The position numbers were made by a program, and so were the translations under genes. From Labyrinthula sp. Ha (taxonomy: Eukaryota > Sar > Bigyra > Labyrinthulida > Labyrinthulaceae), in assembly GCA_015227615.1 (NCBI GenBank), contig JAALGZ010000016.1:124001-188000 (forward strand): 64,000 bases of DNA. The letters are read 5' to 3'. The notes beneath the pieces were generated by a model. That model did not search any database, was not told the origin of the DNA, and was given only the letters and a program-made list of their open reading frames with translations. Shown piece after piece: positions 1-64,000 of this stretch (its first letter is position 1; each line of letters begins with the position of its first letter).

Positions 1-2332
1 TTTCTCATTAGCAACCTGTTCCACAATTCTATGGACTTCTTTGAGAGAAACCAACTCCTTAGATACTGCATTCAACTTTTTTGACCCTTGAAGACCGAGT
101 GTATTTTCTCTTAGCTCGTTGATATATTTGGTTGGGTCTGCCTGGAAGTTGACAGCTTTTTGGGCATCCACTTCGAAGAGGTCAGTAAACCTGGCTCTTG
201 CCCATTCCACACAATGCTCCACTGTTGAAGGAAAATTCCTAAGTGTGCACATAGCAATTCCACCTCCTTCCTGTTCATCGTCCTTGGGTCCATCACTATA
301 GCTCATAGTCATATGTGGGAGAATAATTTGAGAGTTACATTTTGTTCCTAATGTACCACTTTCTAGCAAAGGTTTTTGGTAGTATACACACTGCTTATCT
401 ACATACCTCCGTGCTTTCACGTTGTCCAAAGCATTGGTTACAAAATCTATACTCTCCCAAAAACGCTGGTTAAATATGTTCTCTGAATCAGGATTAACAA
501 GACGCTCTAAAGCTTCAACATTTATACCTGAGTTCATCTCAAGAATCGATTGCTTGGCAGCCAGACTCTTTGGTTGCCCAACGTTGTCCTCTCTAAACAA
601 AAATTGTCTAGAAAGGTTTGAAATCTCAATGCTATCATTATCTGTAACTGTTATTTTCCCCTGCTTTTCTGGATCGCAAGCCAGTCCGAGCAGAGCAAAA
701 TTTTTCAACAACTCGCAACCAAGAGCTCCACAACCAACCATGAAAGTAGAGCTCCGCATTAGCTTTTGATGACGTGTTTTACCAATGATTTTGATAATGT
801 CATCATATCTACTTCCTAAGGGTTCTTTATCAGATTCTTCGATAGGAGAAGTAACTACTCCAGAAAATTTATGAGGAAGAACCTCAAAACAGTCTAAATG
901 GAGCCACTGCTGCAAAGGAGTATATTTTCCAGTAAATTTAACTACTTCCTGGGCTATAATTCCCCCAAAGAACGTACAGAAAGGCTGAAACTTACATTCA
1001 GCATATCTTGCAATATCGGCAATAACCTCCTCATCTATTTCCCCCAAAGCCAAAGCGCCTTCTTTACCCTTTAGCTCTTGGTTCAAATCCCGGGCAATCT
1101 TAAGTATACTTTGAACCGCATTCTCATCGTTCGCCTTTGGCAGTCCTTCATTTTCAGCTTCATACTTCCATAGTGCTCGAAGTCCAATATGAAGCTGTTC
1201 TGCTCTTCCAAACTTCATACCATCAGTGAAAACTAGCATTCCCTGATCAGGATGAACTGGATTATCCAACATTTTTCCAAGAGGCTGAAAGCTCATATTT
1301 ACGGGAGTCTTTTTCTGTACCAGCAGACCAGCTGATTGAGGAACATAATCTGGAAGATCCATCTTTTGTGGTAAAATAACTTCAAGAGCATATGCATTAA
1401 AAACCTTTTTTCCATCAGCCAATACCTCTTTGTGCTCTTTTACTTCAAAAGGTTGGGTTAACCCATTTAAAGCCTTACCTAATTCACCTTCAATTTCTTC
1501 TAATTTTACCCAGGCATGATGAGGATCGAATTCAATATTGTGTCTCTGACCATCATCACCTTGAATCAAATGGACAATTATTTTCCCTTCACTCTTTGCT
1601 TGGGAGACGTCAATTTCTTGAATTGTTCTAGTAACTTCAGGTTCTCCAGTCTTATCCAATACTCTCCATTGCGCTCCGAAATCAACAAACGCGTATCCAA
1701 CTAATCCATGAACATTACACCTGATGAACTTTGTATTTTTCTTCTTATTATCAGCGTTCTTTCTTATTTCAGAGTTACATAATACAGCTTGTTGATGGGT
1801 CAATCCACAATCTAAAACCACATCAAAAGCTCTCAAATTTTTATTAGTTAACTTTCCTTGATGCGTTGTTACATTAACAAGTGGATTCAATGCCTTGAGT
1901 TTATCCACACAAGCTTCAGCTACTGATTTACTCTGTGAAACATCGCTCTCCGAAAGATAAAAGTTAGTTCCAAGATCACTTATCGTAACCGGATCATCAT
2001 CGTACAAAGTTACTTCCCCAGCACCAGCTAGGATCAGATTCTTAGCTGCTTCGATTCCAACACCCTTCGCTCCTATAACTAAAACCTTCATTTGTGTCAG
2101 TTTTGCCATAGCTTCAACCTAAAAAATAAATCTTACCGAAGAAACTTTACTCCATATTCTCCCACTTGTCTAGAATACCTAAAAAGTCAAGAAAACATAC
2201 GAATGAGGAAAGTTAAAAAAGTCATCGCCAAGGGAGTAGCCAATGACAAACGAAACAATTTATGAATATTTACTTGTCCATCAAATGCGCATTTTTCTCC
2301 AATGACTGGGCATCTTTAATAGGTGTAGACAT
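1..2332 (-). CDS. UBA1: Ubiquitin-activating enzyme E1 (UBA1), 5' part, runs off left edge
   Basis: Activates ubiquitin (adenylation, then thioester on a Cys) and passes it to E2s. Exons: 2332..2274, 2178..2151, 2118..1. The ATG at 2332 starts MSTPIKD; exon 2 encodes YSRQVGEYG and exon 3 resumes VEAMAKL, the usual E1 start (SRQxxxxGxEAM). Introns are 95 nt and 32 nt, both GT-AG, and each splice keeps frame. Seen in order: inactive adenylation domain (about residues 20-170), middle region, active adenylation domain with GCGALG and NLSRQFLFR, and the catalytic Cys in MCTLRNFPST at about residue 653 (codon 249..247). 735 codons lie in the window; the family is about 1050 aa, so about 300 residues (the rest of the Cys domain and the ubiquitin-fold domain) lie to the left. 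A LINE sits 173 bp upstream of the ATG. Identification is secure; the 95-nt intron is longer than all others here. Confidence 0.95.
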
Positions 2333-2492
2333 TTAAGACAATAGCTAGATTAATTTTAATTGCAGTTCTTATGAAATGATTTTTTCTTCTTCCAAATTCT
2401 GTGAATGGCTGATATGGTCACTTGACAAAATGTTTCTTTCGCTTCAACAAAATGCAATGTAATTTCAGATGGCCATATCACATATTAAACCG

Positions 2493-2505
2493 TTAAGCAC
2501 AAGCT
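2493..2505. repeat. 5' target-site duplication of LINE
   Basis: TTAAGCACAAGCT occurs here and again at 6311-6323, immediately beyond the tandem-repeat tail of the LINE. The 13-bp exact match flanks the element and defines its ends. Confidence 0.85.
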
Positions 2506-5500
2506 GGAAAATTTGGAAACAAAGAAACCGTTATGAGTTCCGGCAACACTCAGGCAGTCGAAAGACAGTCACCAGTCAATGAAGCGCAAGATTCCAGAGC
2601 AATCTCAATTATCTCTGTGAATGTTGACCGTCTCACCTCCTACAAGCTCAGGTCTATCGAGGAATATGCCCTAACTGCCGATACAAACGTCCTTGCAATA
2701 CAGGAAGTTGGTAGCAAAGGAGCGGAATACCTCGAAAGAGCGAGCTTCTCTAGACTAAACTGGTTTACAACAGATATCTCTAAGAATAAAGACACAGAAA
2801 AAAACAAAATCAATATTTTAGCAACATACTTCAACAGGAACATGGACAAAGAAACAGAAAAAGTATTTGATGAAGATAGAATTTTAGGTGTTAAAACTAA
2901 ACTTAACTCTAGAAGCTATTACATCATCAATATCTATGCACCACACGCAGGAAAAACAGCAAAAGAATACAGCCAGTTTCTAACAAGACTCCAGAAAGCG
3001 ATCTCACTGAAAAGGAGAAAAGACCTCATGATAATCCTAGGCGACTGGAACGCTCAAATACGGCACAACGAAGTGACAAGCAATGGAAACTACGGATACA
3101 CGACAAGAACGAACAGGAACGGCAAAATACTTCGGGACTTTCTGAACAAGTACAATCTGGCCATCGTCAACTCATACTTCGCTACTGGTGCAAAGAATAC
3201 AAATAGTCATGTAACATACTACTCAAAGCATAAGAATAATCAGAAACGCTCAGAAATAGATTTCATCATAGCGTGTAAAGGCAGCACCCCACTATTCCGA
3301 AAAATTCGGATAAAAAGAAAACTAGGAGAGAAAATCCACAATAGAACAGAGTTTGATCATCAACCAGTTGAAGCACTAGTCTCACAAAAGTTCAGGAAAT
3401 ACTCCAACCAAAACCAAAAAATGCATCGAAACTACAAAGAGTTCTTCAAAATTGACGCACACCGATGGAAGCTAAACGAAGAAATACGACAAGGTTTCGA
3501 AGAAGAAATAGCCAAGCTCCCACCACCCAATAACTCTGGAAAACAACCAAGACTAAACTTTCAAACGTTCAAGTCAACAATAAAACAAGCCATTGGAAAC
3601 TGTATCCCACTGGTGGCACATGAAAGACTCTACAAAATATCTTCAGAAAGAACAGAGACTTTATTTGAAATAAGAAGAAGACTGTGGAAATCTCTAACTG
3701 AAAATGAATCTAAAATACTAAAAAAGATGATAAGAAAAAGTACCTTGAATGACTACAAAACCTGGTTGGACCTTCAAGTAAGAAGAATAGATACAGCTAT
3801 GGCAAAGAATGATATCCATGAAGCTTTCAAACAAGCGGAAAGGATAGTAGGAAAAAAACGGAAACCTCAACGCACCATTACCATGGAAGATGGAAAACAC
3901 CTAAACGATAAAAAACGAGTAAAAGTATTCCAAGAATACCTTGAACTCACTCAAAGGAACAGAGAAGAAAACATCATGGACAACGAACTGGATATTCTTG
4001 AAGCCAAAGCTGAAGATACAAATATATCTCCTCCGACTTTAGAAGAACTTGAAGAGACGGCGAAAACACTAAAGAACTATAAAGTACCCGGACCTGATGG
4101 AATCACAAACGAAATCCTAAAGAATAACAAAATAGTATTGAAATACTTGCAGCAACTTGCAGAAGAACTATTTTTAGATCCAAGTGGCCTGAACAAAGAT
4201 GAGCTTATATCTCTCTCTACTGGGAACATCATCTTCCTATACAAAAAAGGAAACCATCAACTTCCTTCCAACTATAGGCCAATATCCTTGCTTAACACTT
4301 CTTACAAACTAATCACTAAAATAATAAACAATAGACTAAAGAATACCCTGGAAAGAACAGTAGAAAAATACCAGTCTGGATTTAGAGAGAATACGGGAAC
4401 TAGACAAAAAATTCAACTTCTCTTAAACCGCTGTAAACTCAGCCAAATGGAGAACTCGAAGATACTATGTCTCTTTATAGATTTCAAAAAAGCTTTTGAC
4501 TCTTGCAAACATCCTTTCCTCGAGCTTAGTTTAAAAGAGAGAAAAGTCCCTGCTAACTTTATCAATATAATCCTTTACCTATATAAATATGCTGCAGTCC
4601 AAGTAAAGATAGGAAAACATATAAGTGACAGAGTAGAAATAAACAAAGGCGTGCTACAAGGTGATTCACTAAGTCCCATGTTATTTGTACTTGCTCTGGA
4701 CTCTCTGCTTCGAAGGATAATAAAGAAAATAAACTTGAACTTTCCAGAAGCAGAATTCTCCTTTCAAAACATTTTCGGATTTGCTGACGACCTTTGTATC
4801 ATGAGTAAAGATAGAAACATCTTCAAACATTTTGTTCAATATACAGAAGAACTCTCACAATTGTCTGGCCAAAAATAAATATACAGAGAACTCAACTCAT
4901 GGGAATAGTCAGAACAAAGAAGCTCAAAGATAAGCTTTCAGACACTGCAATTCAACAACTGGTCAATAAACACACCTGCACCTCTTGTTCCAGAAACTTC
5001 CCGTCAAAAGATGCCCTTGTAGGACATAAAGCACAGTGTTTTGGACCGGGAACCGCGTTAGTTCGAAGTAGAAAGGGCACTACAGCAGTTGCTGCAGCTG
5101 AACTAAACTTCCTCTACAACAACATCCCAATAGAAGAAAACCTGGAAACCAACCTTGGAACCATCAAAGGAGTAAAAACCTTTAGATACCTTGGAGTGGA
5201 TATAACAGCAACAGCTGAAACCCATGTTAACCCATTCGCTAGAATACGCGCTGCACAGGAAACTCTCCACAAACTGCAACCGATACTGAGGAATAATATG
5301 CTGACTGTCAGAAGGAAAAGAACATTGTGAAAGCGCTAGTGGTCTCAAAAATCCAATATGGCAGCGAGTTCTGGAACCTGGAAAACAAAGATACATCCAA
5401 AGCCTTGAATAAACTCTCTAGAGATATAAAACGCGCCCTCCTCCAACCTAATCCAACGCAGCCACTTGAACACACGAAACAGGCCAATACTCTCAAAGCC

Positions 5501-6310
5501 GGTGATATAAACATCCTAAAAATATTAAAGGAAAAACAAAAAAGCTGGCTGGAAACATGCACAACGACAGAAATGGATTTGGAACTGGCGAAATCCTCAA
5601 GGAAACTTGAAGCATATCTTTTTCAACAAACTGCTACTCCAACTGAAGACTTGAACGTACCACTGGAGCATATAAGAGAAGAACTAGAACACCATGAACC
5701 ACGCCCTCCCCTTCACCCGCCACCACCCGGGGAGAACAGCCCAACCCCACCACAAACAACACCTTAGTTCATCACTTGATACAACTCCCACGTGCATTTC
5801 AAATAACTTCTGGCCTCAGTGGCTTCTTGGATGGATAACTGGAGAAAGCCCATCTGGATCTCTTCATAAACCACGATTATCTTGTAAAACAGAACGATGA
5901 GCGACAACAGAAGTAAAAAACTGGTGCAGGACATCTCGATATGATCAATAAAGGAACTTGAAACAATTTATTTGATATCAGGAACACTGGATATGACGCA
6001 CGACAATATCTCAATCTCTTTCATGATTTCTTGCGTGAGTTGTTAATTTCGATTTGGATTATTCAAAAATCTTGGGAAATCACTATCTAGTAAGATCAAA
6101 TGCGATAAATGAGTACAACGGGAAAACTATCGTGATCGTGCCAATAGTGTCTCGAAATCCCACAAACCAGTTTAGTTTAGTGACAGTAGGAGCACGAGAC
6201 GGGAAGCTTCCCTAGTGAGCGGCGGACCGGCATCGGACCCTAAGATAAACGTATGGGCGGATTTGCAGATGTAGTACCTTACTCCCACCTTAACTATTAA
6301 CTATTAACTA
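2506..6310 (+). mobile_element. APE-type non-LTR retrotransposon (LINE), RTE-like, near full length
   Basis: A 3.8-kb element bounded by a 13-bp target-site duplication. It starts 27 nt before the ORF and ends in three copies of TTAACTA (about 6290-6310), a short tandem tail as in RTE- and I-type LINEs. One reading unit encodes an AP-type endonuclease, a reverse transcriptase and a C-terminal region. The 3' untranslated part is about 5770-6290. The single ORF, size and tail resemble the RTE clade, but clade assignment is inferred without a tree. Insertion is recent enough to keep a perfect target-site duplication. It may sit within the UBA1 promoter region. Confidence 0.9.
2533..5767 (+). pseudogene. 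LINE ORF: endonuclease-reverse transcriptase, two frameshifts
   Basis: Starts at ATG 2533 (MSSGNTQAV). APE endonuclease about 2600-3390 with the QEV, YAPH, LGDWNA, EIDFI and FDHQPVE motifs. Linker to about 4050. Reverse transcriptase about 4060-4860 with GPDGITNEI, NYRPISLL, FIDFKKAFDS, LQGDSLSP and the catalytic FADD (about 4781). The first frame closes at 4878, but the next frame continues the expected KINIQ-T text, so a one-base change lies in the A-run near 4872. A second shift lies near 5311-5326, after which KALVVSKIQYGSEFW gives the normal thumb/C-terminal end. A C2HC finger (CTSC..H..C, about 4970-5030) sits between the palm and the FRYLGVDI block. Two lesions make this copy inactive as it stands. 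Confidence 0.88.
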
Positions 6311-6323
6311 TTAAGCACAAGCT
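6311..6323. repeat. 3' target-site duplication of LINE
   Basis: Second copy of TTAAGCACAAGCT directly after the TTAACTA tail; matches 2493-2505. Confidence 0.85.
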
Positions 6324-9300
6324 TTCAGTATTTTGGGAAATTTAAATAGAAAGGAAGAAAAGAATTGAATCTCCTTGTTTCAACAGAGTATCTTGATTTG
6401 AATCTTCAAGGGGAGGTTGAAAAAAAAGAAAATATAAACAGAATCTACTTGATGTCTACTAAATTAAGATCGTCGTATTCAGAGGAAATATATTAGCTCC
6501 GCCAAGAATACTTTGAGTTGAAGTCTTATTAGTCCAAGAGCTCTCGCGTAATTGGGTTCAAGACACTTAATCACAACACGAAAAGGATTCTTTCCTAAAG
6601 TTGTTACCTGTTGTCAGCCAGGGCACAGAAAAAGCGTAGACAGAGTGATTTAATGGACTGAGGTAGCAATTTACAAGGTTTCATAAGTTTAAAGTACTAG
6701 AGACATAATAGTGAGAACGATGATGAGCAGAGCGAAAAAAATACTTAATAGTCCTAAACATTCGTATATCCTCGTTGACCGATGCAGCAAGGTGTTCAAG
6801 AAATTTCTTAGAGAAGTACACAGTGGAAGAAGAACTAGAGAGAGAGAGAGAAGGTTGTTCATTCTTGGAACTGAATTTAGTATAAAGTTGAGTAGCTGAA
6901 CGTTGACCGGTGAAATAAAACCATGGTAGCTCAATTGAGATAGTAAAGATTAAAAATTATTTATGGGGCAGATAAAAAAACATCATTTTATGGATCTGGC
7001 TCTACGCTACATGCAGGCCTCGAACTTTACTAACATTATTAAGAATCAAATGATTTTTACCTTTATTCCGATTACGAGCAAAAACTTTTGCTTTTTGTTC
7101 ATATGGAATCATTCTGATTTTTTTCTGACTGTAGACATCCTATTAAGAGTTAAATTGGATCGCACGACTCGTGCTCAAATAGTAATCTTTATTTTGTTAG
7201 TGGATCTTAGGAAAGTTTTCATGAAGTTGGTCATATTGTCCAAGATTTATACATACAAAGATTTTGTGTGGCCAGATTGCCATTTCATAGCGTTTTTCGT
7301 AAAGTACAAACAGAGTTTTACTGTATTACTCATTTGGTCCACTTAGTTACTGATAATCACTGAGTGCTAATTTTCAAACAAAATAGTTGGATATCTATCG
7401 AAACAAGTAAACGAGAGGAAGACTCGTAAAAAACTATTGACAAGTTTTGAATCAGTCGAATCAGATCTCTAAGTATAGCGGAAAACCGCATTCAATAATA
7501 ATAAACTCACCTTAATATACTGACAAACTACTTGGGGTAGAACAATGTGTAGCTGCTCCTAACAGCTATGTTTTTCCTTGGAAACAATATAATGTCACAA
7601 GTTTCGACAAAAAACAATCTGCACACGAAAAGTAAAATTCCAGATCTATAGTTACAGTTCACGTCACAAACACTAGACCACATCATCACCCAATTTGAAT
7701 TCAAAATTAAAAGATACGAAAGATCAACAACACATCCAATATACTACATTTCTCCCTATCTATTCAACTCATCATCTCACTTCTTACCCTTTGCATTCAC
7801 CGAAAGATCACACTGAACGATGATCAAGACATCAACAACGCCATGTCCGTCTAATGGTGGGCTTTGGCACTATAACTTTTCATTATGAATAAACCCCGTT
7901 AAAAATATTCTTATATTCTCAGTTAGATTTAGTAGCCAGATTACCATGTTCTTCTAGAGCTTATAATAGCCATCTACAAACTTTGGAGCTCAACTACAGG
8001 AATTGTAATGCTTAGGTTAGTTGTATATGTTCAACATATAAATTTTAATACTCATAATTTTGAATAAATATCGACTGAGGTGCCTAATACACTAAAAACA
8101 GTTTTTGTGAATAGTTACAAGAAAAAAAACGGTTTTAACCAGAATAGATTAAGAATTACCTACATCTATTTCAATGCTACTAGAAACGGTTTGAAGTTCT
8201 AAGAACTTAGACTAGAGCCAAGATTGTGTAACAATTGAACATTGGATCGACGTGTACGGGGTTTATTTGTTGTCGTATACTTCTCTACTAATGAAAAGAA
8301 AAATCAGGGTAAGAAAGAATTATGACTGGTACTAACCCGGTTAGGTTTCTGCCAGACTGAATATTATGGGCAACAGCGCGCATCTACCCTGCTACAAAAA
8401 GCAGAAAATACTAGGCGAACCGAATACATGCAGAACAAGAAAGTTATTTCCGGTGTTATTTTTTATACACGAAGTGATAGTTACTATCCATTCCCATGCA
8501 AGTTTGATTAAGAAGTGCAACTTCATTTACCAGGTCCAATATCTCTACAGAGTTTGGCGACTAATCTCGTCTCATTAGTAATACATAATCTTTGAAGAAA
8601 ATTAACAGGGTAAGTTTCGAGCTTAGGAAACTTAGTTTGGTAACTGCGACTTGAAATCTGTAGAAATTATTAGAGCTACTTACAGCAAAAAATTTCCGAG
8701 TACAGTTCTTTTCTGGAAAATGTTCCAACAAAGATTTAAAAGTAACTGGAAGAGTCAAAAAAACCGAGGAAATCACTCGGGCAAGAAGTTTAATAATATT
8801 TTTGAGATTCAGTAAATCGATGCTTTGTGCTGTGAAAATGTCTAACAAATGACCCCGATCTGGTAATAACATGTCCTTATTAGAAAAAACATCAGAACAG
8901 AAGCTAGAAGTAATTACCTTAGTCGTGAACACATGTTACGACATAAGTAGTACAAAATCAGGGCATACAGTTGTATCAAAAGTTGGCCGTTCTAATAGTA
9001 CTGTTTACCTGTTGGTTTGACTTTGTTATACCTAGTTATTGTACACACCTGAATTCAACTTTAGTGTCAGGAAATTTTCAATGGAAAATCAGCTCCGATC
9101 ACCAGGTTGTGATGCTTAGTCACAAGAATATGTGAAAAGAGTGTAATGGCGAATTGTCGTGTGTAATGAGAAAACATCAATTATGAATGCCGGAAGCCGG
9201 AAGCCGGAGTCCTAATGTAATTCTTCACAAGTTTAAACATGCTGTCCAAAATGCTTTAAAGTTTTTTGAAAGATGAATTCCAGGAAATTTATTTCCCCAG

Positions 9301-12184
9301 AAAGAATGGGTGCAAGAGGAGTTCTTATTGAGGATTCATTCGGATTTTTGAGTTTTCCCAATGAGTAATTGACTTTGAGAAAGTCTTAATGATACATTCA
9401 ATGAGAAACGAGCAACCCATTGAGGGCTTCTGAACGAGGAATCTATTTTCAGACCAAATGCTGAATTGATCTAGAATTGTCCAGGAATTGACACAGAATT
9501 CTTGTTAGGTTGACCAAGGATTCCCGAGGATTTGACTGATGAACTCATTTAGTACTTTGAGTTTCGTGCTTGAGCCTTGTTATTTCTCGATCATCCAATA
9601 TCTTGAATTCAGTGAGTTTGCGTCTGGTGATCCTTATTTAGTTAATCAAGAAAATTTATCACTCCACATAATATCCGGGAACAAGCCAATGGGGGTTCGC
9701 AATAGAGCAAAGGTTTGGTTCATAGACGAAATGTAAATTAATAGTAAATTTGAATATTGCTAGATAATAAGGCTATGTAGGTTAATCAATCACTGGATCT
9801 ATGGTATCGAACTTAAATGTCAACCCCGTTTCACGTATACACTCAGGCTAGACAATGAATGTAAACCCTGACTCTACAGGGTCTAATATCTAACTACCTA
9901 ACCCAAGGTATATCCCTTAACCTGAAGAATTCTGATTTCTTAATAAAATTCAATAAAATCAAAATAGACAACCGGCGGCTCAAGGTCACAGTATATTTTT
10001 CATATGGTGTTTCGACTCTTCGGGTGCTAAAAGCACTAAAGAAAGAGACGAAACCATATACCTGGAAGTTCTAGTGTTTGATCGATTTTGATTGTATGAG
10101 TTGTTACTATTGCAACATCTATGTTTTGGAAGAGTTCGATAACTAGTAAGTGGTATTACTTGATGAGAACAGGGCTCATACATGAAAGGATTTTCTAGTT
10201 TCTGTATTGGTGCGAGCAAATATGCAAAGAAAGTCAAACTCATGGCATTTAAGTGTCATAATAGCTCATTTAACTAATTCCTAAGTAGAACTGCCAGCGT
10301 TTCACATAAACTTTGCAGAAGAGGGATATATTTCCACTTTTTCTTCTATTCATTTACTTATTGGTGTGATACCCTTTTTCTATAGTTTCATGGACTAACA
10401 ATAGTTGGTCATTAGAGACCTTCAGATAAAATTATTCTAAGCAACTCATTTTCAATGCCTAAGAAATTAGTTCTAGTCTGGGAATGTATCTAAACCCAGT
10501 TTGTTTACCCCTAATAGTGTTATTGTCACTGGATTACACATCATGTGGTTCGTGCCATACCAATAAATATTATACTTCAGATCTGTGAGTATTGTCTGGT
10601 GTAATCACTCTTGCAGAATGAAACATACTCAATATCTTGCTTTAACCCAATCCCATGGCTTTAAATACCTTCTTCAAGAGCTATGTCGCTTATAACAAAT
10701 TTTTCGAAGTTTTTAGTGTATGGAGGCTCTTTTAATCCAGAGTTTATGTATCCCCAAAGTCAGACACCTTCTCTGATCTTCCCATTTTAAGTTTGGTGGA
10801 TGTTAAGTAATTTAAAATTCCCTTGTAGGTGTGGTTATTATTCGATGGAAGTATACTTGATATTAGAACTTATTTCTCATGTGAGAAGATTCATTGGCGG
10901 TCCCATCTTCATTCCAGATATAGTTAAGCTGGCTATACATTGCAGGTGCATGCATCAAACATAGCTAAACCTTTATTCTAATGTCAAGAATAATTTGCTT
11001 CATAGGAGAATGGTTAGGCATCTCACACCTCCAGCAAATGATTTCTCCAAATCGAAGATGATCTGCCCACGAATGCTACTAAGTAAATCAAACGTTACTC
11101 CAACGAAAACGGGTTGTCTAAGTGGTCTAACGAGTTTATTCGCCATGATTATAGAGTGAGCTCATGTTGAAAAATCATTTCACTGTTAATTCTCTCGAAT
11201 CAAAGACGGATCATTTACCCACAAGGTCTCATGTAATACTCTAACCTTAGAGTTTACTTCGCTTGTGAGCTTATATTGTTTCTTCTTTGCAGCATTCTTG
11301 GTAGTTGCGGTAACAACCTTCTATGCAAAGATTATTATTCTTGTTTCTTGAAACTGTACTGTGGAGAAACCAAACTGACTGGGAAACACAATTTCTTAGC
11401 TTACGTTTATTAACTCTTGGCAAGACAATTAGTTTTTACAGATTGTGTCTATTTCTGTAGAAATTATCAACACCTTCTTAACTCAAACACAGGGGAATCA
11501 AAGTTATTCTCGAAAAAAGACTACCGTAGCATGATCCTCCAAACAACTGACCATCATGGACACATCCCAGGATTATAACTATAATACTTTAAATAATAGC
11601 AGTGTTACTTTTAGTCAGAGAAAGCTACAAGAGAAGATGTTATCATATAGGTTAGATGTTCAGGTGTCTAGAATAGTGACAAGTTGAACTACAGATGTAT
11701 TCGCGATTGTACCGTCTAAGCGGTTTTTCCAGTGAAGATTAAAATGTTAAGCAACTCATGGCACCATTACTTAAGAAAAAGAGCCAACATTCTCCTAGCT
11801 TCGATTCTCCGTAAAGTCACATTAATTTCTTTGAGCTAGGTGGTGCCTCAAAGCTCAAACATGCCAATTAAACCTTCCTGCTTGAGATCTGTTCTGGAAT
11901 TATAGTGCACTAGCACCTGAAGATGGAGTATAGCTACATATAGAACCCACTATTCAACCAGTTCTACAGAAGTTTGACACTTGGTCTAGAAAAAAATGCG
12001 TGCTCCATATCTATCGAGCATTTTTCAGAAGCTTGATCAAATCGTGTTCTGATACTTAAAATATTATTTTTCAACAAAGATAGCACAGGAGAATGTAGGT
12101 GCAACACCAACGTAGATAGAAGAAGAGTGGCACTGCTTGTTATTGTAACAGACTCAAGCACCCTTCAAATTCATTTATCTGTCA
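6324..12184. other. Long stretch with no recognised gene
   Basis: About 5.9 kb. Only short open frames are present, none with recognisable motifs or convincing codon composition. I looked for 28-32-nt introns joining them into a gene and found no continuous protein. A few tiny repeats occur (AG run near 6840, GCCGGAA repeats at 9189-9208). No tRNA-like arms or long terminal repeats seen. Confidence 0.5.
9189..9208. repeat. Short tandem repeat GCCGGAA x about 2.9
   Basis: Three successive near-complete copies of GCCGGAA; unusually GC-rich for the surrounding AT-rich DNA. Function unknown. Confidence 0.6.
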
Positions 12185-13846
12185 CTATAGTTTAGCAGGC
12201 ACCTTGACTAGTTTTAATGCTTGACGAATTGCTAAGCCTCCCATAATTTCTGTACTGCCACCATACACTCCACCTAATCTATAGTTACTTTGGAACCTCT
12301 CCACATACTTTCCCATACCTTCTCTTGTCAGCGCTCTTCCTCCAAAGATTTGAACAGACTCAGTTGCAACAACATGAGCTGTCTTAGCAGCTTGATACTT
12401 CAACAAGGCTATGTCACCCCCAAGTTTCATATTAGCCTCGTCAAAGGAAAGTCTTTTCATTTGGTATGTCAACAGCTCCAACCAAGTGTGACAAGATTCA
12501 ACCCTCGATACCATTTCAGCAAGCTTATCCTGGATTACCGGTTGTGAAATTAATTTCTTTCCAAAAACAGTTCTCTGGTGCGCCCATTGAAAACACTCTT
12601 TTACCATAATTCGACTTCTACCAATGCTCGTCACACATATTCCCCATCTCTCTCGATTGAAGTTATGCATAACAGCAGCGAACCCTTGATTCTCAGGGCA
12701 TAACAGGTTCTTGGCTGGTACTTTAACATCCTCAAATATAATATAGCTTGTAGCGGCACCAGAGGAATAACTACTCTTAATCTGTTTTGTTTGAATTGCT
12801 TCTTCCCCACGTGAGTTCTTTTTAAACTGCTCTCTGTCAATGATGATTAAAGAAATTCCACCAGCACCTGTGCCTCCCGTTCGAAACGCCGTTATAAAAT
12901 AGCGAGAATGCATACCCTCCGTAATCCATTTCTTCACTCCATTTATAACATAAAAATCTTCCCCATTTTCAGTAATTTTTTCTCCCCTTGTTCTCAAGGA
13001 AGCTACATCACTCCCTACAAATGGTTCGGTAATAGCTAAGCAGGTTCCTATACTTCCTAGTAGTGCCCCTTTCACAATGGATTTCCTCATTTCTTCGTTG
13101 TGGGAAAACCCAAAGTTAAGTAGGGTAGGGACAGATATATTTCTACCTCCGATTATCCCGTCTGAGAAACCAGGACACTGACATCTGGCCATTTCCTCGA
13201 ACGTGATCATCTCATGAAACATGTCAAAATCTTTGGGTTGCATATTTGCTCCTGTTAGAATAGGAAGATCAGGAACATAGTCCCAATGATCTCCGGGTCC
13301 AATCGTTGCTGCATATATCCCAAATTGACCCAGCTTTTCTCTGAATGCAAGATCGACTTGTTTATGATTTGTTTCAATGTCTTCTGCGTATTCCACAACT
13401 TCATCCCTAATGAACTTTCTCAAATTTGCTCTGTATCGAATATGAGAATCATTATAGTATGGTGAAGGTTTATGCTGCCAAAAGTATGGCTCCGCGTAAG
13501 GAACGGTGCTTACATCTCCAAAAGATTCCCTTTTTCCTAAACAAATGAATAAACCATAAAGCACATACTGTCCTTTGTGCCTCCAATTTTTCCAATACAT
13601 AGCTTTGACTCATATTTTTCTAACACTTCTAATCTATGCAATCCAAAGAAATCTTCAGTAACATCCTGTCCACCATATTCTTTCAACAACCTTTCACCCC
13701 CAGGACTACATTCTCAACCAACACTCAGAAAAGTACTGCAAAGGTGCAAACCTAGTAACATCGTACACTTTATTGTCTATTATAACCCAACAGTCATCAT
13801 CCTTATTGTGTTTGGCCACTTCTGCTCTTGAAAATTCCTTAATCAT
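12185..13846 (-). CDS. Cytochrome b5-acyl-CoA dehydrogenase fusion
   Basis: Exons 13846..13737, 13705..13569, 13536..12185; introns of 31 and 32 nt. Protein about 532 aa. Exon 1 and 2 encode a cytochrome b5 heme domain: KEFSRAEVAKHN, VYDVTRFAPLHPGG (heme-ligand HPGG, with the His codon split by intron 1), then GLHRLE as the second-His region. Exon 3 encodes a full acyl-CoA dehydrogenase: the FAD-side block ITEPFVGSD, the KKWITEGMHSRYF loop, QTVF-like TVFGKKL, and the C-terminal QIFGGRALTREG...GGVYGGSTEI. Enzyme role: alpha,beta-dehydrogenation of an acyl-CoA using FAD. Such b5-ACAD fusions are known in fungi and some protists. Substrate is unknown. A reading that begins at the in-frame ATG 13600 would miss the b5 domain, because that ATG lies in exon 2 in another frame. 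Confidence 0.9.
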
Positions 13847-16800
13847 TTCTTTTTTGATTTTCTTTGACAATTAACTTTTGGAATTGTCTTAAACAGTTAG
13901 CTTTTTCCCCGAGTCTGCTCTAAGCTTAAAGGGCAAAATTGGAACGCTTCAGTATATGTGCAACTTAGATTTAGTTCGCCTCATATATGCTTAAATAATT
14001 AAATACCACAGAGTATATGCTTTTGCCTGGACTGTGGTTTATAAGCTGCGAAAATGTCTCTATATCAACTTTCTTATGCCCAAAATGTACACTCGAGAAA
14101 TTTTCCTGTTTGGCTTTCTTAATGAATTGAATTTAATTGTTAAGAGTATGATATTTCTAACTTAAGAAGCTCTTTGCTTAGAATAATCTTCTTGCCAAGA
14201 CCTTTCAATTATCATGACTTCTTCGAGCTTCTTTCTCGGAACTTGGATTTCCCAAAAAACTAATGGCTTTTCTTGATGGGTCAGTCAATCAACCGACGTT
14301 ATATGTTCGGGAGCCCTACGAAAAATGAAGCTGGGCTTTCGAGGAGAGGAAACCTCTTGCAAAATCTTTTCCCTTGAGGTGTCGAGGTTGAATCGACATG
14401 AGTTAACATTACTCATTTTTGAACCTTTCATGTCTGTAAGAGCAGTTAGTTGACGCAGGATACTTCCACATCATGAATTAAAACATTCAAATTTGTTTCC
14501 GTCATATGCTTCTCACTTTTATCAAAATTTTTAAACTATCAAGGCATTTTGACTAGTAACAATGTTAAACACCACTTTGCAGTGCTTAACCAGTTCAACT
14601 ACATAGTCTAATGTACTGTAAGTTCAACAAGTTTGTTATATAATTAAATAATGCCCCGTTATATGACCAATGGAAGAAAAACAGTATTGAAAGAGCTAAT
14701 TTCCTCCAATAAATAAGAAACAATTTTATATAACCATTTATGCTTTTATCTTATCTGCTTGTAGTCTACAACCAAGAGGTGACCAGGATATTTTCTTTCT
14801 TAGTTGAGATATGTTTTGTAAATGTATCAGTCATTAGTAAAATATGATGAATCTGGGGCTTAGAACAATTTTTATGTACTCTCTTAAGTTGCAATGACTA
14901 TGTTCGTGTAAACTTCTGGTACATTAAATAACATTCTCTACACTTCAGACGGCAATAATAGTGCTTCAGTAATCTAAAGCCCTATACCAGTGTGGCCTTT
15001 TCTTCTGTTCATAGTTTCAGATCTAACCTCCGTAGCAGAATTTTGTGCTATCAGCGCATGTTCAACAACTCATTATAATGGGTTAGGTTTCTCAGCTCTA
15101 TTTATTTTCAGGGGGAAAATCCAGTTTATAGGAGTCTTCGCATGCACACCATTAAGCTAAGTATGTGACAACAATATTTTCCAACTTACAAGTATTACAC
15201 AAAACCTGAGAAAAATTTTATGGTTTCTAGAGCGCATATAGAAACTTTTAGTAACCAAAATGAAAGCCAATTTATTACCGATAATTTTATTCATGATGAA
15301 CTCCAGCCTAAAATAGTGCAAGAAAATTGGAAACTTGTTCCTATTTTGTTGAAAATTTCTTGTTACATTTTCTCTGTGTATACAAGACGCTCATGGAAGT
15401 TTCTAGACTAATATCAATTCGTAGTCGAAGACTTAATGATCAAGAAGATGTCTAGTTATGCGCCGTCATACTCTTCCATTCTTTGAAATTGTTATAATAA
15501 TTTACTGGTATATAATACAGCCCTAGATGCATGTAACAAGATATTCCGAAGCCATAACTATACTTTCTTAACAAAATACTCAAAAAAATCTATTACAATC
15601 TAAAATATACCTACTTAAAAATCAAATATCCGAAGTCAAAATTATAAGACTAAATCTCAATACTATCCAAACCAACAAAATAAAATAGTTTTCTCAAAAT
15701 TATATTTGGAAAGCACAAAATATGGAGGAAATAACAATCTTACATAGTCAAGAGAGGAGATGTACAGATTCTCCTTTTCCCAGTTTACTTTAAGCCTTCC
15801 ACAGAGCTTTCTAAATAAAAAATTGTTTAAATGTACAAACGCAAGAAAAGGTGGCATTTTGCATGACAGCACTGCTTTGACCGAATGGTAATTCGTGAAG
15901 ACTGCTGAAGACCCTCATACAGGATTCAAAAATTGAAGTGAGGTATTCGAGTAAAAGTTTAATGAACCTATTAAGAAAATAAAGTCCCTTATCTTAATAT
16001 CAGTGAATTGATTTCATGGTTCCCCATTCATGGATTTGATGTTGATATTAATTAAACCAAGCAGAATCTATTATGCTAGGCATTGAAACGTCCTAGAGAT
16101 GAAGATAATCCGTTTTACAACAGCCGAAACTTTATTGGACAAAAATGCTTAAATCCAAAGGCTGTTGCAAATAAAGTTGCACCGGTAAGTGAAAGATCCA
16201 CTCTCTCGTTAAATATATATTTAAAACAAGAATGGAATATAATATTTTTGTCTGTATCAAGTCATTATTTCTAAGGATGTTTAAAGAACTCAGAAAAGTA
16301 TAATTTAAATTGCTTTTCTCGCCAAAATATAAGAAATACCGGAAGAAAGATCGCAACCTACTACACAACTGAAATGGTTCCTACATCGTTATAGCTTTTT
16401 CTTCCAATATGACTAACAACCTTGCAAGAATAAACTAATGAAGAAATTTCATTAATGTGCATTGTCGCTTCTATGATTCCAGCGGTGTCGAAACTAATAC
16501 TTCAAATTTGAGGAATGTCATAACGATACCACGGATATAGCACTGCTGGAAATCTTCCTATAGTCACAGAGTCTGGAACTGTACAAAAATTTAAACCCAG
16601 AACTAAATTAATTACTATGGAAGAAGCTAGAAAGAATGTCAATCAATTCTTGCATAGCTCAGTTGATAAGTTGGCTAAGACTTGATCTCGTCACACTAGC
16701 ATCTAGTTTGTATCTAGCAGTCATGATAATTAATTACTGTACCCATATTAGAATGAAGCTATACTGTCAGGTACATTTTCTCTGTAAATGTGAAAATGTA

Positions 16801-18038
16801 TTAATTCAGGTTAGATAATGTTTTTCCAGAAATATCTCTAACAACTCTTTCCTTCTCTACTGCAGAAGTCCCCATCTTCCTAACCAGCAGTAGACAAACC
16901 TAGGTCAATATAAGAACTAGCGTTATGGTTCTAAGTTTGCACCATGATTCAAATAATATATATTAATTCCATTTATAGATTCCGTAATTGACCCGTGAAA
17001 CATGTACATGGTACGTGTTTAGTAACAGTTTTCTTTCAAAAATTCTTCAACCGCTCCTGAAAAGATTCACAACACGAGACTAGAACTCAACCTACATTAA
17101 CCTTAGATCAATTATTCCCTATTGTACTAATTTATCAATTTATTGTTTTAGTGTATATAAACTTACTAAGGAAATTTAGACGCATTAACTGTCTTCGTTG
17201 GAAAGGTATTTTAACCTTGCTATAAGGACTCTTGACCTGGGTTGACATTTCTTTTTCTTCTAAGAGACTTTAACTTAAGCCGTCGCAAGCATTTAAATCT
17301 TCGCTTCCTAGTCATAAATCTATTATTTAATACAGCATTAACTAGCATGGTGAGAGGCGTCTACTATCACATGTTGTTTAAGGCATGTTGTTTTAACCTT
17401 AAGGTTCTGAGTTAATAGCCACATGGTATAATTAGAAGCATGCTTATTGGTGTAAAAACTCCACTTCACATGCTTGCTAGTAACTTTAATTTTTGATATT
17501 AATTCACGGATTTAACTAATTGGTTGATCATTAAAAAAATTTAATAAGATTAATGGCGCGATCGAATAGTATGAACCTTCGTTAATTCTATTTAGTTGTC
17601 AGGATTTTTAAATCAAGCTTGGTAAAACGAACTATTTAAAGATTATAGCTTATCTCAAGAAGCAGTTATGAATATTAATTTCAACCTATAACTAGGGGAT
17701 AAGATTTTGATCATGGCAAGAGATATTCTCGTGTGATGGGAGAAGTGCTTGGGGGTTTTGTGCATGTTAAGCAAATCCGACTTTTCCATCCCTACCAGCT
17801 TTAACTTAATGTAAAATAGAAAAAACATAAATCATGATTATTTGAAGAATCTAGGTTGAAATCTCTACTCGTAATGCAATATTGAAGTAACTCTGGTTCA
17901 TTGAATATAATACTACATTTCCAAGAATGAGTAAGGACTATGGAATCATATAAGAATTGCCCAAAATTTTAAACGAACGGCACATACATGCTGATAAGAA
18001 ATAACTGTGGGAACAAAACGGTTTGAAAGGGATAAAGG
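13847..18038. other. Mostly non-coding stretch
   Basis: About 4.2 kb between two oppositely oriented genes. I see no conserved gene. The only coding-looking piece is about 16077-16184 on the plus strand: an AG acceptor-like site, a charged reading frame beginning ALKRPRDEDNPFYNS, and a GTAAGT donor-like site after it. I could not connect it to other exons, so it may be a relic or chance. Confidence 0.45.
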
Positions 18039-20315
18039 ATGCAAGACCTGAGCTCTCAAATTCAGTACGACTTCCTCAACTTTCTCAACACATTTACATT
18101 TGAATATTGGGAGAATAATTTATCAAAGCTGTTTTCTTTTGAACAACTTGTTGTTAACCCAGATTCAATAGTAAACCAAACAAAACAAATTCAACAAAGA
18201 AAACACATTTACCAGCCTTTAAACCTTGTGTACGAAGAACAAACAAAAAAGTTTGATACCTATTCACAAAATGTTTTCAAAGTAGACTTCATGCATCTTT
18301 TAGTCTATAATGAGGATCTTGCTTTCCTCCTACAAGATCGATACTACTATCTGGAAATCTACCTTCTGAGGACAATAGCAAAATTTTACGCTTCTAAGCT
18401 TCCTCACGAAGAAAAACTACTCGATCTAGATTCAGAATATTCACTTCGATTACTTTTCTCTTTTTCCTTTTTCAATCTTCCAAACAATGAAGTTTCAAAT
18501 TTCACGCTGCTGCAACAAGAAAGAAGATTAAGCAGTTTGATTTCCTCTTCAGTTGGTAAACTTCTCTGCATTGAAGGAACTGTGACTCGAACATCTCAAT
18601 CTTACTCTAGACTGTTTCTCGGATCTTTCGAATGTCAATACTGCTTTACTGTAATTGCAAACGTCGAACAAAAGTTTAAATTCACTACACCAAGAAAATG
18701 CACCAATCCTAAATGTGTAATGTACAAACCTCCAGGTGGGGAAGCAAGGGCAACTGCTTTTGAGTTGCTTGATGAGGAATCAAAATATGTGGACTGGCAG
18801 AAAGTAACTGTCCAAGAGCCTAATGAACTGGTAACAGCTGGATCAGCACCAAGAACAATAACAGCAGTTGCAGAAGGACATTTAGTTGAAAAATGTAAGC
18901 CTGGAGATAAATTCTTTTTCACTGGAGTTATTTTAGCTGAGCCAGATTCATCGAAATTAGCAAACAAAGGGGATTTAATTACTTCGAAAGCGATTCGTGG
19001 TGACATCAATACGAACGAATTCAAGCCCCAGATTGGAGATGATGGAATTGGGGGGCTCCGTGATCTTGGAAGTCGAAGAATGGGTTACTCCTTTTGTTTT
19101 AGAATTAGTAGTCTTAAAGCATTACAAGAGGAAGCTGATCCAGAAAACAAAAATGAAACTTACCACTCAGCCCTCATTGAAAAAGTATCTTCGATCAAAC
19201 CGAATGACTTCCTACAAAAGCTTGTTCGATCTTTTGCCCCTAAGATTTTTGGACATGAGGACATCAAGCTCTCAATTCTACTACTCCTAGTTTCAGGTGT
19301 CTCAAAACCTGGTTTACGCGGGGATATTAACATTTGCCTCGTTGGAGATCCCAGTGTTGCGAAATCTCAATTCTTAACTTTTGTTGCAGACAACCATCTT
19401 CTCCCAAGAGCAATAATGACATCTGGGAGAGCTTCATCTGCAGTTGGAATGACAGCTGCAGTTGCTCGAGATCACGAGACGGGGGAGTTCGGTGTTGAAG
19501 CAGGTGCCTTGATGCTTGCTGATGGAGGTGTTTGTTGTATTGATGAGTTCGATAAAATGCAAGACAAAGACCAGGTTGCAATTCATGAGGCAATGGAGCA
19601 ACAGACGATCAGTATAGCCAAAGCTGGTATCCACGCTACAATGCAGGCTAGAGCTTCCGTGCTTGCAGCTGCAAATCCAATCGGTGGACGATATGACACG
19701 AGTAAGAGTTTGAGACGGAATCTAAACTTCACTCCAGCGATGATGTCAAGATTTGATCTGTTTTTTATCATTCTGGATCAGTGCTCTGAAGATGTGGATC
19801 GTCGAATTGCAGATCATTTACTAAGAGCGCATTGCAAAGCAGCAAATGTAGATTCTGAGATGAATGATTACGATGAAGCTGAAGAATGTTTTTTAAATGT
19901 TGATGAGTTGCGAGAATACATTGCACTTTGCAAAACGATAAATCCAGTATTAGACGATTCCCTACAAGAAACTCTTGTCAATCGTTACTTGAAGTTAAGA
20001 CATTTGTACACTGAGAGCAATGGGTACAGAATTACTGTACGACAACTAGAAGCTATTATCCGATTGTCGGAGGCATTAGCAAAGATCTGCTTAGATGAAA
20101 AGGTAAGGTTAGAATACGTGGAAGTTGCATTTAGTTTGCTTCAGAGAAGCTTAAAGAAAACAGCATCTGTAAGTGAGGAAGATGACAAAGAAACAAACCC
20201 TGCATTTCTAGCTCTCACCGAGCTTGGCCTGGATAAAAACTTTGGCTCCGCACTAACACTCAAACAAGATGAAATGGAGATACAAGAACAACCTACTCCT
20301 CAATCAACTTTGTAA
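18039..20315 (+). CDS. MCM6: Replicative helicase subunit MCM6
   Basis: 758 aa, single exon, ATG at 18039. A subunit of the hexameric MCM2-7 helicase that unwinds replication origins in the nucleus. N-terminal domain with a zinc finger (CQYC about residues 198-201, CTNPKC about 220). The stretch FTVIANVEQKFKF after the first Cys pair and the ILAEPDSSKLA block are MCM6-like rather than MCM2/4/7. AAA+ motor: Walker A GDPSVAKS (about 434), Walker B CCIDEFDKM (about 499), NPIGGRYD sensor region, arginine finger SRFD (about 569). A lid helix region ends near residue 700. The C-terminus is only a short acidic tail; the winged-helix domain of animal and yeast MCM6 is not visible. The stop lies 32 bp from the stop of the convergent YchF gene. 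Confidence 0.93.
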   Translation: MQDLSSQIQYDFLNFLNTFTFEYWENNLSKLFSFEQLVVNPDSIVNQTKQIQQRKHIYQPLNLVYEEQTKKFDTYSQNVFKVDFMHLLVYNEDLAFLLQDRYYYLEIYLLRTIAKFYASKLPHEEKLLDLDSEYSLRLLFSFSFFNLPNNEVSNFTLLQQERRLSSLISSSVGKLLCIEGTVTRTSQSYSRLFLGSFECQYCFTVIANVEQKFKFTTPRKCTNPKCVMYKPPGGEARATAFELLDEESKYVDWQKVTVQEPNELVTAGSAPRTITAVAEGHLVEKCKPGDKFFFTGVILAEPDSSKLANKGDLITSKAIRGDINTNEFKPQIGDDGIGGLRDLGSRRMGYSFCFRISSLKALQEEADPENKNETYHSALIEKVSSIKPNDFLQKLVRSFAPKIFGHEDIKLSILLLLVSGVSKPGLRGDINICLVGDPSVAKSQFLTFVADNHLLPRAIMTSGRASSAVGMTAAVARDHETGEFGVEAGALMLADGGVCCIDEFDKMQDKDQVAIHEAMEQQTISIAKAGIHATMQARASVLAAANPIGGRYDTSKSLRRNLNFTPAMMSRFDLFFIILDQCSEDVDRRIADHLLRAHCKAANVDSEMNDYDEAEECFLNVDELREYIALCKTINPVLDDSLQETLVNRYLKLRHLYTESNGYRITVRQLEAIIRLSEALAKICLDEKVRLEYVEVAFSLLQRSLKKTASVSEEDDKETNPAFLALTELGLDKNFGSALTLKQDEMEIQEQPTPQSTL

Positions 20316-20347
20316 CCTATAATAGAAAAAATCTAATTTCTTCTTAC

Positions 20348-21596
20348 TCAGTTGTGTCGAAACTCAACTACATCTCCAGAGTTCATGACATAGTCTCTTC
20401 CTTCAAGGCGCAGCTTGCCATTAATTTTACAGCCTTCTCGCCCTTCGAAATGTAGAAAATCATGATATGAAATTACTTCTGCAGAAATGAACTTTTTCTC
20501 GAAATCGCTATGAATAACTCCAGCTGATTTTTGAGCGGTGGAATCTTTCTGGATACTCCATGCCCGTGCTTCTTGTTCACCAACTGTATAAAATACATCC
20601 AAATTCAACAAATTATACACTTTGGAAAAAATATGTCTTACACCAGTGGAAGGTTCATAATCTTCATTTAGTAAAGAATTTGCCTCTTCATCCGCTGCAC
20701 TCACATAAACAACATTTTCTTCCCCAACTTTTTCAGTAACTTTCAAAACACTTTCTACTTCTTTAATGACGTCATCAGTCTCGCCTATGTTACAATCTTT
20801 CGCATTAAAAGGTTCTGGAAAATTTTCTGACACATTACAAATGTACAAAACAGGTTTAAGAGTCAAAAATTGTAAACCCGTGGCGAGTTCAATGTCTACT
20901 TTAGACATGGAGAAAGAATGTGGATCTAGTTTCAAATTCTCTGAAAGCTGGTTCTGGACATTTTCCAGGAGCGATTTCACCTGTTTATCCTTTACTTTTG
21001 TGAGTCTCTTTTCAACAGAAGTTAGATCAGCAAGGGCAAGTTCAGTTTGAATGGTTTCCAAATCACTTAAAGGATCTACTTCTGTGTTTCCTTCATGTTG
21101 CACAATCCTTGGATCAGAAAAGCAGCGCAATACGTGAAAAATTGCATCGACTTCTCTAATGTTAGCTAAAAACTGATTTCCAAGTCCTTTTCCTTCACTT
21201 GCACCCTAACTTCAAAAAGAAGGAAGACTTTACTTTGACTAACCCGGCAATGTCGACCAACTCGAAAGTTCTATAAATTGTTCGGTTAGATTTTCCAATA
21301 GTCGAAAGCTTGTCTAATTTTGAATCTTTTACAATAACTCTGCCTATGAGTTGAAAAGAACTGTTGCAGTGTTACCTTTACTAAAGTCTAAGGAGAAAAA
21401 TAGTTGTTTACTTTGGTTCTATTGTGCAAAATGGATAATTTGCCGCAACAGCGAGCTCCGATCGGATTAAAGTATTGAAAATAGTAGATTTCCCTATATT
21501 TGCAACTCCAACCAGTCCAACTGACAAGTTTTTCGCAGACATTTTGTTCTTTGCAAGATTGCGTGGTTTCGTTCTTGATTCGTTATAAGAAATCAA
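20348..21596 (-). CDS. ychF: YchF/OLA1-type P-loop ATPase, bacterial-like, four exons
   Basis: Exons 21596..21412, 21380..21376, 21343..21234, 21205..20348; introns 31, 32 and 28 nt. OBG-family P-loop protein that binds ribosomes; the NVSE motif in place of NKxD fits the ATP preference of YchF/OLA1. Seen: G1 GVANIGKST, then FCTIEPN-KG-RVIV across the microexon, G3 DIAGLVKGAS, then [19 protein letters not shown], and a C-terminal TGS domain ending NSGDVVEF. The sequence matches bacterial YchF (CTIEPNxG, KGASxGxGLGNQFL) better than cytosolic OLA1. The N-terminus ([18 protein letters not shown] before MSAKNL) could be an organelle targeting extension, so a mitochondrial or plastid form is possible; that is inference. 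Start could also be the internal MSAKNL. Confidence 0.88.
21376..21380 (-). other. Predicted 5-nt microexon of the YchF gene
   Basis: TAAAG on the minus strand, between introns 21411..21381 (31 nt) and 21375..21344 (32 nt). Removing all 68 nt as one intron breaks frame; ending the first intron at the earlier AG gives an immediate stop. Including these five bases gives IEPN-K-G-RVIV, which lines up with bacterial IEPNxGxV. Confidence 0.75.
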
Positions 21597-21797
21597 CAGT
21601 AATACCCTATTGTGTTTTTAATGTCCGTTTAATATTGCGCATTAGAACCCTATGTAAGAATCACAAAAACAAGAATACAGAAACAAAACGAAAATTTTAT
21701 TATAGTCTATTTAAATTCTGCGTACTTATGGTTGATATTTTGAAAAAAAAAATGTTTAATATTGCAGATATAAATAAAAAAAATGTAAATTCTAGCA

Positions 21798-22508
21798 CTA
21801 AACTAAACTTTCTAAAAGTGTTTTTTCCTTTACTACTCTATATAACTGATACACATCAGGAGACATATAAAGTGAACGAAGATTTGAAACCAGTTGGTAA
21901 TACCCCTCGTTTTTAAACATATCCAGTTCTTTTTCCTCTGATGAGAATCCAATTGAGTGAGTATAGTATCTTTCAACCTCAACTACATCACCAAAACGAC
22001 CAATATAGTTTTCATAAACAGATGCAGAGAAACAACAGGAACCTATTAGACTTCTGTCAAGTCCATCTATACATTTGTACAGATATTGTGGACAAGGCTT
22101 TGAGCCAGACCACAGTACAAATAATCCAGTCTCTGTGAGAATTAAGTTCTGCCGCAAATAAGCTCTTGTTCTTTTCAAGTAAAATCTCTTGTAATTTCCA
22201 TAAATGCTAAAAATCAAGCACACAGTTGAACAGTAAAAGATGGAAACAATGAAGCGAAAAAGGTTTCGTATTGTGCAAACTAGTGTCTCAAAGAAAGTTG
22301 CAGCATCTGGTTCATAATGGTAGGCGTTGTCGATTTGCAATGCATAGCAAAGACTCGTGTTTTTCAATTCACTTTCTTTGTTGTCCGACGACAGCTGAAT
22401 TAGAAGAATATTTGATAGTTCAAACTGCTCGGATTTTCTATCATACTTTTCAAACTTAGAGAGAAGGTATTCTCTCTGCTCTTCACGGCTTTTATTCGTA
22501 TTTCCCAT
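21798..22508 (-). CDS. Membrane-anchored protein, tandem paralog A
   Basis: 236 aa, single exon, ATG at 22508. Family not recognised. The start MGNTNKS looks like an N-myristoylation signal (Gly2, Ser/Lys nearby). One hydrophobic segment around residues 85-105 (FRFIVSIFYCSTVCLIF) followed by a basic stretch, then LILTETGLFVLW and a C-terminal MSPDVYQLYR. It is clearly paralogous to the next upstream gene on the same strand (22746-23453): same length, same order of blocks, the same LTxxGLFVL and PxVYxxYR motifs. The pair probably arose by tandem duplication. Function unknown; membrane attachment on the cytosolic face is inferred. Confidence 0.75.
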   Translation of the reverse strand: MGNTNKSREEQREYLLSKFEKYDRKSEQFELSNILLIQLSSDNKESELKNTSLCYALQIDNAYHYEPDAATFFETLVCTIRNLFRFIVSIFYCSTVCLIFSIYGNYKRFYLKRTRAYLRQNLILTETGLFVLWSGSKPCPQYLYKCIDGLDRSLIGSCCFSASVYENYIGRFGDVVEVERYYTHSIGFSSEEKELDMFKNEGYYQLVSNLRSLYMSPDVYQLYRVVKEKTLLESLV

Positions 22509-22745
22509 CTTAAACTATTCCGCTTTCTTACTTTATATATTTATCTCTTAATTTACTGCTGTATTAGAAATAAAACCGGGACATTCTGTTGGGAACAAAA
22601 TTCCCGAAAATAAACGGGTGCTCATTTCCTGATCCCGAACATTCTACCGTTAAAAAACAAAAAAACAAATAATTTTGTGACTTAAATATCTATTTATTTA
22701 CTAACTCCTTGGAATACACACTTATGTTTTTTAAATTATCAGATC

Positions 22746-23453
22746 TCAACCATATTCCTCCCTTGCTGCCCTGTAGACTTCATACACTTCGGGTGGCATT
22801 ATCACCTTTTCGGCAAGATTTGTAACAATAACAAAACCAGGTTGTTTAAAGTAAGAATCCGAAGTTTCATCCGTGACAATATTACGAGAGTGTGCAACAT
22901 AGAATGATCTCTCATAAAGTTCCCAGCATCTAGCATCTGCATATCCTGCTTTCCCTTGAAGGTAACAACTACTACATGTATCACATTGCCCAAATAATTT
23001 AGCTACGATCCAAGAAAACCATTGAAAAAATGAATATTTAGCTTCTAGTAAAACAAAAAGTCCATTTTGTGTTACAATCAAGTGTTGATGAAAAAAACGC
23101 ATTCGCTCTCTTGTTGGTAACTTATATTGGTTGTCGAATAGTAAAACTGCAAGGCAAAGACATGAACAGAAAAAAAAAGACACAAAGAAGCGGCCAAAGG
23201 TTTCAAATATACACAGGAAATAGTATTGTATTGTTTTGGGGACTGTTTTGTGTTCGTATTCTGTCCATTCGAACTCTTCTGCGAAACAAGTTAGACAATC
23301 GTTCTTTCTCAACTGCTTTAGATTATTTTCTCCAGATAGATGTATTAGGATAATGTTTGATTCATTGAATGTTTCTTCTTCTGTAAAGTTTTGAAATTTT
23401 TCAAGTACCTTTTTTCTTAATTCTGTTCGGTTCTTGTTTTTGCAACACAACAT
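22746..23453 (-). CDS. Membrane-anchored protein, tandem paralog B
   Basis: 235 aa if started at the ATG at 23453 (MLCCKNKNRTEL), chosen because it aligns with the start of paralog A (MGNTNKSREEQ). An upstream in-frame ATG at 23516 would add 21 residues. Unknown family. Hydrophobic segment FFVSFFFCSCLCLAVLLF at about residues 85-105, then LIVTQNGLFVLL and C-terminal MPPEVYEVYR. Cys pairs at the start (MLCC) could be acylated where paralog A has a myristoylation-type start. A small cysteine cluster (CDTCSSC) is special to this copy. Separated from paralog A by 237 bp on the same strand. Confidence 0.7.
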   Translation of the reverse strand: MLCCKNKNRTELRKKVLEKFQNFTEEETFNESNIILIHLSGENNLKQLRKNDCLTCFAEEFEWTEYEHKTVPKTIQYYFLCIFETFGRFFVSFFFCSCLCLAVLLFDNQYKLPTRERMRFFHQHLIVTQNGLFVLLEAKYSFFQWFSWIVAKLFGQCDTCSSCYLQGKAGYADARCWELYERSFYVAHSRNIVTDETSDSYFKQPGFVIVTNLAEKVIMPPEVYEVYRAAREEYG

Positions 23454-25564
23454 TTTAGTTAAGCAGTAATGTACATTTTGTACATTTATTTTGTTAACAC
23501 AATATTGCATTACCATGAAATTCTTGTTTTTTTTCGTATAGATATTGGAAAACAAGTAAGAACCTAGCGAAATTTAGGGAGTGAAACACAGGACTTTAAT
23601 TCGTTAATATAGCTATTCACTGGAAAAATGATGTTTTCAGTAAAATATGTTTATACTTGGTTGCATCTTTAACTCTGTTTGGGTACTAAGTTATGATTCT
23701 CAGTTCTTTCAAATGGTTCTTGTGGGCTGGTTAGAATTGCCGATAACATGCAAGGTTGGAGAGGAGGTTAACGACTTGTTATCCACATAAAAAATTAAAA
23801 AAAAAGTCAGCAGACATACTTGGGTAAATATATGTACATTATTTTCTAGTTTCTTTATGCTAGAATATTGAGCTGCCTTCTTTAGTTTCTTCAAGATAAA
23901 ATGTGTCGTCCCGTTTCATTTATTTGTAGCCCTATTATTATACTGTTAATAGTGAATATGGTAATAGATCTACGTTGAAGCTATTTAGCTATTCTATCAA
24001 CCAGAATATTCTAATAATCTTGGAGATGAAAGCTGTTAGACACCTCTCAAGTGTAAACAATTTTAAAAACATGAGGAGGAAAATTTGAGCATACTGAATG
24101 GATACAATCCTAAGCACAGCTAATAGGTCTTCCCTGACAAAAAAAAATGTTATTCTGGCTTTGTATGAAAACTTTGCAGTATTACCTAAGCATGGGCATT
24201 AGTATCTTCATCCAGTAGTATATATTTAGAACCTCCTGATTTATCGATTAGATGTAGATAAGAATATGGCTCATATTAACTCGCCAATGTACTATCTATG
24301 ATTATTTTTCCATGGCCATTCAGATTCTATCCTTTTAAAATGTGCACAAAATTTTCTCAGGCATACTAGACAACGCAGAATTCCAATGGGATGGTAAGAT
24401 CTATTCTTCCAACTATTTAAGTAAGTCAATAGAAAATTTAGCAGCCTGCTACACATTTTCCATATCCAAGGCTTATGTTGAAAAGACCTATTGGTTAACT
24501 ACCATCAGCTTGAATGAACTCAGTTTGTTGACCAAATACTCTATATTGTCTCTCTTAAATACCCGTGCTGGATTTTGTTTTGTATTCAGAATTTAACAAA
24601 TAGTCATCATCTTTTAACAGATAATTTTCCTTAAGTTATATAATCTCTGCATTTAGCTGAGAGGAGGTATAAAACATTTTGACGGAGTATTAACAAGATT
24701 TGAACAAACCGTCCTGCATAGAGCTTCGTTTTCATTTGGCAGTCTAAGTTAATAGATGTTTACTGCAACCCTCAGCACTTGGACCTTCATAGGCTATATT
24801 TCTTTAAAGCTACATTCTGCTTGCGATCTGGTGCTTTTTGCTGCTTGCACGGAAAGTGAAAGATGTTCTATTATTCTGCAGAGCTAAAAGGCTCTTTTTG
24901 GCTTCGAATCAAACTGGATTTGGAGTTTAAACCAGTGTTCAGGTATAAAAAAAAGGCTTGAATAGGGTCATAAATCCTTTGACTACAAAATCGTTTAAAT
25001 CATCTGTGACTGTGGGAGCTAATAAAAAGGTTTTTGCGCTTCAACTTGGTTAATTAAGATACTGATACAAAGCTTTCACATCCGCTATGGACAATGGTTA
25101 AACAAACAAGGTTTCCTCAGCTTACCATTCCACGGAATATGTACCTTTGATTCTTTCCTGTTGGATCTTTAGGGACTTTCTAAGGTTTCTTGCAACACAG
25201 ATAACTTGGGCCAAGTAAACATTAACGTGAATTTTTATACATGGAGCTCAATCGACTCTCTTATCTATAGCAAGTTGCTGCAGTTCATATAAGTTTAGAC
25301 AACATCTTTATTTCTTGACTTTATGAAATGTTACAAAGTTGTTGTGAAGAGCTTCAAACCATTTGTAAACAAGAACAACAAAAAGAATATGCACATTGTT
25401 CATGTTTCCTAAAGCCAATGACATTCCACACAAAACGACAGTAATGAAAGAAAAGTGTGGGAGAGTGTTCTTCAAGAGCTAAGCTATCCTTGTAACAAGT
25501 AAAATGAACAGCTTATAAAAGCAGTAAACAATACCAGGAATCTGTTGCTTAACTTTAGTCTTTC
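23454..25564. other. Intergenic stretch, no gene supported
   Basis: About 2.1 kb. Short frames only. A minus-strand frame from 25670 to 25308 has membrane-like sequence near its end but two internal stops and overlaps the gene to the right; see rejected items. Confidence 0.45.
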
Positions 25565-25935
25565 ATGCAGTTTTGTGACCAAGGTAGGAACCAAGACCCA
25601 GGCGATTATCATTTTCAAGATCCTGTTCCCATGCTTGAACAATAATACAACAACAGCCTTGCACTGCCATGGCCCTTGTTAGGGTCTCAAAAGCATTCAA
25701 CAACTTTAAGTACAGAAGAACCTTCATTAACTTTGAGGAAAAAGCTTTTGTGCTTGAATTTAGCTGCCAAATAAGTCGTCAGGGGAAAACAATGGATATC
25801 CGAGGAGTTGACATCGTAACTGTTGATGAAGATTCTAAGGTATGTGATTTTGATGTTATCATTCGCCCACCAGCAGCTGTTTTAATGCTGAAAGATATGC
25901 AACACGAGTTCTTTGAAAAGTTAAAGCAGAAATAA
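25565..25935 (+). CDS. SnoaL/NTF2-like small protein
   Basis: Proposed exons 25565..25624 and 25657..25935 with a 32-nt intron; 112 aa. Exon 2 alone is open from its first ATG at 25669, but the fold's early strand is then missing. Splicing adds DYHFQDP-PCTAMALVRV, the usual FxDP opening of SnoaL-like proteins, followed by FVLEFSCQ, IRGVDIVTVDEDSKVCDFDVIIRPP (the GVDIxTxxxDGKIxxFxVxxRP pattern of the family). These proteins form alpha+beta barrels that bind small ligands; the substrate here is unknown. The N-terminus is short for the family (usually 120-150 aa), so another 5' exon may be missed. The stop is 4 bp from the DHODH stop, in convergent order. Confidence 0.7.
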
Positions 25936-25939
25936 GAAC

Positions 25940-27040
25940 TTAAGTCTTCAGTAAATCTTCAAGTTCTCTGTTAACTGTTTTTATTACAGGAGGTCCTTTG
26001 TATACCAACGAAGTGTACATTTGAACCAAGTTTGCCCCACAGCGTATTTTGTCATATGCGTCCTGCCCAGAAGAGACACCCCCAACACCAACTATTAGAA
26101 TATTGGTTCCTAGTAGACTTCTAAATAGCTTTAATATCTTGTTTGACTTCTCAAAGAGAGGTTTTCCACTCAGACCTCCAGATATGTCCCTTTCTTTCAA
26201 GTAATCTGGTATTTGATTTGTTGTGTTAGAAACAATTAAGCCCTGAATTTTATCTTTCTCAAACAGGCCCTTCAATACCTCCGATATCATTAGAACTTCT
26301 TCCTCACTCAAATCTGGTGACACCTTTAGCAGAATAGGTTTCTTATTATTCAACGAGGAACTAAAAGCTGTTATCCTGTCAAGAAACTCTCTCAAATAGT
26401 CCTGTTTTTGAAGGTTCCTAAGGTTTGGAGTATTTGGTGAAGAGATATTTATCACAAAGTAATCAACACAGCTTAATTCAGAAAAGCTCTTTATTCCTTT
26501 GATATAATCTTCATGGGCTTTTTCATTAGGTGTCGTCTTATTCTTGCCTAGGTTGACTCCTAATAATATGTGTTCAGGAATATTCTGCTCAATTAAATTT
26601 TGTTTCACTTTTTCTATTCCACTTGAGTTGAAACCATATCTGTTTACTACTGCTTTTTTCGGTACATCTCTAAATACCCTGGGCTTTTCGTTTCCTGGCT
26701 GTGGTTCTGGAGTGACACTGCCAATCTCAACAAAGCCAAATCCCGAGTCATGCAATCCTTTGACACATTTCCCATCTTTATCAAATCCAGCAGCTATTCC
26801 AACTGGCGAAGATATTACTTTTCCAAATACTGTTTGTTTCAAACCTTCCGTTCTGTCCACACCTCTGAAAAACAAGTTGTACTTATATCCTTCTACAGCT
26901 AACTTATGAGCAGTTTCTGCATCAATAGTTTTATGTATAATTGGCATTAATATTTTTTCATAAACTTTTTCATCATTTGATATTGTTAAAACGGTTAAAC
27001 CGCCTAAACTTGCTCCAACGGTTAAGAAGATTCGTTGCAT
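25940..27040 (-). CDS. DHODH: Dihydroorotate dehydrogenase, class 2 (quinone-dependent)
   Basis: 366 aa, single exon, ATG at 27040. Oxidises dihydroorotate to orotate in pyrimidine synthesis, passing electrons to quinone; class 2 enzymes sit on the mitochondrial inner membrane. N-terminus has a hydrophobic stretch (FLTVGASLGGLTVL) and the class-2 helix region (DAETAHKLAVEGYK). FMN barrel: SPVGIAAGFDKDG, FVEIGSVTPEPQPGN, NRYGFNSSG, then INISSPNTPNLRNLQ with the class-2 catalytic Ser, LLKVSPDL, SNTT, GGLSGKPL, and the phosphate-binding VGVGGVSSG. All key motifs are intact. Divergent from the PT-repeat gene across a 97-bp spacer. Confidence 0.95.
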   Translation of the reverse strand: MQRIFLTVGASLGGLTVLTISNDEKVYEKILMPIIHKTIDAETAHKLAVEGYKYNLFFRGVDRTEGLKQTVFGKVISSPVGIAAGFDKDGKCVKGLHDSGFGFVEIGSVTPEPQPGNEKPRVFRDVPKKAVVNRYGFNSSGIEKVKQNLIEQNIPEHILLGVNLGKNKTTPNEKAHEDYIKGIKSFSELSCVDYFVINISSPNTPNLRNLQKQDYLREFLDRITAFSSSLNNKKPILLKVSPDLSEEEVLMISEVLKGLFEKDKIQGLIVSNTTNQIPDYLKERDISGGLSGKPLFEKSNKILKLFRSLLGTNILIVGVGGVSSGQDAYDKIRCGANLVQMYTSLVYKGPPVIKTVNRELEDLLKT

Positions 27041-27137
27041 TTACACACAGGCCATATGGCCCGAGAATGTTTGTATGCGGTTGTACATTATTAATGACGT
27101 CATCATAGCTTATTAAAACGCAGTTTCAGAAATAAGT
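27041..27137. promoter_or_regulatory. 97-bp divergent promoter region with two palindromes
   Basis: Lies between the start codons of DHODH (minus) and the PT-repeat protein (plus), so it must serve both. Contains GGCCATATGGCC (27050-27061), a perfect 12-bp palindrome, and TGACGTCA (27095-27102), the consensus CRE/bZIP half-site pair. Binding is inferred from sequence only; TGACGTCA also occurs once by chance within the YchF coding region. Confidence 0.4.
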
Positions 27138-28220
27138 ATGATTTTTCTTTCTTCCTTTCTCTTTTTAATAATTATAAAAAGAGTGAAATCACAACTTGAA
27201 CTAAGAGCTACTGTTTTAAGTGGAACTTCTCATTCTAGCTGTGATAACTCGGTGTTCAACAGAGACGATGAAGCTGTTTTTGCAATTAAAGCCGAACCTG
27301 AATCCAAATATGCTTTCTATAATGGAGAAGGTTATAATTGCCCTAAACATAATCCAGATGATGATGGACCAGATGAATTTTATTCTGAAGAAGTAAGTTG
27401 TTCTGATCAGTATGAAACAATGGAATTTTGTGTTGTTTCTGGTGATGATAATAGAGCTACTTTAACTTGTTCTGGTGATTTAGAAGCAAATGGTTTAAAT
27501 AGTTTAAATGATTTAGGATGTAAAAAAACAAAATGCGAAACAATTAATTTTATAGATGAAAATATTTTTTGTTTTGAAGGATTTTGTGATAAAAGTTTTG
27601 AGTTTCCTTTGAATCCAGAAGGTGATAAAACAAGAACAGAAGGTGTTGTTATTTTAGTTGAACAAAGTGGTTTTTGTCCAACATCTCAACCATCAAGTTC
27701 TCCAACTTTTTCTCCTTCTATTTCACCAACTTTTTCTCCTTCTTTTCATCCAACTAAATCTCCTTCTAATAGTCCAACTTATCAACCTACAAAAAGTCCT
27801 TCTAATAGTCCAACATATTGTGGAAGTGAATTTGATCCTTGTTCTGGAGAAGATGTTGGTCATTGCTGTTTAGAACCTTTTATTTGTGCAAAGGTTTCTT
27901 CTAATGTAGATTTATGTTTATCTAAAGAAAATGTTGAAAATGAAACAGAAACTGATCCAGAAACAACTTCAGCAGAACTTGAAGAAGAAACAAATGAATA
28001 TGAAGAATTTATTTTATATGGAATTGGTGGTTTTGTTCTTTTTTTGGGGGTTTTATTTTTCATTTTTGGAAGAAAGAAAAAATCTAGGAAGAAAACAATT
28101 TTAGAACCAAAAGAAGAAACTATTTTAGAAGAAAGTATGCAACTAGAAAATATAAATGATGACTCTGTTTACTTTGACCAAGGGTTAAAAAATGTGTTCA
28201 AAGATGAAAACTCTGTTTAA
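27138..28220 (+). CDS. Secreted/type I membrane protein with Ser-Pro-Thr repeats
   Basis: 360 aa, single exon, ATG at 27138. Signal peptide about residues 1-18 (MIFLSSFLFLIIIKRVKSQ). N-terminal cysteine-containing domain to about residue 180. Then a repeat tract of SPTFSPS / PTKSPSNSPTY units (about 185-225), a compact Cys domain (CGSEFDPCSGEDVGHCC ... C), an acidic stalk, one transmembrane helix (about residues 292-312) and a basic cytosolic tail (KKKSRKK). Such Pro-Ser-Thr repeats are common in surface proteins of stramenopiles and other protists and are likely glycosylated. Function unknown. A 99.5 percent identical inverted copy lies at the right edge of the window and carries a stop. Confidence 0.85.
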   Translation: MIFLSSFLFLIIIKRVKSQLELRATVLSGTSHSSCDNSVFNRDDEAVFAIKAEPESKYAFYNGEGYNCPKHNPDDDGPDEFYSEEVSCSDQYETMEFCVVSGDDNRATLTCSGDLEANGLNSLNDLGCKKTKCETINFIDENIFCFEGFCDKSFEFPLNPEGDKTRTEGVVILVEQSGFCPTSQPSSSPTFSPSISPTFSPSFHPTKSPSNSPTYQPTKSPSNSPTYCGSEFDPCSGEDVGHCCLEPFICAKVSSNVDLCLSKENVENETETDPETTSAELEEETNEYEEFILYGIGGFVLFLGVLFFIFGRKKKSRKKTILEPKEETILEESMQLENINDDSVYFDQGLKNVFKDENSV

Positions 28221-28381
28221 ATGTTATTCTGGACTTTAAATTTGATTTCTTGGTTTGTTTCTTGTTCTTTAAATTTCAAGAAACTTGATAAGAAATAAAG
28301 ACAACAAACAATAATTGACAAAACAAAACAAACTACTGCTATCTTAGGAAGAGTACCAATTTCGAAAATAATATCATTCAA
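27637..28381 (+). repeat. Inverted duplication, left arm
   Basis: Matches the reverse complement of 63256-64000 with no indels and four differences in about 745 bp. The match ends sharply at about 28381. On the other side it extends at least to 27637, where the partner reaches the window end. Confidence 0.92.
28217..28381 (-). pseudogene. C-terminal fragment of a four-TM membrane protein gene
   Basis: Encodes the last about 55 residues (NDIIFEIGTLPKIAVV...) of the membrane protein found in longer form at the right side of the window. The match to that gene stops abruptly at 28381; the frame further upstream is unrelated and has no ATG. Its stop overlaps the stop of the PT-repeat gene in a shared TTTAAA. 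Most likely a fragment carried by the duplication, not a working gene. Confidence 0.8.
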
Positions 28382-29108
28382 CCATCTATTATCCCTTGTA
28401 TGAAAGGTAGAACTTTCACTTATTCTATAAATTCGATAACCGAAGAAAATAAATTGCACATGAGGAAGTAGTCTTAAATAATAGAACAGGAGGAAGACGT
28501 GCTTCCAGTAGTGCAAGCGTTCCTGTTGAAAGAATTTTGTACCATATATATTATCCTCGGAGATGTTGCTTGAAGTTCTGAGTTTTTTTTATCCTTTTGG
28601 TTTCAAATAATATTCTTAGCTTACCGTGTATATCATTTAGTTATTAGCTGTCATGAGTAGGTTTAATTAATCATAGTTCATTGAGAACAAAATTGCTTAA
28701 GTTCTTTTATTTCTACTCTTCTCTTTTTTTTGCTGTCATCTCAACTTAGAGTCAGTAGTCAAAGCTAAGTTAGGAGATATAAAAGGCCAGAGCAATTTAA
28801 TTAAATCTTCTCTGCTGCACACTAACAAAATCCTGTTATAATTTCAGTATTCATGTTAAAAACTAGACCTGCTTGCACGTAATGTCGAGAAAACATTAGT
28901 CTTCCTAAATAAAATCTAATTGGTCTTAGTCATTTTGGTTTTTCCGAACTCCTGTCAAGACCTCTATTTGAGAGAAATCTATAATTTTGTTTTAAGGGTG
29001 CAAAACAAAATGCACGTAAACGGATAAGACTCAAAATTTAGTCTTTATAACCGTTGGGAGAAAACAATATATATTTTTTGGTTAGCCATTTAATATTTGA
29101 AGAAAGAA
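28382..29108. other. Intergenic stretch
   Basis: About 730 bp, AT-rich, no frame of note. Contains the promoter of the Frizzled-domain gene on its right side; no specific element recognised. Confidence 0.5.
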
Positions 29109-30062
29109 ATGAAGTTTTTCTTTGACTTTTGTTTCTTCTCTTTGTCTAGTAGTTGTGTCATACAGGGAACAGATACAGGTGTCTGTATGGATATGTCAGC
29201 TGAGTTAAAGATAAGGATGCCCTTTTGCGGTGAAATTATTGAATATCCTGTTTGTTTACCAGCTTTGAAAGTATGAGTTTGTGGATTATTTATTTCAGGG
29301 TCTTGATACGGACATAAAGAGATTTCAGGAGTTTACAATTGAAACAAAGGATCTATGGGTGCAAGGTTGGATTAAATTCTTTCGTATTTTATCCTAGAAC
29401 AATATTTTCTGGAATGGGATAGAAGAAAAAGGGTGGAAACTAATCTGACACTAGAGTATGTTTTCGAATTGCTTAACCAATAGCGGTGAAGGGATAGATG
29501 AATATGGAAACAAGGGTAGTGTCACAAAAGTAAATCTTGCTGAAATTATATTTTTAAGCGATTTTATAATGGGGACAACGCTGCTGATAATGAAGATCCA
29601 TGGTTGAAACAGAACGACTGCTCCAACGCATACAAAAATTATTTTTGTTACTCAAACTTTCCAAGATGTGATAAAACGAAAATGTCACTTCCTCTTTGCA
29701 GTTCTGTCTGCGTATTTTATATGCTTGCATTATACTTAGGAAAACTATTTCAAAAGCTGTGGGTATCAACAAGACATGTTCCGATGTGGTCCATCTTGGT
29801 TTCTTAATGGTAGTCGGCTTAAGAATCATTGAATTTAGGATATGAAGATGAGGAAGAAAGTGAACTTCAAGATGGAGTTACTACTTTCTACAGATCTTTC
29901 TTCCCTGGTCAGCCCTTTGTAAAAAACCAGTTTGATGAGGAGGGTAATCCAGTTGCTATATGTACTCCATCTATGCCCAACGCAGCAATCCCTCATACAA
30001 AAAAAAATCAAATTCATCACTTGTTATTTCAGGGTATGTTTATATCTTGGTGTCTTCTGTAA
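29109..30062 (+). CDS. Secreted protein with Frizzled-type cysteine-rich domain, seven exons
   Basis: Exons 29109..29270, 29299..29365, 29398..29455, 29484..29529, 29559..29711, 29740..29809, 29839..30062; introns 28, 32, 28, 29, 28 and 29 nt, all GT-AG and all needed to keep frame. Protein about 259 aa. Signal peptide (MKFFFDFCFFSLSSSCV). Then a cysteine-rich region: MPFCG, YPVCLP, NDC..FC..NFPRCD, LPLCSSVC, KSCGY, FRCGPSW. The NFPRC...PLCxSVCxxxxxxC spacing is that of the Frizzled-type cysteine-rich fold, which binds lipids or ligands outside the cell. The C-terminal part continues FFPGQPF. Function in this organism unknown. No single exon exceeds 75 codons, so the gene is invisible without splicing. 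Its 3' end overlaps the RINT1 gene by 39 bp on the opposite strand. Confidence 0.82.
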
Positions 30063-32204
30063 CAACAAGGAATAAACATCAAATGGTGTCATTGAGCAGA
30101 AACTTAGTGTTTTTTCACCACAAGAAATCACAAATGGTTTTCCATCAAAATCAGATTGGATCATTTCCTTCAGATATTCTTGGCAGCGAGAAGTATCTTG
30201 ATCTGCAAGATTTATAACTGCTGAGGTTTCTTTCAACCTTGTCAGTTGAATCACTTTTGGTGGAGAAACACTTTCACCAGCATGGAAACTGAGAAACCTA
30301 ACGAGCATTTGTTCTAGCCCATCGAAAAGTTCAGCTATTGCTGCTGCATGAGAAACTTCAACGGTATTTTCTCCGATATAGTCAAATACCAGGTACTTAG
30401 AAACTTTTTCACTAAACTGTTTGATGAATTCTAGAGCACAAGCTTGAACAAAAACTTCGGGTTTCATGCTGTTCAGTTCATTTTCTAACCAAGCAAGTGT
30501 ACGTTCTCCCAGTTTCGTTAATCCACCACTGGTCGAGCTTTTTTCAGTTTCTGATGAAAAATGAGCAGTGAATTGCTCTAATAGTCTATCAGCTAGATCT
30601 ATAACTTGATTGTTGAAGATTTCTCTAATCTGAACAGCACCACCCTGAAGAAAGTAATTCAACCATTGTTTGACACAAAAGATACCACTTGCATATTCTA
30701 ATTTCAACTTTTGGATGCTTTCCGTCAGAAATAAAACCATATTCTCTGTGAAAACGGTGGTTAAAGAAGTGACGACGGAAGCAGATGCAGTGGCATTACA
30801 ATCTAATAACTTGGAACAGAACGAGATCAGTATAAGTCTTTTTCTACTCTCCAAGGGACCAAGTGAATAAGTTTCAATGAGTGCACGAAACAAAGCAGGA
30901 AGGTGGAAACTAATGAATGAATGCATTGCAAAATCTGCAAGAGAAGTAAACGCTACAGTTTTGTTCTGTTCATTCGCAGAGAAAATTGATGAAATCTTTT
31001 CACCAAAGATAACTAAGAAATCCGAAATTGGATTTGTTTCGGCGGATATGTATTCAACTGGAGACGAAAAAAATGATTCTGCGCCTGAAACAAAACTCAG
31101 TACCTGAGACCCAACAAAACCTTTTAGTAAAATAGCAAAAAGGTTTTCGTCATTAATAACTTGCACCAAGAAAGATGGAACATGAATTTCCATGGTTTTT
31201 AGTTGAAGATCAAACGCAACAAGTTCGGTTAAGTACTTGTCAATAAGTGAATATTTCTTGTATTTTTCTAGAATAGCCAATGTTTCATTCAGTTTTGGTA
31301 AAAGAGTTTTCTTAAATATATACTGAAGAAAAATATCCGGATTGATAATATCTTCAAAAACAGCTAACAAGGAAAAATGTGTTTGTACAATGTCCAACAT
31401 ATACATGAAGAAAAACTCAGGTTTATTTATTTTGTTTGTACCTTTGTCTCCATAAAAATGATATCTGAATTTCTTTAGAATAATATCTGATACAGCTTCA
31501 TATTGAATTTGACGGATATTTTCAGGATTTATTAACTCACACACCTTATTAAGTTCGATACAAAGTGAAAGAGAACCCAAAGTTTCTTCTGAAAGTAAAA
31601 AAACTATGTCTTCCGGCAAAGTCTTCGATAAACTAAATGGCCAGTTTTCTGCCCTCAAATTTTCAATCAGTACACTTTTGTACTCAGTTACTAAACTTGT
31701 GAACTGCTCTTGAAGACATTCAAACAACTCAGTCTCTACTTCAAGACGCTCAGATAGAAAAGGTCCTGATTTCGCAGATTCAAAAAAAGAATAAAATTCG
31801 GATATGGTTGAGGAATCCAGTTTGTCAATTGAAAGCAAGGTTTTTCCCTGTTGCAGGTGATTTAATAAAGAGAGTGTGCCTTCTGCACTTCTCAACTTGG
31901 TTGATAAATCATTTCCTTTTGAAATAGTCGATGAAGAGTAATTTAAAAACCTATGCAAGCTTTCAGGTAAAGGAATTTCGTTATTAAGCATGAATCCAAG
32001 CTTTTCACCACGTTCTAGCAGTTTTTTCTTGTTCTTGTTCTTGTACTCCTTTTCTCGACTTTTATATGCATCTATGTCCAATTTTATACTGCGTATATTT
32101 TCATCTAAGCCATTTTTCTCAATTTGAAACCTAGACAGTGCCTGATCAAAGGTTTTTTCAGTATTTTCCTTTCCGTATACATCTTGCAATGTTTCTTCTA
32201 GCAT
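30024..32204 (-). CDS. RINT1: RINT1/Tip20-family vesicle tethering protein
   Basis: 726 aa, single exon, ATG at 32204. A subunit of the Dsl1/NRZ complex, which tethers Golgi-derived vesicles at the ER for retrograde transport. Seen: N-terminal coiled coil (about residues 15-75, rich in Lys/Glu), then a long helical region. The block KFRYHFYGDKGTNKINKPEF (about residue 250) is the family signature, corresponding to YHF-G-xxTNxxxKPEW in RINT1. The rest is diverged, as usual for CATCHR-family tethers. Length is close to animal RINT1 (about 790). Assigned mainly on the signature block and overall form. The C-terminus overlaps the 3' end of the convergent Frizzled-domain gene. Confidence 0.8.
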   Translation of the reverse strand: MLEETLQDVYGKENTEKTFDQALSRFQIEKNGLDENIRSIKLDIDAYKSREKEYKNKNKKKLLERGEKLGFMLNNEIPLPESLHRFLNYSSSTISKGNDLSTKLRSAEGTLSLLNHLQQGKTLLSIDKLDSSTISEFYSFFESAKSGPFLSERLEVETELFECLQEQFTSLVTEYKSVLIENLRAENWPFSLSKTLPEDIVFLLSEETLGSLSLCIELNKVCELINPENIRQIQYEAVSDIILKKFRYHFYGDKGTNKINKPEFFFMYMLDIVQTHFSLLAVFEDIINPDIFLQYIFKKTLLPKLNETLAILEKYKKYSLIDKYLTELVAFDLQLKTMEIHVPSFLVQVINDENLFAILLKGFVGSQVLSFVSGAESFFSSPVEYISAETNPISDFLVIFGEKISSIFSANEQNKTVAFTSLADFAMHSFISFHLPALFRALIETYSLGPLESRKRLILISFCSKLLDCNATASASVVTSLTTVFTENMVLFLTESIQKLKLEYASGIFCVKQWLNYFLQGGAVQIREIFNNQVIDLADRLLEQFTAHFSSETEKSSTSGGLTKLGERTLAWLENELNSMKPEVFVQACALEFIKQFSEKVSKYLVFDYIGENTVEVSHAAAIAELFDGLEQMLVRFLSFHAGESVSPPKVIQLTRLKETSAVINLADQDTSRCQEYLKEMIQSDFDGKPFVISCGEKTLSFCSMTPFDVYSLLLQKTPRYKHTLK

Positions 32205-32469
32205 GATATTATACTTTCCAAAATGTATAGTAATCTACCACTACGATAAATATTCAACCATTCACAAGAAGTAAAACACCTCTGAGAGTAAACCATAATC
32301 CTTCCTGTACAGAGAAGAACTGATATTACTTAAAAGAACTCAAAACCAATAAAAACTTGATAATTAATGCTGTTTACTTAGTTTTTTTTCCTACTTGCGT
32401 CGTGCAAGTTACACGCAAAGGCCCAAAATGCAATGATCGAAATTAAATTTTAAGTTTTCAAAGCAAACC

Positions 32470-33351
32470 CTAACCAGAAAGAGCTCCCAATTCTTTTTTA
32501 CTTTGATCTTCCATCATTAGTATCTTTTCTCCTCTTTTTGAAACAGGGACGATGGAGCCGCCACTGTACCCACCTGACTCTAATTTCTGAATTGCATGTT
32601 TTTTCATGATGGGTTCAATTGCAGTAAAAGTACCGTACGGGTGTAATTGAAGTCCTGACTGTAACATAAAGTCGTTTTGATCTTTTGACTGGAAAGATCC
32701 CATTTGTGCAAATTGATGCATTGAGTGAAGAGCCAATCTAGCACAGGACAGGTTTAACTCATGCAAGAGCATTGGGTACGTCATGTTCTTCCAATCCAGA
32801 TCAAGCTTTTCACGTTCAATTAATGGTCCAGTATCAATGTCTAAGTCAACCACATGAGCTGTACATCCAATTGGTAGATCATGAATGATGGCGTAAAGCG
32901 AGCAATTATTTCCTCGTACATGTGGTAAATACCCCGGGTGTGTGTTTATCATTCCCTTTTTGGCGAGTTTTATGATTGGGTCTTTCATAATGCGGCAATC
33001 TCCTAAAACAATAACATCAATTTCAGCTTGGGCGATTGCTTCTAGTGTAGCTTCGTTGTTATGATTCCTGACTTGAAGATGCTTGACCTCAGGATGAGGC
33101 TCAAGAATGGTACTCATCTCTGGTGGAAGTAAATCATCTGCATTTGGAAGTTTTCTTAGTTCTTCATTCAAAGCATCTCGTCCCTTTTGCGCCATCTTTG
33201 AATCTTCCTCTATCACAAGACTTGGAAGAAATGATTTATTTACCAAAATTTTTAAAATTAGGTTTCCTCTGGGATGTCCCTTTAGGTTTAAGAAGGCGTA
33301 CTTAACACTAGCGTTTGTATTGGAGAACATTCGCTTGATGATTGATGACAT
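32470..33351 (-). CDS. Formyltransferase-family enzyme
   Basis: 293 aa from the ATG at 33351 (MSSIIKRMF). Formyl-transfer domain using 10-formyl-tetrahydrofolate: NTHPGYLPHVRGNN (the Asn, His and loop of the active site) and VDLDIDTGPLI (the active-site Asp). The first about 15 residues are basic and Ser-rich, consistent with a mitochondrial presequence, so mitochondrial methionyl-tRNA formyltransferase is one candidate. However, the N-terminal part (LKGHPRGNLILKIL) differs from the usual GTPxFA start and no clear C-terminal tRNA-binding domain is seen, so another formyl acceptor is possible. Located between RINT1 (same strand) and a long empty stretch. Confidence 0.8.
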   Translation of the reverse strand: MSSIIKRMFSNTNASVKYAFLNLKGHPRGNLILKILVNKSFLPSLVIEEDSKMAQKGRDALNEELRKLPNADDLLPPEMSTILEPHPEVKHLQVRNHNNEATLEAIAQAEIDVIVLGDCRIMKDPIIKLAKKGMINTHPGYLPHVRGNNCSLYAIIHDLPIGCTAHVVDLDIDTGPLIEREKLDLDWKNMTYPMLLHELNLSCARLALHSMHQFAQMGSFQSKDQNDFMLQSGLQLHPYGTFTAIEPIMKKHAIQKLESGGYSGGSIVPVSKRGEKILMMEDQSKKELGALSG

Positions 33352-33567
33352 TTTAATGAGCACGTGGTTTTACTGAGTTCATTAACGTATACTGTACTTG
33401 GTATGTTCAATACTACCTAAATAACCAAATGCAAATATGAGCAAGGAATAACGAAAAGGAATAGGTGTATGAAGTTTGTTTGAAGTCAGTTCCTGAGTGC
33501 TTAATCATATCTCTGATTATATTTCTCATTTAACTTTCCTACAACGTGGACATAAAAACTCTTAATT

Positions 33568-33630
33568 CTTATTTCTACCAATACCTACCCATCTTATTTC
33601 TACCAATACCTACCCATCTTATTTCTACTA
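33568..33630. repeat. 25-nt tandem repeat, about 2.5 copies
   Basis: The unit CTTATTTCTACCAATACCTA plus CCCAT is repeated twice exactly and then starts a third time. Confidence 0.85.
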
Positions 33631-33720
33631 TTGCCAGATAATTTATTTTGTTTTTATGTTATATTCCTCTTGTGTCTTCTACATAGGGTGTTGTTCGCTA
33701 TTGTAATGAGAGCATATACT

Positions 33721-33738
33721 TAATAATAATAATAATAC
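33721..33738. repeat. AAT microsatellite
   Basis: Six successive AAT units in AT-rich intergenic DNA. Confidence 0.8.
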
Positions 33739-35480
33739 ATTGACCATGAATGTGGCATCCTTATTGAATAGCTATTTATCGACGAAAAAAGTATACGGGG
33801 GTTCATAGACCAACTGAAGTAGGAAGACCTAGCTATATTTTATTAAGCTTGATTGGGTTTTCAATAAATGCTTTAAAAATATAAGCACTTTAAAGAAGGT
33901 GTTGAGTTCAGGTGAAGATGAATAATCTAAGCCATCAAAAGACAAATGCCTTGAGTGTTCACTGGTAGAGCTCTAGGAACTCTTTTCTAAAGTCTGTGAA
34001 GTATGGATTTTTGTTGGAAATCAATTAATAGTAGTCATTTCCCTCTTTCTAAATAATCTCTTCAGCTTTTATTAGAAGGCTAGATCCTTTATGAAGATAA
34101 TGCTCTCTACGCATTTTTGAACAAGTGAAACAAACTATAATAATTTGAAAGTCACTTGTTTCACATATGTTGCTGTACTCCAGAGATTTTTGTCATAAAT
34201 AGTGAATCAAGAAACTTGGTGTGACTATTTTTATTCTAAATGAGGTGTAGTTAGGACCGGGAATATAGTAGTTGATATATTAATGATGAGTTATTTGGCT
34301 ATGTATTTTCTTATTGATTTCTTTTAATAATTTACTCACTCTTATGATTTATTATTGGGTAATTACTGATTCATAACAGCACCTGAGCCGCTAATCCACG
34401 TATACAACAAATTAAGAGTTTCTGACTCAGTTTTTTTTTCAAATAAAAGGCTTAGAAAAGATCAGATGGTTCAGAAAAACTCACATCACGGATTATACTC
34501 GTGAACTAAGGTTCAATTTATGAAAATTTTCACATGATGTAAACGTGAGAAAAAATTTAATATGAGTATGGAGTTTTTTGTTTGGTTGATTTTTCACTCT
34601 CTGTTCATACTCAGAAAAAATCAGAATGACTTCATAAGGATTAGAATCCCAAGTTTCTTATTCATAATAAGAACAAAAATAAAAGACATTTCATTTTTAA
34701 TAATTTTAAATATAAGAAAAACTAGTTGAAGCAAATAATAAACACTCTCAGAGTAATTAAGACATATTTATACTGATATATTCGCCTTATTTCATTTTCC
34801 ATTTTTCGTCCAAGCTGGTCTTTATATTTAATACGGATCTACCATAGTAATCTTTGTATACAATATGCCAAGGCAGCATTATAGTGAGTTTGAATGTCCT
34901 GAAGCATAATTTTTTCTTGTCAGAGTATTTTCTAACTTTTCGTAAATCATACCAATGGGGAAGTCGTTTTAAAATTTGTGAGCCTTGTAAATTGTTTTCA
35001 GCTTTGATTGTATTGATAATGTTACATTTTGTTTCACTGATATCAAGTTTGTTGAGACTTCTATCATTGGACTTTATATGATAAAGTAAATGTAAGTTTT
35101 AAATCGTGATTATCGAGATATTTCCCACAACATCAGAAGAGTTACATGCAGTTTAAATTGTGCTGATCGAGTGAGCAGTCAAATCTCTTATTTATTGATG
35201 GGTATTCAACAGTAATTCCTACGCAGATGATTTTACTCCGACGGGACGGTGTCATTTTAATCTAGAACACAGTTGAATAGTACTCTGAATTGGATCTGTC
35301 TAAACTAAGTATTTGAAATATAGTGATGTTACTATTCATTTTCAATGGGTTTCTATTATGAAAGCTGTTACAGCCTATTAATAAATCCCAATCTGTATTA
35401 TAAATTTAAACATTTCCAATTATAAGTAAATGTAAGTAAGTAAACTAATAATCCTTGGAAAACCAATTTTTTCAATAAAC

Positions 35481-35530
35481 ATATGTATATATATATACAT
35501 ATAGATATACATATAGATATACATATATTC
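35481..35530. repeat. AT-rich microsatellite with 12-nt period
   Basis: Alternating TA tract followed by repeated ATATAGATATAC units; self-complementary over much of its length. Confidence 0.8.
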
Positions 35531-38237
35531 CCCTAAGCAGGTAATGTACTGAAATAGAAGCTTTGAAGCTTACACATATTGTAGTACCGATATTATGGTC
35601 TACAAATATTACGATGTGATTACAACCTACAGATCTTTATGTCGGCTCAAAGTAAATGTGGTAATATTATCGCAAATTTTAGTGAAAATAAATTCACAGT
35701 TTAAATAATCTACGTAACTCTATATTGGTAAGAAAACTACTAATAATCAGACCAGCTGAGAATGCTTATTTGCAATAAAAAATGAGAAAAAAGTTTTGAA
35801 AATATGGGTTTTCCGTCCTTGCTTACGAAGACAAGAATAAAAGACGAGACGAATACTAGAATATCGAATCTTTTCTAAATAAGTAACTTAAAAGACTAGA
35901 ACTGTAAAATGAAGAGTACATTCTCTATATTATCTAATCTCTTAGAATTTAAATAAGCTTAGAGACAAGGTAATTCAGCTGAAACTGGTAGCATCACAGA
36001 TAGGTTATCTTTCTTATAGGTTATTTCTGGGCTAATCCAAGTGTTGGAATATTTTTGAGTCTCACCACAATAGGGCCCTGTTTAGCTTCTTTCTCATAAG
36101 TATTTTTGCAGATAAGAAGTTTTCCCAAGAAAGTTTATTTGAAGTACCCCCTTTGAATGAAAATCTCTCTAAAGATTGTAGTTTAATGTTTCTATAACGG
36201 ATACTACTAGATGATAGTTCTGTTATCAGGTTCAAACAAAGAGTAAGATATAAATTAATTGCTACAATACCCAAAGTTCGGAATAAATACTGTATATAAC
36301 TCAAGAATGATAGAAACAATTTATCTAGATGCAATATTCTTTTCTTCTTGTCATGTGTGAAGCATCGTGCAAGAAAACAATACCTAGGAGTAGTACACAG
36401 GAAACTGAAACACCTTAAGAATAAAAAGGTGAAGCTAAGATGAAGATATTGAAATATCATAGAAAGGGTCCTTAGAGCAGGAATAAAGTTATTAACACTG
36501 TTTGAGCACAACTAATACAGGAAAAGTCGTTGTATTCGGTTATATATTGCAAATATCGTACACACGAAAAGGACATTGTTATTGCGATACCGAATCTGAC
36601 TATAAAACTTCCAGGATATGTTGCCATACAATATTCTCAACAATTTTCAATATGTTGATGGGTACTCTCCATACATTTTTAAACTTCAATACCCTTTGTT
36701 GGTAGGGCAGCACTATGTACATACCTATGAACCTTGAAGACTCTGGCTAAAGGCTACAGCAAAATATGAACAAACCACTTAAGTACAGCTGTAACTATGA
36801 TTCTGAGAAGAGTTAACAGGAGACATTGCCATTACATAATGCATCTTTTACCGCATTCGAACATTACATCTAAGTAATCTATTCCGGAGATCGGAAGTTT
36901 TTTTTTCTTTGAATAGGATTGCGCAATTTTCGCTTTCTGCAGCCTTGCCTATAGATAACTATCTGAATAACCTGTTGGATTCTTTATAATATATCATTAA
37001 CCCCAATGTAAAAGCTTCCAATAGAAGACCATTAAATATATTTTAAACTTACAGTATCATAAGTTACTACCTGATGGCATGCTGCTGCGCGGGGTAGAGA
37101 GTTTGGGTGAACGTTGTGCCTTTATTGAGCTAGCTCTTTGTTAAGTGTCATCATCAAGCTTATATCTACTCAAAAATTTGTCGAGTAGAGGTTTTAAGAT
37201 TATGATAGTGCAAACAACATTTGCAAAGAAGCAATCCTTTTCTATGAAGAACATAGCAAGTTCTGCCACCATTACGATGGAGTCAACATCATTGAGAGAA
37301 CACGAAGATGAAAACCTTATAATAATACCACACCTAGTTAGGAAACAACACGTACCTTTATTTCATCAAGCAGAATTTAGGTAAATAGTAAAATTGGTGG
37401 TGTACTCATAAAAATGGGCCTACAACCTTGAGCTTAAGCTGGATTACTTATTCATGCTTTCTACATCCTAGATGGTTGATCTCTGGTACTTGCTCATCAA
37501 ATAATGCATTTCTTTATAATCCCAACAATAGAGAATAATATTCTAAGTGTTTCTTCATGCTAAGAATTTTTTGCTGTTATTCGTCTTCCTTTTGTATTTT
37601 TCTTAGCTCTTTTTATTTTTTCCCTAAACATTGTTTGAGCGGGTTCTTGCTTGACTACTTTCTTTGGCTGAATTTGGGAATTTTGAACTAGTTCTGACAC
37701 CCTTGGGATTGCAAAATGAGTCTTTATTGAGAATTTATTCAACGCTTTAAGAAAGTTTCCGAGTGACTGAGTAAGTCTGTGAGGGTTTCAATACCACATT
37801 TGGTGAGAAATGAGCGAGGAATGAGGAACTCATTGATAACTTCAAAGTGAGGAATTGCCCGAGTTATACTTGGTGAGGAAAAGATTTCTCTCTGAAGGTC
37901 TGATCAAGAGTTTATTTCAATTTGATTGAGTATTCTTTATGAATTTTGTGCAGGAGTTCTAATGGTCCTGAATAAGGAACTGATTGCAGGCTTTGGGTTT
38001 CATTATAGAATTTTGAGCCTTCTCAAAGCTCTGAAAATCTGCTTTTAGTGACAATGAATATGAGAACCCTCAATTCCTCAAAAAGGGATTTTTTGTAGTT
38101 TCCACTCCCTAGACTTATTTGAGCACCCAATTAGATTCACAGTACCAATTAATACTTCCAGTCTGAAAATTATCTACAATGGTAAGTTAGAAATAAACTC
38201 AATACTGAGTTACCACAAAGAATTAATAATATCCAAA

Positions 38238-39815
38238 ATGAAAAAGTTAGAAGTAGTAGGAGGGCATGCATCAAAACAAAAGGGTAAAGACAATGAAGAA
38301 GCTCACATGATGGTGAATGGAGATAAGATTTATAAGCTTTTTCAATCTAAAGCAACTCCCGGCAATTCTGAAAAGTCACGAGGCGATAAGGAGGTTGAAT
38401 TCTATCAACAAATCTTTGGGAGAAAGAAATATCTTTTAAAGAAGTTTCTTCCTAAATTTTATGGGGTTGAAGAAATCGATGGAAAGAAGTTTATATGCTT
38501 GGAGAATCTTTTATATGGATTTAAGGAAGCTCGTATTTTAGACTTGAAGATGGGTCAAAAAACATACGGGGAGGATGCCTCACCAGAGAAAATTAAAAAA
38601 GAAGAAAACAAGTATGCGTTCCAGAAAGAACTTGGTTTTCGTCTAACTGGAATGAAAACTTCTAAAATTAAAACTGATCGATCTTATGGTTTGTCTTTAA
38701 CGCCCAAAGATGTAGAGGAGACATTTAAAACTTTTTTTTCCGTTGACAGTAAGCTGAAGCAAAAAGTTCTGGAAAAACTTATTGCGCAAATAGAAGAAAT
38801 AGAAATTTGCTTTAAAGCGGAACCTATATGGAGATTTTATGCATGTAGTTTGTTGATAACGTATGAAGGGAGCTCAGCAGTTGAAAGTGAAGAAGTTCGC
38901 GTGAAATTGATTGATTTTGCTCATGTTCATGAAATAAGAGACGATGGAGTCGATGACGGATTTATTCACGGCTTAAGTAAACTAACTGAGATTTTAAAGA
39001 GCATTCTCTCTGGTAACTGTCCCGTTGTTGGGGGACATGAGGATAAGATTCAGTTGAGCTCAAACACTGTAGCCAAGACAGTGACAGATGAAACAAAGTT
39101 AGCTGCAGAAGTTTCTTTCTATAAAGCTGCAAGAAGGGATAGTATCTTCTCATTTATTCCCAAACTGTTAAAACAAGTTAAGCACAAAATAGTTCTTGAA
39201 AATGTGATGGATCCTGAGAATGGTGAGTGGAATGTGATGGATATTAAATTGGGAAAACAAACCTTCTTAAATTCTGCAAACAACGAACCGGAAAAGAAAT
39301 ATTATAAAAAGTTGGAAAGCATTAAAAACCACGAAGAGCTGAAGGAATATGATAGTTGCAAAGAAAGTAAAGTACTAGGTAAACGTGATTATATGAAAAT
39401 GCGAGATCTAACAACGACTTCAGACAGTTTATGCTTTAGACTAACTGGATACAAAACAGGCTCAACACACTTTACACAAAATGAGGCTCGAAATATTGAT
39501 TCTCTGGAGTCGTTTCTATCTGAACTTAAAATATTTTGTCCTGTCGAAGAGCTCAGGACACAGTATGTGATTGAACTGTATGCGCTACTAGATGCAATGC
39601 GTGAATCTAATTTACTGAAAGACCATTTTATAGTTGGATGTAGTTTGCTAATGTGCCATGCTCCGGAGAATAAAATTGTTGTGAAGTTGATTGATTTCGC
39701 AAACTATGATGTTTCGGGAAGCGACAATAAACTAATTGATGGAGTTGAGAACATTGTAGCTGCTTTTAATTGCATAGAATATGGGCAAAGCGCAAAAAAA
39801 CACAAGAAAGAATAA
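38238..39815 (+). CDS. Double-domain inositol polyphosphate kinase
   Basis: 525 aa, single exon, ATG at 38238. IPK-family kinases phosphorylate inositol phosphates (IPMK, IP6K, IP3K). Two copies of the domain lie in tandem. First (about 1-270): VGGHASKQKG start, ILDLKMGQKTYG (the DxKxG catalytic signature), RLTGMKT, SLLITYEG, VKLIDFAH. Second (about 270-525): starts again with VVGGHEDK, then NVMDIKLGKQTF, RLTGYKTG, SLLMCHAPE, VKLIDFAN. Both halves keep DxKxG, SLL and IDF, so both may be active, though the Pro normally before DxKxG is absent from both. The repeat of the same motifs in the same order shows internal gene duplication. Family members normally have a single domain. Which inositol phosphate is used cannot be told. 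Confidence 0.88.
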   Translation: MKKLEVVGGHASKQKGKDNEEAHMMVNGDKIYKLFQSKATPGNSEKSRGDKEVEFYQQIFGRKKYLLKKFLPKFYGVEEIDGKKFICLENLLYGFKEARILDLKMGQKTYGEDASPEKIKKEENKYAFQKELGFRLTGMKTSKIKTDRSYGLSLTPKDVEETFKTFFSVDSKLKQKVLEKLIAQIEEIEICFKAEPIWRFYACSLLITYEGSSAVESEEVRVKLIDFAHVHEIRDDGVDDGFIHGLSKLTEILKSILSGNCPVVGGHEDKIQLSSNTVAKTVTDETKLAAEVSFYKAARRDSIFSFIPKLLKQVKHKIVLENVMDPENGEWNVMDIKLGKQTFLNSANNEPEKKYYKKLESIKNHEELKEYDSCKESKVLGKRDYMKMRDLTTTSDSLCFRLTGYKTGSTHFTQNEARNIDSLESFLSELKIFCPVEELRTQYVIELYALLDAMRESNLLKDHFIVGCSLLMCHAPENKIVVKLIDFANYDVSGSDNKLIDGVENIVAAFNCIEYGQSAKKHKKE

Positions 39816-39832
39816 TTTATTTCTTATGCGCT

Positions 39833-40534
39833 CTAGTGCTGATCTTCTTCCTCCAAATCAGTATCGTCAACATCCTGTTTATCACCAGTTTCTTCAAGAG
39901 GAACTTCAGCAGAAGGGAGAACTAAATTTGGAGGTTGATCTTCCTCATTTTTCATCAAAGTTGGATATGGAAACTGCTCGACAACTTCTTTTTGGCCTTC
40001 TTTGAACACAGCTAACTCATTCTCATACCTTTTTCGATCCTCACGGGCCATTTCTTTATACTTTTCTTTCTCTGGTGCTTCTAAATTTTGCCAAATCTTA
40101 CCAGTCAAACTTGCTACTGCTTGGAAAGACATTCCTGGATTGTCTTTCATTACTTTAGATCTCTGCTCTTTAATAAAACAAGTGTATGCGGTTAATGGCT
40201 TTTTTGGACCTTCTTTATCTTTGGATTTCTTTCGTTTTTTTCTGGGTATTTGATCATCAAGGAGAAAGGACGAATTATTAAAGGCAGATTCATCTTGTTG
40301 ATTTTTCTTATAGAATCGATCTTTGAACAATTCCTTCTGCTCATTCTTGAAAACACTCCATATTTTGACACAAAGAAAATATAAGCGAGGAAGTGAAGCT
40401 TCTGGATTTTCTTTACTTAACTCAGTAAGATGTTCATCTATAAATGAGACAAAACCAACCATTTCATCTGGAGGAATTTCTTTTTCCTCCTTCACCGCCC
40501 TTTTAAACATTTCCTTCGGAGACAAAGGTTTCAT
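39833..40534 (-). CDS. HMG-box protein, two boxes
   Basis: 233 aa, single exon, ATG at 40534. Nuclear architectural DNA-binding protein. N-terminal box (about residues 1-75) is diverged: SPKEMFKRAVKEE, then LPRLYFLCVKIWSVF. A basic linker KKRKKSKDKEGPKKP leads into a canonical HMG box (about 108-175): KPLTAYTCFIKEQR, MSFQAVASLTGKIWQNL, EKEKYKEMAREDRKRYE. The C-terminal tail is acidic (DDTDLEEEDQH), as in HMGB proteins. Its stop is 18 bp from the stop of the convergent IP-kinase gene. Whether it is a histone-like HMGB or a chromatin-complex subunit is open. Confidence 0.88.
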   Translation of the reverse strand: MKPLSPKEMFKRAVKEEKEIPPDEMVGFVSFIDEHLTELSKENPEASLPRLYFLCVKIWSVFKNEQKELFKDRFYKKNQQDESAFNNSSFLLDDQIPRKKRKKSKDKEGPKKPLTAYTCFIKEQRSKVMKDNPGMSFQAVASLTGKIWQNLEAPEKEKYKEMAREDRKRYENELAVFKEGQKEVVEQFPYPTLMKNEEDQPPNLVLPSAEVPLEETGDKQDVDDTDLEEEDQH

Positions 40535-40552
40535 TTCGTCAATACTATGACT

Positions 40553-40712
40553 TCACTGAAGATATGGCGTAAAAAATGCAAAAAAAACTGGAGGATTATT
40601 TTCAGGGAGAAATTTAATCAGAACAAGGTAATTCAGATTTTTCTTTTGCGCCTGCTTTTCGTGCTTCTGTTTCACAATTTCTTCACGCAACTTGGATTCA
40701 AAGTCCAACTTA
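40553..40712 (-). other. Coding-looking fragment upstream of the HMG gene
   Basis: Minus-strand open frame with a charged helical stretch (KLREEIVKQKHEKQAQKK) ending at a stop at 40553. It has no ATG of its own; a 5' exon would be needed. It could be the end of a small unrecognised gene or chance. Its stop lies only 19 bp upstream of the HMG start codon. Confidence 0.25.
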
Positions 40713-43000
40713 CTTGTGGTAATGCAACACTGATATTGCTTTTCTGTTCTAGATATACTGGAACAATTTTAAGACATCGTAAATAACATGTCCCTTTTCT
40801 AATGTTCCGAAAAAACAAACAAAAAAAAAATTATTAAACCAAAATCGTATTCAAACTAAATAGAATTTAGAAAGTTGATATTATAAGTTTCTAATAGCTT
40901 GGCTGTTATTTTTATACCATAGAAAAGTATGTGTAGTTCAATGGTTTTCTGATGGCTAATGCAACCATTTTTAACCATTTTTCAAAGGTTGAATGCATAA
41001 AGTCAGTTATCAAATGTTCAGTTTATATTTTTTTTTCTAAAGAATCAAATATTTTTTTTTGCGGATGGTGCTGTAGGTAAAGAGCTGGGAATGAAATCTT
41101 GAAGTGAACTGGAAGAACGCCGAAAACATCAGGCTGTTCATCGTTACTGTGCTTAATGAATTTATAGTGAAAATTAAAGAAAACAGAATACGATAACGAA
41201 AAAGTCAAAGCACCCAACTTTAAATGGATATATTGGGAGAATACCCTGATTCGGGTATTAAGAGCACATGTTTTCCTCATTTGGAAAATATATGAATAAA
41301 ATCTGTTCCGGTGCGTTCGAAGTCATCATTATTCACTATTGATTAATAAGATTCTATGCTACATATTTAATGGTAGGTTAAGAGGACATTTTTGATTTTT
41401 AATTCTCGTAGGCAGACCATGATTTTGATTAAAACTCTGTCTTAGCATTAACTCCAAGAGTGATAAACTCATCGCGAAAATTTGTCTAGAATACGAGAAT
41501 GTTCTTTTCTATTAGACGCTATCTGATAATCAGATCACTGTAATCAGGCTTCTGGAATGCATGCGAAAATGAGGATATAACAATAAATGTAACTAAACAA
41601 ATAAAACGCACCCAACTGACAAATAGCTGTGTCGGCCTCGGTTCCGCTTCGTAGAAAAATGTTTTCAACGTAAACTAAAGAGCAGGACTTTTTCGCCATG
41701 TTTTCAAAATAATAAACTATTAAACATATCGATGGACTAACCTATAGATCGTTTCCCTTTTTATCGAAAGTGTAGCTCATACTTCCACGAAACGTTGGGT
41801 AAGTAACTCAAGCTTACCGCTTAGATGTCCAAGAGAACTAACCAAGAGCAGGACGGGTAACTACGATCTAACAATATTTATCACCACAAATAGTTGCGAG
41901 TTTAAGAAATAATGTAGTTTAACTATAGTTTTGTTCCACTAGCTATTTATAAGAAAGTCTGATAAGATATTGTTGAATAAAAAAGAATGCAGTTACAGTT
42001 TTTTCCTATGTTAGGTACTCCATTACAGTGTGTATTGACTTCCAATTAGACTTAAAATTGAATTAAACATTTAGAATATAACGGGTTAGCAGCATTATAG
42101 ATGTCACTTGTCCACAACATAAATGGTGATCTGAAGAGAATATGGCACACAGTTTTTTTTTCAACTGATAGATAGTAAGAATTTTTTGATTGATATCGGT
42201 GGTTTTTATTGGGCTGGTGTGCTAAAGCAGCTTGCAACCCTGTCAACAGAAAAGTGGTTTCTCTTCTACTATAGGCAATTGGTGCACAGACTCGGTAAGC
42301 TTATAAAATCCCGTGTTTGTTAAAATTATGTCAAGGACGAAGCAAACATGCAAAAGTTTGTACGATGGTCTATATGCACGTCTCCGGGAGAAGTCCCACG
42401 AATAGAGAGTCAACTGAAAAAAGGGGCGTATTTAGTCTATGCAAAGGTTAGTAGTCTAATTACCTTTGAGCACAGCTACGCGACCCAACTGTCTAAAACA
42501 AGTTACATTTTAATGCAACAAGAACTGCATGGGACTGATATGGGAAAGTTTATATTAATGGTGAGTTCTAGCTGAGCTACAGAAAGGTGCTTTTTATAAA
42601 CCACCTCAGAGCGCTACGTGTAGAGATTTACCTCATTGCAATGCTTGATAATTGAGTTATGGATGTAGATGGAAGTTACAACAGGATCCTGAAACTTGTA
42701 CTCAAACTAGGGAAAAAATCGTATTAGAAACACGTACGTTCCTCATAGTGAGTACGAATAAGCAAATTTAAATATTACCTGAAATAAATAATTCGAATCT
42801 GTCTAAAACCAACCAGAGAAAATTCGGTCTCGTCTGGGGAGATTCAGACTCACAAGTGTGAAGAAAAGAACTAGGTCCTGATAAGAGCCTAAGATTCTTC
42901 TCACGATCTAATGGTAAACGAAATCTACTAATAACATTCATTAAGGAAAACCAGTAACAAATTATCGTACATCTAACTATTACTGGAATTAAAGTTATCA
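40713..43000. other. No recognised gene
   Basis: About 2.3 kb, AT-rich, only short frames without motifs. Confidence 0.45.
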
Positions 43001-45240
43001 GAAATCATGCGAGATTCATGACAAGGCCAGATAGTGGAGATCATTTGAAAATGACTATATACAAATAAATCATGTACCTACTGTCTCTCGAGTAAAATGA
43101 GACAGGATACAATATGGAATCTCTTTGATAAGAATAAGTTTAACCACTTCGTGTCGCAAGCTACCATCAACATGGAATCACCGAGACATATTGGTAAAAG
43201 ATTATATCAACAGTTAAACTATGTCCTGTTAAAGACCAACAAACAACCTTGGCAAGAAATAGTTATTCCATCTACAAACTGATCCAGCTTAATACATCTT
43301 CTGGGGACACCTTTTAGGTCATGCTGGAAACCATCTAAGAACTCATGGAGAATTATCTTCTAAAAACCCATTATAACCTTCCTGAACGCAAAACTACTTG
43401 TTTACATTGTCTCCTCACAGTTTTGAGAGAGACAATTTGAATCACATAAACGAAATTTTTGAGAAAGATACTACCTCATACGTGAAAATGTCAACTACGA
43501 AAACAAATTCAATTGACTACAAGCAATGATGTTTTAAACTCAAACAAAACTTGAGTTCCGGAGCATGCATGTTATATACCAGTTCCTAAAAGGTTAATTT
43601 CAGTAATTAAAATGTTCCGTGAATATAGAAAAATGCACCTGAGAAGAAAGTGAGAATTACTGCATGTGTATACACCCTAAAAGACTATGTTCAAAAGCAA
43701 CAAGGTATACTAATACCACAACTACAACCCATAAACGAACCAACTTTAAATTAACAATACCGAATAAATATACCGGATCCTCGAGATATTATATACACGA
43801 GGCCCTCAACTAAAGAAGATATAATAACAAAAATTAAGATTTTGAGGGGAAATAAAGCTCCTGGAAACGAGGATGTCAGGAAGGTAGTGTCAAAACATGT
43901 CCCGGATATGTAGAAACAAACTATCGAACATATCCAAAATCTCTTCAAGCAGAGAAATTTTGAAGTCAAGAACATAGAGATTATATGTAAACATAAAGCA
44001 GTTTGGTTTTTAAAATAGGACTGCAACTCAAATTATTCTTCAAATTAGCAACCGATGATTTTACCCAACTCGGGTTTCAAACTCTTTGTAACAGTCATCA
44101 ATAGCAGTCTGACACTCTATCTGGACTCGTTGTCCAACTTGCAAGGTATTCCTAGAAGAAGAGGATTCACTTTGCAAAAGAATAAAACCTTGAAGAAAAT
44201 AATAGAAAAATCAGTGAAACAATAATTTTAGTGATGCTGCTATTTATTGACCCCGGAAAAGACTCCGATAGCAACCCCGCAGCTTTCTAATCATTATCGC
44301 TCAATAAGCACTGAGTTTATGACAATCTAGCACGACCCGTCCAATCACTCTACGAAATAAACAATATATTTATATCTGAAACTGAGATAATATCCAACTA
44401 GTCTATCTATGGCGTGGAGAGCTCCAAATAGGTTTCCTCTAACCAACCTCCTTCGTTGTCTATCTCGATTCTACAATGGAAGCAATAAGGAATACTACTT
44501 TAAATGGAACTTAACTTCAAAATAAGATTCTTAGGTACCTTTCTTTGCCGATGATATATTTACTCGTATTTGAATGGATGAGAAATTATTATATTTGTCT
44601 CGTAAATATAGTATCTTGGGTAATCCACAGGTCTAATAATCAACATAGGTAAACCCGAAGCTAGGTTTACGAGCGATGTGCAGAACATCATGAATAGAAT
44701 GCCAATTATTGACATCAATCTCATAGTGATAACGTTCTGTCGAAAAATAATGTTACTGAACGCTTTGTTCACAGCTCTACCCAACTTCCATATGAGTTCT
44801 CGAATCTGAGATAATGCAATTAACCGCAACAGAGCGGTAAGACTAGATATCTTTAGCAGAAAAATAGTAATAGACGAGAAAATCCAACTAAGCACCGACA
44901 ACATTGAAATACAAGAAAATATCATAGAAACAATACATCAATCTAAGTACTTAGGATCTATTTTCAACAGGGAAATGATAAAACCAGAAGCCGTTACTAG
45001 TAAAATAAGCTCAGTGCGTGATTTCGGCGACAAATTTAGATATACACGAATGGCCAGAAACATTTGTATAAAAATGAGAAAAATCCTGGCACCAATTGTG
45101 ATAATAGCCTTAGCAACATACAACACAGAAAACCACCCAAATCATTCATCGGTGTCTAAAGCCTCCAAGAAAATCTCCAGAAGATTCAAGAAAAGTCATG
45201 AGTGAAGTGGTAATAAATCACTTCCACTCGAAGAAGATAA
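43000..45240 (+). mobile_element. Strongly decayed LINE (reverse transcriptase relic)
   Basis: Reverse-transcriptase text can be read in scattered frames on the plus strand, in the right order: ILRGNKAPGNEDV near 43840 (fingers), FKLFVTVINSSLTLYLDS near 44080, RRGFTLQKNK...IIEKS near 44160, PVQSLYEINN near 44340, the catalytic FADDIF near 44540, LIINIGKP near 44640, and QSKYLGSIFNREM near 44945 (thumb). Frame changes many times and stops are frequent. The motif style (KLFxxVINxRLxxYLD, IIEKS) is RTE-like and related to, but much older than, the LINE at 2506-6310. Ends not defined; no flanking duplication found. The endonuclease part is not recognisable. Confidence 0.75.
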
Positions 45241-48200
45241 GTTGCACCTAGAAAATATACTGGGGAAATAGAAGGAGTACCACTTATCAGATTCTACAAA
45301 ACTAGTCCACCCAGAATACACTACTATTGATAAATATCACACTCTAAACATTTTACACTATTTCCACCCAAGCATATATATATATTATATCCATAAAATA
45401 AGCCCACAAGGAGAGGAACCTTTTCCACTTGAACATACCCCTACCTGGGCAAACAAACGAGAAAAAAATTAATGAACTTGGACCTGTACCAATAATTAGA
45501 AATAAACTAACAAGAGAAAAAAGTGGACCAGAAAAACTGAAATATGGAAAAAATAAGCACGCCCGGATTGAAAACCCAACCACCATCCTCCCTTAACCAG
45601 ATACCCCTCAACTCAACCTTAATTATTCTAAGATACTTATATACATCAATAAAAAAACAACAAAACATCTAGATACAGTAATAGAATATATTAATTACCA
45701 GAAAAAGAAATTACTTATCTGATCAGTGTCATTAGCAATTTGAACCCTATAGATCACATCCGACTACATGAATATATCAACACAATTGTCCCGAACTATA
45801 GAAACAACTCGTGAGCAAATACCACATATTCTGATGAGAACAACAGCAGATATTTATTCGTTGCCCCCTAAAAGATCGTGAAATTCTTCCCCCCCCCCAA
45901 GACATTATGAAATCGTTCCCCTATAACATAAATAAATAAGAACTGCGTATCCTCCAGCACTCACGGCCAAAAGAAAAGCAACAATCCAAACACCAGACAA
46001 ATTGAATCCGATAACTAGAATCTCAGAATATACTAAATCCCCCTCATAAACCTTCCTCGAACATCTGGTAACCTAAAATTGTCCAGAGAAAACAACGACG
46101 TAGTCTATCTCATATCCAGTTTGACCTAATAAAACAGTGTAAGATGCAACAGCACATCCATTCTAACCAAAGAATCTAAGACTAATAACAACTGTTCGAA
46201 AACACGCAGGAAACTTCATACAATAGATAGTTGATATGCCATTATAATTCGGAAACTCTGGGAGCCTTGCAGCTGGATCACGACAGATTATTTAGCGATT
46301 TTTTGTAATCTTCTTTTTCGATTTAATCATAAGGAAAATGCAGGACAACCACAATTTTGAACAATGCATCAAACGGGCCTTGGTTTATCAACCAGCTTCA
46401 AGAAATGTCGATAAGACTTGCACCAAACAACGGAACTTAACAGGATACAATATGCTAGCCAATAGCTCAGTAACTTTTAAGTAACATAGAGTCGAGTGCA
46501 GCTCTTATTGGTAGTTACACATTGCGCTACGGTTAGACTATTGAGCCTAAATAACTCTGTAAAGTAATTTAAACTGGTCAAATCAACTTAGTAAATTTCT
46601 AAATAGATATTTCAGATGATGTAAGGAACTATCGGCATATGATATCAAACATCGCTGTTTCATTTGAGTGATATTGTATCTCGACGAAACAACGAAAAAG
46701 TTACAGACGAGTAGATAATAACGCACGTATGCAGATGAAATAAATAAATGAAAACAGGGACAGAGCTCGTATCATTAAAAAAAAACATATATTAAATCAT
46801 ACTCTCCTTGACACGGTAAAAGTGTCTTCTGGTATTTTACCTTATCTAAGGGTTAGGAAGAAATTCCAACTAATGAACTTTGTCATTTATAATGACAAGA
46901 AGCATATGAAAATGCCTGGCCCAACTAACTCATGCAAAATTAAGGCAGTTTAACCAAAAAGCCAAAAAAAAACTAGTTACAACCAGTAAAAGTGTTTTCG
47001 TTGAGGAAAAGTTATCTGAATGTAATCACTCGTGTACAAAATTAAGTGGAATTAAAGAATAGTGATAATGTTTAGCAGTAACGTTAATTAGTAATATATA
47101 TGTGTTTCATGTTTCCTTATATGACCAAATCTAGGCATTTGTGCTTAAGCTTACAATCTTTTCATAGGTGGTGCTTTACTAGCTCATTTTATGTTTTTCT
47201 ATTAACTTCTGACAAAGGTCGTAAAATTACCATATAATAAATATAAAAATGCAATTCTAGTTTTCCTTATTTTACTGCCTAGTAATACTTGTCTCTAATC
47301 TTATATAAATACTAAGTGGGTGGATTTGAAGTTTTTAATGTCCTTCACAGTCCCAGGATCAGACAGGCCTTAATTTTTACTCGAATTAGAGCAGAAAAGA
47401 ATCAAGGGAGAATTCAATTAAGATAACTTAAACTTGCTAGGAGTTATTATTATGGACTAGATCAAATTCTTGCCAACTAAAATAGAACTAGCAAAATATG
47501 TTATTCATAAATATTTATATTTGTGGCACTGCAAACAAAATAAAGGTTTGCGTCTTTCTTTATATAGCAACAAGAGCGTTAAAATTAAGACTCCCAGCTC
47601 TTTAATAGAACCTTTATAGAGCTACTTGGCCCTTTAATTCATTTTTATATTTAGAGTTTAAATATTTAGATTATTTATTACCCTTTTTGGCTATATATTG
47701 AAACCTCCTTAGTTGATCGAACGCTGGAATGAATTTTGTCGTACATTTCTGCGAATGTTTTACTCTTTGAGGCGCCTTGTTGCGTTTTTTAGTTATTAAG
47801 TTCTCAGTTTATTAATTATATACCTTATTATATATTTAGCCCACTTAAAATGTTTTTTACTCCTTTCTTTTCATCGATATATATATATTGCTAATAACAT
47901 AAGTACTTGCCCAAAATATCTACGTAAAGTTTTATTTCCTCAAGGAGTTACTTTACTATATAACCATTTGTTAATTATATCCTACTGTATATATTAACTT
48001 ACATATACCAACGAAGGCTGTTATACATATTCATGTCTAAGTTTGATTTGTTTGTTTTTGTATTCCATTTCAAAGAAGATTATATCACGTTTGATGTTTT
48101 TCTAATTGGAAGATTATTTAGAGTATACTACCGTTAGAAGAAATGGAATTTTGGGCAATCAGGGAAATGTTCATATTCACCCTCTAATAGATAAGAAAGA

Positions 48201-48244
48201 GAACGACGTATACATAAAAGAAAACATAAAACACTCTAAGACCG
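45241..48244. other. No recognised gene
   Basis: About 3.0 kb. The first part (to about 46.2 kb) is A/C-rich on the plus strand like the LINE relic and may be its eroded continuation. A run of ten C lies near 45889. Nothing else identifiable. Confidence 0.45.
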
Positions 48245-49877
48245 ATGGTTCAGCTATCTCTAGACCTTTCTAACAATGTAGGAAGTATTTACCTTAATAC
48301 GAAATATCTCTCAAATATAAAGGAACTTCAACTCAACACAGAGAAACTTCAAGTTCTCGCCCCACTGTCCTCTCTTCGTGTAAATCTTACAGATTTTATT
48401 GGTGCAAAACTTACTTCGAAAGATACGATATCCTCTCATAAGACTCTAACCTTAAAAGGATACTCTTATAATTCTTCTACAAACAAAAAGTCTTTGAAGT
48501 TCAAGGAACAAACAGTTAGAATATCTTCAAGCTCTGATTCCTTGGATGCACAACTGACACATTGGCATGCAGTTTGCTCCTGGCTTATTTCTTCTCATCG
48601 AAAGAAAACTCCATCATCTGTAGGTATCTCTTTTTATTTCAATCTTTAGGTTTTGCTACCGAATCCAAACCAAACTGTCTTTCCTCTACCACCAACCCCA
48701 AAACTCTTAATATACCTTAATCCAAACGCTGGAAATGGTAAAACTTTGTCCAAGTTCAGTAAGGTTCGTCCTATTCTTGATCAACTTGGTCATGAACCTC
48801 CTGAAGTTTTGTTAATAAAAACCAACCGACAAAATCATGCCAAGAAGCACATAGAGAGTTATCCGTTAGGAAAGTTAATTGAATTTGATTCTATTTTGAT
48901 TGTCTCAGGAGATGGGTTAATGTTTGAAGTTATTCAGGGTATTATGCTTAGAAATCCTATTGAATGGAAAACTATTGTTCAAAAATTGAGTTTGGGTATA
49001 ATTCCCGCAGGTTCTGGAAACGGGTTAGCTGTTAGTTTGGTAAAAGAGGTTGATACTAGGTTGGAAATAGGGATCAAGCAGAGTACCGTTGTTCTGGTGA
49101 AAGGTTTGTGTAAATCACATGATGAAAGAAAGAGGATGGATTTATGTTGCATGCAATTTATGGGTAAAGCAAATCCAAAGAGAATCTACTCTTTCCTGAG
49201 CATGGAGTGGGGTCTTATATCTTGGTGTGACATTGAGAGTGAAAAGTTGAGATTCTTAGGTGGATTACGCTTTGCGATTTATACAGTTCTTGGAATAATA
49301 AAACGAAAGAGATATTCAGGCATGATATCTTATCTTCCAGTTGGTACTATTTATCTCATTCTCTGATAATTTAGCTTCTAAAGGTGAGTCAATTGCTCGA
49401 ACACCGGATCATCCTTCAGTTCCGCAAGTACCGTCCTACTGGGAAAATTTTGATTTAGAGTCTCAAGAGCGCAATGATGCGTCAGATGTTTCTTTTGCCT
49501 TGCTTCCTGATCCAGACCTAGAGGTACCTGATAACTGGATCACCGTGGAATCTGACAAGTTCACCGACATGTGGAATGTGAACATGGCTTGGATGGCAGG
49601 TGACGCACAACCAGGTCCTAAGTCCCGTCTTGATGACGGGTACATGCAAATCTCGTTCAATCTTGGAGGAAGAAAGAATCTGCTGTCATACTACTTGAAC
49701 GTAGAGAATCCAGACTTAGACCGAAGCAAGTTCCTGCATGCCGCACCTACTCGTTGCTACAGATTTATCCCGAAAGAGCAGAAAGGCAAGAGGTATATCT
49801 GTGTAGATGGTGAAAAGGTTGAATACAAAGGCTTCCAGGTTGAAAACTTATCCAAGTTTTTAAGTGTCCTTGGATAA
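48245..49877 (+). CDS. Sphingosine kinase (lipid kinase, DAGK catalytic fold)
   Basis: Exons 48245..48619, 48650..49343, 49375..49877; introns of 30 and 31 nt; 523 aa. Phosphorylates a sphingoid base to its 1-phosphate. N-terminal about 125 residues form a separate region before the catalytic domain. Catalytic: LLIYLNPNAGNGK (phosphate-binding start), ILIVSGDGLMFEVIQGI (the SGDGLxxEVxxG signature of sphingosine kinases), GIIPAGSGNGLA (nucleotide loop), SMEWGLISWCDIESEKLRFLG (family block). The third exon completes the C-terminal domain (SDVSFALLPDPD, LDDGYMQI). SGDGLM rather than GGDGT favours sphingosine kinase over diacylglycerol kinase. The 30-nt intron is a multiple of three but contains an in-frame stop, so it must be removed. 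Confidence 0.88.
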
Positions 49878-49892
49878 ACCATGAATAATATA

Positions 49893-50274
49893 TTAGTTAT
49901 CTGCGTCGTTCCCAGCACCTCCTTCTGCGCGAGAAGACATGTTATCAAGATGACTGGCTTTGAAGTCCTTCAAGAGGGTGACAAGGGCTTCTGCTGTTTC
50001 GCTTTCCATAGCTGCGGTAATTGCTTGGGTTACCATCAGATACATCTCACCAATTATTGCCAACACACCCTGAAAGAATAAAACACCGAAACTGCTGTAC
50101 TTTGAGATTATCGTTCTCCAGAGCGGACCTAAGATCTTCCAGCATCTGATTTGCCCCGTCCAGGAAACCCTTGACTTCTGCGTTTTCCCTTGCTTCTGTA
50201 ATAAGGCGGTTCAGTTCATTTCCAAGCCTGGCAGCTTGTTCTTGCAGTAGGTTTTCAAGTGGTGAATTAGACAT
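49893..50274 (-). CDS. Small helical protein, unknown family
   Basis: Exons 50274..50101 and 50069..49893; a 31-nt intron; 116 aa from the ATG at 50274 (MSNSPLENLLQEQ). An in-frame ATG further upstream would add about 22 residues; the shorter start is preferred because the long one is rich in unlikely sequence. Amphipathic helices with heptad-like Leu (LLQEQAARLGNELNRL, MLEDLRSALENDNLKGVLAIIGEMYLMV) and a disordered end (SRAEGGAGNDADN). Without splicing the frame would end in an unlikely Cys-rich tail. Its stop is 15 bp from the sphingosine kinase stop. GC content is higher than in the surroundings. Confidence 0.72.
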
Positions 50275-53200
50275 TTTTTGTATTCTTTTATGCCCAGTAT
50301 TTTTTGTTTCAGTGAAAAATATTTTGGGCAATTTTTCAAACATTCTGAACAGAAATGTATTTACATAAATGGAGATTCTTGTTTGTCGTTCAAAAACCAT
50401 GTATATGTATAAATGAATAAGTTTAATGAAAAGATATTAGTTGTATGCGCTCAAACTCTTAGTGGAAGTGAAACAATGATTGTTTTTGAAACATATGCAC
50501 TGTGGCTAAACATTTGGGCTCTTCTGCTCATCTAACTCAGCTAAACAATGTTAGTCACTGAACCAACATAGCCAGATTTACTTCTGCTACAGGAATTTAG
50601 CTGCTACGTTTAAGAATAACTGCGGAAATCGTAGGTTCACTGATTTGAGCACTGTTGTTGTCAAAACTGGGAAAAAATATATGAGTGTAACTTAATTTAA
50701 TGCCATCGGGGTCGAACGGAACCTGCTAGGCACTTGACCACGTAGTTACGAGAAACTATTACAAAGAATGCATCAAGTTTACCGCACAAGGCGTGCTGAA
50801 GTGTAAAGTGAAATGTTCTACAGTTATTTGTCCAGATGAAAATGCAGTACTCTCGAGTAGGGATCGGGTTTAATGAAATTCATTAGTAACTAGTTGACAT
50901 TTGTTTTTGTTTTAATGATCAATGAGACAATTGGAATTTTGATTCATATCAAATGATTCTGATGTTATTTTTCTTATCATTAGACCATCAAAACAAGATT
51001 CGCCATATGGTCAAGCTTTGAAGGTTTTGATATAGTAAGAAAACAAAGCAAGGGTAATCTCACTCAGGCCCGTGTGGTCCATTTTTCTCGAATATCAACA
51101 TTCAACCCTATTTCTCTTGTAAATTTTGATGAGTATCAGCAAGAAAATTTAGTTAATAATTTATTGGTAAATTATCAATGAATCAAATCCAATCCCTTTT
51201 CTAAAGTATACAAGAAAAAATTAAAATTGTTTTTTTTCTACCATAACGTGAAGCAAAACTTAATCCTCAAGCTTTTTCTGCAACGTAAAAATCTTGACGT
51301 AAGGAATCAAAACCTTTGAGAACGGCATGTCTAGATGCTGCAACCTCTTGTGATATTGGAGGCTATACGGCACTGATTTAATGGTTCTAAGGATATATTA
51401 AACTGGCTTTAGGATCAAAAGGGATCTAGCTCTAAAGGCATGTGACTGATGTTTCAATGATAAAAACTACTGTTATTTTTTAAACCAGACATCTCGTTCT
51501 CAAAGAACCAAAATCGTAAGGATAAAGAAGAATCTATTGGAATGAAAAGCCATGATACAAGATACTTTGTAATAAATTTAAAACATACAGCAAATGTAAT
51601 GCAGATGAACATGGAATCCATTAATTTTGAAACTGGGGGTGCCAGATACCAATGGTTCGAAACGACACACACTCTGCAATATTACTTTGTGCAGTCTTAA
51701 TAAAAAAACTGAACACAACAACTGATAGGCCAACCATATACAGCGTTCAATTAAAATCTGCAGAGAGGAGAAAATGTAGGAATTAAGAAAGGATTGGTTG
51801 TGAAGAAATACCTTTTCGTTGTCACAAATTTTTCTAGTCCTGTATCACCAGGTAACGTAAGAAGAATCTTGAAGACAGAGAACCCGCAGCAAACAGATGA
51901 AGGGGATGATTGGAACGGGTATGAATCCTGAATTTGACGGTCCTTAGCCTTGAAGTTGAAGTAAAACACTTAAAACCAGAGAAAACACTCCAGAGAATGG
52001 TGATGGCTTATCATATTCAAATGAAAATATTCAGCATAGCTTACTCCACTGTACAATGATACTAAATACGAGTAGAAGAAACAGTGACTAAAGAAGGAAA
52101 GATTAAAGGATTAAGAGTAAATATCAACATAAGAGCTGGAGACAGATAGTCTGCCGGAGTTTTTAAGAAAATAATTGAAAACGTAGGTGATGAGATAGAA
52201 TGAATAGAATCTTTAGATGAAAACCTGATGAGAATGGATCGTAACTGGAGGAAGAATAAAAAGGTTTAAGAACTAGTCTAAGAATTAAATTATTATCGCA
52301 ACTATTGGTGTGAAGAATAATGACTAATTTCGTTAAGTTTGCTAGTTGCTCTTTTCTGTCTGTACTCACACATAGGCAATTTACCATAATGGAAAGAAAT
52401 AAACTCGGTTTGACGTTAATCGTATTCAAAAAATACTTGTCATCGAACGTACCATCAAATTCTCAGCTCTCAGCCTCAGTTTTGTGTCTTTTGCATCTTC
52501 AATGAAAGCAACAGCTTCCAGGCCTTTATAGACAACTTACACTACTTTTTTTGTGTGCTTTTTTTTTAAAGATCATGCTTACTGTTCTCATTCCGTCTAA
52601 TTCACTGAATCTAATTTTAAATTCATTAAGATTTTCAGCAAAGAGCACAACTTTTACTTTAATTAAACACCTTTGACGAGCCCTCAAGTAATAGAGAAAG
52701 TATTGATGGTAAGATTATACTGTTTGCGATATCTGATGTTCTGGGCAATTTGCCATGTAGCCTACTCTATTAAATATATAGGTAGAACCTACTTCAGGAA
52801 TTTTCCTGCTTTTGATTAGTGATATAATACGTTGGTTCAAAATTTTTTATTATTTTAAAAATACCTAAAACACAACAAAGCAATAACAAACAAGAGTTAC
52901 AGTTTTTCCGAACATACCGCGTCACAACATAGTTTCTTAAGACTAAGATGAGAGATAACAAGGAACAGGACGTCGGACTAACTCACTCATTAATGTTTAA
53001 GCTCCAATTTCCCTAGATATTGAAGATTGGCACTAAAAGTAATCAAAGCGACTTTCCGGGAGAGTCGCGCATTCTTGTTTGAAGTGGCCATGGATAGAAC
53101 CAAACAATTTAAAATATTGACAATAACCCTTATTCGTATTCCTGTTCCAATTGAATTTTCGAGTTTTGCAAGCTGTCTTTTGTTCTCTAGGTTGCAGTGC

Positions 53201-53458
53201 GCTCCTTAAAAATCTTTTTGTTAGTTTCTTCTAATAATTTATATATATCTAAATTCTCTAAAGCGTGATCTCAATACAGCAATATTTTTCGATAAATTTC
53301 ACTTGACAAATAATTGTTTCCTAAACGAAACTATTATGCCCAGTATTCGATTCAAATTTTATACATGATTCAAAATTTAAGAAACTGGTTATGAGAAGTA
53401 AACAGCTTGTGTACGACACCTATTTCGTCGATTAGCTCTAAATAAGAGATCAAGATAA
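50275..53458. other. No recognised gene
   Basis: About 3.2 kb. Short frames only. Purine-rich plus-strand DNA at 51.7-52.3 kb gives broken Lys/Glu-rich frames that might be an old element, but no motif is recognisable. Confidence 0.45.
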
Positions 53459-53579
53459 ATGAATTTTAGTAAACTAAGCTATATTTACCCACTTATTGCA
53501 GCATTCTTTGTCTCTGTCGTTGTGTCCATCGTTGGAATAGTCCAGACACTCAAACAAGAGCTCGTTGTTGCAAAACTGC

Positions 53580-53832
53580 TGTCAACATATTGACCTTGCA
53601 GTTTCTTAACTACCTTCATCCTGTGAAAGATTTTCGTAAACATATTTGATACTAACTAGCCTGTTACATACCTATGTATGTACTTCATGTAATAGGTATA
53701 AGGCACAGATGGTGCGTACTCTGTGTAATATAGTTATAACCTTGGCTTGCTATATTATAGCCGTCACAATTATGTCATATTTAAACGTTAATACCTAACT
53801 AACAAGATCTCAGAAGTAGTATACTAAAGACA
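53580..53832 (+). repeat. 5' LTR
   Basis: Begins TGTCAACATATT, ends CTAAAGACA. Three transitions separate it from the 3' LTR (98.8 percent identity). Directly after it lies the 12-nt palindrome TTATTCGAATAA (53833-53844); no obvious tRNA 3'-end complement beginning TGG is seen there. Confidence 0.95.
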
Positions 53833-53899
53833 TTATTCGAATAACGTAGATAACTGAGCACGTTACGAATATTAAGCAGAAAAAGTAAGATACACGAAC

Positions 53900-55170
53900 T
53901 ATGGATCAAGAAAAGACGAATGCGTGCACGCAGCATACTGAAACTTCCCCTTCACCGCAAGAAATGGACAGGAACGAAGCTCGTACAAACTTCGTACAAA
54001 ATGATCCACCACAGACTCCTTCTTCTTTCACAAACCCAACAACAACATGTAGCTCTACTTAAGTATCAGGAAGCAAACTTTTATCCCCCACTGCTTTGAA
54101 CCGAGTTAATCGTATTCTGAGAGAAAGAAGAACCTTAGTAAGAAGAGAAGAACAAATAGAATCAAGAGAACTGGCTCTGGCTGAAAGAGAAGCAGCTATT
54201 CGTGAAAAAGAAGTGAGAATTAATAAACTATTAGAAGAAGTAGAGGAATCAACAAGGAATAGTAATGTTCAAGAGGAAGAAACAAGAGGATTCAATCACC
54301 CACAAAATCAAGAAGGTCAACAAGATGGTGACAATTCATTAAGATCAGCAAAAGTTAGCGAAATAAAGCCTGAAAACTTTGAGGATAATTCATCTGACAA
54401 TACGATGAAGAACAATGCATTGGGGTCTTTTTATGCTCCCTGGTCAGAAACTGGAAGTCTTTATGCGGAGAAGAAAGCTAAAAATAACAAGTATAATGTT
54501 CCAGCGCACGATTGGCCACAAACTTCATATTCAAACACAGGGCACCCTCTTATTCAGATGTCTTTACCTCCTAAATTAAAGATTCTTACTGGCGATGCAA
54601 TTGAAGCTTTTTTACATGACTTCCAAAACGTTGTAAGAAGTGTACCAGGAATTAGCTTACGATATCTCTTAACTGAAGAAGTATCGGAAGCGTTATATCA
54701 AAGAGGGGTGGATATCTCTAATGGAAGATCTATTTTTACTTACCTTCAAAAACACCTTGAAAAACATAGGAAATTTGAACGTGTAAGAGGCTTAATTAAC
54801 ATTGAATAAAATGTATCTTGGCCGGTTAAAAAACTCAAGGTGGTAGAACAAGTCTACCTATTCTTTGATGACGTTTACAAAGCCCTGAAATATATGAACG
54901 CTGCGGAAATGAAGAAGAATAAGAAGAAGATCTGCAAGATCGTATTCAAGAAAGTCCTTAGAGAGTTTGATTTGACTTACAAAGAGTTCCAATTTAATAC
55001 TGGAGATACAAACCTTGAAACATTAAAATCACTTCTGGTAAATAGATACTTCGTTTTGAACAGAAGATCTAACAAATTCAGGATCGAGAGTAAGATGATC
55101 AAGAACAAAATCAAAGTTGGTCATATTCAACACTTAGAATCCGGAGAGAGGGGATCAGAACCAGTCTAAC
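53900..55170 (+). mobile_element. gag-like region of the LTR element
   Basis: Charged coiled-coil segment (RRTLVRREEQIESREL, about 54120-54240), followed by a capsid-like block (ALYQRGVDISNG) as in Ty3/Gypsy gag. No zinc knuckle was found. Broken. Confidence 0.65.
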
Positions 55171-55289
55171 CACTTCATCAATTACAAACATCCAAGATGA
55201 AGTTGGTCCGCGTTATTCATGTTAAGCACGTTGGTGATTCTGCTAGAACCATTAAACTGATGATGATGCACAAGGTTGACAGAAATTAC

Positions 55290-55580
55290 GCTATTGTCAA
55301 GGGGCTCGCGGATACTGGTGCTTATTACAACGTTTCTAGTGTTGAATCTATTGAACCTTATATTCTTAGAGAAGAGAAGCCGAAGTTCGTAAAGGAAATT
55401 GAGTTTTTAGATAAGAATCGTTACCCAATCGACAAAGTTGTCATCGCTAAAGTTATCTTGATCCAGAAGGACTTTAAATTAAACTTGAGAGAACAACGAT
55501 TTTTCTGTGTAAGAAGTCCTCCTTGGGACGATATTATAGTCGGCGAGAGAACTTTAAGAAGGTTTGGTGTTGAGCTAGAT
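55290..55580 (+). mobile_element. Retropepsin-like protease region
   Basis: LADTGAYYNVSS at about 55306 has the DTGA active-site motif, and a downstream hydrophobic DDIIVGERTLRRFG block fits the flap/C-terminal part of retroelement proteases. Confidence 0.7.
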
Positions 55581-56459
55581 GTCAGCAAAGCTCCAGATGT
55601 AGAGAAAGCTGAATAGGATGTTGGCAAGGAGTTACCAACTCTAGAACCAAGTACTGATGAATCTAGTGTTTTATCGAGGAAGAAGCTTCCTGTCAGACAA
55701 CTTTACATCTTAATCTGTCACGATGGCTCATCTTTAGGATTCAGAGACAATAACTTTATCAGTGGAATACAAGATTATACCTTTATATCTATACTTATTG
55801 AGTTTCAACACTGGATGACTATATTTACAGTGTTTGTAGAAGCTGGATTCCGTTTAGGAGAGTCAATAACTTTTGTAAACCAAACGCAGCCATCTAGTCG
55901 CTTTCAGGGTTCTGATTTAAAATTCAAATCTTTCAGGTATTTAATATTTTACAACGAGCAGCACCGTGACATAGATCTACATCAGCAGAGGAATAACGAT
56001 GTTCTAATGTTGCAAGTCGAAGCAGAACAATATTTGATTAAGATTTTTTAAGATTTGTTAAGAGGATCTGAATACAATATAGAGATACATGAATCTAACT
56101 TTTCAAGAGCTACGGATATACACTCATTTACAAAGAACAAGGTTTCTTCAATCAAATGCATCCCGTTGGAAGAGGTGACCTCAACACATTTTGAGCACCT
56201 AGACGAAGTTCCGGTTGGCAAGCCAATACCAGCCATTCTGGTCTCCAACATGGTAGACAACATACCTGAGGAGTTCAATGAGGTCGAGATTGGAGAAGGC
56301 AATATTGAGAGACACAAAGAAACGTAACTTTTAAACGAAATGGTTAAATCTAAGGTCGATTCATCAAATCTAAATGAGGAACAGAAAGTAGAAATAAAGC
56401 TTCTTATGCGAAAATATATCACCTCCTGGGGGGTTAAGCAATCGAATGATATGATGTCA

Positions 56460-57950
56460 TCATTGACTCCTATCGAGGTAACCCTCAAGGATGGCGCTCG
56501 CGTTTTAAGAAGTGATGGATACCACCAAACCCCTGAAGAAGAGGAATTTTTGGAATGCAAGTTTACCGCACTAGCAAGCGCTGGAATTGTGAAACGAGCC
56601 AAAAATCCGGTTTGGGGTCATCCGGTATTTGTTGTACCAAAGAAAATAGGCACGCCTTCCAACTGGAATGATCTTAGTGCATAGGAAAAGGGAAAATGGA
56701 AAGACAATAACCTGTTTAACAGATTCAGGATGGTCAGTTACATGATCAAGTTGGATAAAATAACAGTTCCAACGGCACTTAGCTTACCTAATCTTGAGAG
56801 ACAATTTTTATCCATCAAGAATTCAAGATTCTATTTGACGTTGGATATTTTAAGTGGCTTCGACTTTCTACCCACTAAAAAAGTTTTAGAGATATTTTTA
56901 CTTTGGTTACACGCCGTGGAGCTTGGAGAATTCGAGGAGCTCCAATGGGGCGGTGTAACACACTACCTTTATTTTTCGAAAGAGTTGTAAATGAAGTTAT
57001 TGACGGACCTGTTATTAAGAAGTTTGGTACGCCATCTAATGGATCAATAGCTTGGTTGGACGACTTATTAGTTTACGCAGAAACCTTTCAAGATTTATTA
57101 GAAGTATTTGAACATCTACTTAAGAGGACTCAGATCAAGCAGGTTAGATACAACATAAGAAAATGTGGCATCTGTGAAGAAGTTACTGTTTGGTGTGGAC
57201 GTCAAGTTAAAAATGGAAAATAGAACTTTAGCTCCGAGTTCTACAAGAAGGTTTTAGATATACCCAAACCGATCTACAGACATCAAATGTCACAACTTGT
57301 GTATTTTTCAAACTGGATTGGACCCAATATTCCTAATCTTTCTAAACTTCAAGGACCCTTTTCTGAATATGCAAACCTTAAGGGTAAGAAATTGGCAGAC
57401 ATTGAAAAGAACAAAGAAATTATTACATTGACAGAGGATCTTGAAGAATCCTACAACAAGTTAAAGCGTGCAATTTCTGAAGCTTCTCAAAGATTTTTAT
57501 GTACTTACGATTATGAAAAGTCACTTTTACTTTTTACAGATAGCTCCTATTCTGCATGGAGTTTAGTAGTTTTTCAGGAGGAAGAGGAAAATATTAGCTC
57601 TGACGTACGAACTCTTAGACCAAAACCCATGATCTTTTTATCCGGTGCATTTACAAACAGTTAGCTTCGATGGCACATTGCATCGAAGGAACTTTATCCT
57701 ATAATATACTCCTTCCAACGCATTGGTTTTATTATGAGAACCCATGTGGGAGGAATACATGTCTATACGGGCCATAGAGCGTTACTCTCGGTGATTCGCA
57801 CAAAGGAAAACGAGAAGCGTGTCTAGTGGGACCGTCTCTATAGATGGGCTATTCGTATCCAGTCCATTGACATGAAAGTTTACCACATCCCATCGAGAGC
57901 TAATTTCGTTTCGGATTTATTAATTCGCTGGGGATACAAAGAATAACATA
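56460..57950 (+). mobile_element. Reverse transcriptase and RNase H region
   Basis: RT blocks in Ty3/Gypsy order: AGIVKRAKNPVWGHPVFVVPKK, LTLDILSGF, and AWLDDLLVY in the position of the catalytic [FY]xDD. RNase H: LLLFTDSSYSAW (about 57520) and a TGHRALLS block (about 57770). Broken. Confidence 0.85.
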
Positions 57951-58439
57951 CTAAAGTTAGAAGAGCCACTGTCTTAATAACAGAAGATGATTTTTATGAG
58001 TCTGAAGATATTTACTTTTACGAAGATATACCAACTATTTCAGAAGATGAGGTTAAAATGTGGGATAATGTTCAAGAAGTTGAAGAAGTCTATTACAAAG
58101 ATGTTCAAGAAGCAACGAAGGATGAAGCTTTTCGTTTAGGTAGAGTCACCGTTTTAGAACATATTTAAAATTCTCAAGATGATGTACAACAAGTTGTCCA
58201 CCCTCAACTATTTAGTATCCCAACAAATCTCAATTCTCTAAAGAGCAAATTATTTTCAGACCATATTTCATACATATCACCCTTTTACGGAAAGCCGAAG
58301 CTTACACAGATTACTTTAGAAGATATACGAGTCGCTCAGGCCTCTCTTTCAGAGGAACAAGATAGAAATTACGAAGTCCAGGATGGATTTTATTACCAAG
58401 ATGGTAAGCTGGTTATCCCGAAGAACAAATCTGCCGATA

Positions 58440-59010
58440 TTATTATCAGAAATCACGTTTTAAAGTGTCATCCGTCGTTAACTGCAGAGAAAAACTATTT
58501 AAACTTATATTACTTTGTTGGAATAAAGCAGAGTGATTTGAACTGGATTATCAAGATGTATCACAATCGCTGCTTACTCTGTCAGAAGAATCCTTCTATT
58601 ATTAGACGCCCATTCAATTTTACAAAATTAGCTCGTAAAGCTAGGGAAATCATTAGGGCAGACTATTTATATATCAATAAAGCGGGATACATTTTAGTTG
58701 TTTTAGATTCATGCACGCGAAAAACGATGCTAACGTATCGCAAATCTCCTACTGCGGCTGGTTTAGTGTACAAACTTATTCGCTGGAGAGTAGATTTATG
58801 CTTAGAAGAACATTTTCTAGTTGTTACCGACAATGGTAGCCATTTCGTGAACCAATTAGTCAAGCAGTTTTCAGAGTCCATTGGATTCGAGCAATCGTTC
58901 AGCGTTGCTTATAGCCCTTGGACGAACGGAGCTGTCGAGACTGCCAATAGTCTTATACTTAGATGTATCCGCTCATTAACTTCTCAATTCCGATTACACG
59001 AAACTGAATG
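58440..59010 (+). mobile_element. Integrase region
   Basis: HHCC-type finger (H..H near 58450, CLLC near 58574), then the DDE core: ADYLYINKAGYILVVLDS, VVTDNGSHFVN and GAVETANSLI carry the three acidic residues in the expected order. Confidence 0.85.
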
Positions 59011-59569
59011 ACCAAACCTTTTAGACACTATCTCTTATATTATCAATAACAAACCTAATCTTAGAAGAGGGGGAAAACACCCAACGAACTATTTATGTTG
59101 TTCAAGTTGGCTACTCCTTTATTAGAAATGGGTTCCGAGCATTTTGCTATACGCTTAAAGGATCGAATCGCAGAGCCTAACGATGTTGAAACATTAATTC
59201 TAGACTGTGAAAGACTGATGGAAGAAATAGATACACTTCAAGATCGTGTATATTTTACAGTAAAATTACAAAGAGACATTGAAAATTCAAGACGCAATAA
59301 AAGATGAGGACCTCTCATCCAATATGCTGAAGGGGACCACGTGCTCGTTTCAGAGCACGGAACACCCAGTGCCAGCGAGAAGACTAGATTAAATTGGATT
59401 GGACCTTATCAAGTTGTCGAAATCGTCTCGGATAACGTTTATCAAGTGGAAAGTCTACTTGGTAAGCTTAAAACCGTTCATGGATCTAGGCTTTGGTTTT
59501 ACGCTGATAAACTTCCTGTTGGTTCAACTAAACTCAAATCTTTATTTGCTCATAACTTTCAAAGCTTAG

Positions 59570-59700
59570 AAGTAGAATCAATCATAGAAATAAGACTCAC
59601 CAGATCTGCACCAGTTTATTATGAAGTCAAGGTGCGTTGGCTGGGATTTCAGGAGTCTGATGATACGTGGGAACATTTAGTTAGTATTTACAAATATTTG
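59570..59700 (+). mobile_element. Chromodomain of the LTR element
   Basis: VESIIEIRLTRSAPVYYEV, then KVRWLGFQESDDTWEHL: the classical chromodomain pattern (Y-hydrophobic-VKWxGxxxxxxTWE). In chromoviruses this domain directs integration to particular chromatin; it lies at the usual place after integrase. Confidence 0.85.
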
Positions 59701-59884
59701 TCGTTGATGGTTCGAAGCTTTGTGGAGAATGACTTATCCGATGTATTTCAAAAGAACAGTCTACTTACTTATTTACATAAATTGGATCAAGATCAACTCA
59801 ACGTTTCTGAAGATATTGTAGCTCAAAAACCAGACGATCTAATATTTCAAGTTCGTTATATTAAAACCACCAACAAGGATTATT

Positions 59885-60075
59885 TAGAACAAAGTCGTAC
59901 TCTAGGATGGTTTCAAATTGAGAAGGAGATTTTTTCTTTACTAGTCGCTAGATACGGATGTGGAAAATATGAAGATTACATTAATTCTGGAGCATTACCT
60001 TTCCGCAGCAAACAACAACTTTCTTCTCAACTACAATCTTTATTGAAAATCCAATCAATAGGTATTTCCCATGGA
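59885..60075 (+). mobile_element. SANT/Myb-like segment of the LTR element
   Basis: GWFQIEKEIFSLLVARYG, then GKYEDYINSGALPFRS and QLSSQLQSLLKIQS: spacing of the aromatic, WxxxE, GxGKW-like and LPxRSxxQL positions resembles a SANT/Myb helix-turn-helix. Not known as a regular part of Ty3/Gypsy elements. Assignment by eye. Confidence 0.55.
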
Positions 60076-60719
60076 CTTAAATTTATTATCGCTGACGCTA
60101 ACAAGTTCCTGGCTGACGAGTTAGGAATAACAACATTCCATAAAAATCTTCCTGAAAAATTAAACATGCTAAAAGAAAAAGAACAAATCATACGGAGATT
60201 CAAAGAAGTTTGTAAGGAGCCAGAAGAACCCGTCGCTATACCTTATTTTAGACGAGTCAGTGACCCATTACATTTGAACTTGATGCTTTCAGAGTATGAT
60301 GCAAATAAATACAAAGATTCTTATAAAGAAGATGGGATACACGCTAAAGAGGATTTGGAACAATTGATTAAAATCCATCGCGACAACTATGTTTCTGAAA
60401 TATTCTCTAATGAATCCTTTATTGAAGACATCTACAGAGCAATCTTAGAAAACACAGATTATTGGACTACGCTTGCCGATTACAGAGCTGTTTTTACTTC
60501 GACTGAACATGCTATGGATTTCACCGCCAACTTAGCTCCTTCAACAAGATTTAATTCACGGTTTGGAGTAATTACACTGTCCGTTCTGGAGACAGGTATT
60601 ATTCTTACTTATCTTTCTCATTCAAACCATGAAAAGATTTTACTACAATATTTAAGTGGCAATCGTTATAGAATTGAAGGAAGTTTAGGTGATATTTATT
60701 TTTAACCTCCCAACGCTCG

Positions 60720-61365
60720 AATTTATATTTGTAATATTCTAGATTTTCAACTTACTGTAAAACAAAATCAAGACATTTACAATATTATAGTTATGGACCC
60801 TCCTTGGCCCGTAGGAGCTCGTAATCTTACGAGAGGTGTTTCTTTAAATTATTCTACACTTTCATTAAACGAATTCAAAAGAATTAATATACCCTTACAA
60901 CACTTCCATTTTGGAAGATTGCTTTTTATTTGGGTCACAAATTATTCATATCTCGCTACTTTACAATGGGCTACTTCATTAAATTATTATTTAGAAGACA
61001 CTATTACTTGGATTAAGAAGTATAACTCTGGTATTTTACACAAAAGCCTGGTATACTTTATCCAACACTCTCAAGAAACCTGCTTAATATTTAGAAGAAA
61101 ACAGAAACCTACACTACACTACAATGACACTTTCAACGAAAACGTTTCTTTAGATTTTCCGAATTATTTTACATCAAACGTTTTCCTTCCTTCCGCTAAA
61201 CCTGATTACTTTTACAAGTTGTTGGATCACTGTTACCCTAACTGCAACAAGATAGAATTCTTTGCCAGAGACAGTAACAGCAGGCCCGACTGGAGTTTTG
61301 TTGGATTGGAACTTACACCTAATGCACATTTATCCTTTCTAAACTCCGTACGGACAGTCTCTTAA
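60720..61365 (+). mobile_element. MT-A70 adenine methyltransferase domain inside the LTR element
   Basis: Catalytic DPPW at 60796-60807 (in VMDPPWPVGARN). Downstream are the other MT-A70 landmarks in order: YSTLSLNEFKRINIPL, LLFIWVTNYSYL, ITWIKKYNSG, and HSQETCLIFRRK. The upstream text RIYICNILDFQ also fits the start of the fold. MT-A70 proteins (METTL3/14, METTL4, MTA1/AMT1) methylate adenine N6 in RNA or DNA using S-adenosylmethionine. Placed in the env position, directly before the polypurine tract, so it lies within the transposed unit. Fossil copy; specific subfamily not determined. Confidence 0.85.
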
Positions 61366-61375
61366 GAAAGGGGGA
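61364..61375 (+). other. Polypurine tract of the LTR element
   Basis: TAAGAAAGGGGGA-type purine run directly before the 3' LTR, the usual plus-strand primer site of LTR retrotransposons. Confidence 0.85.
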
Positions 61376-61628
61376 TGTCAACATATTGACCTTGCAGTTT
61401 CTTAACTACCTTCATCCTGTGAAAGATTTTCGTAAACATATTTGATACTAACTAGCCTGTTACATACCTATGTATGTACTTCATGTAATAGGTATAGGGC
61501 ACAGATGGTGCGTACTCTGTGTAATATAGTTATAACCTTGGCTTGCTATATTATAACCGTCACAATTATGTCATATTTAAACGTTAATACCTAACTAACA
61601 AGATCTCAGAAGTAATATACTAAAGACA
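61376..61628 (+). repeat. 3' LTR
   Basis: 253 bp, TGTCAACATATT...CTAAAGACA; three differences from the 5' LTR, all A/G transitions, no indels. Followed by the CTGC target-site duplication and by host coding sequence. Confidence 0.95.
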
Positions 61629-63255
61629 CTGCTTACTAACAACGCTGCATTTTCATACGAATATGAAGAAAACACAGAAGAAATAAGAGTTGCGACCATA
61701 GGAATCTTCCAGTCTACCTATAATCCAAACAATTTGGATGAAACACAACTACAAGCAGCTACTCTATCTCTTGAGAAGATTGAACATAGTACAATAGGGT
61801 TCCCACTTTTATTCCCTGCACAAAGTCATTTAGCTGGTGATGTTTTCTCGTTTATTCTTGAAAATATTTCTTCTGTTTCAGGCTTTCAACTTCAAACTGA
61901 AGAAGCTCTAAGTGATCCTTTACAAGCGTTCACCAATCTAACTTTCACAACTTGCAATCAGTACATAGAAGATGTAGATGAAACCTTAGATTCATTCTTT
62001 AATGGAGTGCAATCTTTGGTTGCAGGACTTCCTTTTCTCATTTATTGATCTGTCTCAGAAGATCTAGATTTGATAAGAACTTTGGTAAGTACAAGTAGTA
62101 AACTTAGATCGGCGGATTCAGCTCCTGCAGGAGCAATTTTGTTTCACTACATTGGATCTGCAGCTACTGCAGCAGCACAGTTAAGTCAGTGTACATCTTC
62201 TTTAGAAGCTTTCTCTTCTCTTGAAGAAAGTGAGAAATTGAGTCAAGTACTCAATGCTACAGAATATTCTTGTTTAATTACTGGTTTCAACACCTTTTCT
62301 GAATTAGTTAATTTACAATTAGTTTATTCTGACTTTCCAGTAATTTGTGGTGATGGAGGTTTGACAGTGGAAGAATGTATTCTAGTTGAGCTTAGTGGTG
62401 CTTTAGAGAGCGTTCAAAATGAAATTCTTTCTGATTCAGCTAGTTTTCAAAATCAAGATGTTTGTAGTATAACTGAAATTTATTCAACTAAATTAACTTA
62501 TTTGCTTTTTATGAGAAGTATTCTTACCAGAACAGATGATGAAGATTTGAAAATTTATGGAGAAGAGTTAAATTTAGTTTCAAATTTATTTAGTGACTTA
62601 GAAGAAGACACAAATTCAACTGCAGTAGATATTTTGTTACAATCCACAATAATTTCTTCCCTTAGTCTTGATTTACCACAAGAAATTAATGAAGAATATT
62701 TGCCTTGTAAAATAGTTTATTTTGTGGATGAAGATGATACAAATTCTTGCACTTTAAGAAAGTTTCTTCAAAAATCAGTTGACATGAATACTGATACAGA
62801 TAGTTTAGAGATTTAGTTTATGTAACAACTGGAAACTTTGTATACTATGTGTGAAGCTGCTGATTTATTTACTGAAGAATGTCCAAGATTATTTGGTTCT
62901 CTTTTAATGAATGAAGTTTTTCAGAATTCTTTGAATGCTGACAAATTAATTCTTACAGCAAGTTCGCAAAATATTGATTCAGTATATTCTAAACTTGAAG
63001 ACGAATGTGAACAGAATGAAGATGATATAAAAATTTTTAGAAGATGTCAAGTTATTTTTATTTTTGGCCTAGTTTTCTATGCACTTTCTATTTGCTCTTG
63101 TTTATTCAACGTTTTAGATATATATAGAAAAGAGTTATTTATATTTTTTTCTGGGATTTTTTCTTTTTTTAGGTGGTTTATTCATTATAATTGCTTTATT
63201 AATTTTGAAAGATAGACCAAGTTATTCTAATTTTGGAAGTCAAGAAGAAAGAGAT

Positions 63256-64000
63256 GTGAATGATATTATTTTCCAAATTGGTACTCTTCCTAAGATAGCA
63301 GTAGTTTGTTTTGTTTTGTCAATTTTTGTTTGTTGTCTTTATTTCTTATCAAGTTTCTTGAAATTTAAAGAACAAGAAACAAACCAAGAACTCAAATTTA
63401 AAGTCCAGAATAACATTTAAACAGAGTTTTCATCTTTGAACACATTTTTTAACCCTTGGTCAAAGTAAACAGAGTCATCATTTATATTTTCTAGTTGCAT
63501 ACTTTCTTCTAAAATAGTTTCTTCTTTTGGTTCTAAAATTGTTTTCTTCCTAGATTTTTTCTTTCTTCCAAAAATGAAAAATAAAACCCCCAAAAAAAGA
63601 ACAAAACCACCAATTCCATATAAAATAAATTCTTCATATTCATTTGTTTCTTCTTCAAGTTCTGCTGAAGTTGTTTCTGGATCAGTTTCTGTTTCATTTT
63701 CAACATTTTCTTTAGATAAACATAAATCTACATTAGAAGAAACCTTTGCACAAATAAAAGGTTCTAAACATCAATGACCAACATCTTCTCCAGAACAAGG
63801 ATCAAATTCACTTCCACAATATGTTGGACTATTAGAAGGACTTTTTGTAGGTTGATAAGTTGGACTATTAGAAGGAGATTTAGTTGGATGAAAAGAAGGA
63901 GAAAAAGTTGGTGAAATAGAAGGAGAAAAAGTTGGAGAACTTGATGGTTGAGATGTTGGACAAAAACCACTTTGTTCAACTAAAATAACAACACCTTCTG
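63256..64000 (-). repeat. Inverted duplication, right arm (reaches window end)
   Basis: Reverse complement of 27637-28381, four differences and no indels. The arm continues past the window edge. Confidence 0.92.
63417..64000 (-). pseudogene. Second copy of the PT-repeat membrane protein, with a stop
   Basis: Encodes the C-terminal about 194 codons of the same protein as 27138-28220: repeat tract, Cys domain, transmembrane helix and basic tail; the N-terminal half lies beyond the window. One of the four differences from the other copy changes a Cys codon TGC to TGA (63773..63771) in the Cys domain, which would cut off the transmembrane helix and tail. It could make a secreted truncated protein, but is more likely a pseudogene. 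Its stop overlaps that of the convergent four-TM gene. Confidence 0.85.

Follow-up and report, generated by a model that had tools for sequence, protein, structure and literature searches.

Architecture of the element

The analysed window, i.e., the whole stretch of 64,000 nucleotides from contig JAALGZ010000016.1 of Labyrinthula sp. Ha, contained a Ty3/Gypsy LTR retrotransposon on the + strand at positions 53580-61628. The 5' LTR (253 bp; 53580-53832, +), with the ends TGTCAACA...TAAAGACA, and the 3' LTR (61376-61628, +) formed a direct repeat with TG...CA ends and 3 mismatches in 253 positions (98.8% identity). The element was flanked on the left (53576-53579) and on the right (61629-61632) by the identical four bases CTGC, which were read from the sequence as resembling a target-site duplication. 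A 12-nt perfect palindrome, TTATTCGAATAA, occupied the place of the primer-binding site (53833-53844, +), and a polypurine tract, AAGAAAGGGGGA, was read directly before the 3' LTR (61364-61375, +). Palindromes of 12-18 nt were located at the primer-binding-site place in 19 of the 20 elements examined; as a control, a palindrome of at least 12 nt was reached at 0.4% of 1,000 random places.

The internal part of the window copy was degraded. An ORF of 237 aa (54096-54809, +) was assigned to the gag position from its location alone, with no Pfam domain above the cut-off detected in it. A possible retropepsin piece reading LADTGAY (55197-55616, +) was recognised by eye from the D-T-G-A motif and had no Pfam match at E<=1. 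The reverse transcriptase (56340-57220, +) was split over several frames and was detected in several ORFs by the family RT profile and by RVT_1 (2.2e-4, below the curated cut-off). RNase H (57224-57661, +) was detected by the family profile and by RT_RNaseH_2 (2.1e-5, also below the curated cut-off). The integrase core (58538-59008, +) matched Pfam rve at 2e-9, and the integrase C-terminal domain (59401-59496, +) matched PF22938 at 2.4e-6. According to Pfam and the family profiles, the Ty3/Gypsy order of reverse transcriptase, RNase H and integrase was kept, in the window copy across broken frames. The gag-pol region of this copy was fragmented into several ORFs, and the window copy is unable to make a full polyprotein.

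An additional module was located downstream of the integrase. The chromodomain claimed by the sequence-only reading was recovered directly after the integrase C-terminal domain (59569-59724, +; PF00385, 6.4e-6, above the cut-off). The proposed SANT/Myb-like segment was detected by a family profile (59908-60060, +; E 1.7e-15, among 210 window ORFs), whereas a Pfam search of this copy at E<=1 missed it. This profile was built from 17 related elements, which score above 69 bits by construction. A linker (60061-60702, +) extended from the Myb-like domain to the stop before the methyltransferase, within the ORF at 59341-60702, which had 83 merged matching loci in the assembly, many of them full-length. 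An in-frame TAA (60703-60705, +) splits the chromodomain/Myb ORF from the following MT-A70 ORF in the window copy. The MT-A70 domain of AMT1/MTA1 type (60778-61311, +) was identified by PF05063, which aligned to the frame at 60742-61362 over profile positions 1-172 of 172 (E 1.3e-21; score 77.8 against a cut-off of 23.9), and its closest PDB entry was MTA1. The catalytic motif DPPW (60796-60807, +) was intact and aligned with the DPPW of MTA1. Coordinates and strand therefore agree with the earlier claim of an MT-A70 domain inside the LTRs, on the strand of the element and between the chromodomain/SANT-like region and the polypurine tract.

Distribution of the module in the genome

The stop codon between the chromodomain and MT-A70 frames of the window could favour a nested host gene fragment, or a private capture in one copy. 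The assembly of the window itself (50.8 Mb, 153 contigs), whose rRNA is eukaryotic, was searched with PF05063, for which the best 150 of 354 candidates were all above the cut-off, and with the window MT-A70 domain as the query, for which the best 150 of 381 candidates were considered. The pooled searches gave at least 245 distinct MT-A70 places in many deep lineages, a count that includes one stand-alone host gene and some stop-bearing pieces. For 27 of the 150 places listed by the PF05063 search, the surrounding open frame spanned no fewer than 1,900 aa, with one stop within the match in 2 of the 27. The closest copy to that of the window (C66) was 96% identical, and many others were 42-57% identical, some of them with frames of 1,914-1,968 aa. 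In all 20 stretches fetched around MT-A70 matches, the frame was flanked by direct repeats with a spacing of 5.4-8.6 kb; this sample was mostly picked for long frames and is biased to intact elements. The LTR identity was 100% in L016, L021 and L023 and at least 98% in 15 of 21 pairs, including the window pair; some of the lower values reflect truncation of a repeat by the contig end, or incomplete alignments. The high LTR identity indicates that some insertions were recent.

The association of the module with the element was evaluated from both sides. The window ORF comprising the integrase C-terminal domain, chromodomain, Myb-like domain and linker had 98 matches, which merged into 83 loci, and in 81 of these an MT-A70 domain followed on the same strand at a distance of up to 1 kb. 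Members lacking the domain, which the sequence-only reading had associated with a private capture, were rare: 2 of the 83 had no MT-A70 among the matches listed. Hence, its attribution of MT-A70 to a Ty3/Gypsy family and not to a single copy was sustained. Of the RNase H matches listed by the search with PF17917 (best 150 of 379 candidates), 104 were followed on the same strand by MT-A70 at a distance of 0.7-3.2 kb, and 2 had it upstream; 46 had no MT-A70 among the matches listed. With the first MT-A70 list alone, 71 of the 150 were paired, against a mean of 3.4 and a maximum of 9 pairs in 200 trials of random MT-A70 placement. Viewed from the methyltransferase, a listed reverse transcriptase, RNase H or integrase match was located upstream of 97 of the 150 PF05063 places. 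The other 53 had none among the matches listed; one of them was the host gene, and several lay in frames of more than 1,900 aa.

A nested fragment or private capture is thus left with a vanishingly small probability. The genome-wide architecture, the RNase H linkage and the 81 of 83 loci rule out a chance arrangement as well, and the stand-alone host AMT1 gene (L008; 327 aa) is a separate sequence that is 32% identical to the window domain.

Eight RNase H loci that were unpaired at that stage were opened. MT-A70 was present in L029, L030 (frameshifted), L031 and L036, and L032 ran off its contig. The three loci L033-L035 ended after the integrase, and neither a chromodomain nor MT-A70 was found in any of them. 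Among the loci that were opened, the MT-A70 module is a companion of the chromodomain lineage, not of all pol genes of this type; this set excludes 41 of the 46 RNase H matches that stayed unpaired.

Domain organisation of the relatives

Several relatives carried the whole chain from pol to MT-A70 in a single frame. In all eight elements searched with Pfam, the pol frame ended C-terminally in MT-A70 and carried RNase H and rve further upstream, rve being below the curated cut-off in 6 of the 8. RVT_1 was detected by Pfam in 7 of the 8; in L023 the reverse transcriptase was split between ORFs and was detected by the family profile. Pfam reported the chromodomain in 6 of the 8 (below the cut-off in L010, L022 and L023), and that of L024 and L027 was recovered by the family profile. 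The Myb domain was reported by Pfam in 5 of the 8, above the cut-off in L024 alone. Moreover, when 24 long MT-A70 stretches (L009-L028, L029-L031 and L036) were examined with the family profile, the chromodomain was detected in 23, i.e., in all but L019, which has an internal deletion. When the polyprotein of L022 was compared with the PDB, residues 1927-2107 were closest to MTA1 (3.1e-33), and the top match other than MT-A70 for residues 655-1558 was the Ty3-G Gag-Pol structure 7q5b (E 1.3e-23; one element compared).

Affinity and catalytic potential of the MT-A70 domain

The likeness to MTA1/AMT1 suggested in the sequence-only reading extended to every lineage compared. Tetrahymena MTA1, an AMT1-type writer of 6mA in DNA, was the closest solved protein in 7 of 7 lineages (window, L022, L010, L024, L021, L029 and L023), with METTL3 behind by 37-67 bits; this affinity was judged against solved structures, and families without one, such as AMT2/5, are outside the comparison. 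For the window domain, the scores were 98 bits for MTA1 and 55 bits for METTL3. METTL14 was far below MTA1 in six lineages and was not among the matches listed for the seventh. MTA9 was absent among the PDB matches listed for all seven lineages, one listing comprising the best 60 of 74. Structural models were obtained for the window domain (pLDDT 77, pTM 0.77) and the C-terminal half of L022 (pLDDT 74.5, pTM 0.57). Both models had 9u9e_A, the A chain of the Tetrahymena MTA1c complex with bound DNA, as their first Foldseek match, and METTL3 was close behind; hence, the fold alone cannot separate a DNA enzyme from an RNA enzyme.

This common fold bears on the nature of the substrate. The pol products of LTR elements are packaged with genomic RNA, and the MT-A70 domain, as part of pol, would be packaged with them. 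The target might accordingly be the RNA of the element or an RNA-DNA intermediate in the particle and not chromosomal DNA, a reading that the shared fold with the RNA enzyme METTL3 also favours. However, in every lineage compared MTA1, a DNA enzyme, was nearer in sequence than METTL3, and the neighbours of the domain, i.e., the chromodomain and the Myb-like domain, are chromatin- or DNA-binding types. METTL3 has CCCH zinc fingers, whereas no CCCH zinc finger was reported by Pfam in the window ORFs or the element proteins searched. An RNA target is therefore considered unlikely.

The catalytic motif was compared in 18 representatives. DPPW was present in 13 (the window and 12 of the 17 others), DPPY in two (L027 and L028), DPAW in two (L009 and L010) and DPPG in one (L017). 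Judging from the motif, the 3 of 18 representatives with DPAW or DPPG may have a weak or dead enzyme. Over 14 element domains and the host AMT1, 12 alignment columns did not vary: the leading D and P of the catalytic motif, an R-G pair, W at three columns, K at two, and one column each of E, F and R. One of the K columns directly precedes the usual P, and the FGR-type motif supplies the F and an R.

A mainly non-catalytic role was also weighed, in which the domain would bind DNA or a partner and steer integration or disturb the host AMT1, in the manner of the inactive subunits MTA9 or METTL14. The DPAW and DPPG families are compatible with such a role, and inactive partners are common for MT-A70 enzymes (PMC12695648; for this and the other papers cited by PMC number, statements refer to the available parts of the text). 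Nevertheless, 15 of the 18 representatives retained DPPW or DPPY, the leading D-P of the motif was invariant along with further residues, and METTL14 and MTA9 scored low or were missing among the matches listed, as described above. This alternative is thus regarded as improbable to about the same degree as an RNA target, and a catalytic DNA-directed domain is preferred.

Such an enzyme, which in the AMT1/MTA1 class writes 6mA at ApT in DNA with a partner subunit, is expected to need company. According to the available text of PMC12695648, ciliate AMT1-type enzymes work with a partner, and the solved partners are heterodimers. No second MT-A70 domain was detected in the polyproteins searched with Pfam. 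A single MT-A70 domain per polyprotein, together with the known heterodimers, implies that a host partner or self-pairing would be needed.

Selection and origin

The selective constraint on the domain was assessed in close pairs of copies, because the codon statistics of distant pairs were saturated. The omega values of MT-A70 were 0.05-0.06 in three pairs with dS of 0.20-0.25, which all involve L016 and so are not independent; the values for reverse transcriptase, RNase H and integrase were 0.03-0.06. The pair of an L028 neighbour and L029 had an omega of 0.06 at dS 0.60. For the L003/L010 family, omega was 0.09-0.36 in 9 of 10 pairs and 0.69 in one, with dS of 0.018. For the closely related copies compared, purifying selection acts on MT-A70 as strongly as on reverse transcriptase and integrase.

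The history of the domain was compared with that of pol in trees of 18 representatives. Ten of 15 splits were common to both trees, including the separation of L009, L010, L012, L017, L020, L024 and L026 from the other eleven; four rows of the pol tree lacked reverse transcriptase or other parts. Wherever the two trees conflicted, bootstrap was below 75 in at least one of them. The pol and MT-A70 distances were correlated (Mantel r 0.72), a value that none of 9,999 permutations reached. This broad agreement between the MT-A70 and pol trees suggests a single ancient capture of an AMT1-type enzyme and subsequent co-divergence with pol.

A tree of the domain with the host protein, as proposed in the sequence-only reading, comprised 9 AMT1s, 4 phage rows and the element domains, METTL3/14 being left out. 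The cellular AMT1s, including that of the host, formed their own group (92/96, not starred) with the element MT-A70s outside, and the top named foreign matches of the host AMT1 were from the thraustochytrids Mucochytrium and Hondaea. Neither a single clade of all element MT-A70s (p-AU 0.163) nor a clade of the elements with the host AMT1 (p-AU 0.15) was rejected.

Further searches were directed outside the assembly. A viral origin was considered and set aside: when viral contigs were scanned, with a single element domain as the query, 7 loci of phage-type appearance were obtained, in which no reverse transcriptase, RNase H, integrase or chromodomain match was detected at E<=0.01. A search for long proteins elsewhere retained 5 of 5,690 candidates, which all had MAKER-style names and came from the source 'eukprot', one of them being 100% identical to the own genome, and a second search of this kind gave none among 626 candidates; both require common 5-residue words and do not imply absence from other species.

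Proposed role of the module

The preferred interpretation is that the window holds one broken copy of a large and diverse chromodomain Ty3/Gypsy lineage, whose pol ends in a module of chromodomain, Myb-like domain, linker and AMT1-type MT-A70, derived from one old capture and predicted to mark its own DNA with 6mA so that copies remain permissive. This account as a whole is held with slightly better than even confidence. We infer that the AMT1-type DNA N6-adenine methyltransferase was kept because it is helpful to the element.

The following sequence of events is envisaged. The integrase and chromodomain would bring the complex to chosen chromatin, and the Myb-like domain would bind DNA. The MT-A70 domain would then write 6mA either on the element cDNA or on a newly inserted copy together with its flank, and this mark would keep new copies transcribable or hidden from silencing. 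Methylation of cDNA was likewise proposed for SymbioDIRS-Dnmt3 elements by the authors who described KnitGypsy-Dnmt3 (PMC5890265). In AMT1-bearing eukaryotes, 6mA accompanies transcription and permissive chromatin (PMC12695648), and for this reason self-marking would favour the expression of new copies. A read-bind-write module fused to the integrase polyprotein might thus stamp an active-chromatin mark of the host on element DNA at or before integration, with 6mA as a putative anti-silencing tool; this specific mechanism is plausible, at somewhat less than even chances.

The mark could also act in the opposite direction, as a form of host self-defence or copy control in which the enzyme marks copies for silencing and limits damage to the host. 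The chromodomain-bearing N4CMT of bdelloid rotifers, which marks transposons in silent chromatin (PMC8885841), provides a precedent. However, purifying selection operates between element copies, and 6mA accompanies transcribed genes in AMT1-bearing eukaryotes (PMC12695648). Copy control is consequently judged quite improbable, and self-marking that benefits the element is retained as the preferred role.

Comparison with known systems

Retrotransposon-borne DNA methyltransferases are already known; the Labyrinthula elements stand out by their new enzyme class, their three-part module and their unusual depth and number. The closest precedents, within the available text of the sources, are KnitGypsy-Dnmt3 and the Dam-bearing DIRS elements. 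The Pol ORF of KnitGypsy-Dnmt3, an LTR Gypsy element of Klebsormidium, likewise encodes a DNA methyltransferase, on which purifying selection acts with Ka/Ks < 0.2 (PMC5890265). Its enzyme is of the structurally unrelated Dnmt3-type cytosine-5 class (PMC5890265), whereas that of the Labyrinthula elements is of the MT-A70 adenine type, and no cytosine-5 methyltransferase domain was among the Pfam matches of the window and the searched elements. The Labyrinthula elements, compared with KnitGypsy-Dnmt3 as described there, add a chromodomain and a Myb-like domain and fall into numerous deep lineages. An adenine methyltransferase in a retroelement pol is also present in DIRS elements, as a Dam-like N6-adenine enzyme, but these elements use a tyrosine recombinase and have no DDE integrase or aspartic protease, according to the available parts of both reports (PMC3783388, PMC5890265). 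Their domain, as described there, is a bacterial/phage-like Dam (PF05869), in contrast to the eukaryotic MT-A70 and rve integrase of the Labyrinthula elements; neither PF05869 nor a phage integrase was among the Pfam matches of the window and the searched elements.

Among cellular enzymes with a solved structure, Tetrahymena MTA1/AMT1, which bears DPPW and acts in a complex with MTA9, p1 and p2 (PDB 7yi8, 9u9e), was closest in MT-A70 sequence and predicted fold. The components of that complex are separate cellular proteins, whereas the Labyrinthula domain is fused with the integrase in one pol polyprotein. The bdelloid N4CMT resembles the module in its fusion of a chromodomain to a DNA amino-methyltransferase, a 'histone-read-DNA-write' layout, but it is a host gene of bacterial origin with the motif SPPY that writes 4mC and, in the available text, is not on a mobile element (PMC8885841). 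For chromoviruses, i.e., chromodomain Ty3/Gypsy elements, the available part of PMC3605345 mentions neither a methyltransferase nor a Myb-like domain. The sequence-only reading knew of no described Ty3/Gypsy family with MT-A70, and none was among the open-licence papers listed, judged by titles and abstract openings; subscription papers may differ.

The MT-A70 families have been described as relatively static since the last eukaryotic common ancestor, unlike the cytosine methyltransferases, in the available text of PMC12695648. Against this description stands one genome with at least 245 MT-A70 places. Adenine methylation thereby gains an arms-race setting like the known one of cytosine methylation. 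Furthermore, the elements offer a natural test case, in which many copies with and without a complete DPPW reside in one host that has its own AMT1 gene.

Palindrome at the primer-binding-site position

The primer-binding-site position was occupied by a perfect palindrome of 12–18 nt in 19 of the 20 elements, among them those at the loci L009, L016, L021, L022, L025 and L027 of the same assembly. In the window element, the palindrome was located at 53833–53844, at the junction between the 5′ LTR and the internal region. The sequence of these junction palindromes varied from family to family, and in the control a length of 12 nt was attained at 0.4% of random places (n = 1,000). The junction palindrome may substitute for a tRNA site, acting as a signal for self-priming or for RNA dimerization.

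Domain arrangement

A retropepsin-like segment was found between the Myb and MT-A70 domains, i.e., 3′ of the integrase, in some families (L001–L005, L007 and L024), and it was read as LLDSGAG in the L001–L007 families. The segment of L024 spanned aa 2204–2316 on the basis of an RVP match (0.0018). In L022, by contrast, the retropepsin-like segment preceded the RT.

The frame of the L019 copy (1594–5826, minus strand) encoded RT–RNase H–MT-A70 without a match to integrase or chromodomain, and its LTR spacing was 5.4 kb. L019 is an internal deletion copy, with the methyltransferase retained in frame.

Genomic surroundings

ORFs were located at 61734–63215 of the window, immediately 3′ of the 3′ LTR of the window element, which may lie within or adjoin a host gene. 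Elsewhere (L044 and contig C49 6683–7465, plus strand), an RVT_1 match within a 2,901-aa frame adjoined an incomplete SSU rRNA match (model 1270–1831, spread over 1,655 bases), which perhaps reflects the insertion of an element into rDNA. The host SSU rRNA gene, ITS1 and ITS2 were found at L045 (53–1943); the gene was short (approximately 1.6 kb), and both ITS1 (approximately 72 nt) and ITS2 (approximately 73 nt) were very short.
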